Of a stretch of DNA of 64,000 nucleotides, positions 1 through 64,000 are shown piece after piece. Position 1 is the stretch's first letter, and each line of letters starts with the position of its first letter. Origin of the DNA: Oryzias latipes (Eukaryota; Chordata; Actinopteri; Beloniformes; Adrianichthyidae); the NCBI RefSeq assembly GCF_002234675.1, contig NC_019870.2, positions 5,712,485 through 5,776,484 on the forward strand, in the 5' to 3' direction. The notes under the pieces are model-generated. The model saw only the letters and a list, made by a program, of their open reading frames with translations, made no database searches and was not told the origin of the DNA. The translations under genes and the position numbers were made by a program.

Positions 1-356
1 AATATATTCACGGACCGGCCTGTGTGAGGCTGAAGTGAGTTTCCGTTTTTCTTTTTTTAGCTTCCAGTTTCCCCTAACTTTTGATGTTAGAGTTTCTCTT
101 CATCCTCTGTAACATATCTGCAGCTGCTTTAACTTGTATTTGTACTCTAGATTTTGTGGAGGAATCATTTAAATGTGAAATTGATTTAGCCCTTGCTGTC
201 AGAGCGGAAACTGTAGAATTAGACGCCAACTTCAGGCCTCTGACTTTTAAGGTGTGACGGATAAATACAAAAGAAAAGGTCACTAAAACTGGTATTTTTT
301 AAAACATAATCATAAACATAAATTCAATGTTTGAACAACTTCATTAGCAGCATCGT
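1..356 (+). repeat. Interspersed repeat, copy 1 (truncated by window edge)
   Basis: This stretch matches 25975-26240 in hexb intron 10 in the same orientation. Shared landmarks include a 'cacggacc(g/c)gcctgt' block near the left side, 'gacttttaaggt', 'ggtcactaaaact' and a right end 'attagcagcat..cgttgca'. No coding potential is visible; the short minus-strand ORF at 74-283 is chance. The family is not identified. Confidence 0.6.
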
Positions 357-384
357 TGCAAAGCTATGTACACATCACCATTGC

Positions 385-625
385 CAACACCTGTTCAAGC
401 GGCCACTTCCAATGAAAATGTCGATGTAAATGTGCGTAAATGCGCATTTTAGGCTTTCATGGTTAAAATGTCCATGTTCAGGTGTAGCTACGCAAGTTTT
501 TACAAATGTTTAATGGGGGTATACGTACAAAACACATGGCCATTGAACGCATTTTGCCAGTCAAGCCAGATCGAACTTTGACCAATCAGGGACTCGGTGG
601 TTTTATCTGGTGAGCCCAGACATGG
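385..625 (+). repeat. Interspersed repeat, related to 29395-29700 (inverted)
   Basis: A block reading 'gaactttgacc..agggactcgg' recurs in reverse complement in the last hexb intron around 29395-29460, together with a 'cgtacaaaac' block. The similarity is patchy, so the boundaries are approximate and the family is not identified. Confidence 0.4.
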
Positions 626-1552
626 CACCCAGCCTGACGACGTCTGTGTTTGTTTTACAAATTCTGTTTTGTGCTAAATTCGATAAATTTGCACGGCTTT
701 GACATTTCGCACCAAGCCTCTTCCAACTCTAGGTGGCGGGCATGTGCCAGTAAACAGTAGAAAAAGAAGAAGCTCCTCCCAGCTCGTCCAGTGGGAACAC
801 CATTTTCTCTTTCCTCACTGGCTCTTTTCTGTGGAAAGTAGCCTTTTAAATACATTTGTTTTAGTTAATTTTGCTTGCTTGGCGGTTTCAACTTAGTGGT
901 CAATGCAGCCACTTTTAATTGGCTGATGTATTTTTTGACATGTGACTGAGCGACTTGAGAATGAGTGGGATGTGGTGGGGAGAATCCAGTAGTTTTTCAA
1001 AACAAAACTTCCTTCAGAATCCGATCATAAATAAAATGTAGATCATCTCTTTTTTCTGTGTACCAACTGTCCCATGAACTGGTGGTTCATGGGTCGGGGG
1101 TAATTGGGTCTAAACGGTTGTTTTAGCACACTCAACCGATATTTTTGTTTATTGTTCAGGAATGTTACTGATAACTGATATCTTTATTAGCATTTTTTTT
1201 TTGCTAACAACACAAAGTCAAACTTTCAGCAGCATTATCTATATATTTATGGTATCTACTGAAGATAAAAGTTTTCATAACTCTATAAACTGACGATGCA
1301 GTTGTAGGAATCCCAAAAACTCAAGTCAAGTTTTATAATGCAGATATTTAAATAAATATACTTGTAAAGAACTTTTAAAGCAGAAAACTTTCCTTCACTC
1401 CAATGTTTGAAAGCTTTCTTTCTTCTCAAAAATGCATCCGGCTTGCTACCAGTGCAGAGGTCAAAGGCAATGGGCTTCAAAGGCAATGGGCTTCATTAGT
1501 GCACATGTCGGGGGTAATTTACACATTTATAGATGCACGAGATTTTGGTTCA

Positions 1553-1759
1553 ACCCTTGTGCTATCTTAGATGACCCCACCCTTACATTGACGTGTTCTC
1601 CTTACCATAACAAAGGTGGATAAAGGTGGAAAGATTTCATGTAATCCATGGACACCAGTGAAGATCACAAATCATTGAAGAAAAAAGGTTCAGTGCACTG
1701 TCTAGTGGGTCTAGATGACCCAACTCCCAATGTTAAAGTGCCTAGGATAGCACAAGTGT
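1553..1759 (+). mobile_element. MITE, ACCCTTGTGCTATC family, copy 1
   Basis: Non-autonomous DNA element of about 200 bp with terminal inverted repeats ACCCTTGTGCTATC / GATAGCACAAGGGT (the right end has one change here). Three other copies lie in this window (28311-28507, 31588-31784, 44403-45265). The two cleanest copies are flanked by TA dinucleotides, which suggests a Tc1/mariner-like or other TA-targeting transposase. It encodes nothing. Flanking TA is not preserved at this copy. Confidence 0.75.
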
Positions 1760-1992
1760 TAATTGTGTAACAGTTTCAGAATGATGTTTTCGAAGAAGAA
1801 AAAAAATGTAAGAGGTTTGTGTTCTCATTATTTTCTGTTATTTCTTTCTCTCAGACAGTCCATATGTACAGAGGAGGTCAGATGTTAATTAGCAGTTGGA
1901 ATTTTACTGAAAAAGTGTGGAAATTGAAAATGTGTTGGGGTGTTTTTTTTCCGGTGTGTGGGCCAGCTTGTGTCGGTTGTGGCCACAGCCTG

Positions 1993-2009
1993 CCGTTGCC
2001 GGGCAACGG
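1993..2009. promoter_or_regulatory. Perfect X-box-like palindrome (RFX-type site)
   Basis: The core is GTTGCC-G-GGCAAC, extended to an 8 bp arm on each side of a single G. It fits the RFX-factor X-box pattern GTNRCC(0-3N)RGYAAC on both strands. It lies in a GC-richer, apparently non-repetitive block (about 1930-2700), about 7.5 kb beyond the enc1 stop. Whether it is an enhancer is inference. Confidence 0.4.
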
Positions 2010-4516
2010 TGACATTGAGGTGCATTGTTTTGATTCACGCTGGGCCACACATCCGAACTGCCCACACAAAACCCTGGATGTGAAGCGGTCCAGCCAGGCC
2101 TCGTTTAAACCAAGCACCAGTACCCAGAGAATTCAAAGGGGCTCGAAGGGCTGCCCCATCCGGGGGGTGGGGGGGTAAGGCTCGCTTCCTGGCCGACAGG
2201 AAGTCCAACTTCCTGTCTTGATTAATGGAGGGGAGCTTAGGGATCACACAGAGGGGCCTCCCACACACAGAGCCCCCACATTTCACCTTATGTGTCAACC
2301 TCCTCTTCCTCTCCTCGCTCTCACGGTGTTTGAGACTCTCCTTCCCCCCCCCCGGGTAAAAGGCAGCAGATAAGACTTGTTTTCTTCAACGTTGCAGCAG
2401 ATTTTGTAAATGCCAGAATATCCTGTTTACTTCTCCGGTTCTCCCTCCTCCTTGAATCTGGGCGTATTTTGTCAGATGAGGGTCAGGATCCAGTTAAACT
2501 GGTGTTTCTCAAACACCTCGCGCTGGTCAGGAGTCGTGTCAGGTTGAGGAATGTAAACAGCGAGGGAGCCAGACTCCCAGAGCTGGCAGAATGTGGCGCT
2601 GTTTTCTTTTGCTCTGCAGTTTTTAATGGGATGTAAGACTTGTTACAAACCAGGGAACGTCAGACCCAGCAAGACTTCGTCACTGCTTTGCAGTCCATTT
2701 CACTGATGATCAGTGTTCAGAGGGGGGTAAAGGAAGGGAGAAGGGGGGGCAGGCCAGGAAAGAAGCCGGGTGGTAGGGAGGGGAGAACACAGAGAGGTGC
2801 TTTTTAAGATTTCATGTTGTCCTCCAGCCCCCACACTTTGCAGAAAAAGGTTGCTGTTGCCAAGGTGACTTGACAGAGAAAGGGAAAGTATCTGGCTGCT
2901 TTGCCTGTTCTTGTGCAGGGAGCTTAGAAGCCAGAGGCATAGATAAGACATATTCAATCCTCCACAGAACAAAACCGCACACGCATGATATGCTGCCTTA
3001 AATACCTCAAGACATTTTGCGCTGTCATCTTTTTTTTCCTTTTTCCAAATGAGCACTGGCGAAACGAGTAAAAAAAAGGAACAAAAGCCTTCAGTTAAGA
3101 GGAAAAAACTCTTATGTTTATTAGCCATGAATTTCACATTGTGAAAAAAATCACATGTACAAAATAACACCATAAAAATAGAAATTAAACTTTACATGAC
3201 AAAAAGAAAAACCAAAAGATTGATGCTCACTTGACAGTATTTTCTGGAATCCTAGATAAAACCCAGTCGAAATGGGGGAAATACCACCCGACAATTAGGT
3301 GCAAATTGAAGGGGCATTCATTACTTGCCGTTGCCGGGGAAACCCGTGTTCTGCGGGAAAAAAATGCTTTCATCTGATTGGTTGAGTCTCTTGAGTTCGG
3401 CGGTTTGATGAGGTCAACACAATGGAGCTGCAATGGTCTCCGTGCAAGTCTCGAAATTCACAATAAAAGGTGTTTTAGGGCGGCTTAAAGGGGCTCAACG
3501 GGAACTCGCACGGCTCCTCGAGTCCACAGGCAAGAAAGAAAATATACACATTTCACCACGACATTACCTTCTACAACCAAAAAGGCTGTTGTAACAAGTC
3601 AATGTTCAGGTCGACTGGACAAGACAAATACACAGATATTCACAGAGTGTTTTAAGACATTTCACTGCTTTTTGGTCTGCAGGAACTTGCAGCTTTTCTT
3701 TTTTTTCTTTGTCTTTTTAACGTGCATTAATGACACTATGGTGAAAAGCACTGCGGTGTCTGCCCTTAGCAATGCACAGCTTTCTGGGTAGAAGACTTTC
3801 TCAACCAAATGGACAGTCCTCCAGCTGTCCTTGGTGCAGCTGCAAAACTCCTAACCGTGCCAGGGTTGTCCTTCCGTACCTTTAGTAGGCCATGGTTCAC
3901 ACGTGTTGCCATTCCGGCAGTCATTTATTGAAATTTTTTAATTTTATCTCACTTCAGCCATGTTTGAGTCCAGGTTTAAAAAAAATTTTTTTTGTGTGTT
4001 GCAAGAACCATGAGATCTCTGCGCTCATGTCATTCCTTTTCTATCCACCCTGAAACTGCTAAAAAAAACAGAGGAGGTGCACCTCCAAGCCTGTTAAAGA
4101 GCAAATTCCTCCTGGGAAGGATTGAACTGTGCAAAACGCAGCCCCGCTGAGACCAAAGAAAAAAACAAAACACAACACCTGGCCATGCATGACACAACCC
4201 AAACGTACATTCACATATGGATGCAGGCAGAGAAGGAAATGAAAGCATATTTTAACAAAAGAGTTATAGTTTTTATATAAATTAAGACTACATTGCAGTA
4301 AGTTTATGAAAAAACTGGTATATTCTCAGTTTGTGTTAAGGTGATTTCTGCAGAGACCATGCCAGTTTGACTGAATCACTATGAGTGGACATGCTCAAAA
4401 AAAGAGAAGGTCGTTCATTGTGACTCAGCAAGCTTTGATCAGAAGAACAGAAGCACAGCCGGTCTAATACAGCATTAAGAGTACAGTTCAAAGTGACATC
4501 GCTCCTTCTGAAGCCT
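2010..4516. other. No gene recognised; unique-looking sequence, possible distal 3'UTR
   Basis: No open frame here looks like a protein (the longest, 157 codons on the minus strand at 2700-3173, is low-complexity and unrecognisable). The sequence is mostly non-repetitive. An AATAAA on the minus strand at 3118-3123 could end a long 3'UTR belonging to the candidate terminal exon at 4982-5035. That link is speculation. Confidence 0.3.
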
Positions 4517-4694
4517 TCAATCCAGACACTGGAAACAGTCCTGGCAGGCATCAACACAAAGATCCAGATATGTAAGGTCGTGACCTGGGGGTACCTCAAC
4601 CCCCCCCTCCTCTCCTGGCCTTGCACAGATCCCCTCGATCCTCCTCAACATCAGCTGCTGTTGCTCATCAACGCCTCGTGACTGCCGGCGACAG
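4517..4694 (-). CDS. Candidate terminal coding exon, unknown gene
   Basis: On the minus strand a splice-acceptor-like 'cctctttag' precedes an open frame of about 59 codons ending in TGA at 4517-4519. The translation is not low complexity: it contains a Gln triplet, a run of charged residues and a C-rich end. I do not recognise it. In human, ARHGEF28 lies on this side of ENC1, but I cannot tie the sequence to it. It could equally be a chance frame in a 3'UTR. Confidence 0.15.
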
Positions 4695-4981
4695 CTAAAG
4701 AGGAACTCTTCAAGGTTTGTGTCTGCGTCAGAGCCATGTCTTAAAAGGCTAAAAGAGGAGGGGGAGCATTGCTCCTTCATTATGCCTTTAAAGAAAGCAC
4801 ATTTATTCAGTCTCCCCCCACACCTCAGTCTGCACAAAAAATCCATCATGCTTTTTTTCTGTGTGTCACCAACAGACACAAAGACAGACTAAACAGGAAA
4901 AGAATCGGGGTTTGTGATATGTTTGCATCACGAAAGCACAAGGTGGACACAGAGTTTGTGCCTCATCGAGCAAGCAGCGGT

Positions 4982-5035
4982 TCAGTTGAATGTCCCGGCC
5001 TCCTCCTCAGAAACAGCCGTCCGTGCCTCGGCGTC
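4982..5035 (-). CDS. Candidate terminal coding exon (17 codons), unknown gene
   Basis: A strong minus-strand acceptor (long pyrimidine run, then 'ccgtcag') is followed by an open frame with an acidic stretch (Glu-Glu-Glu) and a TGA stop at 4982-4984. It could be the last coding exon of a minus-strand gene whose other exons I cannot find, with the non-repetitive sequence down to about 3.1 kb as its 3'UTR. No family was recognised. Confidence 0.2.
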   Translation of the reverse strand, partial: DAEARTAVSEEEAGTFN

Positions 5036-6049
5036 CTGACGGAATGAAAAGAAATAGAAAAAAAGAATACAGGCGTCTGTACATCCCTTTCTGATCCAGA
5101 GATGGAGAATGTGTGCTTCTTCACAGTAGGGAGACCGGTAGATGATGCAAAAAAGGGAAATCTGAGGAGAGAAGAATGACTTGTTAAACTGACTAATGAG
5201 CTTTCAGGATGTGCCTGAAAGCGAGCTAAGTCAGACAAGTTAAAAGGTGACTTATTAATTATTCAAGCGGAGAAGAGCAGGAGGAAGGTAAAAGCAGGAG
5301 ATGACATACATCAAGGTAAAGAAAGTCACACCGAACAGTGTTTATGTGATGTATATCAGCTCAGGTCCAGTATTAATAATTACCTTAGAAAGAGATGATT
5401 TTAAAAGCAGTTTCTAACAATAACATCTCAGAGGAAGTTTTACAGAGCCTGTGTGAAACACTGTCCACTCTGCGTCCCCCGCCTGACTAATAGATTTAGT
5501 AAATCCAGCAGCTCCAATTCCTCGTACCCCCTGGCCTCCATCCAGCTTCTTATCTCCCCCTCAGCCCAACACAAGTTTCACATCTGAGTGCATTTTACGC
5601 TCACAGCTTCATTCTGACCTTTTCCATTTTTAAAGCGTTTGCTTATTACTCGTCTATCTTTACTGCACAGATGGCTGCAGGCTTGGTGGCCCGTCTAATG
5701 TGAATGTAATGTCATTAAGTATCTCTAACCGGAACCTTTTCATGCTGTTGGACACACAAAGTCAAAGGGAGTGTGTGAATGCACCCCAGAGAGCCTGAAA
5801 GCTGGATCCGGTCAGAGGTTACAGGGATCTTCTCTGAGTAACTTTCCATTAAATCGGGTTCATGTTTACGGAGCGTTTATTTTTTAACCTTTTAAATGGA
5901 AAGCTAAAACTCAGATGTCGTGAAATTTGATTTTTTTATTGTCATAATGTCCAGCCATTACTTGTTTCTTTAGCCTTTCAAGCCTTGAACATTTCTTAAG
6001 CTTGAGTTTGAGTTTGGCTAAGTTGAACTCTAAACTCTTCAGACTCTTA

Positions 6050-6112
6050 AGCGTCTTTGTGTGCCATTTAAAGCGCTATACAAATAAAATTTATTATTAT
6101 TATTATTATTTA
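6050..6112 (+). repeat. Probable LINE 3' tail ending in a (TTA)n microsatellite
   Basis: The motif 'aaagcgctatacaaataaaa' followed by repeated TTA is the typical 3' end of truncated L2/CR1-type retrotransposon copies in fish genomes. Only the tail is visible. The stretch 5240-6050 before it holds nothing I can name. Confidence 0.5.
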
Positions 6113-6209
6113 GAATGTCAGACTACTTGGCCAGCATTGAGTGATTTTGTTCAAACGTGTAAATCTGGGTCATTGTTTTGTTTCGGTTCAGTAGGAAAGC
6201 AATGATCCA

Positions 6210-6790
6210 CTTTTCGCAAGATTCGGTTCAATGGTGTGTTTGGTTTTAAGCCGGGAATTGTGGCGCTCCAAGTGATTCGTGTTCCCACAGGAAATAGAAT
6301 GAGATAAACCCATTGACTGTATGTGTGAACTGGACGGCATCCATAAAAAAAGTCTCTGCGATACGAACGCCATCATTTTGATGGCAGGCATTGTTGATAA
6401 GCAATGATTGGTCCAAGTCGGTCTGAGTCAACGTTTCTATGGCAATCGCCAATCAGGAGCGAGCTTGTTGGAAGTTCACACCCCTACCACTTGAAAATGG
6501 GGTCTAAGAATCTGTCAAGCGTTTTGAACGTTGGATGCAAGACCACATGCTTTTATCGAGGCATCTGATTGGTCTGTCTATAACTTGAATAACTTGAACT
6601 ACAGAAAAAATATAATGAAAAAAATGACAAATATCAAAAACATGTTTAAAAAAAAGGTAGCAGAGCAAAAATGGTTATTCTGACAAATATAATAACTGAA
6701 CAACAGCTGTTCATTTCTCTATAGAATTCTATGGGATTTTGGCTTCTTGGTACCACATCCTGTTTGGAATGCCAGGTGGGAGGGATTAAG
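6210..6790 (+). repeat. Interspersed repeat family R1, copy 1
   Basis: Contains the landmarks 'ccattgactgtat', 'tctatggcaa', 'gagcttgttgga', 'accacatgctttta' and 'catctgattggtc', all also seen at 27510-27990 (same strand), 26845-27340 (opposite strand), 19140-19560 and 48961-49167 (partial). It has no coding capacity. The class is unknown; probably a non-autonomous element. Confidence 0.65.
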
Positions 6791-6907
6791 TAATATCTAA
6801 GCATCTTTATAGACTTTTATTCACATTGCCTCATACAATACAAAAAATACTTTTCATTTTCAAAAATAACTTTGTTGTCATTTTCTCAGAAACTGTAAAT
6901 TAAGATA

Positions 6908-7484
6908 CCGTATTTTCCGGACTATAAGTCGCCCTTTTTTCATAGTTTGGCAAGGGGTGCGACTTATACTCCGCAGCGACTTATATTAGAAAATAAATTG
7001 AAATAAATACATTGTTAACCCTCCTGTTATGTTCATTTGTGAGGAACAGAGATGATGTTCCTGGGTCAATTTGATGTATGAGGTATGTTAAGTGTTAAGA
7101 GTATGTTAAGTGACTCAGAGAATCAGCAAACATTTTTTTACAGTAAGATCTTGAAGGCGAAAAACATAATATTCTATTTTCCAATGATTTCATAGATTCA
7201 GAAATGCAATAAAAATGACAACTGTTTCTACAAATACAGGATGAAAACAGAGTATTAGTTGGCCAATGATGCTTCATGAAAGGAATAAATAAATAAGTTT
7301 GAGAAAAAATTACTGTGAAATTATTAGATAAACAGTCTGCTATGATTGTGTCATATAAGGTTGTGAAAGTTAAAATGCGACTTATAGTCCAGTGCGACTT
7401 ATCTGTGTTTTTTTCTACTTTATAATGCATTTTTGGGCTGGTGCGACTTATACTCCGGTGCAACTTATAGTCCGGAAAATACGG
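6908..7484 (+). mobile_element. MITE with long TIRs (CCGTATTTTCCGGACTATAAG type)
   Basis: The left end 'ccgtattttccggactataa' is matched by its reverse complement at the right end, 'ttatagtccggaaaatacgg', and both ends are flanked by TA (6906-6907 and 7485-7486). This is a 577 bp non-autonomous element with TA target preference, of a type widespread in animal genomes. The 122-codon minus-strand frame inside it is not a transposase. Confidence 0.85.
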
Positions 7485-7486
7485 TA

Positions 7487-9529
7487 ATTGGTTTGGTGTC
7501 TGCCTTTAGTATTTCAACATAAAATTTTTATTTTGGTCTGTCAATCTGTTTTTTTATTTTTTTTTTCTTACATATTTTTAATCATACTTCTAGTTTTTAT
7601 TTGTCTCCTTCATATCCTCAAAAATTTGGTTGAAAGCAATATATAAATATATATATATATATATGTATCCTTAATGCGAGGACTGTTGATTAATATCATT
7701 GTGTTATTTGATATTTGTCGTTTGGGCCAATAAAAAGCGTTTCAGCAGAAAACTGTTAGAGGAGAAAATCTCCCATGTTGGAATTATTCCCCAGGGAAGA
7801 AGTGGGCTTTTTCCAACTATTTCACAGCAACCAGCTCTTTGTGTGAGGTCTAACAACTTCCTTTTCCTTTTCATTCCCAAACAGTCGTTTTTTTCCCTCC
7901 CATTCCTCTACATTTTACCTTTTCACCACATTCTGTGAGCGGACTGTCAGTTACCATGACAGGCAGCCGTACCAACAACAAAATGTTTTTTATTAAATTT
8001 GTGGCAGGATTCTTCACTTCGCTGAGCACTGTGTTTCTGTGGCTCAGAGATGGTTAAAACCTTCACTCTAGTCTTTCAGGGATGAAACAGAAAAGGTATA
8101 ATAAGTCTTTGAAAAAAGATGTCATTCCGTAAGGAGAAGAGGCAGCATAGACTCACAGGAGAGAAAGCTGCTCTAAGCCGTCTCCTCGCATTATCAAAAA
8201 GGAGACATGCAGAGCTGGTCAGCTGAGAAGTCACTCATCTTTGCTCTTTTTCATTTTCAGGAGGCCTAGGCTGGCGGGCATTTAATAATTTAAAAAATAA
8301 AAAAAGGGGGGGGGGGGTTGGTTGGTAAAGGATTTGTGTGATGTGATGTGATTTTAACCCTGAAGTGAGCTGAAAGACCAGGTTTACCAGCTGACTACCC
8401 ATGCTCCACATACGTCTGGGCTGTTTATCATCATAGCAGGGAGGGGGCAGGGTTGGAGTAAGACTAGAAGAGTATAAATTGAAGCAGAAGAGACTGTCAA
8501 GTCCAAAACGATAAATCCCCAAGACCGGATGACTACTCTGAAGGATGATCCGTGAGCGAGTGGTCTGAGGAGGGTAAGACTCGAGTCGTCCAGCTCTCCC
8601 TCATTACTTCTCCGTTACTTCTTGTAATTGATGATTAATGGTGTCTAACACATCGCAAGGGCCAGGATCCATCCCCGCCACCCCAGGAAAAAAAGTGCAT
8701 AACCTTATCAAAGCAAGGCAACTGAGAGTGGATTAGCCTCACTGGGGTGTCACAGCCTTTTGGTGTGAGACTTGTCTAATTGGAAGACCCCCTTTTTTTT
8801 GCTTTTCAGGGAGATTTCCCCCACAGGGGCCATAAAAGAATCCTATTCTCTTTCAATTACCCTTTCTGTCCTTCGGCCCATCCCCACAGCCACATAACTC
8901 ACTTAACTAACTCACACAAGCCCGATCAGTTCCTCCCTGTAAGTGTGCCCTTCATCATCTGAATGTTCCATTCTTTTTAAACCGAGAAGATGAAGTAATC
9001 CTTTATAATCAGAACATCTGAAGCTTAAGAGGTTGAAGCCATAGCCTGGAATGGTATAACAATGCTAACGTTTCCACTAGCCTCCAAGGGTTAAGCAGTC
9101 TAATTACAATAACTACATAAGAAATATAAAAACGATAGAACCTAACATCCCCAAAGAATTGTAGGCTTACAAAAGCATCAATTGAGTTCCAACTAAATTG
9201 TACACTCAACCATTTAACCACTCACCGAAGATTGATTGGGGACAACAGCCTGATATGTTGCCTACCATCTCTTTGAACACTTAATTGACATTTTTTGAAG
9301 TTGAAATCTTCTTCCTTTAAACGTTTCATCACTTATCCAAGTGGCTTCATCACTTTACTGAGTGGCGGAACCTTTCAAGGAAGAGGAACTCAACGTCATG
9401 ATGTTCCTTGGATGAATGAGAACCTTCACCGACACTTCAAAAACGTGATTTAAAAGACCCAAACCATCAGAAAAGATGACTAGAATAGGTTTATCTTACC
9501 TGATGGAAAAGGTGCAAGAATTTTTGGAT
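7487..9529 (-). other. enc1: Probable enc1 3'UTR and downstream flank
   Basis: This is the region 3' of the enc1 stop on the minus strand. It has no repeats I recognise except poly-G/poly-A tracts near 8290-8318. A minus-strand AATAAA lies at 7989-7994, which would give a 3'UTR of about 1.5 kb; ENC1 transcripts in other vertebrates have long 3'UTRs. The true end is not determinable from sequence alone. Confidence 0.4.
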
Positions 9530-11305
9530 TCAAGCTGGGAGGTGCTTCCAGGTGCTGACGAAAGCCGTAGGAATGAGCGAGTATGGCACAGTAGTGATGC
9601 TGTTCCATGCATCGAGGGTGGGGTCATAGCAGTCAAGAGTTTTACATCGCTGTGTGCCAAAGTATCCGCCCACTACGTACAGTTTGTTTCCCGATGCCAC
9701 CGCCTGGCAACTCATTCGTTTGGCGGTCACATCACCCACTTTTGTCCACTGATAGTTCTCACTGCTGAACTTGTAGGCTGAGCATGCTGAAAATTCTGTA
9801 TCACCACCCATAACGAAGATCTGGTTTCCCAACACTGCGGCAGCCGTGTAACGCCACGGCTGTGGACAGGAGGCCGGAACAGTCCATCGGTTCTCCTGCG
9901 GATCATAACACTGGACTTTGGGCAGTTTGTCGTGAGTGACACTGGTTCCCCCAAAGGCAAACAGCTTGAGCTTTACACTGACGACTGCTGCATTACTCAC
10001 TCCTTCTCTTAAAGGAGCCACCATGGTCCACTTGTTTGCCACGGGGTCAAACTGCTCCACTTGCTTGAGGGACACAGATGGAGAAGCCGGCAAGCAACCA
10101 GTAGCTGCAGTGTGTCCACCAACGACATAGAGACAGTGTTTCAGCTCAGTAGAGCCATGTCCAAACCGGGCGATTAGCATGGGGGCAGCCTTTGACCATT
10201 CCTCATGGACAGTATCATAGACCCAGACATCTTTGGACACTCCGTTCTCTGATCCCCTTCCACCTGTAATGTAGACTTTACAACCAATGGCACATGCACT
10301 GAATTCTTTCCTAGGACTGGGAATGTCAGCTTTGGGAATGATCTCTTTGGCTTTCTGATCAACCAGGTACAACTTGTCACACATGAAGGTCTGCCCACCC
10401 AGAAGGAAGAGGGCATGGCTGGTTTTTCTTGGTCGAGCACATGGGCTGTTGACAACGCCGTCATTCTGCAGGATCTTAAGCTTACAGCGTATAGCCTCAT
10501 CTACCAGTTCCTTACTCTTTGCCTGAGCGTTGATCAGCTCCTCTGTTGACACATTCTCCATTAAAAATATGGCAGGAAGCAGAGCAAGGCGGACTGTTCT
10601 GAGGAGTTCTGGAAGATGGCAGTGCCTCCTCTCCAGATCGTAGTTGATCCAGTTGAGGGCAGCTTCATAAACCAGCCTCTCATCTTCTGTCTCTAGTTCC
10701 TCATGGGACAACAGCTGCACCACCATGTCTTTGGGCAGTTGGAGGAAATCCTCTGTCTTGCAAATAGCAGGGAAGTTGCTAAGACACATGCCCCAGGAGA
10801 GCTCTGACAGCTTGGTGCACTGGTGGGCGTCAGACAGCAGCAGCATGCCAAGGCAGTTGGATGGGTGAAGGTTTCTCTCAAGGAATTCGGCGCAGGCGTC
10901 GCGGATGTCTTGAAACTCCAGCATGTCTCCAGCCTCCAGTAGTGACTCAGCGTTCTCTTCATTGATGACCACGCGCGACGAGTACGCATAATCCAGCAGG
11001 AGTTCTAAAACCTCTGGATGGATGGAGTCCCGGAAGTCCACCTCACTGGCCTGGCTTTCTCTGAGCCCCCCACTGAACATGGCCTCAAAGTATCGACTGC
11101 AGGCAGCCAGCACGGCGCGATGGCAGGGGAAGGTGCGGCTGCCTGCGTGAAGCAGGACATCTGTGAAGAGCCTTTGCTGCCGCAGAGAGTTGAGGTGCAT
11201 GAGGACACTGTCCGCGTAGGAGGACTTGTGAAAAAGGTAGATATTCATGGAGCCGGTGCTGGCTCTGGATTTTCGGTTCTCGTGGACGCACACGGACATT
11301 TTCAT
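9530..11305 (-). CDS. enc1: Ectoderm-neural cortex protein 1 (BTB-BACK-Kelch)
   Basis: Kelch-family protein that acts as a substrate adaptor for CUL3 ubiquitin ligase and associates with actin in neural tissue. The reading frame is a single uninterrupted coding exon of 591 codons, as in mammals. In order it has a BTB domain (about 30-140, with the 'TFPCHRAVLAACSRYFEAMF' core), a BACK domain (about 150-255), then six Kelch repeats (about 300-585) with repeated Gly-Gly and paired Tyr/Trp. Near identity to human ENC1 (589 aa) runs end to end. Two in-frame ATGs lie at 11305 and 11299; the second gives the N-terminus MSVCVHENRK that matches human, so 11299 is the likelier start. A splice acceptor ends at 11312, only 6 bases before the first ATG, so a 5' noncoding exon lies upstream, probably in the CpG island near 15.6 kb. 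Confidence 0.98.
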   Translation of the reverse strand: MKMSVCVHENRKSRASTGSMNIYLFHKSSYADSVLMHLNSLRQQRLFTDVLLHAGSRTFPCHRAVLAACSRYFEAMFSGGLRESQASEVDFRDSIHPEVLELLLDYAYSSRVVINEENAESLLEAGDMLEFQDIRDACAEFLERNLHPSNCLGMLLLSDAHQCTKLSELSWGMCLSNFPAICKTEDFLQLPKDMVVQLLSHEELETEDERLVYEAALNWINYDLERRHCHLPELLRTVRLALLPAIFLMENVSTEELINAQAKSKELVDEAIRCKLKILQNDGVVNSPCARPRKTSHALFLLGGQTFMCDKLYLVDQKAKEIIPKADIPSPRKEFSACAIGCKVYITGGRGSENGVSKDVWVYDTVHEEWSKAAPMLIARFGHGSTELKHCLYVVGGHTAATGCLPASPSVSLKQVEQFDPVANKWTMVAPLREGVSNAAVVSVKLKLFAFGGTSVTHDKLPKVQCYDPQENRWTVPASCPQPWRYTAAAVLGNQIFVMGGDTEFSACSAYKFSSENYQWTKVGDVTAKRMSCQAVASGNKLYVVGGYFGTQRCKTLDCYDPTLDAWNSITTVPYSLIPTAFVSTWKHLPA

Positions 11306-12514
11306 TGAATCCTGAAACAGAGAGGAAAGAGGAAGAGAGAAAAGATCTCTTTAATGCATTTCATATTTGAAATCCACAAATATGAGGAACAAACCAGAGC
11401 ATTTCAAAACCTTTTAAATGTATACACAAGTTATGGCTTGTTTTAAAGCAAAAGACTGTGATGTTTGCATGTTTTTAAATAACAAAAGAAGGTTTATCCG
11501 CTTGTAAAGTAGGTCTAATTTGCCTAACAAATTGTGACTGGTGCACATCCAAGCAGTGTGGAGTGAATGCTAAAATACTGAATCACTCTGTCCATAAAAA
11601 GATGAGCTGCACGACTTAAAAGACTAGAAAAACCCCCTCAAGAGAAATAAGTGATCCACTGAAGAAAAATGACTAAACGGCACACATCTCAGGGTTATGT
11701 AGGTCAACTGTCTCCTTAAAAGTACTCTTCCACCTCCAGCTTTAAGAAGTGATAATCCTCATCTTTGATACCCCTCATCTACAAATAAAGTGTCCCTTTG
11801 TAGGGAACCCATAAGTCAAGAGGAAAGGGAAAATAAGGAAGAAATGGCAGGACTGTTAAGCCTCTCAAAAATGCGCACAATTTACTTCAATCCTCCCTTC
11901 AGGGGAAAAAAAAGACAGCTCGCTCTTCACTGTCCTCGGCCTGTCCTCACACAGAGCTAACTTTCATTCCACCCAGTTTCCTACCCTTGCCAAACGCCTG
12001 GCGCCTTCCATGGGTGCACAGACTTCAATGTTTCCCGCTAGCTCAGAACTCTGGGAGGGGGGTGGTTTTCTAACTGGGTGACATAATTGGATAGAAGATA
12101 TTGAAAATCAAATTCTGCTGGCAGTGGCCAGCGTGTTTGCTTCCTTACTGGAGACAAACAGCTGAAGCGCGTGGTCACCTTGAAACCTGTAAGTAACTAT
12201 GAATTCCAGAGATTCCACGCTTGGAAAGGCAAAAGCTTTTACAAAGATGCTGGAGGAAAATATGCCTGAAATGTTTTGAATTTTTGCATTTTTAGCAAGG
12301 CCTTATTTTTGTATTTGCAGAACGGAAAATTGTATAGCATGAATGTTGTTTTTTGTAAATTTGTTTTGGATAATAGCAACTCTTCTACCACCCACTAATG
12401 TAGTTAAAGTCCAAATCATCTTTTAATTTATTTTCAAATAGATGAAATGGTCTTTTAATTATAATTATGCTGTTTTTAGCCAAAATTTAAAAAAAAAAAA
12501 CTAAAAAAAACAGT

Positions 12515-12985
12515 TGTTTTCTAGGACATCATTTCTGCAGAACGGCAGGAGTTCATTAGAAATTCGCCTGAATTTCATGCGGAGAACCCCACCACCCCTT
12601 CCCATTGCTGAGAGCTCTTTGTTCATGTGGTATTCGACTAGCTTACAGACCCTCACAACCCTAACCTGACATTACTGCTGCAACAGAAGTGGCGAGGAAT
12701 TTTGGAGTTATCCAGCCGTACAGTTTGGATCCAGATTCCAGCTCAGCCGAGGAAAACAAAGACGTTCATGGATCTATTTGTTTGCACATGGATGCATCAG
12801 GATGGAGCGGAGCAGAGAGCTTGTGGCCTGCCCAGTGACTTTTCTGCATCACAGATAAATGGCATTTTTTCATCTGCTCCTGGTTCACAACAATTTGAAT
12901 AAAGAAATACTCATAAATCAATTTTAAGCTTATTTTTCTTAATATATGTCCTCCATCATCAGAAAATGGCCACAAGAACATGTTA
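12515..12985 (+). repeat. Interspersed repeat family R2, copy 1
   Basis: Starts at 'ttttctaggacat', runs through 'tggagcggagcag' and ends at 'ccatcatcagaaaatggcca'. Further copies lie at 17815-18245 (same strand), 23590-23960 and 35030-35235 (opposite strand), and a copy cut by the window end starts at 63905. Family and class are not identified. Confidence 0.65.
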
Positions 12986-14134
12986 AAAAACAGCATTTTT
13001 ATCTTTAATGGATTTCAGCTTTCCCATGCATGAAGTAGTCTGAAGGAGCCTCAAGGTTTCATCTGCAACTGAACTGCTGAGAAGAAAAGGTGCCTCCATT
13101 TTCCATAAATTGCATCATCTGCTCAGAAAATTAAAAGAAGAAATCTTCAGAAGTCCAGCCTTTTGAATATGAAATCAAACTCCAGACCTGCAGCGACACA
13201 TGCAACATTTAGCAGGCGTTTTTGATGAGGAGTGTCACTGACACCTGAAGCATGGAGTCTCTGTGAATAACGAATTAATGCACTATGAACCTGATGTTTG
13301 ATCTTTATGATGCACAAAGGACTTTCAACCTGAGACTTCCCCCTCTGTCATTTTGTGATTTTCTTTCCTGCTGAAATTCCTCTTTGTGTGTCAGATTGAC
13401 ACTTTGAGCAGAGTTTTCGTGTGTCAGAAGTCAACTTGTAGCTCGTCTTTACGCGAACAAGGCAGCAAACTCTTGCATCATTCTCTGACTTACCGAAGAA
13501 ATATGCACTCTTACTAACTCCTAAATGTGACACAAAGAGCCGAACCTCAACAGTGAGGAGGCTTTTGAACTACTCACCGAAAATGTCTGTGTGTCATCAC
13601 AATCTGATCGGTCATAACTTAAGGAAACACAAAACGGAGTACGACCTTGGTCTGGCAGGACTTGTCGCATTCCAGCAGCGCCAAACCTGGTAATGTAATG
13701 AGCACATCTCTGCCGAGTCTCCTCGCCTCACGGTCACGAGTGCGCAAACGCCAGCTCCGCTTTTCTAATTGGGAGTTGTAAGAAGCTTGATTTGGGTAAG
13801 TGATTCTAATATTGCAACCTAATTAAAGAGATTTTACATACGCTAATAATTGGCATGTTAATAAAATTGACCCTCAGTGATTCAGGCCCAGAGGCAAAGC
13901 GCTTGATTAGTAGGAAAACAAGTTCAGAGCGAACTTGTTTCAACTTTGTACAGCAGAATCAATAGCCGTGATTAAGGTATGGCCTGGATGAACTCATGAG
14001 CTTCTAAGCCCCCCCCCCCCCTTTTTTTTATGGTTGTTTGCTGCCCACTTACTGTCTCTGAGGTTTGGTTGTTTTGCACCAAATTGGTAATCAAAGATTT
14101 TTAAGTGCCTGCAGTCCTCCCTGTTTTGTAAGGT

Positions 14135-14480
14135 TAGGGCTGCACCATATAAGGAAAACACGCGATATTAGTGATCAATATTGCAATGACGATATAACTT
14201 CCGATACATGAACAAATAGCAAAACAACTCAATACATCATTTCCATTTCACTGCAACAGTTCAATTTAAGTGTCAACAAAACTTAATAAGAGGCGGGCAT
14301 CTAACATAAAAGGAGTCCATCCGATTGATCAAATGCATAAAAGGATTTATTTGATCTGTTAAATAATTCAGGCTGCCATAGAATTGTTTAGCATATCTAA
14401 GCTTTATTGCAATTTTCACAGACTATTGCGATATGCATATTGCACCGCTTAATAAATTTAGGATTTATTGTGCAGGCCTA
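14135..14480 (+). mobile_element. hAT-type MITE with 8 bp target duplication
   Basis: The element begins TAGGGCTGCAC and ends GTGCAGGCCTA, imperfect inverted termini. It is flanked on both sides by the same octamer TGTAAGGT (14127-14134 and 14481-14488). An 8 bp duplication is the hallmark of hAT transposition. The 346 bp interior has 'gcgatat' / 'ttgcgatatgca' blocks and no coding capacity. Confidence 0.85.
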
Positions 14481-15254
14481 TGTAAGGTTATAGATTGATT
14501 CTGGTTTTGGCCTATTGGTGTTCTGAGTCTAGATAATGACATTATTTTACAGTATTTTGCTGCAACTTATTTTATTTAAAAAAAAAAAAAAACTACTTTA
14601 ATTTAAATTTATTTTAGATAAACAGCTCATATTGCTAAAGGCTCCAAACAGATTCAGCCTAAATGTCGGCATCAGTACTTATCCTGGGAAATATACGCCT
14701 CCATGAAATGACCTTAACATGCCTCAACACTATCTCTTCATGATAGCAAGAAGACATGAAACATCCTTGGCTTCACATATGCCAACATTCCTGCTTGTCG
14801 GCCAGTAAATGCTTCCTTCTCAGACGTGATCATCGGAGCATTTTATCAAATTTGCATAAACAAAAATATCAAATCAAACAAATACTTGAAATGTAATGTA
14901 TTATATACATTCAACGTTTTTAAAATCCTAAAATGCACATAAATATCAATATTCTGCTTAATCTTAAATATCCTAAAGTCAAACTGATTGAACTGACAGC
15001 TCAAACGTAACAAAACTGCTGAGAAAGTTCTCCTCTCACTAACTTTTTGCTTGATCTCAGTCTTTTTTTTTTTTACTGTTATCCAGACATAACAAGACTG
15101 ATCACTCACCCACAATTCCTTCCTCTTCTTTATTTTTTAATTTTATTTTTTAGGCTGACTTACAGGAGGATGGAAACTGGAAATCAGTCTTTTGCCAGCC
15201 CTGTCTGTCCTCAGTGGATCTTCTGGAAATGAGGCTGGAAGAGATGCCCTCATT

Positions 15255-16020
15255 CCCTGAGAGGAAGCACACATGCAGCTTCTGGACTCGATCCCAGCCC
15301 GCCTGCAGTCTGTTTCAAATCATTGCCAGGTGTTCGGAGCCGCGCGGACGCAGGAAGAGGAGCCTCCAAAGTCATCGGCGGCTCTGAGGAGGACTCGGTT
15401 CTGCGCATCTGCCCAGCCGGGACCGAGGGCTGCAGAGCAGACGCAGGCGCAACACCTGATGCCGCCCTCAGCCGTCTGCAGCCCGGAGGGAACACAAAGA
15501 TCTGGGAGCGCACGACAATGCTGCGCTGACGTGCGGGGAGTGTGCGCGTTTTCAGCTCCACGACCGCGGCGCTTTTTGGACTTTCTTTCCTCCACGCAGA
15601 GGCGGAGGGCGCAGCGCAGAGCAAAGAGGGGGAGTTCCTTACCTCTCTGGGGGAAAGCAGGAGTTCATCTGCGCCCGCGGTTTCCCTCGGACATGCCACT
15701 TCTGAGAGAGCCACGGTGCAAGCCTTTGCGCCCGCGGAGCCAACTCCTTGTTTTGCGCCCGACAGGAGCGCACAGACTCGGTCGCGGGGAGGCCGTTTTC
15801 CGCCGGGAGCGAGCTCGGTTCCAAAGCAGGAAACGGAGAGAGGAGCTGCGGTGCGGGAGGATGTTTGGAGGCGTCGCTCCGCTGCTGCTGTGGCGCTCCT
15901 CCGCCTGCGCTCCCACTCAAATCAATGGGTGTGTTTACACGGAGCAGGGGGGAGGATCAGGAAACGGAGCCGGAGACAAAGAGGGTCATGCATGGATCTG
16001 GAGGGAGGGAGGGAGGGGAG
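15255..16020 (-). promoter_or_regulatory. enc1: CpG island, likely enc1 promoter and 5' noncoding exon
   Basis: A sharp rise in GC and CpG density occurs here in otherwise AT-rich sequence, with GC-rich open frames on both strands that are composition artefacts. On the minus strand a consensus donor (AG|GTAAGG) ends an exon at 15643, which could splice to the enc1 coding exon acceptor at 11312, giving an intron of about 4.3 kb. The position fits the 5' noncoding exons known for ENC1. Transcription start and exon limits are inference. Confidence 0.55.
16003..16018 (+). other. G-quadruplex motif beside a 14-C run
   Basis: Four G-runs of three or more separated by single A residues lie on the plus strand, immediately followed by a C-run (about 16023-16036). 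This sits at the upstream edge of the CpG island. Formation of a quadruplex or hairpin is prediction only. Confidence 0.5.
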
Positions 16021-17349
16021 GACCCCCCCCCCCCCTCCTGCAAAAATGAATAACAATAATAAGACAACTTCTTTATATTTTTGCATTTATTTTTATATAA
16101 AAGCCCAGTTTTATGACCTTTATGACCAGAATTTCACCTTGTTCACATATAAATGCTGCTTTTAAATGTAGAAATCATCAAAGAAGCATTTCTTTTAAAA
16201 TATCTCATATCTTTTTTAACTCAAAGTAATCACAAATAAAATATTTGTTATTATTTTATTCCAGGAATCCACAGTAAACAACATGACAGGAAGATCCCTG
16301 TTGTTTGAGTCACAGGGGCCCAACCCTTGGCCCTCTGAGATTATAAAGACATTAGTGTGGCTCTTGTGGTAAAAAACGGTCTGTTTTACCCCTGAACGTC
16401 ATGTGTTAGTCATGTCTGTGGCGGTGGCTGTGACCGACCTCTTTATCGGCCCCCGGGGCTCCTCTGATGTTGTTTTATTTGTTTTCCTCTCAGCCTGTCA
16501 TGTGATTTCTGAGTGGGAACAGAGATCTGCTTTCTTTTATTCATAAAAAGGCTCATCTTTCCCTACCTTCATATTAAAGATTAGAAGCACACTATCAGGC
16601 TGGACACTTTGACATGGACAGGAGATCCAAAAGTGGCATAAAGCAGAATAAATGTGACAGGAGCGACCCCTAGTGGACAAAAAAATCCTCGACCAGCTGT
16701 ATTTGAAAACACATTTCTTCTCTGTAAAGATGTAATTTAATCATAAAACATAAATCAAAAGTTGTTTCATCAATATTAGTAGTTGCTATAAACCTATTTT
16801 AAAAATACTGGTTTTATAATCTTGAAGTATTATCTTTTCTGGAAGAAAAAAAGACTCCTGAAGATTTGTTTCTGTTATAACTTTGTGCTGAAAGCCGAAC
16901 CACTAAAGACAATTTATGTAGTCAACTGCACACACAGGTAATCAGTGACTGATAATCTGGTCTGGAATACAAGAAGTGAAATGTTTATTACAGGAAACCA
17001 TCATGATAAGTGCATGTGGCACGAGAGACATCTGCTGGGGAAGATAACTTTGAGATAATTGGACGGGTGTTGAGTTATACAGTCAAGGGCGGATTCCTCA
17101 AAAGGTCTACTGAGCACAGACGCAGGGCTTGGGGAGCCCACAGGGCCCCTGATCTTATTAAAAAACCAAACACACACAGAAGGACACAAAATCAACAAAA
17201 GACACAGATGAGGTGATGTGGAATGTCGGAAATTAAAAAAAAAAAGGAGGTAGAATGAGGTGATGTGAGATCGAGGAGTGGCTACTAAGTGATGCCAAAA
17301 TGACTGAAGGAGACAAAAGTTCAGTAAAAATGTTTGCAAATTGATCTCA

Positions 17350-17470
17350 AAGAGTAATCAAATCAAATCAAACTTTATTTATAAAATAGCCCTTCTCATG
17401 GATTTTGTGCAGCACGAAGCAGTTTAACATTAAAAGCAGAAAACACACAATATTACATTAAAAACCGTAC
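17350..17470 (+). repeat. Fish interspersed repeat ('caaatcaaactttatttata' type)
   Basis: The phrase 'atcaaatcaaactttattta' followed by a poorly conserved body is a common retroelement remnant in fish genomes. It has no coding content. The enc1-hexb intergenic region around it (16.05-20.4 kb) holds only repeats and AT-rich sequence. Confidence 0.45.
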
Positions 17471-17814
17471 CCACCCTTCACCCTTCCCACTCCCCTCCGT
17501 TAAAACATATGACCCATGGCTCCCACGTACAAAGAATAATGACTAGTAGACAATAGTCGCACAAAAAGTCCTAATTTATCAAGAAATGAATGGAAAACTG
17601 GCATGCAACAATGAAATTTAACCTGGTGCATTAGATGCAGAAGCAAAAGGTATGTTAGAATAACAACATTCATGTAGCAGTTGCGCATAGTAACTGCACA
17701 TTCATGCAGCTTCACTGTTTTAAGTCCCACTCTGACCATCTTTTTTTTCAAGCGTGCCCAGTGCAGTGGTCTTTTAAAGATGATGCAGCTTTTAGCAGAC
17801 ATCTAAAGACCTGT

Positions 17815-18245
17815 GTCGTTTTCTAGGACATAGTTTCTATAGGAGTTTAGTCGAACTGTACCTCGGGATCGTTGGCGCAGAGTAACCCCGCCTCCACCTT
17901 CCCTTTGCATTACTGAGAGATCTCTGTTTACACTGTTTACAGCCCCAACCTAACATTACCGTTGCAACAAAAATAACTAGCAATATTGGAGCCATCCAGC
18001 CGTATGTTTAGAGCCAGATGCCACCTCGGACCAGGAAAACTAAAACGTTAAGGATCTATTTGTCTGCAAGTGGATCCATCAGAATGGAGCGGAGCAGGGA
18101 GCTTGTAGCAAATGATCACTTTTTCGTTTGCTCCTGATTCACAACGATTTGAACAAAGAAATACTCAGAAATGTCATTTTAAGCTTAATTTTCTTTATTT
18201 ATGTCTTCCATCATCAGAAAAATGCCACAAGAACTATCTGTCATT
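17815..18245 (+). repeat. Interspersed repeat family R2, copy 2
   Basis: Aligns along its length with 12515-12985, including 'ttttctaggacat', 'ggatctatttgt', 'aatggagcggagcag' and 'ccatcatcagaaaaatgcca'. No gene. Confidence 0.65.
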
Positions 18246-19139
18246 ATGGAGAAATGATCTGCTACTAAGCTGAGCTCCATACAAAAGCAAAACCTTTAAT
18301 AAAGTAAACACAAGTTCAAGTTCCACAAGCTAAACGGGAAAGAGAACTAGTTTTCTGTCCCCTGCAGCGTCTGCTCAGTCACTCACTAAACAAAGTAAAA
18401 ACCCGTCAAACGAGTTGACTTATTTTCCCAGGAGCAGCGTGACAGTTCTTGGATTTGAGGTTGCAAAAATATCATTTTTTTGGGAGCCTGTTCTCTCAGG
18501 AGAGCAGCACCCAGGTCAAATGTTTGCACATGTTGCCATGATGCTGCCTACAGCTGTTAGCGTTTAAGCTGTCAGACTTTACAAAGGTCAGTTGCATGAA
18601 GACGATGGTTCCTCAGCAGCACAGAGATAAAAGGAGCCTCTGTTTGAAAGGCTGGCCTGATCTGATCACAAGATCCCAGACTGTGGTTTCAAACTTTCCT
18701 TTGACTGAATGAAGCTACACAAATGCAGCTCATCGTGAAGAATATTTTTGTGTCCCTGTTATTCCATTGAGCGCATTTCATTTTACTGCAGGAATTTCAC
18801 TGTCACAGAGCAGAGCAACATTTCTGCCCACCTCTTTTTTCCCTATACCCTCCAAGCCATTGTCACATAGTGATGTCTTAAGGGGGTAAAATACAACATT
18901 TTTAAAATCCGCCGTGTGTTTCCTCATCTGTCTCACCTATTTACACAACAGCTGCTTTTCTTCTGTTATTCTACAGCAGCATGAAAAGAAATGTCACCCA
19001 GAAGTAGATTCTAGATGTTTCTTTTAAAAACTGCTACACCTTTTCTGTCATTAGACTGAAATGGGTGGTTATACATTGAATATATTATTATTGTCATTTT
19101 GAGTTATTTCCTGTTTTAAAAAGTATTGTAGGGGTTTTT

Positions 19140-19560
19140 CCAATGACAATAGATGGTTCAAACCTTTGACTGTATATGAGAACTGGCGTTAAAAACGAAC
19201 GAATCAGATGACTAAATAAAAACATGTTGTCTCACGTTCAAAACGTTTGACAGGTTCTCCTGGTGGTGGAGCTAAAACATTGTATATGTGTGTTTGAGGT
19301 CATTTGTCAATGATGATACAAATATTGTTGCAAAATTTGGGGGTCACAGCTTTTGGCTCTGCCTCTGGATAAAACCCAAGCCCGCTTTCAAGTGTTAGGG
19401 GGGAGGACTTTCAATTAGCTCACTCCTGATTGGTGAGAGTGGTTGCCATAGAAATACTGTCTCAGACTAATCACTATTTACTGATGATTTCTGGTTCCAA
19501 TATAGGGACTGAATTCACTTCATTCTGTTCGATCCGTTAGCATGTCGCTTTCTATTAGTA
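19140..19560. repeat. Interspersed repeat family R1, rearranged copy
   Basis: Contains 'tttgactgtatatgagaact', 'ttagctcactcctgattggt' and 'tgccatagaaatactgtctc', shared with the R1 copies at 26845-27340 and 6210-6790 but in altered order and with insertions. Confidence 0.5.
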
Positions 19561-19774
19561 AAGTCATAATAACTTGGTTGGGTGTTCATATAAAGTTTTT
19601 TATTTTATTTTATTTTTTTCACAGCAGAATTACCTATAAGACAGTGAGGAAAAAAAAGATGAAACATCGAAGAAAAAAACTGTTAAAAAATATTTTTGAA
19701 TTTTGGTATTAAGTTTTCCAATTTTTGCAAGATTTATTATAAATTATTTTTGCTATTTAGTTTATATTTCACTT

Positions 19775-20245
19775 CAATTCAATTTCATTTATATAGCCCA
19801 AATTCAAAACAATAGTCATCTCAGTGGGCTTTGTAAGTCTTTTAATGTAAACATACAAACAAAAAGGATCATAAATGCATACAATTCAATAGGATAACTT
19901 TAACTAAACAGAATAAACTATACTGGCATCCCTGCCCTTAAACCCTACTTTGCGTTAAGAAAAAACTCCTAAAAAAAAAAAAAAAACGAAATCTGCAAAA
20001 AAACGAAGAAACCTCAGGGGTGTCCAGATGAAAGAGGGATCCTCCCCCAGGACGATGTACAAGAACTCATAGAGAAGAACTGGCTTAACCAACTCTAGAA
20101 CTACATGTTTAAAGTCCAGCAAATGATCTTCATCCAGTTGAAGTTGGGGGACGGCTGGGGGTGCGAGACGAGCCGGAGACAGGATCCTCAGCCAGGGGTA
20201 GGAGCAGTAGTAGAGTATATGCATGTAACTGGGCAAAACTACCAA
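19775..20245 (+). repeat. Common teleost interspersed repeat
   Basis: Ordered landmarks 'tttatatagcccaaattc', 'agtgggcttt', 'aaaaaactcc', 'gaagaaacctcaggg', 'gagggatcctcccccaggac' and 'aagtccagcaaatgatcttc' are characteristic of a repeat seen throughout teleost genomes. It ends about 350 bp before the hexb start codon, so the hexb promoter is compact. Confidence 0.6.
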
Positions 20246-20439
20246 GTTTTGGTCATCTTACTGTTTTGGTTTTTTAGCTTTTTGTCGCCCCCATCTGATC
20301 AAAGTAGATAACTGCAGTGTCAGCCTCTGTTAAAGGAAGAATTTCCTGTTTTATCACGTACTATAAAAACTGTTTTTAGTTAAGCTTGTTTGTTTTCAGG
20401 TGAGACATTTTACCTTAATGAACATGTAATGTATTAAAA

Positions 20440-20590
20440 AAAACTCGAACTTCACTACTTCCGGTTGTTCTGAAAATAAAATGTCTCCTTTAAATTTTTG
20501 GACAGATTAATTTCCGGATGTAAAGCCCCGCCCCCTCGAAGTACTGTAAATCAGCGATCGGCAGTTGGGTCTCGTGACTCTCCTGCCAGC
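20440..20590 (+). promoter_or_regulatory. hexb: hexb proximal promoter
   Basis: Two ETS-like cores (CTTCCGG near 20457 and TTTCCGG near 20511) and a GC box (GCCCCGCCCC, about 20525-20534) lie within 140 bp of the start codon; there is no TATA box. At 20569-20578 GTCTCGTGAC differs by one base from the TFEB lysosomal CLEAR motif GTCACGTGAC. The broken E-box core makes that last call weak. Confidence 0.4.
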
Positions 20591-23500
20591 ATGCGCGCGC
20601 TGTCTGTGTCCGCTCTGCTGCTCCTGGCTCTCAACTCCTGCCGGGGGACGCAGGACAACCTCCTGGACGAGGATGTCATCGAGCCCGTCGTCCAGGCTTC
20701 CAAATACGGCTCTCTGTGGCCTCTGCCGCAGAAAGTGCAGATCTCGGAGGTTCCGCTGAAGCTGAGCGGAGCCACTTTCGAATTCACCGATGCTAAGGGG
20801 TCGACCGCCGGTCCGAGCTGCAGCCTGCTGCAGAGCGCCTACAGGAGGTGAGACGCTGCGTTTGCTGCGGCTCGTTCGCTTTTTAACTTGCCTGGTTTGG
20901 TCAATAGAGGAGCCGGTGCAGTGGTGCGTTCAAGGACCGGTTTCCCTCTCTCTGCAGGTACTATGATTATATTTTTGGGGGCCCTAAAAAACAGAAGATG
21001 AGCAGAAACAGACGAGCTGGCCCCTTGGAACTGACTGAGCTGCAAGTGTCGATCACATCACCTGACTCCCAATGTGATGGTTATCCTTCTGTGACGTCAG
21101 ACGAGTCATGTGAGTCCCCCACTTCGTGGTATTATGTTTTAAAAATGTTTGTTTTTTTAGGACGTAGAGAATTCTGATTTAAACTGATCCTATTTAATTT
21201 TAAGTAAATGGACACAGATGTTGATTATATTTTTTTAATAAAAACAAATTTAGGTCATACTAACAAGCTTTTTTTTGCTTTTCCACTCTTCTTGCACTAT
21301 TACAAACATTAAGTTCCTTGTCAGGTAAATATTTAATTAATAATAATAGAAAAAAAAGAACTTTTATTCTGAAAACCATAACTTTTATGTTTAGGTTTTT
21401 CCCCTTTATCTCATCAAACCAGGAATTCAGTGGGTTTAAGTCACATCTACAATGTATTTTGTTGTTAATAAAAATGTACAATCTTCACCTTATTCAATTA
21501 AGATGGGAATCCCACAGGTACCTGTCCTGGAGCCCATGTTATTTTACCAGTTTGTTTACATCCAGTACTGTTCACGTTCACAACTAAAAAAAGTTTTATT
21601 GAACATAAACACATTTACAGAACATATAGATAAGTGCATCCACAACCAATGAGCATAAACATTTTCTACATGGAATAGTTAAAACAGAGGATATGTGAAT
21701 AAGAAGTAATAAGTAAACAAATGAACAGAACTTCTTCTGCGGCTGGCAGAAAACAGGAAGCATAAAGTAAAGGTCACTTTAGTTGATTAAATTCTGTCTA
21801 AAACTAAAAGCAAAACAATGGTAAATACTTTTGTAGAAGACTGTACTAAACTGTACTAAAAAAATTTTAAAACAAAATCTTAAATAAATTGTTTTTATTA
21901 GTTTTAGGCTAATCTGGACACGTTGAATACCTAAAACATTTAGCTTTCCTGTTCTGTTCTTTGCTGAGGTTTGACCTCAATGGAACCAGCTACTGCTGGG
22001 AATAAAGCACAGTAGTCAACATAGTCATTGATCTGAATATTTTCCGTTTTCATACATGAATTGTTTTGTTTTTGAATGGAAATGTTAAATCTGCTATTTT
22101 TACTGGAGTGCAGGGATTTTCTAACTACAAAGTGGAGCTTATGTGGACCTTAAACTGAAGGATTAGCGCTGACAAAGTGTTTAAAACCTCATTAAAACCT
22201 GAACCCAAACAGAGCTGTGATAAGCAGAAAATGAACGTGCTGTTTACCGCCATCTGTGTCCGCAGATGAGCTGTCTGTGGATGTGCCGGTCGCTGTCCTG
22301 AAAGCCCCAACCGTCTGGGGAGCTCTGCATGGTACGACTATTGAACACTTTATTTGAAATTGTTATTTTATCATCATATTTAATGGAAAATGATTTCAAT
22401 TTCTGGTATTTTATACGTTTTTTAATGTATCTTTGCATCCAGATGTGTTAAACGGTCAATATTTTCTTAGATATTTAAGGCCTATGATCACTTATGTTAA
22501 TTTATATTTATATATTTTTTGTAAATTCACTAATGGTTTATTCAGACTGGGAAAACCGTTTGTTCCAACTCAGTCCGCTTAATTTGGTCCGGATCGATTC
22601 GACTGTCCTGTTCCAGACTAAAGCTACCATGTGACTAAAGCTCTCTTCACTCATTGGTCAGGAAACCACGAGGGTGGGGCAAAGCAACTAGAGTCAGTAA
22701 TTATGGAAGTCCTGCGCTTTTAGTTCATTCAAACTTTATATTTCGCTCACAAATTTTGAACGCCTGACAATCGTTGTCCGCGGCTCATCTGTTGCTACAT
22801 TCCTACGGCTACGGTGGCCGTTGTGGTTCCGTTGTTCCGCTCCAGCACCGGATTGTATTCAGAGTGAGGTATCTCAGGGTGAACCAGAGCTCAGTCTGAT
22901 TGGAAACAAACCGAGACCACCTGGGTCCGAGAGCGGGTTCTGGTCCGCTCGGGTGTATTTAGACTGAATATTTGTTCTGGATTATTGGAGGAGAAGAACT
23001 CTGGTCCCATTTAAGCGGACACCACATGTGTCCGGTCTGAACACACTCTATGTCTTAACACGTAGGCATGTTGAAAACACTCAGGCTCTTTGAGTCTATT
23101 GAGTTTGCAGATCTCAAGTCAATATTGAGTCTTACAGATAAACTGCATTCCTTTTCATCTGATGGAGATTATAAAATCCGAGGGTCATTCAGGATTATTT
23201 TTCTGTTACGGTCTCTAAAGTTTTTACATTTCGTCTCCGTATCAAATGTAAAATAATCTGTTTTTGAATAATTTGCTTTTTAAGTTGCCATATTTTGATG
23301 CTTTACATTGTACTTCAGAAACTTCACTTTTTGAGTAAAGTGAGGATTTTTTTTCCTGGGAAATTAAAATTCCAGGAGCAGATTGGGACCTTAATTTATA
23401 TAAGTATTTGTTTATATGACAAAAAATGTACAGAAAAGTTTGAAAGGAACCAAAAGTTTTTATAAATTATTGGACTTTTGCATTTAGGGTGCTTCCACTT

Positions 23501-26500
23501 TTCTCTCTAAGCTTTTTTGACATCTACAAAATCCAGGACCTTTCAAAGCAACAGTTGTGTTATGAACTCTTTTCTAAGCTTAAAGACGCATTCCAATAAC
23601 AATGGCGTTTTGGGTCTTTTTAACATGTTCTCGTGACATTTTCTGATGTTAGAAGACATAGATTAAGAAAATTAAGCTTAAAACTGCATTTCTGAGTATT
23701 TCTTTAGTCAAATCGTGAATCAGGAGCAGACAAAAGAAATGCAGTCGTAAAAAGATCTTATTTGTGTCGCAGAAAATAAGCTCCAAGCAGAAACTCCCCG
23801 CTCTGTTGCTCTGTGCCAACAGTCCGGCCCACAACATGGAGGTGAATTTCAAGTTTTTTGAAGGACCACCGGGAAATAAAATAGATCAGAAGATGATCAG
23901 AGTGGGACTTTAATTGTTCAAAAACAAAAAAAGAGCTTTTTCTTTGTTTATCGTTGAGGTCAAATGTCCACAGCCACACTTAAAAGGGTTTGTAAGAGAA
24001 ATATTTAATAAATATATGACTATATATTTCTTTTTATATATTTCTTTTTTTTAACCTAAACACAAGAAGTGAATTATTAATAACTCAAATCTACTCGCAA
24101 AAAAATAGTAAGTAAAGTTAACTTTTAAGTTTTAGTGATCAAATCCTGTCTATATTAACTAAGGATGTTGGAAAATGAGAATGAGGAAGCATAAATAACA
24201 TTTAACTATAATTTTTTTGCTTTTAGATAACATTTAATTGAAATAAAAACGTTAAACATGTATGGAAATTTTTTTTTTTATACCTGCCTGTTCCGAATGT
24301 CTGTAAGTTATCAGAGTAGAATTAATTTATGTAAATTTTCCCCAAATTTCCCTTTCAGGACTGGAAACCTTCAGCCAGCTGGTGTATGAGGATGACTATG
24401 GAGCTGTAAGTGAAGAGCTGTTGCTGTTTGCCTCTGCTCTCACCAAAGGTCTTGCCGTTAAACTAGAGTTAAGGTTTAAAAAGTTTTCTTTTGTGTGCAA
24501 AACCTCTGAACTTTCCAGAAAACCATCAATTCCACGAAAGTGAGCGACTTCCCGAGGTTTGCTCACCGAGGCATCTTGCTGGACAGCTCGCGCCATTTTC
24601 TCCCCATTAAAGTCCTCTTGGCTAATCTGGTACGACCTTTTCCCAGTGTCATTGAATTCATTAAATTGAATCATTTGATGGAATTTCCTCGTTTATGTTA
24701 CGCTGTTTGTTCAAACAGGAAACGATGGCCATGAACAAGTTCAATGTTTTCCACTGGCACATCGTTGACGACCAGTCCTTCCCGTATCTGAGCCGGACGT
24801 TCCCACAGCTGAGTCAGCAGGTCAGTCAGTCGGCGGCAGCTCTGTTTTGCCATCTTGTTGGGTACGCGGCGTTAACGCCTCGCCATGTTCTTAGGGAGCT
24901 TACCACCCCTACAGCCACGTGTACACGCCTTCTGACGTGAAAATGGTGATCGAGTTTGCTCGCCTGAGGGGCATCCGGGTCATCCCGGAGTTCGACACCC
25001 CAGGACACACGCAGTCCTGGGGGAAAGGTGAGCCCCTGCCGCATTTAGCCTCAGCGTTTGACTTATTATGATTGTTTTCATTGATGTCTGCCTCCATGTC
25101 TTCCCTCTCAGGCCAGATGGATTTGCTCACCCCGTGTTTCTCCGGTGCCACGCCGTCCGGCTCTTTCGGACCGGTGAACCCCATCCTGAACACCACATAC
25201 GACTTCATGAGCCGCTTCTTCAAGGAAGTGAGCGACGTGTTTCCTGACGGCTACGTTCACCTGGGAGGGGACGAGGTGGACTTCACGTGCTGGTGAGACT
25301 GCCGCACAGACCTCCTGATTTCAGACATGGCAGGCCTTAGCTGCTGCTCTCATCCTGCAGGAAGTCCAACCCGGACATTAAGAAGTTCATGGATCGGCAA
25401 GGCTTCGGGCAGGACTACAGCAAACTGGAGTCCTTCTACATCCAAAAGTCTGCTTGCTTTTTTCTGAGCTCAGATAGTTTTCCACACTAGAACAACTACA
25501 ACAATTAGCTTTTCTTTTGCTTTTCTAGACTTTTGGATATCGTCACCACAACTAAGAAGGGTTACATCATCTGGCAGGAGGTCTTTGACAATGGTGTTAA
25601 GGTAGGATTCTATATTTTAACAATTCAATTGATAACATAATTTGTGGTTACAATTTTTAGTCTATTGATTTATTTTGAGTAATCTGATTGGCCTAAAATG
25701 GATCCAGGTCATCTTTAGCCAAAACCTCAACCAGTGTGACTCAGAGATAAACACCTGGTTCTGAACAGAGCAGGTGAAGTTTTCCAGATTCCTTGGTTTT
25801 CTCGCAAGATAATCAAGTGTAAATTAAATATGTGTCCGAACAAACAAGTAAACAAGAATGAATGGCATAGTTTACAGATTATGTTTGACTAGATATTTCA
25901 CTGAGGATGAAGATCAACTTTTAAAAGTTAAGGGAAACTGGAGGCTAAAAATAAAACAAACCAGTTTAATGTCAGAATATTTTCACGGACCCGCCTGTAT
26001 GAGGCAGAAGTGGGCGTCAGATAAAAAAAAAAAACAACAACATTAAAATATGGTATAGATTTTCTCTTAACCCATTACTGTACAAGTGGAAGCTGAAACA
26101 AAAACTTCAGCCTCGTCTGACTTTTAAGGTTCGATAGATAAGTATAAAAAAAACGGTCACTAAAACTTGTCTTTCCTAAGTATTGTAATAATAAATGTCA
26201 GTCCATGAGCAACTTTATTAGCAGCATTGGCTCGTTGCAGCTGAAGCCAGACACAGTAGTGCATGTGTGGATGGGCAGCGGGAGCGATGCGGAGATGAAC
26301 AAGGTGACGACAGCAGGATACACCACCATCCTCTCCGCCCCCTGGTACCTAGATTATATTAGCTACGCTCAGGACTGGCAGAAGTACTACAAAGTCGAGC
26401 CGCTCAACTTCAACGGTCAGTTCTGTTTGAGTGGATGGGGCTCTTGTTCAGCAGGCTTACACAGATACTGCACAGCTGTGGGATTCAAATGTCACCAGCT

Positions 26501-29500
26501 GCTAAAAAGGAACAGAAGTTGGAAGCACAAAGGTTGGGAGGTTTTCTGTCCGTGTTCCTCCGTCTGAAAGCTTCATCTGACTCCTCCCATGTATGTGTGC
26601 TGTTTAGCTGAAGCCAGACACACTTATCCACGTTTGGAAGGGAAACCAGGAACAATACCAGAACGAGATGGCAAAAATTACCTCGGCAGGGTACCAGACC
26701 CTGCTGTCCTCTCCCTGGTACCTGAACCGTATCTCCTACGGCCAGGACTGGCAGAGCACTTACAAGGCCGACCCACAGGATTTTAAGGGTTTGTGTATGT
26801 TTTTTGTGTCAGTTTTATTCATTATAAGATGGGCGGGGCAGTACCATTGACTGTATATGACATCTGGACTGAGTGACCCCCTCCAAACAGGAAGTACCTA
26901 CTGGTTCCAAGAAACCAAATTCCTATAGACTTCTATTGAGATGTATAGTAAAAAGGCATTTGTCAGAATAACCATTCTTGTTGATCCTAAAAAACTTTCA
27001 TGAAATATTTTGTGTAGTTCATGTTATTCCAGTCATAAACTGACCAATCAGAGGCCTCAACAAAAGTAAGGGGTCTCATGTTGAGTGTTGCAGGTTATTT
27101 CGAAATGTTTTACAAATTTTCCCAACCCTGCTAATTAAAGTGGTAGGGATATGGACTTCCAACAAGCTCACTCCTGATTGGTGAGATTGGTTTCCACAGA
27201 AACGATTTCTCAGACTGCCTCAGACCAATCGCTGCTTAATGACGTTGTCTGGCTCCAACATGGCTTGGTTGGAGCATTTTCTATGAGCGACGTCACACTC
27301 ACTCAGTCCAGTTCTGAGATACAGTCAATGGGTGCGACCCTTAATCCATCCAAAGGCCAACAGTTTTGTTTAGAAATGCAAAGGACCAAATTAAGTAGCT
27401 GATTTTTCTTTTGTAAATAGTTCAATTGAAAGAAATCCACACTTTCTTTGCATAGCGCCTTGAAATTACTTTAAATTTGAAGCTTCGAAAACAAACTGAA
27501 TTAAATGCAATGACTGTATACATACTGTACTGGACTGAGTGAGTCTGACATCACCCATAGAAAATGCTAAGCTTCCAGCTCCAACCAAATGAAGTCGATG
27601 AAGTCACCGCCATGTTGGAGCCAGACGTCATCAGTAAGCAGTTTTTAGCCTGAGTCAGTCAATGTTTCTATGGCAACTACTCTCACCAGTCAGGAGGGAG
27701 CTTGTTGGACGTCCACATCCCTTTCACCTTTAATTTGAGAATCTGTCAGTGAAATGTTTTGATTGTTTGACGAGAGACCACATGCTTTTATTGAGGCATC
27801 TGATTGGTCAGTTTATAACTTGAATAAAAAGTAGCAGTGCAAGAATGGTTGTTCTGACAAATAGAATGACGGATAATGGCTGTTTATTTCTGTATAAAAG
27901 TTTCTGGGATTTTGGCTTCACGGGGCCAGCGGGTACTTCCTGTTTGAAACTCGATGGAGGGGTCATTCTGTTCAGTTTTCATATAAAGTCAATGATTTCA
28001 TGTTAAATGTTTTAAAAAGTACTCAAATCATTCATTTTTCGACTATTTCTTGCAAAAGAAAAAAAACAAAACCATGATTCCTCAAATTTCTTTTTAGGAC
28101 AGCTGTGAGAAATCATCCCAGCTGTCAGTTCTGTTTCTAAAATATGGAAAAAAAAATCACACACAAAAAAAATCCCAAAATGAATAATGAGAAGTCGTTT
28201 ATTCTTCCGTCTTAGAAAGCAGCAGACTGACCTAGATCAGAAAGCTGAGTCAGTTTCAGTAAAACTTTATGGGCAAAGGCCAAAGAAGATAAGAAAATCT
28301 GTAATCTGTAACCCTTGTGCTATCTTAGATGACCCCACCCTTACTTTGACGTGTTATTCCTACCATGATAAAGGTGGATAGATTTCATGTAATCCATGGA
28401 CACCAGTGAAGATCACAAATCATTGAAAAAAAACGGTTCAGAGCTCTGTCTAGTGGGTCTAGATGACCCAACTCCTAACGTTAAAGTGCCTAGGATAGCA
28501 CAAGGGTTATGGTGCAGTCTTCCTGGAATATTGACGCAAAAATCAATGCTGGAATTTCTAGGAACTACCTGCATGTTTTTGTTTTTTTTACCAGTTGCAC
28601 GAAAAATCTTCAGAATTTGGATCCGTTTCTACATCAGCACTTGGTCCACATTATTGACCAATTATTCTCATTTAAATCCTTAATTTGCCCCCCCCCCCGT
28701 GTAAGTCTATGTAAGCCTGTTGAATAAAGAGGAAGAACAATGAATGCGGCCATTTTATCACATAATCTTTGAATTGATCTAAATAACATTATATCTCATA
28801 ACGTTTGACTTTTTCCACAAGGAACTGAAGAACAAAAGAAGCTTGTGATTGGTGGAGAGGCCTGCCTGTGGGGGGAGTATGTGGACGCGACCAACCTGAC
28901 GCCCCGACTCTGGTAAGGCTTCTGGATGGATGTACGTAACGGAGGTCACGGTCACATGATCAACCACTGACCTGCCTGCGTCTTGTCGGCGCGCGAAGGC
29001 CTCGAGCCAGCGCTGTGGCAGAGCGACTGTGGAGCGCCAAAGACGTCACGGACATCAACGACGCGTACAACAGACTGTCGGCGCACCGTTGCCGCATGGT
29101 GGAGTGAGTATCATGGAGTGACTTTAGTTTCAGTGAAATGAAAAAAACAAATGAACCCTTTAACGCCATATGTGTCACCAGCAGCACCTGAACAGCGTAC
29201 GCTCTGACATACCATAAATCTGTGAATCAGCTGATTTATGTGGACTACATAAACTCTCAACTCTTTAGGCTTTTTCTTTCACAGCAATATTCTGACATAT
29301 AAAAGACTTGCTGTCGTAAAATTCCGGCCAGACACAAACAACAGTTATTGTTTTCTCCTTTATGATCAGGTTTCAAAAGGTTGGCACTTTTTGAATATAA
29401 GGGACGCCATCCGTAATACGTCACTACAAAATCCGAGTCCCTTATCGGTCAAAGTTCAATTAATTTAACTTTCAACACGCCTTCAGTGGTTTTGTACGCA

Positions 29501-30412
29501 GAGCCCAAAAACGGTTGTAGAAACTCGCGTCGCTATGCGTGAACACGAGAGTTCTGAACGCAGAGGACATAGACTTTTCATTGGACAGAAGCGCTCGGAC
29601 GCGCATCGTCAAGGGCGATGCGCGTGTAGCTTCAGTTTCGCTAGACAAAAGAATATCAACATTGGAGCTAAAGCTCAGCTGTTAAAGGGGTTAACAGGCA
29701 GAACGATCAGACCAAAAAACTGCATAATGAGGAATAAATGAACAATTTCATAAATTGCAGCTTCTTTAGAGCCAATTGTAAATAAAGCCATGTGATTGCA
29801 GTGAGATCAGTGGAGTAGTCGACTTTATTAGAGTACTTCTAGATGTTTTAAGGCTGGTCCCTAGCTATATTGTGGTTCACCGTTTATGTGTTTTACTGAT
29901 TTTGTTTAGGTTTATTTATTTATTTATTTTTACACTGCAGTGTGTTCTGTTTGGCTGATGATCTTTTTCAATTTCCTCTAATCTCCTGTACAGAGTGTGT
30001 TCTTTTCTTTTTAATTCTCAAAATCTAAACCGTAGTAAGTTTGATAGAATTTCAAAGAATGAAAACAAAGATCTGCTTGTAGATTTGGAAAACTGAAGGC
30101 ATTCTGTACAGGAGGCAGCACGGAGCTTGATTGACATGGTCAACAGCCAATCAGGACACAGAACATAATGCACTGTTTAAAGAAAAACATGCAAAATTGC
30201 ACACAAAAAAAAAATAATAATAATAATAATCGGCGAGACTGCGAAAGGTAGTTATAGCGCCAGACCTCTGTATAATAAACCTAAAAAAATTAATTGGTCT
30301 TTTTGTTTTAAATCTCTAAAACGACAATAACATGTTTCTCTTTGGAAGGCGAGGGATCCCAGCTGAGCCGCTGTTTTCCAGCTTCTGTCGGCACGAGTAC
30401 AAAGGCATATGA
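20591..30412 (+). CDS. hexb: Beta-hexosaminidase subunit beta (lysosomal, GH20)
   Basis: Removes terminal beta-linked GlcNAc/GalNAc in lysosomes, including from GM2 ganglioside as part of dimeric Hex A. Exons: 20591-20847, 20958-21109, 22266-22331, 24359-24405, 24519-24629, 24719-24820, 24895-25027, 25112-25292, 25361-25447, 25529-25601, then either 26241-26415 (11a) or 26608-26788 (11b), then 28822-28912, 28999-29103, 30349-30412. Length is 547 aa with 11a or 549 with 11b (human 556). Visible: signal peptide (residues 1-18), substrate-binding Arg191 (HRGILLD), [11 protein letters not shown], catalytic Asp343-Glu344 in HLGGDEVDF, glycosylation sequon at Asn316, and the C-terminal RHRC-like block (HRCRMVERG). 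The last exons match HEXB rather than HEXA. Splice sites are all GT/AG; the acceptor at 28998 has a poor pyrimidine tract. The oddity is the tandem duplicated exon, entered separately. The start was chosen because it begins a signal peptide; an upstream in-frame ATG at 20498 would hide it. Confidence 0.95.
22540..23050. repeat. Interspersed DNA-transposon remnant in hexb intron 3
   Basis: A GC-richer block begins 'ttcagactgggaaaaccgtt' and ends 'tccggtctgaacacactct', so short inverted ends (cagact / gtctga) may exist. Its composition differs from the AT-rich intron around it. No transposase frame is present. It resembles hAT-like remnants of fish, but the class is a guess. Confidence 0.4.
23590..23960 (-). 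repeat. Interspersed repeat family R2, copy 3 (inverted)
   Basis: Reverse complement of the right part of the copies at 12515-12985 and 17815-18245 (for example 'ctgatgttagaagacat', 'aagcttaaaactgcatttct', 'aatcaggagcagac'). Lies in hexb intron 3. Confidence 0.6.
25975..26240 (+). repeat. Interspersed repeat, copy 2, abutting hexb exon 11a
   Basis: Matches 1-356 in the same orientation. Its right end ('attagcagcat..tcgttgca') runs into the splice acceptor of exon 11a, whose AG is at 26239-26240. The acceptor of this exon therefore appears to lie in repeat-derived sequence. Confidence 0.6.
26241..26415 (+). CDS. hexb: hexb alternative exon 11a (beta-type)
   Basis: 175 bp exon, phase 0 at the start and phase 1 at the end, acceptor 'ctcgttgcag', donor 'g|gtcagt'. 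It encodes residues 404-461 plus the first base of Gly462. It holds active-site Trp413 (human HEXB Trp424) and Tyr439 (human Tyr450), followed by Asp441-Tyr442 where human HEXB has Asp452-Leu453. The loop after the Trp is short, as in HEXB. The first 15 bases (CTGAAGCCAGACACA) are identical to exon 11b. Including it together with 11b would shift the frame. Confidence 0.9.
26608..26788 (+). CDS. hexb: hexb alternative exon 11b (alpha-type), tandem duplicate of 11a
   Basis: 181 bp exon, 192 bp downstream of 11a, with the same phases (0 at start, 1 at end), acceptor 'gctgtttag' and donor 'g|gtttgt'. About 35 of 59 aligned residues match 11a. It keeps the active-site Trp413 and Tyr441, but has Asn443-Arg444, identical to HEXA Asn423-Arg424, and a loop two residues longer than 11a, again closer to HEXA. 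The frame is open throughout, splice sites are intact and the substitutions respect the fold, so it is under coding constraint rather than a decayed copy. Spliced after 11a, it would read into a TAA at 26784-26786. Confidence 0.85.
26845..27340 (-). repeat. Repeat family R1, copy in hexb intron, inverted relative to 27510-27990
   Basis: Reads 'tgaccaatcagaggcctcaa', 'aacaagctcactcctgattg' and 'ctcactcagtccag', all reverse complements of blocks in the next copy. It lies in the intron just downstream of exon 11b. Confidence 0.7.
27510..27990 (+). repeat. Repeat family R1, copy in hexb intron, forward
   Basis: Forward copy with 'ggactgagtgagtctgacat', 'catagaaaatgct', 'tctatggcaactactctcac' and 'catctgattggtc'. 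With the inverted copy 170 bp upstream it forms a hairpin-capable pair with arms of nearly 500 bases. Confidence 0.7.
28311..28507 (+). mobile_element. MITE, ACCCTTGTGCTATC family, copy 2
   Basis: Complete 197 bp copy with near-perfect terminal inverted repeats, flanked by TA on both sides (28309-28310 and 28508-28509). Lies in the hexb intron after exon 11b. Confidence 0.85.
29395..29700 (-). repeat. Interspersed repeat in last hexb intron
   Basis: Partial reverse-complement match to 385-625 (block 'ccgagtcccttatcggtcaa'). The 68-codon plus-strand frame at 29535-29741 inside it is not recognised as a protein. Confidence 0.4.
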
Positions 30413-30572
30413 GCGCCTGAGGCTGACTGGGGAACAAAAGGGAATCAAACCTGCATGGATCAACTGCAAGTCTGGGCTTTTTTTTTTTTTTAAGGAAATA
30501 GTGTTTTTTTTAAGAAGAATTTAATTAAAAAAAATCAAATGCTGCCTTTTCCCAGCAGTGCTGAGAAACAAT

Positions 30573-30578
30573 TTTATT
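30573..30578 (-). terminator. gfm2: gfm2 polyadenylation signal (AATAAA, minus strand)
   Basis: The first AATAAA on the minus strand after the gfm2 stop codon, about 205 bases downstream of it. It lies inside the presumed 3'UTR of hexb, so the two convergent transcripts overlap. Confidence 0.5.
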
Positions 30579-30717
30579 GATTGTGGCGGCGCTATTTTAC
30601 TCCTCTGAATGTCTGATGGTCAAACAGGAGCTCTTCTGCCGTCACTGAACCCCAACTGTTAAATAATTGGATCCAAATTGATTTTACATTATTTACAATT
30701 CTGTGAATGTTTTTCAC

Positions 30718-30723
30718 AATAAA
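30718..30723 (+). terminator. hexb: hexb polyadenylation signal (AATAAA)
   Basis: A clean AATAAA about 305 bases after the hexb stop and 57 bases before the gfm2 stop codon on the other strand. It is the best candidate on the plus strand in the hexb-gfm2 gap. Confidence 0.55.
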
Positions 30724-30779
30724 TCTTCATCCTCTGTGACGATCCGAGTGTGATGGTTCCTGCGAGTCCTCTGTCCGGG

Positions 30780-33700
30780 TCACAGCAGACCAGCCGCCCG
30801 TCTGAGCAGATTATTCTGGTCCTGAGAGCTCATGGCCTCGTAGGCGGCCAGCTCCAGGGAGAAGGTGGCGTTTCCGGACGTCAGGGTTCGCAGAGCGGTG
30901 GAATAGCCCTGCGATGAGAGAACAGGCCGGCCGTGAGGGTCACTGAAACCAAAGGGGGATCCTGATGGACTCACCATCATCTCTGCCAGCGGGGCACTCG
31001 CCAGCAGCACCTTGCTGTCATGACGACTCTGAATGTCTCTGACCACCCCCCGTCGCTGAGCCACGTCTCCCAGCACGGCGCTGAGGTGCTCCTCTCCCAC
31101 GGTCACCTCCAGGGACATGACGGGCTCCAGAACCTGCCCTCCTGCCAGCCTCAGCGCCTGCAATCAAAGCCACAGCTGCAGCTTTTCAGCATTCCCGCAG
31201 CCGGACGCTGCACACGTGTTCCAGCTTCACCTTCAGCATGCAGCGGGACACGCAGGCCGACACCATGGTGGGGGACGTTCCTGCCGCCGTGGTAACGCTC
31301 TGGATCAGAGCAGAGATGCCCTGCACAGGACAACCCAACACTGGACCTGATGGAGGAGGAGGAGGAGGAGGTTTGCTCACCCGAAATTCAGCTCCTCAGG
31401 TCACATGGACATTTGTCTTATAAGCACCAAAAAGGTAAAACATCCGAGAATCAAATGCTTGAAAACACTTAAATAGTTAAAATTGTAAAAAACATTTTGT
31501 TTGATCAATAAAAGGAAAGACTTGAAAAAAGCAAAAATACAAACTGTTCTTTCGTTCACTGTAAAATGCTGTTATATTGACTCTGTAACTCTTGTGCTAT
31601 CCTAGGCACTTTAACGTTGGGAGTTGGGTCATCTAGACCCACTAGACAGAGCATTGAACCTTTTTACTTCAATGATTTGTGATCCTCACTGGTATCCATG
31701 GATTACATGAAATCTTTCCACCTTTGTCATGGTAGGGAGAACACGTCAATGGAAGGGTGGGGTCATCTAAGATAGCACAAGGGTTAAACATCAATTATTA
31801 AAGATTTAAAAATACTGCTGTATTGAGGAGTAAAGAGGCTTCAGTCCCCCGCCAATCATCTCTTAAACTGTTGTAAAAGCCTTCCCAGGGGTCTTTTGCC
31901 TATAATAATGCCGTTTTTAGGCAAAAAGGTCAGAAAATGTAAACAACAGATGCATGAAGCTAACTCAACAGCAGAGTTTGGTACCTGAAGGCAGCACTGA
32001 GGCTTTGAGTCCAGAAAAAGTCCTGTAGTTGAGAGAATTTGATGCTGGACATGAATGTAAGCCCAAATTTTACTGTTTGAATATAATTCCACTTTAAATC
32101 TATTCTCCGTTTCATATTAAAATTATGTGAAACACAAGCCTGGATTTTTTTTTTTTTCAAATCTATAGATTTACTTTTTTTAAAAATTATATATATTTAA
32201 AAAAAATCAATTTAGTGACCTAATATAGGAAAAACACAAAAATTTTGTTTGAGGAATTAATCTTCACATAATATCAAAAATATGATCACAAATAATGAGA
32301 CCATAATTTAAATTAAAAAAGAAACTAGATGTGGAGCTTCTATTCAGATGAAGATCTATTCCTGCTTTTTTAAATTTGAAAGAAATGCTGCAGCCTCTTC
32401 AAAAGATGCTGTTTTGATCATATCAGATGTCAGACTTTGGTAAACTCTTCCATCCTGATTTAAAAAAAACATAAAACTGACCCGGAAACAGCAGCCGTGA
32501 CTCGATGTTACCTTGAAGACATGAGCTGTCCACGCCATTCTTCACCGCCTCCTTCATTTCTGCTGTCAGCTGTTCCTCAAGTTCCTTGGTGAAGGTCACC
32601 TCACACACAGCGCCCTCTGCAGGTCTGACCGTGAGCTGCACCGTGACCACGTGTCTCCGCTCTCCCACCGTTCGGTCCAGCGTGTCTGCGTCACACATGC
32701 ACACAGAGCGGCGGCGTTACGGGCAGCGGGTGAGGGGCGGCGCTCGCAGGGTTCTGAGGGCCGTACTTGTGGCTGAGGCCTCGTGCAGGACCGTCTCTCT
32801 GTAGGCCACCTGCAGAGGGCCCAGGTCGGTCTCGATGCCGTACTCTCTCCTGATGCGGTCGTGGAGGATTTCGATGTGCAGCTCTCCCATCCCGCACAGG
32901 ATGATCTGAGGACAGAAAACCTTCAGCTGCCTGAAGAGGAGAAGAGAAGCCAAACCGGAATCCAAAGCAGGTTATACCTGACCAGAATCAGGGTCCACCC
33001 TGACTTTAAGGCTCGGGTCTTCTCTCTGAAGACAACTGAGAGCGTTCTCCAGATCTGGCGGGGGAGAGGTGAGACCATAAGAGGATAGCTGGAGGTAAAA
33101 AGTCACATGCGTGATCAGAACACCCACCCGGCTGCTTGGCCGTGGAGGGGGGCTCTATAGTGCAGAAGAAGACCGGCTCAGGGACCTCCACTCCGGAGAG
33201 GATGATGCTGGGATGTTCTCCCTTTCCGGTCCCGCCGTGGTTCTGGGCTCGTCGAGCTGCAGCTGCTGCAGACGCTTTGGAGGAGACGATGGTGTCTCCA
33301 GTGACGGTCTGCGAGAGCGCAAAGCTGTTCAGAACGCCACAGGAGCGCTTAAAGAGAACAACCGTTCTCCTGTTCTACCTGCTTGAGTCCCACAGTGAGC
33401 GCGATGTTCCCTGCAGACATGGAGGGGATTTCCACGTGCTGGTCAGCAAACGGCACCAGCAGCCTGCTCATCCTCTCACTGCAAACGCAGAAGAATTAGC
33501 AGTGGACCTGAGGCCGTTTGGCTGTCACAGTAACACATACGTGCAGTTCCTGTTCAGGTTGTGGACGGCTGTCTGTGGTTTCACGGTTCCCGAGTAGATC
33601 CTTAAGAAGACCAGAGGGCCGCGCTGCTTGTCATGGAGAACCTTGAAGGCCAGAGCACACAAGTCGTCTTTGTACCACCGCCTAAAAGATTTAAAACAAC

Positions 33701-36700
33701 AATCATGCTTTTGTTTTGGCGTGAATTTTTGCTGAAAGTCCAGAGCTGCTGCACAAAATAGAAAACTTTGTAAAAATTAGGAAATATATCAACAAGAAAC
33801 TGCCACATTTCAAATGTGGCAGTTTCTTAAAACTACGGTGGCCCTGAAGTCCAAAATACATCAAGAAATCACTCAAAGACGAAACGTTATCCCAAAATAA
33901 TAAGAAACGTTTTGCAAAACAAAAGTAATTTCCAGAAATCAAAAGGGAATGTTAAAATAATTCAAATCAGAAACCAGAAAAGGTAGGTATTATGGGACAT
34001 TGTTGGTTGGAGGATGACGTTTGTTCACCTGTTGGTATCTTCCAACAGAAGATATTTCTTTAAGCTTTTGGCCACGCCCACTGCAAAAGATTGGTGATTG
34101 CTTAATTCGGCCAAAATATCCTTCTGATTTCCCTCTTCTTCAAAACTCAAACGTCATCTTTTCTTTTCTTTTTTTAACACTTCATTTTGATTTCGTTTTT
34201 TATTTTATTTCTGTAACTTTCTAATTTCTGAAATGTAATATATATATTTTTTTTATTTGATTGTTTTGCGTGATTTTCATGTTTTTGTTTTTGCATCGAG
34301 TGATTGTGGTCGATGTGATTGGCCCTTCAGGGCTTCAGGGCCAATCACAAAACCCTGTCGACAGACTTTGATCAAATTCCATGTTAAAACGTTTGATTCC
34401 ACACTAAAGAAACTCATTTAAGGTTTCAAATATATTTATAATGTTTATTGCTTTATTATCGATAAATAAAGCTAAAATAGTAATACCAAAAAAATGTCAT
34501 CTGGTGAAATTGTCTACTGAACAAATCAGAATTCACAGATCTCATCAAATTTAGATTGTTCGGTGGGTTATACTAGACCAAAACACTGCAGTTTTACTGC
34601 AGCAAACTGTAAGAAACATTTTAATGGTGTTCTAGAAATACAAGTTCATTTAAAACTCCACAATTAACTAGAACTGAAGGGAAGAAAACATTAGACCAGT
34701 TTTCTACCCATTTACACATCATTTCATTTAGGGACCGACTTCCATTCAAAACCTTTAACGCCTTCATTTCCAAAACACTCGTCCTCTGCTGCTGATTTAC
34801 AAAGTTTCTCATTGAAACGCTGAGAAACAACCTCTTTGATTTGAATCCCTAAAATCTAGAAACTTCAAAATATTTAAGAATATTTAATTACTTAAGCTCC
34901 TTTGATTGCTCTCTTTAAAATATTGTGTGTAGTTTTTCCCAACTATTGTATGTAGTTCATTATATTCCAGACCTTTATTTTTTTTCTTTTTCATATTTAT
35001 TAGTTGCCCGTGAGACATCTGAGTACATATTTCTGTTCTAGATTGCAAAATCCTGTTTTTTTGGTGTTTTTGATATGTTCTTGTGGCATTTTTCTGATGA
35101 TGGAGAAAGAAAATTAAGTTCAAAATTGCATTTCTGTGTATTTCTTTATTCAAATCAGACTGAATCAGGAGAAGACAAAAAAAACATAATTAAAAGACCA
35201 CTGGGATCAAAAGATGATCTGAGTGGTACTTTAATGTAGAGAAAAACACATTAAAAAGCACACGTGTGTCTAAACTTTTGTAAAATCGGAAAGTCTGGAC
35301 TTGTTTGGGGATGTTTACTCACACCAGGTCATGGTGGCGTTCATCAGGAGCAGGCAGGTATGCAGTGATGGCATCCAGAAGAGGCTGAACGCCTTTGTTT
35401 CTCAAAGAGCTCCCGCAGAGAACTGGAACACCTTTGCGGGTCAGAGTGACCCGCCTCACGGCCTCTTGAAGCTGCAGACACACACAGAGCTTTCAGGGCT
35501 GAGTTCACAGTCAGCACATGCTGCAAACGCAGTAAAAGACTCACTTCGACAGGAGGAACGGCGTCAAAGTCGTCGCTGAATTTGGTCAAGAGCAGCTCTG
35601 CAAACTCGTCGTCCACATCAGCGACCTGAGGTTCCGATTCAGAAGGCAGGAGTTGGATTTGGATGTTTAAGAAGCATCCTGTTTTGCTGCTGTCAGAGTT
35701 CGGATGTGCACCTGTTCGATCAGGGCCGCTCTGGCCTCGCCGACCTCCTGCACGAGTTCTGGCTCCACAGACTGGTCCAAAGTGTGGGTTTCAAACACTC
35801 GTCCATCGTCCCTGGCAGATCCCGGCCTCCATATCAGCTTCTGATTGGTTAACAGGTCGACCACACCTGAGAAGTTCCTACCACTGCCGACCGGAACCTT
35901 AAAAAGAAAAATACTGGCTTACACACCATCATTTAAGAGAGCTTTTTGAAACATGCTAATTTAAATATCCATAAAAGAAACTTATCTTTTGAGACGTTTC
36001 AGGTTTATTTATTTCGATCATGCAAACTTAAAGTACTTCCTTTCACACTGAAGGATTTAAATACAAAATCAACATAAAAGGTGAAGAAAATTTAGTAATA
36101 CATCTGTTAACAACAGGGGGCAGTATTCTAGAGGAACTTTAGTTAATTTAAACAAATCCAGAAAGAACCAGAAGAAATCAGAACTCTGAGGAGGCAATTT
36201 CTACTTTGGATTGATCAATATTCACCAAACATTTCACAAAATGTTCTGCACTTATTTTCTTTTAGAATTTCTTTTTAAACAAAGAGGCTTGAAAAGAATT
36301 ACAAAATGCAAACAAAAAACAAATTTTATTTTCCAAAAAAAGTGCTTGTGTGGTGATCTCTAAACCCAAAACCTGACTACTTGATCATAAACAAATACTT
36401 CCATAAAAACAAAGAATTAAAACTAAATGCCTGACATTTAAAAAGCTGTTTTTAAACTAAGGTTAAGAAAAAAAAACAAAGAACGAAAGAAAACGTGAAA
36501 GAAATAAGGGAAAAAAAGAAACAAACTAAAAATTAACAAATTGGTGGTTTTATTTTTTGCTTAAATGTGTACAAATACGAATACCATACATAAAGACTTC
36601 TCAAATCTGAAAACATTTTTTTGTGAGCTAATCTTGTGTTGGTGCAATTGTATCTAGAAACCCTTTCAAGAGAGTAAATATTCTGATATATTGGAAAAGT

Positions 36701-38238
36701 ACACTTAGAGTAACAGTACATATGTGTGATAAACAACAACAAAAAGAACAGGTGTATATTTAAATATTTCTGACGAAGTTACATCTTTGCTGTTTTCTCC
36801 TTACTTACCTGCAGGAGGATGGGGTTGGCCTTCAATTTCTGTCTAATGCTCTCCATGGAGAATTTCAAGCTGCAGACAAATAAAAGGACGGTTCGTTTTT
36901 TTTTTTTTTTTTAAGGAAGAGTTCAAAAGATGAAACATTTTAAAGAGTCACTCACTCCGCTGCTGGTTTGTCCATCTTATTCAGGAAACAAACACAGGGG
37001 ATGCTGTGCTTTTCTGCCTGTCTCCATACAGTCATCGTTTGAGCCTGATGCGGTTTTATGTTACAGCCAACAGAAGCAGCTGTTAAAACTGTGAAATACT
37101 CAACAACAACAAAAAAAAAAAACCCAACAAATTTTTTTCTCTTAACCTCCACACCAGCAGACGCGTCAAACACGGCGACGGCTCCATCCAGAACGCGAAG
37201 CGCCCGCTCCACCTCCAGAGTAAAGTCAACGTGTCCTGCAGTCACACAAACATCTCTGTCTGCTCCTCATTTGAATGTGATCCACGCTTTGAGAGGCAGA
37301 GCATTTTACCTGGAGTGTCTATGAGGTTTATTCTGTGACTGTTCCAGTCGAAGGTGACTGCTGCCGACTGTATGGTGATGCCGCGCTCCCTCTCCTGAGC
37401 CATAAAATCTGTGACTGTATCCCCGTCGTCAACATCTACCAGCAGACAGAAAGAATAAACTAAGCAAAAGCGGTGAGAGCTCTGAGAAACAAAAACTGAG
37501 GCACGCGTCTGCACCTCCTAATGCCCTCGTATAGCCAGAGTAGTACAGCATCCTCTCTGTTGTGGTGGTTTTTCCTGCATCAATGTGGGCCATGATGCCA
37601 ATATTTCGAATCCTGCGGGGTCAGATCACAGCTCAGCACAAGCATCGGAACAGAATTTGCTGATGCATTTCTAAAAAACAATCTGTCTTTCAAGAGCTAA
37701 AACGTACTTGGATATGTCAGGGGTGACCACAGCCCGCAGCGACTTAACATCATCTGTCACAACAGGATAAATCATTTAAAATCAGATTTCCAGCATACCG
37801 ATGCATGGCAACAAATATTAAAAAGGTGAAAAAATCCCCAAATTTTCAATATCTGTAGAAAATGGACAGAGATCTACATCCTCACAACCTGAAACATATC
37901 GGTGGATTCAATATGCTACAGCGTCTGATCATAAACCAAACCTACCTGGAAGAAATCCATACTGTCTCTTTATAAAGCTGACTTTACATCTGCAGCTCTG
38001 TCGGCCAGCGGACACCAAACACCGTCCCTGTACATTAAATATAAGAAATCTTTTTGTTTGTGCTTTTACACTTAAGTTGCAGCTTTGAGATTTGGGGAAA
38101 CACACATCCAACCAACATGAACTTATGTTTATGCTACAATACAGCAATAATGGTTTTTCACACAAGCTAAATAAACAATAAGACATGATTACAGTATTTG
38201 AAAAAGAATATTTTTAAATGATTTCTTACCCAAAGCAT
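30780..38238 (-). CDS. gfm2: Ribosome-releasing factor 2, mitochondrial (EF-G2mt)
   Basis: GTPase that, with the ribosome recycling factor, splits mitochondrial ribosomes after termination. Exons (minus, 5' to 3'): 38238-38230, 38027-37946, 37753-37708, 37612-37515, 37435-37310, 37235-37147, 37044-36956, 36869-36809, 35897-35712, 35625-35545, 35471-35323, 33681-33541, 33478-33379, 33308-33128, 33054-32978, 32905-32767, 32685-32512, 31346-31231, 31157-30975, 30908-30780. They join in frame to 751 codons plus stop (human 779 aa). Visible: Arg-rich mitochondrial presequence, G1 [13 protein letters not shown] (from residue 54), switch [13 protein letters not shown]3 DTPGHVDF, G4 NKMD, then EF-G domains including CGMGELHIE and the C-terminal QSRHD/PLAEMM region. 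The first coding exon holds only three codons. The exon 11 donor was set at GTGAGT because the alternative two bases earlier breaks the frame. Confidence 0.95.
31588..31784 (-). mobile_element. MITE, ACCCTTGTGCTATC family, copy 3
   Basis: Complete 197 bp copy in the intron before gfm2 exon 18, inverted relative to copies 1, 2 and 4. TA flanks at 31586-31587 and 31785-31786. Confidence 0.85.
33794..33828. repeat. Near-perfect 35 bp palindrome in gfm2 intron 11
   Basis: Two perfectly complementary 17-base arms (AAGAAACTGCCACATTT and its reverse complement) are separated by a single C. It is not at the end of any recognised transposon. Confidence 0.85.
35030..35235 (-). repeat. Interspersed repeat family R2, partial copy
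   Basis: Matches the inverted copy at 23590-23960 over 'gatatgttcttgtggcattttt', 'aattaagttcaaaattgcat' and 'gaatcaggagaagac'. Lies in gfm2 intron 11. Confidence 0.5.
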
Positions 38239-38871
38239 TCTGCTAATTGTGAAGCTGACAGGCTTCACCTTTTGCTAGAAACTCCTTTCCAATCCTCAAT
38301 GCTCCAAACATGTAATGATACGTTCAGATTTATGCAGACTGAGAGAAGCGTCTAGCGGCTACATAAATATACCGAAACTTAGAGTTAAATTCTTCGTTAT
38401 GCACATGTTATAAAAAATAATACAAATCGTTAAAATACCCTTGACAGCCGAAACAGGCATGTAACTTGTTTGAGACATGTTGTACACAACCTAAAATATA
38501 CCCTCTAGAAACAACCCAACTGTTCTTTTTAGTTCCGTCAATAAATCGAAAACCTCACTTTGTCTATCCAAGTCTAATATGTTCTAAAATAGTCTTTTAA
38601 ATATATTTAATAAATACTGTTATTTTCTTAATATATATTATTGACAACAGCGGGTCAGAATAAATATTTTTGTACAACTTTGCAGGTTTCTTGCAACGTA
38701 CCGGATGTGTTGTAGATCAAGTGATGACGTATTTCCTCTACACATCGGCACGGGGGACAACAACACCGATAACCCCCAGCCTGGAAAGAAAAACCCAAAA
38801 TAATCGGTGTATTTCGTAACTGCAACGATATTTGAAATATTAACAATCATACTTAACATCTCCAGCGCAAA
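38239..38871. promoter_or_regulatory. Shared bidirectional promoter region of gfm2 and nsa2
   Basis: 633 bp separate the divergent start codons of gfm2 (minus) and nsa2 (plus). ETS-like ACCGGATGT lies near 38700 and a TGACGTAT-TTCC cluster near 38725, both on the nsa2 side. There is no TATA box near either start. The same head-to-head arrangement is known in mammals. Confidence 0.6.
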
Positions 38872-40671
38872 ATGGTGAGAAGCGTAATACTTTTAGTTTT
38901 GTTTTTGTTCACATTAAAGCGGCTAAGCGCGTTAGCATGTTATGCTAGTGTTAGCTGCGTGGGGCGACTTCACGTGTTGCTATAAATTTTAAGTTTATGG
39001 GTTTTTTTGGCATTATATATATCGCAAACTACTGAATGAAATGATTTCAGTACTGTATTTTCATCAGGGGAAACTAATAATTCCCAGTTTTATATAAACT
39101 AAACTGGAGCTAGTACTATCCGGGAGATTTTTGACGCACAACTATTGATTCGTAACACTTGTGGGTTTTTTTTCTGGAGAAATTTGCTCATTTGAAGGAA
39201 ATCTGTTAACTGTGATTAAGTGGGTACATAGATGTTATGCTCCTACTTGTAATACAAATTCTAAGTCATAATTTCAACCTAAATCTTACAGCCATAACGG
39301 AAAATAAATTCAATGTTTGTTGCATTATTACACATCACTTGTGCACTTGTGTACAGATGCCAGTGACCCCTGGAAATGCCTTTATGTTAAATTGGATGCA
39401 ATTAAAATGTTTTGAATGTGTCACCTAAAAACTCTGTACGTTACTCTATGTAAATAATTTTGTAAAATTAGAATTATTCTATTTTGAGATTCAAAACCAC
39501 TTCTTTTTTGTGAATGTAGCCTCAGAACGAACACATTGAGCTGCACCGCAAGCGGCATGGCTACCGCCTCGACCATCACGAGAGGAAAAGGAAGAAGGAG
39601 AGTAGGGAGGCTCACGAGCGCTCCCACAAAGCCAAGAAACTGATCGGCTTGAAGGCCAAACTGTACCACAAACAGAGACATGCAGAGAAGATCCAGATGA
39701 AGAAGACGTGAGTAACGTTGGAAAAGTATGATCATTTCTTTGCTGTTACACAGAGTTCAACACACGACTCTTTGTTTATAGCATCAAAATGCACGAACAG
39801 AGGAAAACTAAGCAGAAGAATGACGACAAGACGCCAGAGGGAGCAGTCCCAGCCTACCTGCTGGACAGAGAAGGACAGTCCAGAGCAAAGGTGCTCTCCA
39901 ACATGATTAAACAGAAAAGGAAGGAGAAGGCTGTAAGTAGAAGCCCTGCAGAGTTTATATTTTTAAACCACAGAAACCCAAATTTGATGTGCTTTTTGTG
40001 AATTGTTTTCCGTGTGCAGGGTAAATGGGAGGTGCCTTTGCCAAAGGTGCGTGCTCAAGGAGAGACTGAAGTACTGAAAGTCATCAAAACAGGGAAGAGG
40101 CAGAAGAAAGCGTGGAAGAGGATGGTCACTAAAGTGTGCTTTGTCGGGGACGGCTTCACACGTAAACCTCCAAAGTACGAGCGCTTCATCCGGCCCATGG
40201 TGAGAAGACGGGACGCTTCTGTTTAGGATTTTCTACAGTCAGATCTGCTTCAAATCAAAGACCCTGAAAACCTTAAGCACGTCTCCTTCGTGTTTCTTTT
40301 AGGGTTTGCGCTTTAAAAAGGCTCACGTCACTCATCCAGAGCTGAAAGCAACGTTCTGTCTCCCCATCCTCGGAGTGAAGAAGAACCCCTCCTCCCCCCT
40401 CTACACGTCTCTGGGCGTCATCACGAAGGGAACAGTGATAGAAGTCAATGTCAGCGAGCTGGGCCTGGTTACACAAGGAGGAAAGGTTATCTGGGGTGAG
40501 TTATCCATTCTGGTTCCAGCTGCACAGTACCGACAGTTTCAGCTTTAAAGTGTGGTTGAATCTAACTTGAGTTGGTGTTTTCGGTCTCTGTGTTGCTTTC
40601 CAGGTAAATACGCCCAGGTAACAAACAACCCAGAGAACGACGGCTGCATCAACGCCGTTTTGCTCGTCTGA
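38872..40671 (+). CDS. nsa2: Ribosome biogenesis protein NSA2
   Basis: Nucleolar factor required for 60S subunit assembly (27S pre-rRNA processing). Six coding exons: 38872-38874, 39520-39707, 39782-39932, 40020-40199, 40303-40495, 40604-40671. They join to 260 codons plus stop, exactly the length of the human and yeast family. The first coding exon is only the ATG, directly followed by GTGAGA. The protein has a strongly basic N-terminal half ([21 protein letters not shown]-type clusters) and the conserved C-terminal S8e-like region ending [17 protein letters not shown]. All splice sites are canonical. An AATAAA lies at 40845-40850. Near identity to the human protein makes this the safest call in the window. 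Confidence 0.97.
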
Positions 40672-40844
40672 GACTCAGAATGCCCGCTAACTGTGCCTGC
40701 CTACTCTTAATTTATGTTTAAGAGTACAGATTACATCAAAGATGCTTTGGACTTTGTTTCTTGGACCGTTTGGAATATCGGAAAGGTTGCTCGGAGCATT
40801 TTCTGCAACAAGGAGAAACTGAGAGAAAAAGGTGTTAAATTTCA

Positions 40845-40850
40845 AATAAA
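40845..40850 (+). terminator. nsa2: nsa2 polyadenylation signal (AATAAA)
   Basis: First AATAAA on the plus strand after the nsa2 stop codon, 174 bases downstream. Confidence 0.7.
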
Positions 40851-42641
40851 TAAAACAAAACTTTAACGTTTTCTTGAATTGTTTGAACCAGTATTGTTTA
40901 GTAGGTGGAAGAATGGTATAATTTGACAGGTTTTTACATACAAAAGAATAAAATGCAACCACATTACCCAAAGCACAACGAAATTACCCGCAACAGAAAT
41001 TAGGACTTTTTTTTGCTATCGGCGAAAAAACCCAATTCAGTCTCAAACTATTCGGCGCTCCTGAGAGCTACGTGATATTTGGACAAGATTAGGGTGTTTT
41101 CTTACTAGATAACGTCTTTTTTTTTTTTTAATGACTTAAGTCGTTTTAAAAAAACGCTGTTTTATTAGCCTGTCGAAAAACTCATCCTTTCATGTAAGTT
41201 ATACTGTCAGAACAAAACATGTTTTTATTTTATTTTTATTGATGGGTAATGCCATAAAGACCCACTGTGGTTATCTGTTGATCTATTGTAGAAACGTTCC
41301 CAGTGGGTTTTTAATTAGGATTATGCTCTTTTTAGGTCAAATCTAAAAAACATGTCATTTTTGAGGACAATGTTTCTGCAGATTGGTTGTAGTTCATTTG
41401 AAAAGCAATTTTAAGATTAAAATTTCTTTACATAGATTCTCCAAAATCAGCAAAATATCCCGTTAACAGTTTCCATCAGTGGGTCTTTGTTGGTTTCTGC
41501 TGATATAAACTGAGCAGAAAAATGTCAAGTTCAACTTTATCTTATTGAACCCTGCTATTCTTTTGAAGTATTTCATTTCAAAAATCAGTGTTTTTATTGC
41601 AAACTAAAGTGCTGCTATAGTTTACCCAACACTAAACTCACCCTTAAAAATGTAAACATTGGTGACAAACGGCCAACCGACGGAAAGATTCACACATTTG
41701 GTGAAAAGGGATCGACTTCTTTATACCAACATTACCCAACTTCATTCTGTTTGCTGCTCAGTCATGAGAAAAGACAAATAACATCTTTAGGCTCTGATTT
41801 TTCTAAGTTCAGCAACTTAATAGACCTTTTTTTAAGTCAGAATAAGACATTTCAGATAAAACCACGTTAATGATTAACCAGCTGTCAAACTTTCAGAAAG
41901 TGGGACTCAATATTCTTGACGAAGTTGAAGTCCTCTAGTCATATGTCCAATAGAATGGAAAACAGCAATAATGCAATGGATATTCTAAAACAGAATTATG
42001 GCTAATTCTGAACAGGATTCACTACTTTCCTGCAAAATTTGTTTTAAAGAAAATGCTGCCTTCATTTAGCCTGATGATAATCTGCATGAGGTACCAGCAG
42101 CTTCATCAACACATCTGATGTTGCACTCTGCACGCTGTTGACAACAAATTTCTGCAGTTTAATCCTCATCCAAACAAATACAACTTCCATTTTTGTATTT
42201 ATTTGTCTTTTTTGGTGACTTAAGGCAAAAACACCTTTCTGCTGCTTTTGAGAGAACATCCTGTTCAGCAAACAACGATTCCGAATCTTACCTTATAAAA
42301 ACAGAGACGCAGCTGAAACTCTACATGACATCATTTTATAAAAAGAAAATTACATTCTAAATAACCTTTTTATCCTAATACCAGAGCTTTTCGAAATAAT
42401 CCAACAGTAATCCCATCACACTTTGTTATATTTTAAAAATACAAATCAGCCCCACATTTGTAGTGAAGCTGAAGAACCCAGTTTTTTAATCATCTAAATC
42501 TATAAAGCAGTTCTCATAGATTACAGTATTTTTACTGAATTAAGGCAGACAACAGTGTCAGTGAACAAAAAACCTTCCAAGGAGTATAAAAGCAGGCAAG
42601 CAGCGTCCTAATTGCTTACAAAGGTTTGCATTTCAATCTTT
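40851..42641. other. Intergenic, nsa2 to torsin cluster, no gene seen
   Basis: AT-rich sequence between two convergent genes. A short remnant of repeat family R2 may lie near 41355-41400 ('ttttgaggacaatgtttctgca'). Nothing else was recognised. Confidence 0.5.
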
Positions 42642-42647
42642 TTTATT
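42642..42647 (-). terminator. Polyadenylation signal of proximal torsin gene
   Basis: Minus-strand AATAAA about 190 bases past the stop codon at 42834. Confidence 0.5.
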
Positions 42648-42833
42648 TTTTATGAGGCCGAGCTCATTCTCAGCGCCGTACGAGACGGAACACCGTCCAG
42701 AGTTAGTCTGAAGGTCAGATGGAGACGTCCGGAGTCCTCTTCTGCTGGATCCACTTCCTGCCTTTAGCCTCTTGGCTGTCAAAGTTTCTTAAAAGTGCTT
42801 TGAGTGACTCAACACCGTCCATAAAATCAGACG

Positions 42834-45800
42834 CTATGTGTAGTAGTCCAGTTTGCTCTCTATCGTTTTGCAGCCTTTGACAGAGAAAACTCGCTCTTGT
42901 TTGGGGAAATAGATCAAATCTTTGGCGACCTGGTTTGCCACATCCAGGTCCGGCGGGCCTTCGCCCTCGCTGGCTCTGGCCTTCATCTCAGCCATGGCGC
43001 ACTGGACGACGTGCGAGTACTCCAGAGGGAGGAAGGGAACAAAGAAGTCCACCAGGTTCTTGTCGATCAAGCTTGTGTGAAAAAAGCCACCTAGAAGAAA
43101 AGGTCACGGGGTCATTGAGGAGCTCCTGCCACAGATCCAACACCGGCAGACGGTCCACTCACTTTTTTCGTTGTTGAAGACGGAGAGGGAGACGGATGTT
43201 TCCAAATCTTTCAGATCAATCTCCTCTCGAGCTCGTCCTTCTCTCCAGAAATCTAAAGCTGTCTCGACGATGCTCTCGCCTCCAGCGTTGCTGTACGAAA
43301 CAGTGGATTTATGAGATTTCAGAACACCAACCACACCAAGCTAAAACGCTCTAAACTCGACTAAAGCAGCTGCAATGGTTCCATCTCAGATATTTGAGTT
43401 ATAACCTTTTTCAAAACAGAAACCAAAAGCCTCAAAAATGTGACGTCAAACTTTTTTTAAACACTAAAGTAACAGGAAAGGAGGTTTCTCCTTTTTCATG
43501 TAACAAACATGAAATTCCTTCATAACAAGGACGTCCTGATTGGGTTTTTGTGGCCCTGATCCGATTCAGAGTCATTTGATTTCTAGTATTCGCAGACACT
43601 AAGTCTCTGATATTTCTGCAACACATAAAAAAAAACAAATACCAAATAAACGGATCATGGTTTTCCCTGAATTTGATTTTTCTTGATCTTTTATGATTTA
43701 ACACTGAAACACTTGTGTAAAATAGTTTGAGTTAACTAGTAAAAATAGGTGAGAATAATTAGTTACGTCACAAGGTTTGGTGACTGTTAGCTTTAGTATT
43801 TTTAGAGCCTCTGAACATTTTTTGATCATAAGTGATTCATGTCTTTATTCTGTCATAATCTGCAGCTGCACTTTTCAGCAACAACTAGACTCCTAGTAGA
43901 GTATTGAGCTTAAAATACATAGCAGTGATCATAATAATGACAGTAAAATTCACATCTGATTCCAAACTATCGGTCTGATCGGGCCCTCTTTCCGATCACA
44001 TGATCAGATCGGGACATCCCTATTGACAGTTTTACTCCTTCAAGACTCAGTTATCCATGTTAGACCAAAAATGTTCTCCAGCATCAAATAAACGTTTACC
44101 ACAGCAGTTTATGTATTCTACACTCATTTTCTTTTAGTCTTTAGACTCTTTGTGGGAAAAATTGCCCAACAAGTAAAAAAAAAAAAAGGTTTGAGACCAT
44201 ACAATTATTATAGTGAGTGGTGATGAGCCTTAAAAATGAATTATTGAGTCCCTTTAATATGACATTTAAAATATGCCCTTTTTTAGGCTCAAAGAGTCAT
44301 AATTAAACACACACTTTTTTTTAAATCAACAACTAAAGTTTATTTTTATATTTTAGAGCAGATGACGTCTCTCATGAAAAATCATGGCCTAAATGTTTTT
44401 ATACCCATTGTGCTATCTTGTGGGGTCAAAATGACCCCACCCTTACATTACCATCACAAAAGGTGGATAAAAGTGAAGAGGATTTCATGTAATCCATGGA
44501 CACACACTTCACAGCATTACTTTATCATAAAAAATAAAAATACAAAAAAATAATAAAACAAATGTTTAATCAATTATTAAAAATGGTTAATCAATTGACT
44601 TTTAATGATTTTACTTCACTTGCTCCAAAAAAATTGATAAATTGATTCAGGATTTTTCCTAATGTAACATAATTTTGCGCATATTTTTAACTTTTGATAC
44701 TTGTTCAAATTTTGCTATGAAAATTCCTAAAACAGTGTTATGTTTATTTTACTGATATAGTATTATTTTTTAATCATAACAATGACTTTTATAAGTAACA
44801 TAACCTGCATTTATTTTGGATACTTCATTGCCATGCTGATTTCTATAAGTTTTTTTTTTTTTACAAAATAATTGAAGTAATTCATCTTTGTCATGTGCTT
44901 TTATTGATATTTCAATTTTTTTTTAATTCTGTCTGATAAAAGCTAGGAACCGGATATTGATATATCATGTAATAAAAATGGTTACGGCAGAACAGGGTGG
45001 GATTATATAAGTTTGCTTCCTTCCACTCCCTTTCAAGCAATATTTATTAATATGTCTAACTTTCCTAAGTTTGATTAGTTACTGTATGAATGTATAACAG
45101 ATGATTGTATTGTTGTGTATTATTCCTATTTGATTGCTTGAAATAAACCATTTCAAATCAAATCAAAAAAAGATAAATCATTGAAGAAAAAAGTTTCAGC
45201 GCGCTGTCTAGTGGGTCTAGATGACCCAACTCCTAATGTTAAAGTGCCTAGGATAGCACAAGGGATACCTGAGAAAGATGAAGATGGATTTTCTGTATGA
45301 AACTCCATCCAGTTTTTCATAGTAGTCCAGATACGGCTTGATGCTGTCGATCAGTCCCGGATGCATCTTGTCCATCTCATCAAAGATGAACATGGAGCGC
45401 TCACAGTTGCTCACATTGCCTTTGATCCACTGCTGCAGCTGAGACTGAGAAGACACAGCGGGTTCAGGTTTGGTACAGAACAGGACGTCATCATGAAACC
45501 CCTGCTGTTCTTTACCTTGTAGGAGGAAAGTAGACTGGGATGCGGGAAGTGAAGTGTGGACGTGAAGACGTGGACAAACTTGCTGTGCATCCCCTCTTTG
45601 TAAACGTTTTCTGCGATCAGCTGGCTCACAAAGTTCTTCCCGGTGCCGGTCCAACCGTGGAGCGACAGCACGAGCGGTTTTTTGGGGTTGTCGTTGCTCA
45701 TGAATCCGCTCACAGCTTTCAGGATGATGCGAGACGCCAGGTGCTGTCCAAACAGTTTGTTTTCCAGATCCATCTTAAGGCCTGGAAGATTCACAGGAGA

Positions 45801-46834
45801 AAAATCAGTACATCTAAAAACTCACAAGCAACATCCAAAATCAGATAAAGCAGTAGGCTACAAATTGAGGGAATGCGTGAACTTCAAGACAGCATTGATT
45901 AGAACCACAAAGAAAAGTTTCTGTGCTTCAGTTTGCGGCTCTAAACTTTGGAACAAGTTGAGCACAAACAGTTCAAATATCCAGAAATTTCTGGAAAATT
46001 CATTTATTGATTCAAAATCAAATACGTTTCTCTGAAACTTTTGTTTTAACTCTTGGAGGCAGTTAAAATTACACAATTTAAGTAAATGTAGTCTTAAACT
46101 TCCACATACTTTTTAACTTAAATAAAGGATCGTCATGTTTAAATAACTGAGGTTGGCCTGGTGTGATGTCTAAATACAGGCTGGTGAATAAAACCTACAA
46201 ATGTCTGCAAAGGAAACTGGCTCCAAAGCAACTGAGTTGCAAAGTTCTGCTTTCTCTGAGCTTTGCATTAAGAAACATGGCTGACAGAGCCGACCTGACC
46301 TCTCGTGATTTGTGTTATTAAAAGGAAACCTGCACGCGTGACAGCAAAACCCCAAACGTGACCAAGAATTGAAACGTTTCAAAAAACAAAACAAAACAAA
46401 GACATTTTAGTCGCGCCGTTACTTTCATCGTTGTGACACGAATTTAACTTTGAAAAGTCTAAGCAGCACATGTAATACATCAGCAAAAAAGCAGTTAACA
46501 GAAGGAAAACAATTGAATTAGAGCATTTTTTGTTTCATTGTTGGATTTGTGAAATTTTGTAAACAGACGAGAACCAAACAACGGAAACTGCTGTTGAGAC
46601 AGATGTAATAAATGCGTTAAATCAAAAACGCCCACCTGTCGAATTGTAAGTCAACCATCTGGAGTCACAAGTCTCTCGTAAATAATTGTAAATCGTGCGT
46701 CCGAGAGCCGCTCCGAAGCTAACAACCACCGTTGTTGTGATGGGATCGAACGCGTCCACAGGCGTACCGGCTATCAGCAGGGCGTTCAACACCCACAAAA
46801 CGTGCACAAATTTCATCTTGCAATTCAATTTCAA
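42834..46834 (-). CDS. Torsin-1-like AAA+ ATPase, proximal copy (with first exon 1a)
   Basis: ER and nuclear-envelope AAA+ ATPase of the torsin family, activated in known members by LAP1/LULL1. Exons (minus): 46834-46636 (1a), 45781-45516, 45444-45269, 43290-43163, 43090-42834; they join to 341 codons plus stop (human TOR1A 332). Visible: signal peptide and hydrophobic segment in exon 1a, N-glycosylation sequon Asn-Ser-Thr at its end, Walker A GWTGTGKN (109-116), Walker [11 protein letters not shown] with Asp177-Glu178, sensor 1 FLSNAG, sensor 2 GCK (329-331) and a KLDYYT C-terminus. Five exons match TOR1A/TOR1B. At the position of the human DYT1 glutamate pair this protein has Lys-Asp. A second possible first exon (1b) lies 0.6 kb upstream. 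Intron 3 is swollen by transposons, one of them touching the exon 3 donor. The symbol is withheld because fish have several torsin-1-like paralogues. Confidence 0.9.
43527..44022. mobile_element. hAT-like element remnant in torsin intron 3
   Basis: The right end reads 'gatcagatcgggacatcccta' and the left end has 'aaggacgtcctgattgggtt', roughly inverted relative to each other. The type is common in fish. No target duplication was identified and the left boundary is approximate. Confidence 0.4.
44403..45265 (+). mobile_element. MITE, ACCCTTGTGCTATC family, copy 4, split by an insertion
   Basis: The left third (44403-44507) and right half (45172-45265) match the other copies. Between them is about 660 bp of foreign sequence whose right end ('gcttgaaataaaccatttca', then A-rich) looks like the 3' tail of a non-LTR retrotransposon. 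The right MITE terminus ends at 45265 and the following TA (45266-45267) belongs to the splice donor of torsin exon 3. Confidence 0.7.
46636..46834 (-). CDS. Torsin first exon 1a
   Basis: 199 coding bases ending in phase 1 with donor 'acag|gtgggc'. Encodes a signal peptide, a second hydrophobic helix and a closing Asn-Ser-Thr-Gly. Within about 110 bases upstream are a CRE-like TACGTCAC (46936-46943) and an ETS-like CTTCCGG. Its protein differs more from exons 1b and 1c than those two differ from each other. Confidence 0.8.
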
Positions 46835-47417
46835 TATTAGCTACATGAAGCACGACTCCGTTGCATATAGACAGAAAGTAAAACGGCTCCAAAAAAAACG
46901 GCTATCTTCTTCCTGTACGACGGTGAACTTCCGGCTACGTCACAGATGTGGAATAACAGAATCCAACGAGCACAAGCTATGTTCAGCACACCAAATATAC
47001 TTTTTTAAACAACCTTTCCTTTTACAAATCAACATTTTTTAAACAGTTGTTGCTTTTGACGTGTTAATAATAATTGGGAAATATTTTTGACCAATGCAGC
47101 AAATATTAATGTCTTTGCAATCCGTAGTAAATACGATAGATGATAATGTTGCAAATGCCAACGAGCGCTGTTCAAGACAACTAATATGTGGAAAGTGATG
47201 CAAAAATCGAGCAAATATAAACAAGCCCATGTTGAACAAGTTGTTTAGGATTTGAAAAGATATATAGTTATTTTAATGATGATCTGGATAAAAAATAATA
47301 TCAGCCTTTTTATTTTTTATTTTTCAATTTAGCAAGGTTTAGCTAGCATTTGCTTACACTTTTAGGCTTTGACGTATAATGCCTGTCTGCGGATGCGGCT
47401 TGAGTTTCAAATATTAC

Positions 47418-47616
47418 CAGTTTTGTTGAAACCTATCCACTCTGGTCGGCAGCACTCGTGGAAGTAGTAGAAAATGTTCTGGTAGCTTGCTAAAAACCCA
47501 GTGAGAGCCGCAGCCATGCCCACCGCTATGGTGGTACTAATGGGTTCTATGGCGCCCGTAACGCCGAAGCAGACCAGAACCCAAAGCAGCAGGACGCATT
47601 CCTTCTTCGGCTTCAT
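47418..47616 (-). CDS. Torsin first exon 1b (alternative or orphan)
   Basis: 199 coding bases, the same length and phase as exon 1a, donor 'actg|gtaata'. It encodes MKPKKE, then a signal-peptide core [19 protein letters not shown], a hydrophobic helix and a closing Asn-Lys-Thr-Gly. It strongly resembles exon 1c of the distal torsin gene. No separate torsin body lies between it and exon 1a, so it either splices over 1a to 45781 as an alternative first exon or is a leftover of duplication. The intact frame, start and donor argue for use. A TTACGTCA lies at 47710-47717, just upstream. Confidence 0.65.
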
Positions 47617-47719
47617 TGTTGTGCCGCTTTAGAAAGCCCAGCTGGCCTTGGATGCGGAACCAACGTGCACCTCACGGCTGCGCGGAGGAAGCTGCGGTCG
47701 TCATGGACATTACGTCAGA

Positions 47720-48960
47720 GTCCAACGGTCTTCTTTGGTTCCTTAAAGGGGCTATAGCATGAAAAAATCAACCTTTTGAGCGTTTAAGTTATAATCAATG
47801 ACGTGCAGTCAGGGGAGACAGGCTAAATATAGCTTGGAAAATACATAGGATGAATATACGTTTTTATTAAAACTAAAAATCTAATATTCAATATTTTTCT
47901 GTTCAAACACACGAGAAATCGGCAGGTGAGGCACCCGCCCATACCAAACCTGTACCCAAACTGCGCCGCACACTGACAGGAACTGACGCATGCGCTTTAC
48001 TGTTTCGGTCTAACGATTATCATAAAATACACTTTATCTTTAATTTCTTCATTTCTATATTCCTCGCCACCTTTTCTGATTACATCGGTGCCAATTTTTG
48101 ACTCATTTAGTCTTTTTTTATCCACATAACTTTTTTGCGCTTTAGAAATACCTGTCTCAAGGCAGAGGGCGCTGGTGGCCTAAGAGATTGTATCAACATG
48201 GCTAAAGAATCATATGGAATTTGTGGTAGCAAGTCAAGTGTAGCCCTCCAATTAATTGCTAATATTGTTTAGCATCATTTTCTAAATGGGGGATTACAAA
48301 TCTAAACTCAGGAATTTGTGGTGACATGTTGCTGCTTTGATCTCCATTGAGACAGACAGAGAGACTTTAAAAACTGAAGAAAGAATAGGAACACTTCTAC
48401 AAACAGGTTATTCATGTATTTCTTCAGAGGGAGCACTGCCCGAACTTAATTTATCAGTATACCGTTTAGTAAGTCAATAATAACAATTTTTGTTTGTATA
48501 TGGAAGAAAAATTTGTTGAAATGTAAATTTAAACAACACACTTTAACAATTGTCAAACAAATGGTGAAAACGAGCTACACTGTCAGTGCCTCACCAGCTG
48601 TGAACCTCACTGCACATCACTGATTATTATATTGTTTATTCCTCACTATAAACAACCCTAAGCGGTATTTAGATTCTTTCATGCATTCCTGAGAATTCCT
48701 CTAAAAACCTGCTGTCTGTGCACCAGCCCCTCCCAAGTGGATTCCCAAATTGTGACGTAGATCAGTGAGGAACAGCCCCTTCCAGGAAGAGTCTGCACTG
48801 CCAGCACCTTCCCCACTTTTTCTCTGGAGCTTGCGGTGATTGGCAAAGGCTTAAGAAAGGCATGAAATAGGCCCTTTAAAATATAAATAGATAAAAAAAA
48901 ATGATTTTCCCTAACAAAAAGTAGTCTCTTTAGGTGTACTACAAGTATGCTTAGTTCATA
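47720..48960. other. No gene seen between torsin units
   Basis: AT-rich intergenic sequence with no supported exon. The 123-codon minus-strand frame at 48679-49050 is unrecognised and overlaps repeat sequence. Confidence 0.4.
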
Positions 48961-49167
48961 AACTGTAAAAACAATGGATGAATCGAGGTGTAACGTCACC
49001 CATAGAAAATGCTTTTGGCTCTCACGAAATGAGGCGAAATCCCTCATCATTGCTTCCTGATACGGGCACCACCATGTTGAAACCAGTCGACAGTGATTGG
49101 TCCGAATCCCTCCAAGTCATCGTATCTATGGCAATGGTGACAGAAGTTGCCATAGATACGATGACTT
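48961..49167 (+). repeat. Repeat family R1 fragment ending in a 21 bp hairpin
   Basis: Contains 'cacccatagaaaatgct' and 'accatgttgaaacca', as in the copy at 27510-27990. Its right end has perfect 21-base inverted arms at 49114-49134 and 49147-49167 with a 12-base loop. Confidence 0.6.
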
Positions 49168-49171
49168 AGAG

Positions 49172-50102
49172 CAGGGGTCCTCAATCTTTTTCCAGCGAGG
49201 GCCACTTGACGTTTCCATTCTCTGATCGGGGGCCGGGGTCAGTTTGAAACAGAAAAAGTGTGGCGATTGCAGGGTTGCCTAAATGTAAACTGAAAGCCAC
49301 AGATAACCAAATATTAATAACCCAATCTGACATTAAATAACCCTCTCTGGGTTCTTCACCCCAAAAAAAAAAAAAAAAAAATGTAATATTTAAGCAAATA
49401 TATAATAGGACTCTTTATGAAATCAGTAAAAAACATATAACCCTCTCTGGATTCTTTACATAAAAAGTCAGGAAATATATAGTAGCAGTATTTTAGATTT
49501 TAGAAAATCAATAATGACCAAATAAATCTCTGTGGGTTGTTCACAGAAATAAAACTTCTGTTGTCCATGCACAATCTTAGGTACATGTTCAACTTCAGTT
49601 GTAAAAGCAGAATCTCTTAAATGACTCATATCAGCAGTCTGTTAAGGTTCTTGTGTTCTTTCCTTTTAATCCAGTTTTGGAGGCTTTCAGGAGTTAGCCT
49701 AGTAGACACCACTGTTTACTCTCTCTGATCAACATCCTAGGTTAAATACCTGCATTCTGGATCAATGTTTCCCTTATCTAACCTTTTGGTCATTTTTCCA
49801 TTTTGATGGGGGGGGGGGGGGGGTCATGTTCAAGTTCTATGACTGAGGCAAAGTGAGGTTGCAGTAGCAACATTTTTAGCTTGGCTCACATTTCAATTCA
49901 AATAAGATTACATTAGATTAGATGGGAAAGCTTGATTGACGTGAGGAAACAATTCCATGGATTCCGTTTTCCATATATGAGTCTGGATCCCGTGGCCAGC
50001 CTTAAATAAATAATAATGCAAAAAAGAAAAAAAGAAAGGGCCTCTCTCTGGTATTGTTCAGGGGGGCGGGTCAAATGGGACCCAGCCGACGGGCCGTAGT
50101 TT
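49172..50102 (+). mobile_element. hAT (Charlie-like) non-autonomous element
   Basis: Begins CAGGGGTCCTCAATC with 'gcgagggccac' following, and ends in 'acgggccgtagttt', the usual ends of fish hAT MITEs; the final few bases of the right terminus are missing. It contains a 16-G run at 49808-49823. No transposase frame. Confidence 0.6.
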
Positions 50103-51029
50103 ATAGTATACTTGCTATACTTATACTAAAGAATACTTAATGATATAAACTTCAAGTGCACTACTTTTAAGGGTTCTTAAGCAGTGTGATGTCCATCTGT
50201 ATTCTCTGAATTGTCTGAAACATAAATAAGTGACTTTCTATTGTTCTTGGTAAAACATTTAAAAGCCTAAATATAACATTTAAATGTAATTCCACGCAAT
50301 ATACAAAAAAATGTAAAAGAAGAAAAAGTAACATTTCAAAAAGGATTTGAGATTTTTCATTGCCAAAATTTAGAACATAAACAAGATGTGTTTTAATTCA
50401 GGAAATCAAGACATGGAACAAAAAAAAATCTATTAAAGAAACCAAATCACCTTAAAAAAACTTGTAAGACTGAAGAATTGCTACAAAAATACAACCAACC
50501 TTGTTGCTTTATTCCAGCTACTCAAATTTAGACATAAGATACAAATGTTTTGATGAAACTACCTAAATACTATCTCGCAGATATATTTTTAGTACATCGT
50601 TTTACCCCCCCCCCCACTTTTTTTGTTTTCATTTAAGAATATACAAAGAATAGAAAAATAAGCCGTCTTCTTCTTTCTGTTCACTTTCGTTTCCAAGTAT
50701 AAGATCTTGTGTATGATTCTTTTGTTTGTTGTTTTATGGAAATGAAAACGAATAGAACAGGATATATAGAATATATAGAACGAAGAATAAAATTATAAAT
50801 TTTTGAAGCACACATTTACGACTTTATTCTGGTATATTGTTGATTTTCTTTTCATAATTGTACCATTTTGTCTAATAATTAGCCTATACAACTATTCACA
50901 AAACATTTTGAGTTTTTTCTCACAGTTTTACAACTTAATGCTGATATTTGTTTTTCCTTTTGTGCTGGCTTTAATATTCTTAACCATATGACATTTATTT
51001 TCTCTAAGCAGCTCATGGTTCTCATGGTA

Positions 51030-51420
51030 CAAAAATAAAAATACCTAAACCTTTGGACAAATGTTTGCATATAAATAGACAAACAAACATAGAAAGTAAC
51101 GAGTTCCTGTAAACAAGTCAATTAAAATATAAAATACATCCAAGTTTAAATAGTTTAAACACACGAGCCAGACAGTGACTGGACGTAGACCCTCATTTTA
51201 CTCTTAAAGTGGGTGAATAGAATTGATTTTCTGAAGTATTCAGGATTTATTTCTCTGGAAGTAAGAGAAATAAATCTAATCCCTAAAAAGCTCTCTTTAT
51301 CAGACGAGCACCGTTACCCAGGCAACCACCAAACCCAGATTCCCCCAATCATCTGATTAGCTGGACTAAAATCACACGGAAGTGGATTTTGTCTCGACTG
51401 GGAGGAACCTACTACAATAG
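51030..51420 (+). repeat. Duplicated segment, copy A
   Basis: Aligns with 58840-59200: shared 'agacagtgactgga', 'ttatttctctggaa', 'cccaggcaacc', 'caaacccagatt' and 'ctgattag'. An X-box-like GTTACC-CA-GGCAAC lies at 51313-51326. The segment is non-coding. Confidence 0.55.
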
Positions 51421-51779
51421 TACTTTTTGGTTTTACTAAAGCCTTATGATGCATTACAGATGTTTGACAAATATTTGACTCCTTACATGTTCAGTGACTT
51501 TTTATAACCACAATAGATGAAAAAATTACAATTACAAAAGATTTTTTTCTGCTTGTGGTTGGTCACCAAGCTGTTGTTTTGTAATTCAAATCGACTTAAA
51601 TTACAAAAAGAAATTTATTTAGTTGTCATAAACACAATGAACTTTAAATTCATTATAAGTGAATTTAGTTTTAGTTTTTCACAGATTAGATTACCGATAG
51701 ACTGTATTTGTTTTTTGTGTTTGTTTTTGCAGCAGACAGACCTCTGTGTTAAGTTTTCCGTTTCTTTGCCTTTTTGTTT

Positions 51780-52150
51780 TGATTCTTTTTGTTCTGGCAT
51801 GTTTTCAGTTCACTTCCTGTTTTATTTTGAAAGGTTCCTGTGTTGTACTTTAGTTTTGAGTTTTACTTTGGTCCCCCTCTGTCCTGATTGTGTCCACCTG
51901 TGTCTGGTCAGTCCTGTATGTATTTAAGTCTTGTCATTCCCTTCCTCCTGTGCTGGTCCGTGGTATATTCTTCCTGTTTGGAGTATTTAGAGTTTTCTAG
52001 TCTTTTGAGTTTGCCTGCCAGTTGCAATGGTTTGTGTTTTAGTTATTAAACAGCTTTGTTACTGGAACCTGCCTCCTCCTCCTTCTCCTCCTCCTCTCTG
52101 CACATGTGTACGCCGTCAACCTTCTCTCCTGCAACACTCTGTTTTTTTAT
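51780..52150 (+). mobile_element. Retroelement-like repeat replacing the 3' end of the distal torsin gene
   Basis: The phrases 'cttcctgttttattttgaaa', 'gtgtccacctgtgtctggtc', 'gtatttaagtct', 'agttattaaacagctttgtt' and 'ggaacctgcctcc' form a repeat common in teleost genomes. The similarity between the two torsin genes stops at 52152, just inside its right edge. Confidence 0.55.
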
Positions 52151-55100
52151 GTCCAGTTTGCTCTCTATCGTTTTGCAGCCTTTGACGGCAAAAACTCTCT
52201 CTTGTTTGGGGAAATAGAGCCAATCATGGGCAACCTGTTTTGCCACATTCAGGTCCGGCGGGCCTTCGCCCTCGCTGGTTCTGGTCTTCATGTCAGCCAT
52301 GGCGCACTGCACGACGTGCGAGTAATCCAGAGGGAGGAAGGGAACAAAGAAGTCCACCAGGTTCTCGTAGATAAAAGTTGTGCAAAAAGAGTCGCCTGGG
52401 AAAAAAAAAAAAAGGTTACTGAGGAGCTCCTGCCACAGATCAAACCCCTGCAGATACATCCACTCACTTTGGTCATTGTTGAAGATAGAGAGGGAGACGG
52501 ATGTTTTTAGGTCTTTCAGATCAATCTCCTTTCGATCTCGTCTTGCTCTCCAGAAATCTAAAGCTGTCTGAACGATGATCTCCCCTCCAGCGTTGCTGTA
52601 CAAATGCAGTTTACTTGAGATTTCAAATCATCAAACACATACAGACAACCTGAAAAAAATGATTTTGCATAAAGTCACACAACACAAAGTCTGTGCTTTT
52701 AGTTTTTATACCTGAGAAAGATGAAGATGGATTTTCTGTAGGAAACTCCGACCACCTTGTCATAGTACTCCAGGTACGGCTGGATGCTGTCGATCAGTCC
52801 CGGATGCATCTTATCCATCTCATCAAAGATGAACATGGAGCGCTCACAGTTGCTCACGCTGTCTTTGATCCACTGCTGCAGCTGATACTGAGAACACAGC
52901 GGGTTCAGGTTTGGTGAGGAACACGACGTCATCATGAAACCTCTGCTGTTCTTTACCTTGTAGAGGGGAAGTAGACGGGGATTTGGGAAGTGAAGCGTGG
53001 ACGTGAAGACGTGAACAAACTTGCTGCTCATCCCCTCTTTGTAAATGTTTTCTGCGATCAGCTGGCTCACAAAGTTCTTCCCGGTGCCGGACGGGCCGTG
53101 GAGTGACAGCACCAGCGGCTTTTTGGGGTTGTCGTTGCTCATGAATTCACTCACAGCTTTCAGGATGATGCGAGACGCCAGGTGCTGTCCAAACAGTTTG
53201 TTTTCCAGATCCATCTTAAGGCCTGGAAGATTCACAGGAGAAAAATCAGAATGTCTGCACATTTTTGACTCAAATAAGACTGTTTTTCAGAATATCCCGT
53301 TTTTAGACAGTTTAGATTATATCAAATTTTAGCTATAAATCTAAATATGTCAATAATTTGACTGTTTTTTACAAAAATAAAAAGGAAGAAAAACCTTTAT
53401 TTGAAAGTTCCTGAAAACAAAACTTGAAGCCAAACACAATAAATGTTTCTGACTGTAACCTGCATCACATGAGAATATGGTTACACAATCTGCTCCAAAA
53501 TATCAACAAGCTGATAGATGTGATGGTTAAGTGATTAAATGAAAAGACAAAAAGCTATGAAAGGTCTCAAAAAGTGTTCAGTTACTCCTTTTGATTCCAT
53601 CTTAAACTGCATCATCAAGCTATCTATTAATTAAACAGTTTTCAAACACAACCTGTAGCAAAATTGTAGTCTCACAATCCATTCTTATTCAAATAAAGCT
53701 GAAAACCCTCCTAAAAACTTCTAACATTAACTTTTCCTCTTCTAGAAAACTAAATACATCAGCAGATAATAATCACTGTACCATTGGTACATTTTCATTT
53801 AAAAAAGCATTCTGGGAAACGTGACGTACTGCCATTGTTGTTATGCTACAAGCTAAAGGTAAGTGCTTTAGGCGAAGCAGCCAGCTTAATATGATATTTT
53901 TCAGATTTTCATCGAGAAAATAACAGATCGACTATTCTTGCTTTTATTTTTACCCCTATTGAATGCTCACAGAGACACGGAAGTAGCGGCAGGAAGCGGC
54001 TTTTGCAGCAAGATGACTGAGGGCGTACCAGATCATCATGTGAATGAACGTGAATCAATACGATGGATGCTTTTGTGCTTTTTGAAATAAATAAATCTGT
54101 TCTCTAAACATCCTCCGTGTCTTCAATGCAATGTAATGAGACACACACAGACAGAAATGTGAAGGTATCTGCTATAAATCTATGACGTAAATTAAGAACA
54201 GGAAATGATCGGCTAGTCAGTTAGCATGTAGCCTAATAGCCTTCGAATGTAAAGCGACTGACAGCTAAAGTTAATAAAAGACAAGTCCTGAATATTATTA
54301 TTCCTATTCGACCCTAAACTACAATATCAGCTGTCTGACAACCGACCAGCCAGTTGCCCAAATGCCGGTGTTACAGGCACAGCCCTCTGCTTTGCTTTCA
54401 TCCTGTTGTGTTTCACTTCAGTTAATTTCCTGATGATGTTCACCTGGGACTGCAGCTTCATCAGCTGTGACTGGCCGCCTGCTGGTCATGTGGTGCTCCT
54501 CTACCAGGAAGCCGGAGCCTATTAAAGCACACCTGGGAGCTGAGCCTGGCAGAGTCTGGTGAACTGTCTCTGGCTGACACTCACTGCGATCCTGACTCTC
54601 TTTTGGCTGCATGCTTCTGACTAAGCTGTTTTCCTCAGGTACGTGGTGGGAGGTTGTGATCAGGCAAGTTTGGGGCCCCATACATTTTCACACGCAGGCT
54701 GAACTTTGTTAGACACACCAGGTAAGGGGTTGGTGCCATTTCTTGTAATGTTTTGTATGTTTGTATTTAGACTAGTTAGGTAGTCTTTTGTTGTTCTTTT
54801 GATTTATGGGTTTAGTTGCAGAGTTAGGCCTGGTTTTGTTATATTGAGTTTATTTATTTGGCACAACCCAAACGTCACTTCCTCCCCCACAGGTAATTGT
54901 TTGCAGCAGCCTGAGTCTTTGAATATTATAAACCATATTTATATACATCATCCTTGACTACTTGTCTTATTTCATGGTTGTACTGTTGCGCCCTCCCCAG
55001 GGACGTAACACCGGCATACATCAAAGAGCTCTGCGGCGGCGCTAGTAGTAGCCTAGCAGGAGCTATTGTATGACAAAGCAGCCTAGTTATCATAAATCTA

Positions 55101-55976
55101 TTGATATTTTTCTTATATTCATTGAGACGGTAATAAAGTGATCATTTTTGTTTTACATGTTCCTTTTTTGAACGAATATGGGTCACAGAGACACGGAAGT
55201 TACCGCTGAAAGTGGCTTAATTTTGCCGGCGTACAGAGAGCATATCCGCGTGAATGACTTATGACGTGAATAATTACTGCGTTCGAACGGATTAATTATT
55301 GCGTTCGCACGAGTTAATCATTTCGAGGGAACGGAATAGTATTTTGAGGGAACGCAATAGTATCTTGTGGGAACGGAATAGTATTTCGTGCGAACGACAT
55401 AATAACCTGTGGGAACAAGATATTAATCTGTGGGAACAAGATATATTTTTATATCTTAATGTCAGGACACGGGCTCAGTAGATTTGAAATAAAATAATAA
55501 TAATAATAAAAACAGCTGATTGAGATGTCCTTAAACGTAATAACTGTTAATTAATGTTATAAAATCAAGCAAAGAGCTCTGTTCAAGACAGCTAATGTGT
55601 GGAAAGTGATGCAAAATCCAGGAAATATTCTTATCCTCGTTATTTTATTAGTTTACAAATGTCAGTCTGTTTTTTATCACCGCAATTTAGCAGGGTTTGG
55701 CTAAAAATAAAAATAAATCTCATATTTTGAGGCCTTTTGTCCGCGGATGTAGATTGCGTTTCGAGTATTACCAGTTCTGTTGAAACTAGCGCACTCCTGT
55801 TGTAAGTCATTGTGGAGTTTGGTGAAAATGCACCACTGGGTCAGTTGAAAACTGATGATGAACCCCATAGCGATGCCCAGAGCTGAGGAGATACTGAAGG
55901 GTACTACTATGGCGCCCGTGACACCGGGGCAGACCAGAACCCACAGCAGCAGGACGCGTCCCTTCTTCGACCTCAT
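52046..55976 (-). CDS. Torsin-1-like AAA+ ATPase, distal copy (first exon 1c)
   Basis: Second torsin, closely similar to the proximal copy. Exons (minus): 55976-55772 (1c), 53222-52957, 52887-52712, 52595-52468, 52395-52046; they join to 374 codons plus stop. Visible: signal peptide ([15 protein letters not shown]), hydrophobic helix, sequon Asn-Arg-Thr-Gly, Walker A GPSGTGKN (the proximal copy has GWTGTGKN), Walker [11 protein letters not shown], sensor 1 SNAGGE, sensor 2 GCK. Exons 2-4 have the same sizes as in the proximal gene (266, 176, 128). The normal KLDYY end is lost: after Lys-Leu-Asp the frame runs on for 34 residues with an acidic EEEEKEEE stretch read from an inserted repeat. The frame is otherwise intact, so I call it a gene, but loss of function cannot be excluded. 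Confidence 0.85.
53280..55260 (-). other. First intron of distal torsin gene
   Basis: No exon recognised. The block 54340-54960 is GC-richer ('ctgcagcttcatcagctgtg', 'attaaagcacacctgggagc') and looks like a retroelement remnant of fish, unclassified. Confidence 0.35.
55262..55450 (+). repeat. Degenerate tandem repeat, unit about 23 bp
   Basis: Successive units vary around 'gggaacggaatagtatttcg', about eight in a row, with alternating insertions. The unit is not a multiple of three throughout, but a frame of repeated Arg-Glu-Arg-Asn-Ser-Ile residues spans it. Lies in the first intron of the distal torsin gene, about 320 bases downstream of exon 1c on the minus strand. Confidence 0.7.
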
Positions 55977-56100
55977 GGTAGAGATGTGTCCAAACGCTTT
56001 CGAGGGCTGCGTCCTTCAGTGGTCGCGACCTTCCCGGTCGACGTTGACCGGGTCCTACGCCGAGCGGCTGTGAATTTGGATAGTAACGTGTCACGTGAGT
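55977..56100 (-). promoter_or_regulatory. Promoter-proximal region of distal torsin gene
   Basis: GC-rich sequence with several CpG, and a CACGTG E-box at 56092-56097 beside AACGTG. All three torsin first exons have an ACGT-core motif within about 125 bases upstream. No TATA box is seen. Confidence 0.4.
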
Positions 56101-56317
56101 CGTAGAGGAGTAGTGAAGCAGGTGTGGCAGGATGAGCTAATTGCGTCACACAGGTGCAGTCACTCCCATCCTCTAAACAGGACTGAGCTGCTCTGCCTCA
56201 TTCCTGGCTGAGACTCTGCCTCAGACTCTTCTGGGTTCCTGCGCATCTGGCAGTGCAGATGTTGTGGCCGGGCTGACATTGTCCAACTGTCTGTGTTTGC
56301 TGCATTCGTGGTCTTTT

Positions 56318-56390
56318 GTTTTTAGCGCAGTGGTTATCACACTTCCTTGTCACACACAGCAGGTTGGCTTGTGGCTGGAAAAAGGTTGAA
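56318..56390 (+). repeat. Degenerate tRNA-like sequence (possible SINE head)
   Basis: TAGCGCAGTGGTTATCAC closely matches the A-box region of tRNA-Val. The B-box half is eroded ('ggttggcttgtggctgg'). It cannot fold into a proper cloverleaf by eye, so it is a pseudo-tRNA or SINE fragment, not a gene. Confidence 0.3.
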
Positions 56391-56564
56391 TGGGAACGGA
56401 GCGCATCGCTCCCTGCCCCTCCCCTCCCCGGTATGTGTGCGATGCGTGCCTCTTCGCCCCGCATGTTGTGAGGTAATGCCTTGCTGGCTGCCCGTCTTTC
56501 TGGTGTGGAACCCGCTGCGGCATAGCACAGGTTTTGTGGCCCTTGTTGGGATTGGCTGCGGATG

Positions 56565-58528
56565 TATGAAGGTAAAAATGTGTCAAAAAGAACGCACTTG
56601 TGAATTTGATTTGAGAATTTGTAATATAGAATCTGAATACTTGTGCATCAAAAATCTGCATCTGTGTGTAAAAATCTTCTGCTGTGAACTGACAAATTTC
56701 CAATTGCATGTATTCATTTAGAGTTACAACTTCAAATCTGTGATTACAACTGCCCAAATGTGCTTCTGCGTGTGCTTGAATCTGCTGCCGCAAATCACAG
56801 GTGCGCTACAACTGCGCTCTGACTTCTGACACATTCCTTGCGAGAAACTTATGTCAAAAGTGATCTGTGTCCGATAATGGGACTAGGGGGGAGGGAGGGT
56901 AAGAGGAGGCGGAGTCAACCATAGTGCTGGATTCGGAGAACTTGGTAAAGTTAGAAAGATCTTCACAGATTCACACTTCCTGCTTCAATAACTCTTCTGA
57001 TAAACGTTCAAATGTGACAGCAAGTCTCTCAATCATTTTGTATGAACACAGAGAGTGAACTAAAAATGAATTTCTACAGAAAAAACTTAGTTTTCTCCTG
57101 CATTTTAATGAGAAATGATCTCTTCGTGCTTTAAATGCAGACATGCAGCTAGACGGCTGCGAACGGACAGGATCAGGAAAATGATCATCTTTGTTGTAGC
57201 AGGACAACAGGGCCAGGGCTATTGAGCAGCTTTATTATAAATCATATGGATAAACATTTGGAAAAAAAAATTTGATTAGATAAACGCGTTCTCCGCGACG
57301 TTCCAGGCGACGGCGCGGCGGCGCGTGGCTGTGGCGGACTCAGCCCGCTGAGCGACGGCTGGGTATGCGCGAGCGACAGGTGTGCCCCGCCATCGGTCAG
57401 CGGGATACTCGCTTCTTCTTTCCTCCGCTGAGCGAGGGCGTAGACCCATGCGTCTGACAGTGGGATCCCTGCTTCTTATTTTCTCCGGAGCTCGGCCGCT
57501 GAGCGAGGGCATATAGCGCGGTGTCACACCGCTGCCAGCCGCCGAGCTCTGCGGAGGAAGGAGAGGCCGAAAGAGAGGCCGAGGATCCCGATGGACGAGC
57601 GCGGAGCACCCGCGAGCCACAGGCGTGCTCCGCCGTCGGTCAGCGGGATCCTCGTTTCTTCTTTCCTCCGCGGAGCTCGGCGTCTGGCCGCGGTGTCGCG
57701 TACCAGCGACACGCTACGCCCTCGCTCAGCCAGCGGCCAGCCGTCGCTCAGCGGGCTGAGTCCGCCACAGCCGCGCGCCGCCGCGCTGTCGCCTGGAACG
57801 TCGCGGAGAACGCGTTTATCTAATCAAATATTTTTTTTTCAAATGTTTATCCATATGATTTATAATAAAGCTGCTCATAGCCCTGGCCCTGTTGTCCTGC
57901 TACAATCATCTTCCTGATCCTGTCCGTTCGCAGCCGTCTAGCTGCATGTCTGCATTTAAAGCACGAAGAGATCATTTCTCATTAAAATGCAGGAGAAAAC
58001 TAAGTTTTTCTGTAGAAATGCATTTTTATATCACTCTCTGTGTTCATACAAAATGATTGAGAGACTTGCTGTCACATTTGAACGTTTATCAGAAGAGTTA
58101 TTGAAGCAGGAAGTGTGAATCTGTGAAGATCTTTCTAACTTTACCAAGTTCTCCGAATCCAGCACTCTGATTGGTTGACTCCGCCTCCTCTTACCCTCCC
58201 TCCCCCCTAGTCCCATTATCGGACACAGATCACTTTTGACGCAAGTTTCTCGCAAGGAATGTGTCAGAATTCAGAGCGCAGTTGTAGCGCACCTGTGATT
58301 TGCGGCAGCAGATTCAAGCACACGCAGAAGCACATTTGAGCAGTTGGAATCACAGATTTGAAGTTGTAACTCTAAATGAATACATGCAATTGGAAATTTG
58401 TCAGTTCACAGCAGAAGATTTTTACACACAGATGCAGATTTTTGATGCACAAGTATTCACATTCTATATTACAAGTTCTCAAATCAAATATACAAGCTCG
58501 TCCATTTTGGAACATTAATACCTTCATA
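56565..58528. mobile_element. 1,964 bp fold-back element with 6 bp target duplication
   Basis: The two halves are inverted copies of nearly 980 bp each. Outer ends are TATGAAGGTA and TACCTTCATA, directly flanked by CGGATG on both sides (56559-56564 and 58529-58534). Mirror landmarks include 57286/57810 (CGCGACGTTCCAGGCGAC and its complement) and matching frames at 56350-56793 (minus) and 58300-58518 (plus). The core, 57280-57810, is extremely GC/CpG-rich with internal direct subrepeats ('gctgagcgagggc'); the outer arms are AT-rich. No transposase is encoded, so it is non-autonomous. Superfamily unknown. Confidence 0.85.
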
Positions 58529-58588
58529 CGGATGCCTCATGGGTCCGCCGGTTCAGCCAACTACACCTAGCTGCAGTACGCAGAACGA

Positions 58589-58698
58589 GGCGGAGCTCAA
58601 CATGGGCGGGGTTAAACGTTGAGCTCCGCCCACTGTATGCCCATAATCTATTTTAACAAGTTTCCACCTGCAATATTGCACATTGAAACTTGTTAAAA
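58589..58698. repeat. Two consecutive perfect hairpins
   Basis: Hairpin 1: 13-base arms 58589-58601 and 58618-58630 (GGCGGAGCTCAAC). Hairpin 2: 14-base arms 58651-58664 and 58685-58698 (TTTTAACAAGTTTC). They lie 61 bases right of the fold-back element. Confidence 0.8.
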
Positions 58699-58839
58699 CA
58701 GATTTTTTTTGGTGGTCCATTAATTGATTTTTATCATAATTTTAAACCTTTATAATATTTGTTTTCTTTTATGGTGGTCCTACTTTTCTGTCCAATGAAA
58801 TCCTTCAGAAAATGTAAAGTTCTGTTTCTCCAAGGCCTT

Positions 58840-59200
58840 TGAAAATGAAAGTACACGAGCATTTGCTTGTATATAAATACACAGACAGCACCAAGCAAAC
58901 AAGTTGAGCCAAATTTAAAATACATTAGAGTTTAAAGACAGTGACTGGACTGAGACCCATACTGAGACTGAGCCATACTCCACCTGTGGGCCATTTCTAA
59001 ACTATTTTTGAAACTGTCTTACAAACAAGAGTGGATGGATGAAATTAGTTTTCTGAAGCATTCATCATTTATTTCTCTGGAACTAAGGAATCCCAATCCC
59101 CTAAAACAACGATACATGATGAGCATCAGATGATCACCGTTTCCCAGGCAACCGCCAAACCCAGATTCTTCCATCAGCTGATTAGATGAAGTAGAAAATT
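58840..59200 (+). repeat. Duplicated segment, copy B
   Basis: Aligns with 51030-51420. An X-box-like GTTTCC-CA-GGCAAC lies at 59139-59152. The duplication suggests a larger tandem duplication that also doubled the torsin gene. Confidence 0.55.
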
Positions 59201-60384
59201 TTCAGCACCTTTCCTTTATCAAGACAACATTGAATTGTTGAAAATGTTTCCTTTTCTTGTTTATAACAACAAGATATTTCTATAAGCATTTTACTAAAAG
59301 GTTTCTATAACATTTTAAAAAGGTTTGGCGCTGTCTGTCATTAGGATCATTTAACAATATTTGACCATAAAAATGAAATAAATAAAAAACACTCTGACAA
59401 TCATCCTCAAGGTGGTGCTAGAAGTTAAGTCTCTTACTGCAGAGGATGTCACTGGTTTTCTGATAAAACCTGGATGGCTGTGACAAAAAATATAAATAAA
59501 GATGTGTTAAGGGCTGACTTGAAGCTGCAGGGAAAGAAAACGTTGAAGATCTAAGTCAAGTGAAAAACTTTCAGCAAAGTAAAAAAAAACTGAACTCCAG
59601 GATGATCCTCCTGATAGTTTCTTTAAATTTTCATTTCCTAAAGACACCAATTCTGATTAGAGTTGATTCTTCTCAGCATTATAACACATTCCATTGATAC
59701 TTGAAGATTTATTTGAGTGGTGATCCAGCAGGATTTGCCTTCATTAGACCTCCTTCTCTGTGTGGCTTTTGTTACTTTCATGACTGTGGCTGAGAGCTTT
59801 CCGTTCCTTTCTCCTCTTTCAGTCGCCTCTTCTCTTTAGTGCTGATTCCTCTGGTGGTTGCAGAACAGGAGAGGGTAGACGGAGGGGGCAGGTCAGCCTC
59901 TAATCTTTCTCTAAACAGAGGGCACTGCCACCACACTCTGACCCCCACTCCCCCTCTGGTCACCGGTGCTCGCCTGAACCCCCACACCGCTGCAGCGGGG
60001 GCTGGATCATCACTCAAAGAATCAAAGCACATTCCTGTGACCCAGCAGAGGAGCGCCCAGGACCGGCTGGGAACGAATTTCAAATCAGTGCTGAAAAATT
60101 AATCTTGTTGCAACAATTAATTTGTGGTACCTATTATGACCAGCAGGGAGAGCTTTAAGAGCCCCGGAACTGATTTATTTTTGGGATTTGAATTACAGTA
60201 ACAACAAAAAATGTCAATGAAGTAACAGTGTAGAGAATGAGGTCACCGTGCAGAAATCTGAGTGATTTAAATCACTACGCAAACTATTGAGACTCCATTT
60301 TTTTCTCTCTGAAAGTCTCCACAGAGCTGTCACACCAAAGAGAAGCAAATATTTGAGTTCATATTCTTATCAAACATCATTAAT

Positions 60385-60510
60385 CTTTATCTTCATCATT
60401 CATCTTCTTCCGTTTTGTCCCTTTCTGGGTCTCGGGGTTGCTGGAGCCTATCCCAGCCACTTGTGGGAGAAGGCAGGGGACACCCAGTCTGTCGCAGTCA
60501 TATCAAACTA
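60385..60510 (+). repeat. Common teleost repeat fragment
   Basis: The phrases 'gttgctggagcctatcccag' and 'cagtctgtcgcagtcatat' are typical of a repeat dispersed in fish genomes. Not coding. Confidence 0.6.
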
Positions 60511-60924
60511 CTTTTATTAAAATAAGATTATTCAAAAATCAATTAAGATTGTTTTTACTTAACTATAAGTTTATTTAGGGATTTTCTATTGGTCAAAGAT
60601 ATTTTAAAAATTCCAAATTGCTTCTCAAAATCTTTGTTATTTTACTTAATTTGATTTTGTTTTAAAAAGAAGACTTAATAAAAAAAAAAAATTTTAAATG
60701 CAAGACATTGTTTTAGTGATCTAAGTTCAATATTTTTCTCCAACCTCACCAGAAAAAATGTTTTTTGTTTTTATTTTAACTGAAATCTAAGTGATAGATC
60801 CACAGTGGGTCGTTTTATTGATCAAATAACTCATAATCTTGAAAATGGCCAATTTGAGGAGAAACAACTACAGGAGTGTGTGAGCTTCGTTCTCCTGGTG
60901 GTGCTGCACTCCTTCTGAAGCTAC

Positions 60925-60954
60925 CTTCATCTTCATCTTCATCTTCATCTTCAT
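60925..60954 (+). repeat. Microsatellite (CTTCAT)5
   Basis: Five perfect hexamer units. Confidence 0.9.
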
Positions 60955-62459
60955 CTGAGCAGCTGGCACAGAAGGAGAGAGCAGTAACGACTGAGACAAA
61001 CTCAGAAGCACTTTTCTCAAAAGTGTCAGTGTTGATACACGATTGAAGCTTTTAAAACCTATAAAAGCAAAAAACTCTATCCAGCTCTTCTCCACTGCAA
61101 ACCTTTTATTTCAAACATTTCCACATCTTCTGGACTCACAGCTTCAGTGATTTGAAATCAGGTGACCGGAGATCTTAAAGAAAAACCCAGTAAAAACACT
61201 TGAAGGTAATTCCTTGTTATGGAAAAAAAGTGTGTCTTTCTTTACGTACTCTACACTTGGAGCCAAATTTTATCCCAAAAACGGACAGTTTAAAAAAACA
61301 ACAACAACTAATTGATCATTTATTTATATTCTAATAAGGAAAGATGTTCTATTTTGAGGAAAATTAATCAATTTCAAATTTGATTCAACATTAAAAAGAA
61401 AATTCAACGAGGGAAATAATGAACTGAGAAGCTTTGTTATTGAAAGCATCAAGTGGAGAGTTTCACACTAAAGAGGTTTAACCATCAAGGCTGGCTTCTT
61501 TTTAAGACCATTATCTCTGAAAATGAACTTAAGGAAAATGGAAATGTAATCTAAACAGACAGATAACAGCACTTCACTGATTAACTTTTTACAAGCTCAT
61601 CTTCCATTCGTTCCCACTTTCGCAAATCCATATGCAAACATTTCGTTTTCATCCAGATCCACCCACTGGCCACGAACACACGTTGTCTAAATCAGGGCTA
61701 TTTTGACGCTTACAGCTGTAGAAATGCATCTGACAGGCGTAGATTAATAAAAGCCTAGATCTCCCACAGATGAATTTCCATAGCTAATGCTGTTGCTGTC
61801 CCATCATGCCTTGCTTGTTGTAAACAAGCCACCATTTTTCTCAAGGAGGGTGAGGGTTAATTCTAGATATAAAAAATATCTCAAGGTTAGTTAGCTACTT
61901 TAAGTAGTGTTGGAAACCTCTGTATGCAGATATCTTTAGAGTCTAATAGAGTAACAAAATAGAGTTAAGTTAAAATAGAGTAAATTTACGACTTGAAATC
62001 TTGTAATTTAAGTTTTTTTTTTGGTGGCCCTAAAACTCAGTCGTAGTTTTAAAAGCTTAATTGTTAGAAAAATTAGTTTGAAAATTGTTAGAGTTATGGT
62101 GAATAAATAAATATAATTGACCATCAAATGCTCAAAAAACTGTACAAAAACAAAAATTTTAGTTATTGATACAATTTTAATTCAAACATAACATTTACAT
62201 TTATTTTCAAATCTGTCTATGTATAGATGTGCGCCGTAAGGGGGGTTGGTGTAAGTGAGCTTAGACGGAGGCAAATAAATCACTTTGGTGACCCCTAAAG
62301 GGAGAAGGTGAAAGGCAAAGGCATTAGTTTTTTTTATCTATTTATTTTTTAAAGGTCTATACCATGTTTTTCTTTAGCCTTTCAGAGTAAACTATAGCCA
62401 TACATATGATAAGATATGACCTTTGGCACACTGAAGGACAATTATTTAACAAAATGTAA

Positions 62460-62600
62460 GTTATTTTTTGCAGCTCCTTTTCCTACCCGGAAGTAAGAGG
62501 ACTCAATCTCTGAGGCTCCGCCTTTCTCCCCTTGTGGGTGCCGCCCATTTCGTGACGTCAACCTAGAGCTGGCCTCGACAGCGTGTCTGCCATGAAAACA
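62460..62600 (+). promoter_or_regulatory. Candidate promoter with perfect CRE
   Basis: A GC-rich patch in AT-rich surroundings holds CCGGAAGTAAG (ETS-like), CCGCCC and a palindromic TGACGTCA at 62553-62560. It is followed by an ATG at 62583 that opens a 100-codon plus-strand frame of unknown nature. No protein family was recognised and no donor site stands out, so the gene itself is not called. Confidence 0.3.
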
Positions 62601-63904
62601 AACATTATCAAAACTTTTGCAAAGATGGATGTGCATGTAATATGTAAGCGTTTTACTGATCATTGCAAGCTCCATGGAGATTGTGTGTGTGAACTTACCA
62701 AATCACCCAACGTATCATTTTTGATACTATCTATATTTCATAAAAGAAATGATGTTTCAAATTATTTTGTAGATTTCATTAAAGGGGTTAAAAAACATCT
62801 TAATTCCAAAAAAATGAAATATTCTGTCAATTATTTGATGTTGTGGACTTTAAAGGATTTTTTTTTAACTAAAGCAATACATTGAAAAGTGAGACTTTCC
62901 TGGGAAATGCAATTCTTTTGGCAGACATTTCTATAAATGCCCTTTTATTTCCACGAGTTAGAGTGAAAACGGAGCCACACAAGTTTAAAAAATGTTATAG
63001 TTTATATATGTATACTTACAACATCTGGTGATGGCAGCTGTGTTTAAGTTCTGTCCATTGATTTGCAGATGGAAAGAAAACCTGGAAGTTTCAGGGATTC
63101 GTTGGTCACAGATAACCTGGAACACCTGTAGATTCCAACATTCCAGTTGTGCTTTTTATCCTCTGGAGACTGTGGAGCTAAAGTTACGCTTCAGGTGTCT
63201 GCAGAGAAATGATAAGCGGCTGTGTTATTGTTTCACTTGTTAATTAGACAAAAGCACGTCCCCACCCTTCAGGAGTTTTCCCACATCAATCTGCACAAAA
63301 GCAAACGTCCAGCAGCAAATATGTGAAAACAACACAGATCTGAGCATGCAGAACGGAGAGCAACAAAGGGTGAAGCTGAACTCTGCATGGAGGCTGAGTA
63401 CAATGCTCATCAGCATCCTCCAAACAATCTCAAAGCTTGTCCCCATTGTTTGATGCCCGCAGTCACCATGTAAACATCCCTTCTACAGCCAGTCCCAACT
63501 AAATTCAGACCCTGACAGGAAGTGATTTCATATCCAACATCCGCCTCAGACTTCCTCCCTCAGGTGGCCGACATTTTTGGCAGTGGACCTCCCAGGCCAA
63601 GGAATCTAGAGTTGTAAAGGAAGGGCTGGTTCCACTTTGGGTCCCGTCTTTGGATGTTACAAAGAACAAACGCTTTCGCCTGTTCCAGATCAGTTTTGTA
63701 AATCTTCTGAACAATTGAGAATATGGATGAGAACGTGCATTTTTCTACGGTGTACGCAGGTCAAAGTGTCACAGACAAAATCTTTTCATGTTTCTATCCA
63801 CAAACCAAATTTGTCTGATTAGGACAGACAATTTTAAGGAAATTTTGAATTACACTTACACTGTTTTTTTAAAGCAATTTCAGCAATAAAAACAAAGGAA
63901 AAGG

Positions 63905-64000
63905 ACAAATTCTGCAGAGCGGCTGTGTTTCGTTAGAAATTTATCACAGAGTCATGGCTGGAACTGCTGGCGCAGAGTGAGCCTGCCCCCATTTTCTATC
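63905..64000 (+). repeat. Interspersed repeat family R2, copy cut by window end
   Basis: 'ttctgcagagcggctgtgtt' followed by 'ggcgcagagtgagcctgccc' matches the left parts of the copies at 12515 and 17815 ('ggcgcagagtaaccccgcct'). Confidence 0.5.

What the first reader, a model, noticed from the sequence alone, without database searches (positions are those of the whole stretch)
26241..26788. The exon choice swaps beta-type and alpha-type substrate-pocket residues
After the conserved active-site Tyr-Leu, exon 11a has Asp-Tyr (human HEXB has Asp452-Leu453), whereas 11b has Asn-Arg, identical to HEXA Asn423-Arg424. In human Hex A this Asn/Arg pair is what lets the alpha subunit bind sialic-acid-bearing GM2 and sulfated substrates. 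Exon 11b also has the longer HEXA-like loop after the active-site Trp. One gene could thus supply both specificities, including GM2-active homodimers. The residues are seen directly; the functional switch is inference from known human enzymology.
Basis: partly seen in the sequence, partly recalled or inferred. Interest (0 to 1): 0.93.

Follow-up and report, generated by a model that had tools for sequence, protein, structure and literature searches.

The report
Fish hexosaminidase with swappable active-site exon
A fish gene for the lysosomal enzyme hexosaminidase B carries two side-by-side versions of one exon, one with the pocket residues of human HEXB and one with those of HEXA (the Tay-Sachs gene), so splicing likely lets one gene make both a neutral-substrate enzyme and one predicted to digest acidic substrates such as sulfated sugars and possibly GM2 ganglioside.

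Summary
Confirmed and extended. The window holds a complete 14-exon hexb gene (20591-30412, +) plus a spare exon 11. Exon 11a (26241-26415) reads WYL-Asp-Tyr; 11b (26608-26788) reads WYL-Asn-Arg, as human HEXA. Either keeps the frame (547 or 549 aa); both or neither give an early stop. The pair is conserved: with the two residues masked, 113 of 120 11a-like exon copies have Asp and 136 of 138 11b-like copies Asn (NR in 126). 11b occurs in fish from sturgeon to ricefish and in 12 frog proteins. Human HEXB given the same two residues gains activity on the sulfated substrate MUGS; whether such homodimers degrade GM2 is disputed (PMC3587417 no; PMC13198282 yes). New here: 11b groups with the HEXA exon, not with its neighbour 11a (96/86; 97/95 without the pocket and loop columns), and two sturgeon HEXA proteins also hold an 11a-like and an 11b-like copy. 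So the splice choice may predate the HEXA/HEXB gene duplication, although AU tests do not reject the alternative (p 0.109). The longer loop is not a conserved mark of 11b. No enzyme activity was tested, and none of my nine literature searches turned up a description of the exon pair.

The parts
20591..30412 (+). hexb gene, start codon to stop codon; 14 coding exons plus one alternative exon 11
   Evidence: splice sites and open frame; 94% identical over 549 aa to Oryzias melastigma P0017; HEXB clade in a tree without exon 11
20591..25601 (+). exons 1-10: 20591-20847, 20958-21109, 22266-22331, 24359-24405, 24519-24629, 24719-24820, 24895-25027, 25112-25292, 25361-25447, 25529-25601
25112..25292 (+). 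exon 8, codes for the loop [11 protein letters not shown] that aligns with the GM2-activator loop GSEPSG of human HEXA
26241..26415 (+). exon 11a, beta-type pocket: WYL-Asp-Tyr
26416..26607 (+). 192-nt intron between the two alternative exons; branch-point-like CTGAC 31 nt before 11b
26608..26788 (+). exon 11b, alpha-type pocket: WYL-Asn-Arg
28822..28912 (+). exon 12, joined in frame by 11a or 11b
28999..29103 (+). exon 13
30349..30412 (+). exon 14 with stop codon TGA 30410-30412

Best explanation
This hexb gene carries two alternative copies of exon 11 whose pocket residues are beta-type (Asp-Tyr) in 11a and alpha-type (Asn-Arg) in 11b, so that splicing likely switches the enzyme between neutral substrates and acidic ones such as 6-sulfated amino sugars and possibly GM2. 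Shown by sequence: the gene model, the frame logic that leaves only single-exon messages with a full open frame, the residues, and their conservation in fish and frogs. Inferred from human enzymology: the Arg of 11b pairs with sulfate or sialic acid, and the Asp of 11a repels it. Inferred and disputed in the human parallel: that isoform-b homodimers, or mixed dimers with isoform a or with Hexa, also work with the GM2 activator. Inferred: transcripts with both or neither exon are removed by nonsense-mediated decay, so exclusion need not be strict at the splicing step.
For: Residue map to human HEXA and HEXB. Masked classification of 258 exon copies. 11b found in 120 listed of 564 hits, with LNR 113 times, VNR 1, LNY 3, LNH 3, and in 12 frog proteins, all NR. 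Frame logic: both exons give a stop inside 11b 200 nt before the last junction, neither gives one 171 nt before it. Full-length 11b proteins on contigs of 1,984 and 2,110 bases (P0024, P0069) and an 11a protein on 1,868 bases (P0167), too short for the introns. Best PDB sequence hit of isoform b is 5bro, engineered human modB with Asn-Arg (765.8 bits; wild-type HEXB 3lmy 754.6, title). MUGS activity of human hybrid homodimers.
Against: No activity, protein or junction-read data for the fish isoforms. Arg of 11b is Tyr or His in six of the listed fish proteins. Both sturgeon HEXA copies have Asn without Arg. The activator loop lacks the Glu of GSEP, and at 22 published interface positions the window protein is beta-type at 8, alpha-type at 2, neither at 12. 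H1 and H2 human hybrid homodimers failed on activator-dependent GM2. The AlphaFold model of the close relative P0017 (pLDDT 87) matches wild-type HEXB and modB equally well and does not tell the pockets apart.
Confidence: 0.72

Rival explanations
1. 11b serves sulfated sugar chains (6-sulfated GlcNAc or GalNAc) but not GM2: it would be a sulfo-hexosaminidase switch without activator-dependent ganglioside hydrolysis.
For: Human hybrid homodimers with the same two residues cleave MUGS but not GM2 with human activator. The Glu of the GSEP loop is missing in the window.
Against: modHexB homodimers lowered GM2 in mice (PMC13198282). Gly-x-x-Pro-Ser-Gly of the loop is kept in the window and in many fish HEXB proteins.
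Confidence: 0.3
2. 11b and HEXA exon 11 became alike by convergence or gene conversion after a duplication inside hexb, so the pair is younger than the gene split.
For: AU tests do not reject HEXB 11a plus 11b as one clade (p 0.109; p 0.121 without pocket and loop columns) nor HEXA with both sturgeon copies as one clade (p 0.144). The exon has only 59 columns.
Against: 11b, HEXA exon 11 and sturgeon HEXA copy 2 form one side of a branch, 96/86, and 97/95 with pocket and loop columns removed. HEXA of two sturgeons also holds two copies.
Confidence: 0.35
3. 11b is a conserved-looking but functionally idle exon, spliced rarely, with no change of substrate.
For: I saw no junction-read or peptide counts. 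NCBI isoform names are mostly automatic.
Against: Single-exon fish proteins covered in full are 70-95% identical to 11b plus flanks; frogs keep it; intron-free contigs carry it; hexb is listed as differentially spliced in a reef fish in a heatwave, event type not stated in the text seen (PMC8933327).
Confidence: 0.06

Closest known systems
modB / mod2B (modHEXB), engineered human HEXB (PDB 5bro; PMC13198282; hybrid H1 of PMC3587417)
   Same: HEXB backbone with Asn-Arg at 452-453; best PDB sequence hit of isoform b
   Different: made by design; carries GSEP where the window has GATP; the fish gene keeps both pocket types through splicing; GM2 activity of such homodimers is disputed
HexM / HexD3 (PMC11698352)
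   Same: alpha-type pocket combined with beta-type dimer interface as a homodimer
   Different: built on HEXA; the window is beta-type at only 8 of the 22 interface positions
Human HEXA/HEXB pair (Hex A and Hex B)
   Same: the same two pocket types
   Different: two genes and subunit choice instead of one gene and exon choice
Mutually exclusive tandem duplicated exons of vertebrates (survey PMC9741552, passages)
   Same: homologous neighbouring exons, one used at a time; in some genes ligand-binding residues differ
   Different: HEXA and HEXB have no occurrence in the main text of that survey of human events

Membership tests
GH20 lysosomal hexosaminidase, HEXB orthologue | GH20 catalytic domain and catalytic residues | tested here: met
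   PF00728 at 8e-92 in the 94% identical P0017; catalytic Asp-Glu and stacking residues unchanged in both isoforms (list of residues recalled)
GH20 lysosomal hexosaminidase, HEXB orthologue | groups with HEXB rather than HEXA outside exon 11 | tested here: met
   17 HEXB rows one side of a branch, SH-aLRT 96; 7 HEXA rows 99 (quick tree)
Mutually exclusive tandem duplicated exons | neighbouring homologous exons of equal phase, each giving a full frame alone | tested here: met
Mutually exclusive tandem duplicated exons | messages contain one exon or the other, not both | tested here: inconclusive
   both forms seen in protein sets and on intron-free contigs; 15 retrieved proteins hold both copies, probably gene-prediction artefacts; no read counts
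Alpha-type (Hex A) active site | Asn-Arg at 423-424 | tested here: met
   isoform b
Alpha-type (Hex A) active site | hydrolysis of sulfated substrate and of GM2 with activator | not testable with these tools
   needs purified protein
Alpha-type (Hex A) active site | GSEP activator loop | tested here: not met
   GATP in the window; Gly, Pro, Ser, Gly kept, Ser and Glu not

The most novel reading that the evidence does not exclude
The alpha/beta division of labour behind Tay-Sachs and Sandhoff disease began as a splice choice inside one ancestral vertebrate gene. Gene duplication later left one exon type to each daughter gene in mammals, while fish and frogs still run the ancestral switch in hexb and make from a single gene the acidic-substrate, GM2-degrading enzyme that bioengineers re-invented as modB and HexM.
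Probability: 0.36. Interest if true: 0.92.

Novelty: new variant of a known kind. Interest (0 to 1): 0.82.

Why it matters
It would be a clear, testable case in which alternative splicing and gene duplication solve the same biochemical problem, at a disease-relevant active site. [quoted passage not shown] It would also offer many natural sequence solutions to the design goal of modB and HexM, a stable one-gene enzyme for GM2.

Tried and rejected
A distant branch point that would block joining of 11a to 11b (a mechanism known for OGDH, PMC7969005, seen only in the listing): a branch-point-like CTGAC lies 31 nt before 11b, so this is not the likely cause; frame shift and decay suffice. The longer loop as the mark of 11b: rejected, frog 11b is as short as 11a. 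Structure ranking as evidence for an alpha-type pocket: it does not discriminate. An early trend in the tree that could have come from the pocket residues themselves: tested by dropping them and the loop; the grouping stayed. Left open: whether teleost hexa carries Asn-Arg, since no teleost HEXA was among the proteins listed by the three protein searches; whether HEXB of reptiles, birds or mammals hides an 11b exon, since only proteins were seen and those listed are 11a-type. Literature: searches gave no title or passage that I saw describing this exon pair; [quoted passage not shown]

Full report
What is there. On the + strand, 20591-30412 holds a complete gene of 14 coding exons plus one spare exon, with AG/GT at the internal exon borders. 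Isoform b is 94% identical over 549 aa to P0017 of Oryzias melastigma, and P0017 matches the GH20 catalytic domain at 8e-92. In a quick tree without exon 11 the window row lies inside a group of 17 HEXB rows (SH-aLRT 96), apart from 7 HEXA rows (99) and 12 outgroup rows (99).

The two exons. 11a and 11b are 67% identical in DNA and share phase 0 to 1. Isoform a has 547 residues, isoform b 549. With both exons the frame breaks and a stop falls inside 11b, 200 nt before the last junction; with neither, a stop falls 171 nt before it. Both would be targets of nonsense-mediated decay (inference). Of 14 acceptors, that of 11a has the shortest AG-free stretch (16 nt) and the lowest pyrimidine share (53%), so it looks weak and may be regulated (inference).

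The pocket. 11a gives Asp-Tyr and 11b Asn-Arg at the HEXA N423-R424 / HEXB D452-L453 positions; the other active-site residues that I listed from recall are the same in both. PMC3587417 (passages) states that these two aligned differences are the primary cause of alpha-type activity on MUGS and GM2: the Arg can pair with sulfate or sialic acid and the Asp repels them. The constant exons carry GATPSG where human HEXA has GSEPSG and human HEXB RQNKLD. At 22 positions by which HexM turns an alpha subunit into one with a beta interface (Table 1 of PMC11698352 as seen), the window protein is beta-type at 8 (184, 209, 231, 429, 436, 466, 495, 508), alpha-type at 2 (229, 521) and neither at 12.

Conservation. 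A search with the 11b region gave 564 proteins, the best 120 listed. In these 120, the three letters after Trp-Tyr are LNR 113 times, VNR 1, LNY 3, LNH 3, and, mostly in proteins that hold both exons, LDY 13, LDL 2, LDW 1. They include ricefish, zebrafish, salmonids, eels, arapaima and sturgeon. A search with the frog 11b region gave 34 proteins; 12 are frog HEXB proteins with 11b (P0047, P0121-P0131; Ascaphus among them), all Asn-Arg. Over all three searches, 258 exon copies in 243 of 246 proteins were sorted with the two residues masked. 11a-like: DY 105, DW 4, DL 2, DI 2, NR 2, NL 2, NY 1, NM 1, EE 1. 11b-like: NR 126, NY 4, NH 3, NV 2, DY 2, NI 1. The 11b-like class also holds the HEXA exons and a few outgroup rows. 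In 24 HEXB 11a against 23 HEXB 11b exons the two pocket columns are among five columns with no shared letter.

Expression. For at least six species the two isoforms sit on contigs of the same length in the listings, so probably in one gene (Chaetodon trifascialis P0021/P0235, Labrus bergylta P0057/P0237, Tautogolabrus adspersus P0045/P0182, Triplophysa dalaica P0120/P0180, Poecilia formosa P0095/P0221, Ophioblennius macclurei P0082/P0245). Contigs of 1,984 and 2,110 bases (11b: P0024, P0069) and 1,868 bases (11a: P0167) encode 547-564 aa and cannot hold introns like those of this 9.8-kb gene, so they are probably transcripts. PMC8933327 (passages) lists hexb as differentially spliced in Acanthochromis polyacanthus in a heatwave, without the type of event in the text seen; P0166, from that species, is an 11a protein named isoform X2.

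Origin. In the exon-11 tree (71 rows, 59 columns) HEXB 11b (23), tetrapod HEXA exon 11 (6) and sturgeon HEXA copy 2 (2) are one side of a branch at 96/86. HEXB 11a (24), sturgeon HEXA copy 1 (2) and the outgroup (14) are the other. With pocket and loop columns dropped the same split stands at 97/95. Outside exon 11 the proteins sort by gene instead. This discordance, and the two copies in HEXA of Acipenser ruthenus and A. sinensis (P0153, P0155), argue that the exon was duplicated before the gene. Against: AU tests do not reject HEXB 11a plus 11b as one clade (p 0.109; p 0.121 with columns dropped) nor HEXA plus both sturgeon copies as one clade (p 0.144). HEXB 11a is not itself one clade in the tree, both sturgeon copies have Asn without Arg, and they are gene predictions. 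Four columns outside the pocket give copy 1 the 11a state and copy 2 the 11b state, 4 of 4 each, but I picked them after seeing the data. Of 14 outgroup rows 9 have Asp at the first pocket position, so 11a is likely the older form. PMC2492878 (passages) places the HEXA/HEXB gene duplication in vertebrates after the split from tunicates.

Comparison. PMC13198282 (passages) describes human HEXB changed at 452-453 (DL to NR) and 312-318 (RQNKLDS to GSEPSGT); it forms homodimers and lowered GM2 in Sandhoff mice. 5bro, modified HexB (modB), is the best PDB sequence hit of isoform b (765.8 bits; wild-type 3lmy 754.6). Against an easy reading, PMC3587417 (abstract and passages) found that the hybrid homodimers H1 and H2 cleave MUGS but do not hydrolyse GM2 with human activator, while alpha-hybrid heterodimers do. 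So the firm prediction for 11b is activity on sulfated substrates; GM2 is possible, perhaps in mixed dimers. In PMC6772114 (passages) zebrafish hexb knockouts lose over 99% of activity on MU-GlcNAc, a neutral substrate; I saw no sulfated substrate there, so the fish question is open.

Verdict.

Noticed in passing
9530-11350 (-): Single long open frame of 605 aa with BTB, BACK and Kelch domains; ENC1-like by recalled synteny with HEXB, not tested further.
   Followed up: partly
26407-26415 and 28822: The join of 11a to exon 12 makes an N-glycosylation sequon (Asn-Gly-Thr, residue 461) that the 11b join lacks, so the exon choice may also switch a glycan.
   Followed up: no
P0153, P0155 (sturgeon HEXA): Two tandem exon-11 copies in the annotated HEXA protein, both with Asn but neither with Arg (LNL, LNV), while sturgeon HEXB P0101 has Asn-Arg: in sturgeons the anionic pocket may reside in hexb only.
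   Followed up: partly
P0156, P0157, P0158 (Clavelina lepadiformis): Three related tunicate proteins, 70-76% identical, read Asp-Tyr, Asn-Met and Asn-Arg at the two positions, as if gene copies made a similar swap on their own.
   Followed up: partly
P0059, P0078, P0085, P0082, P0089, P0095: In these six fish proteins 11b keeps Asn but has Tyr or His for Arg, which may mark loss or change of the anionic pocket.
   Followed up: no
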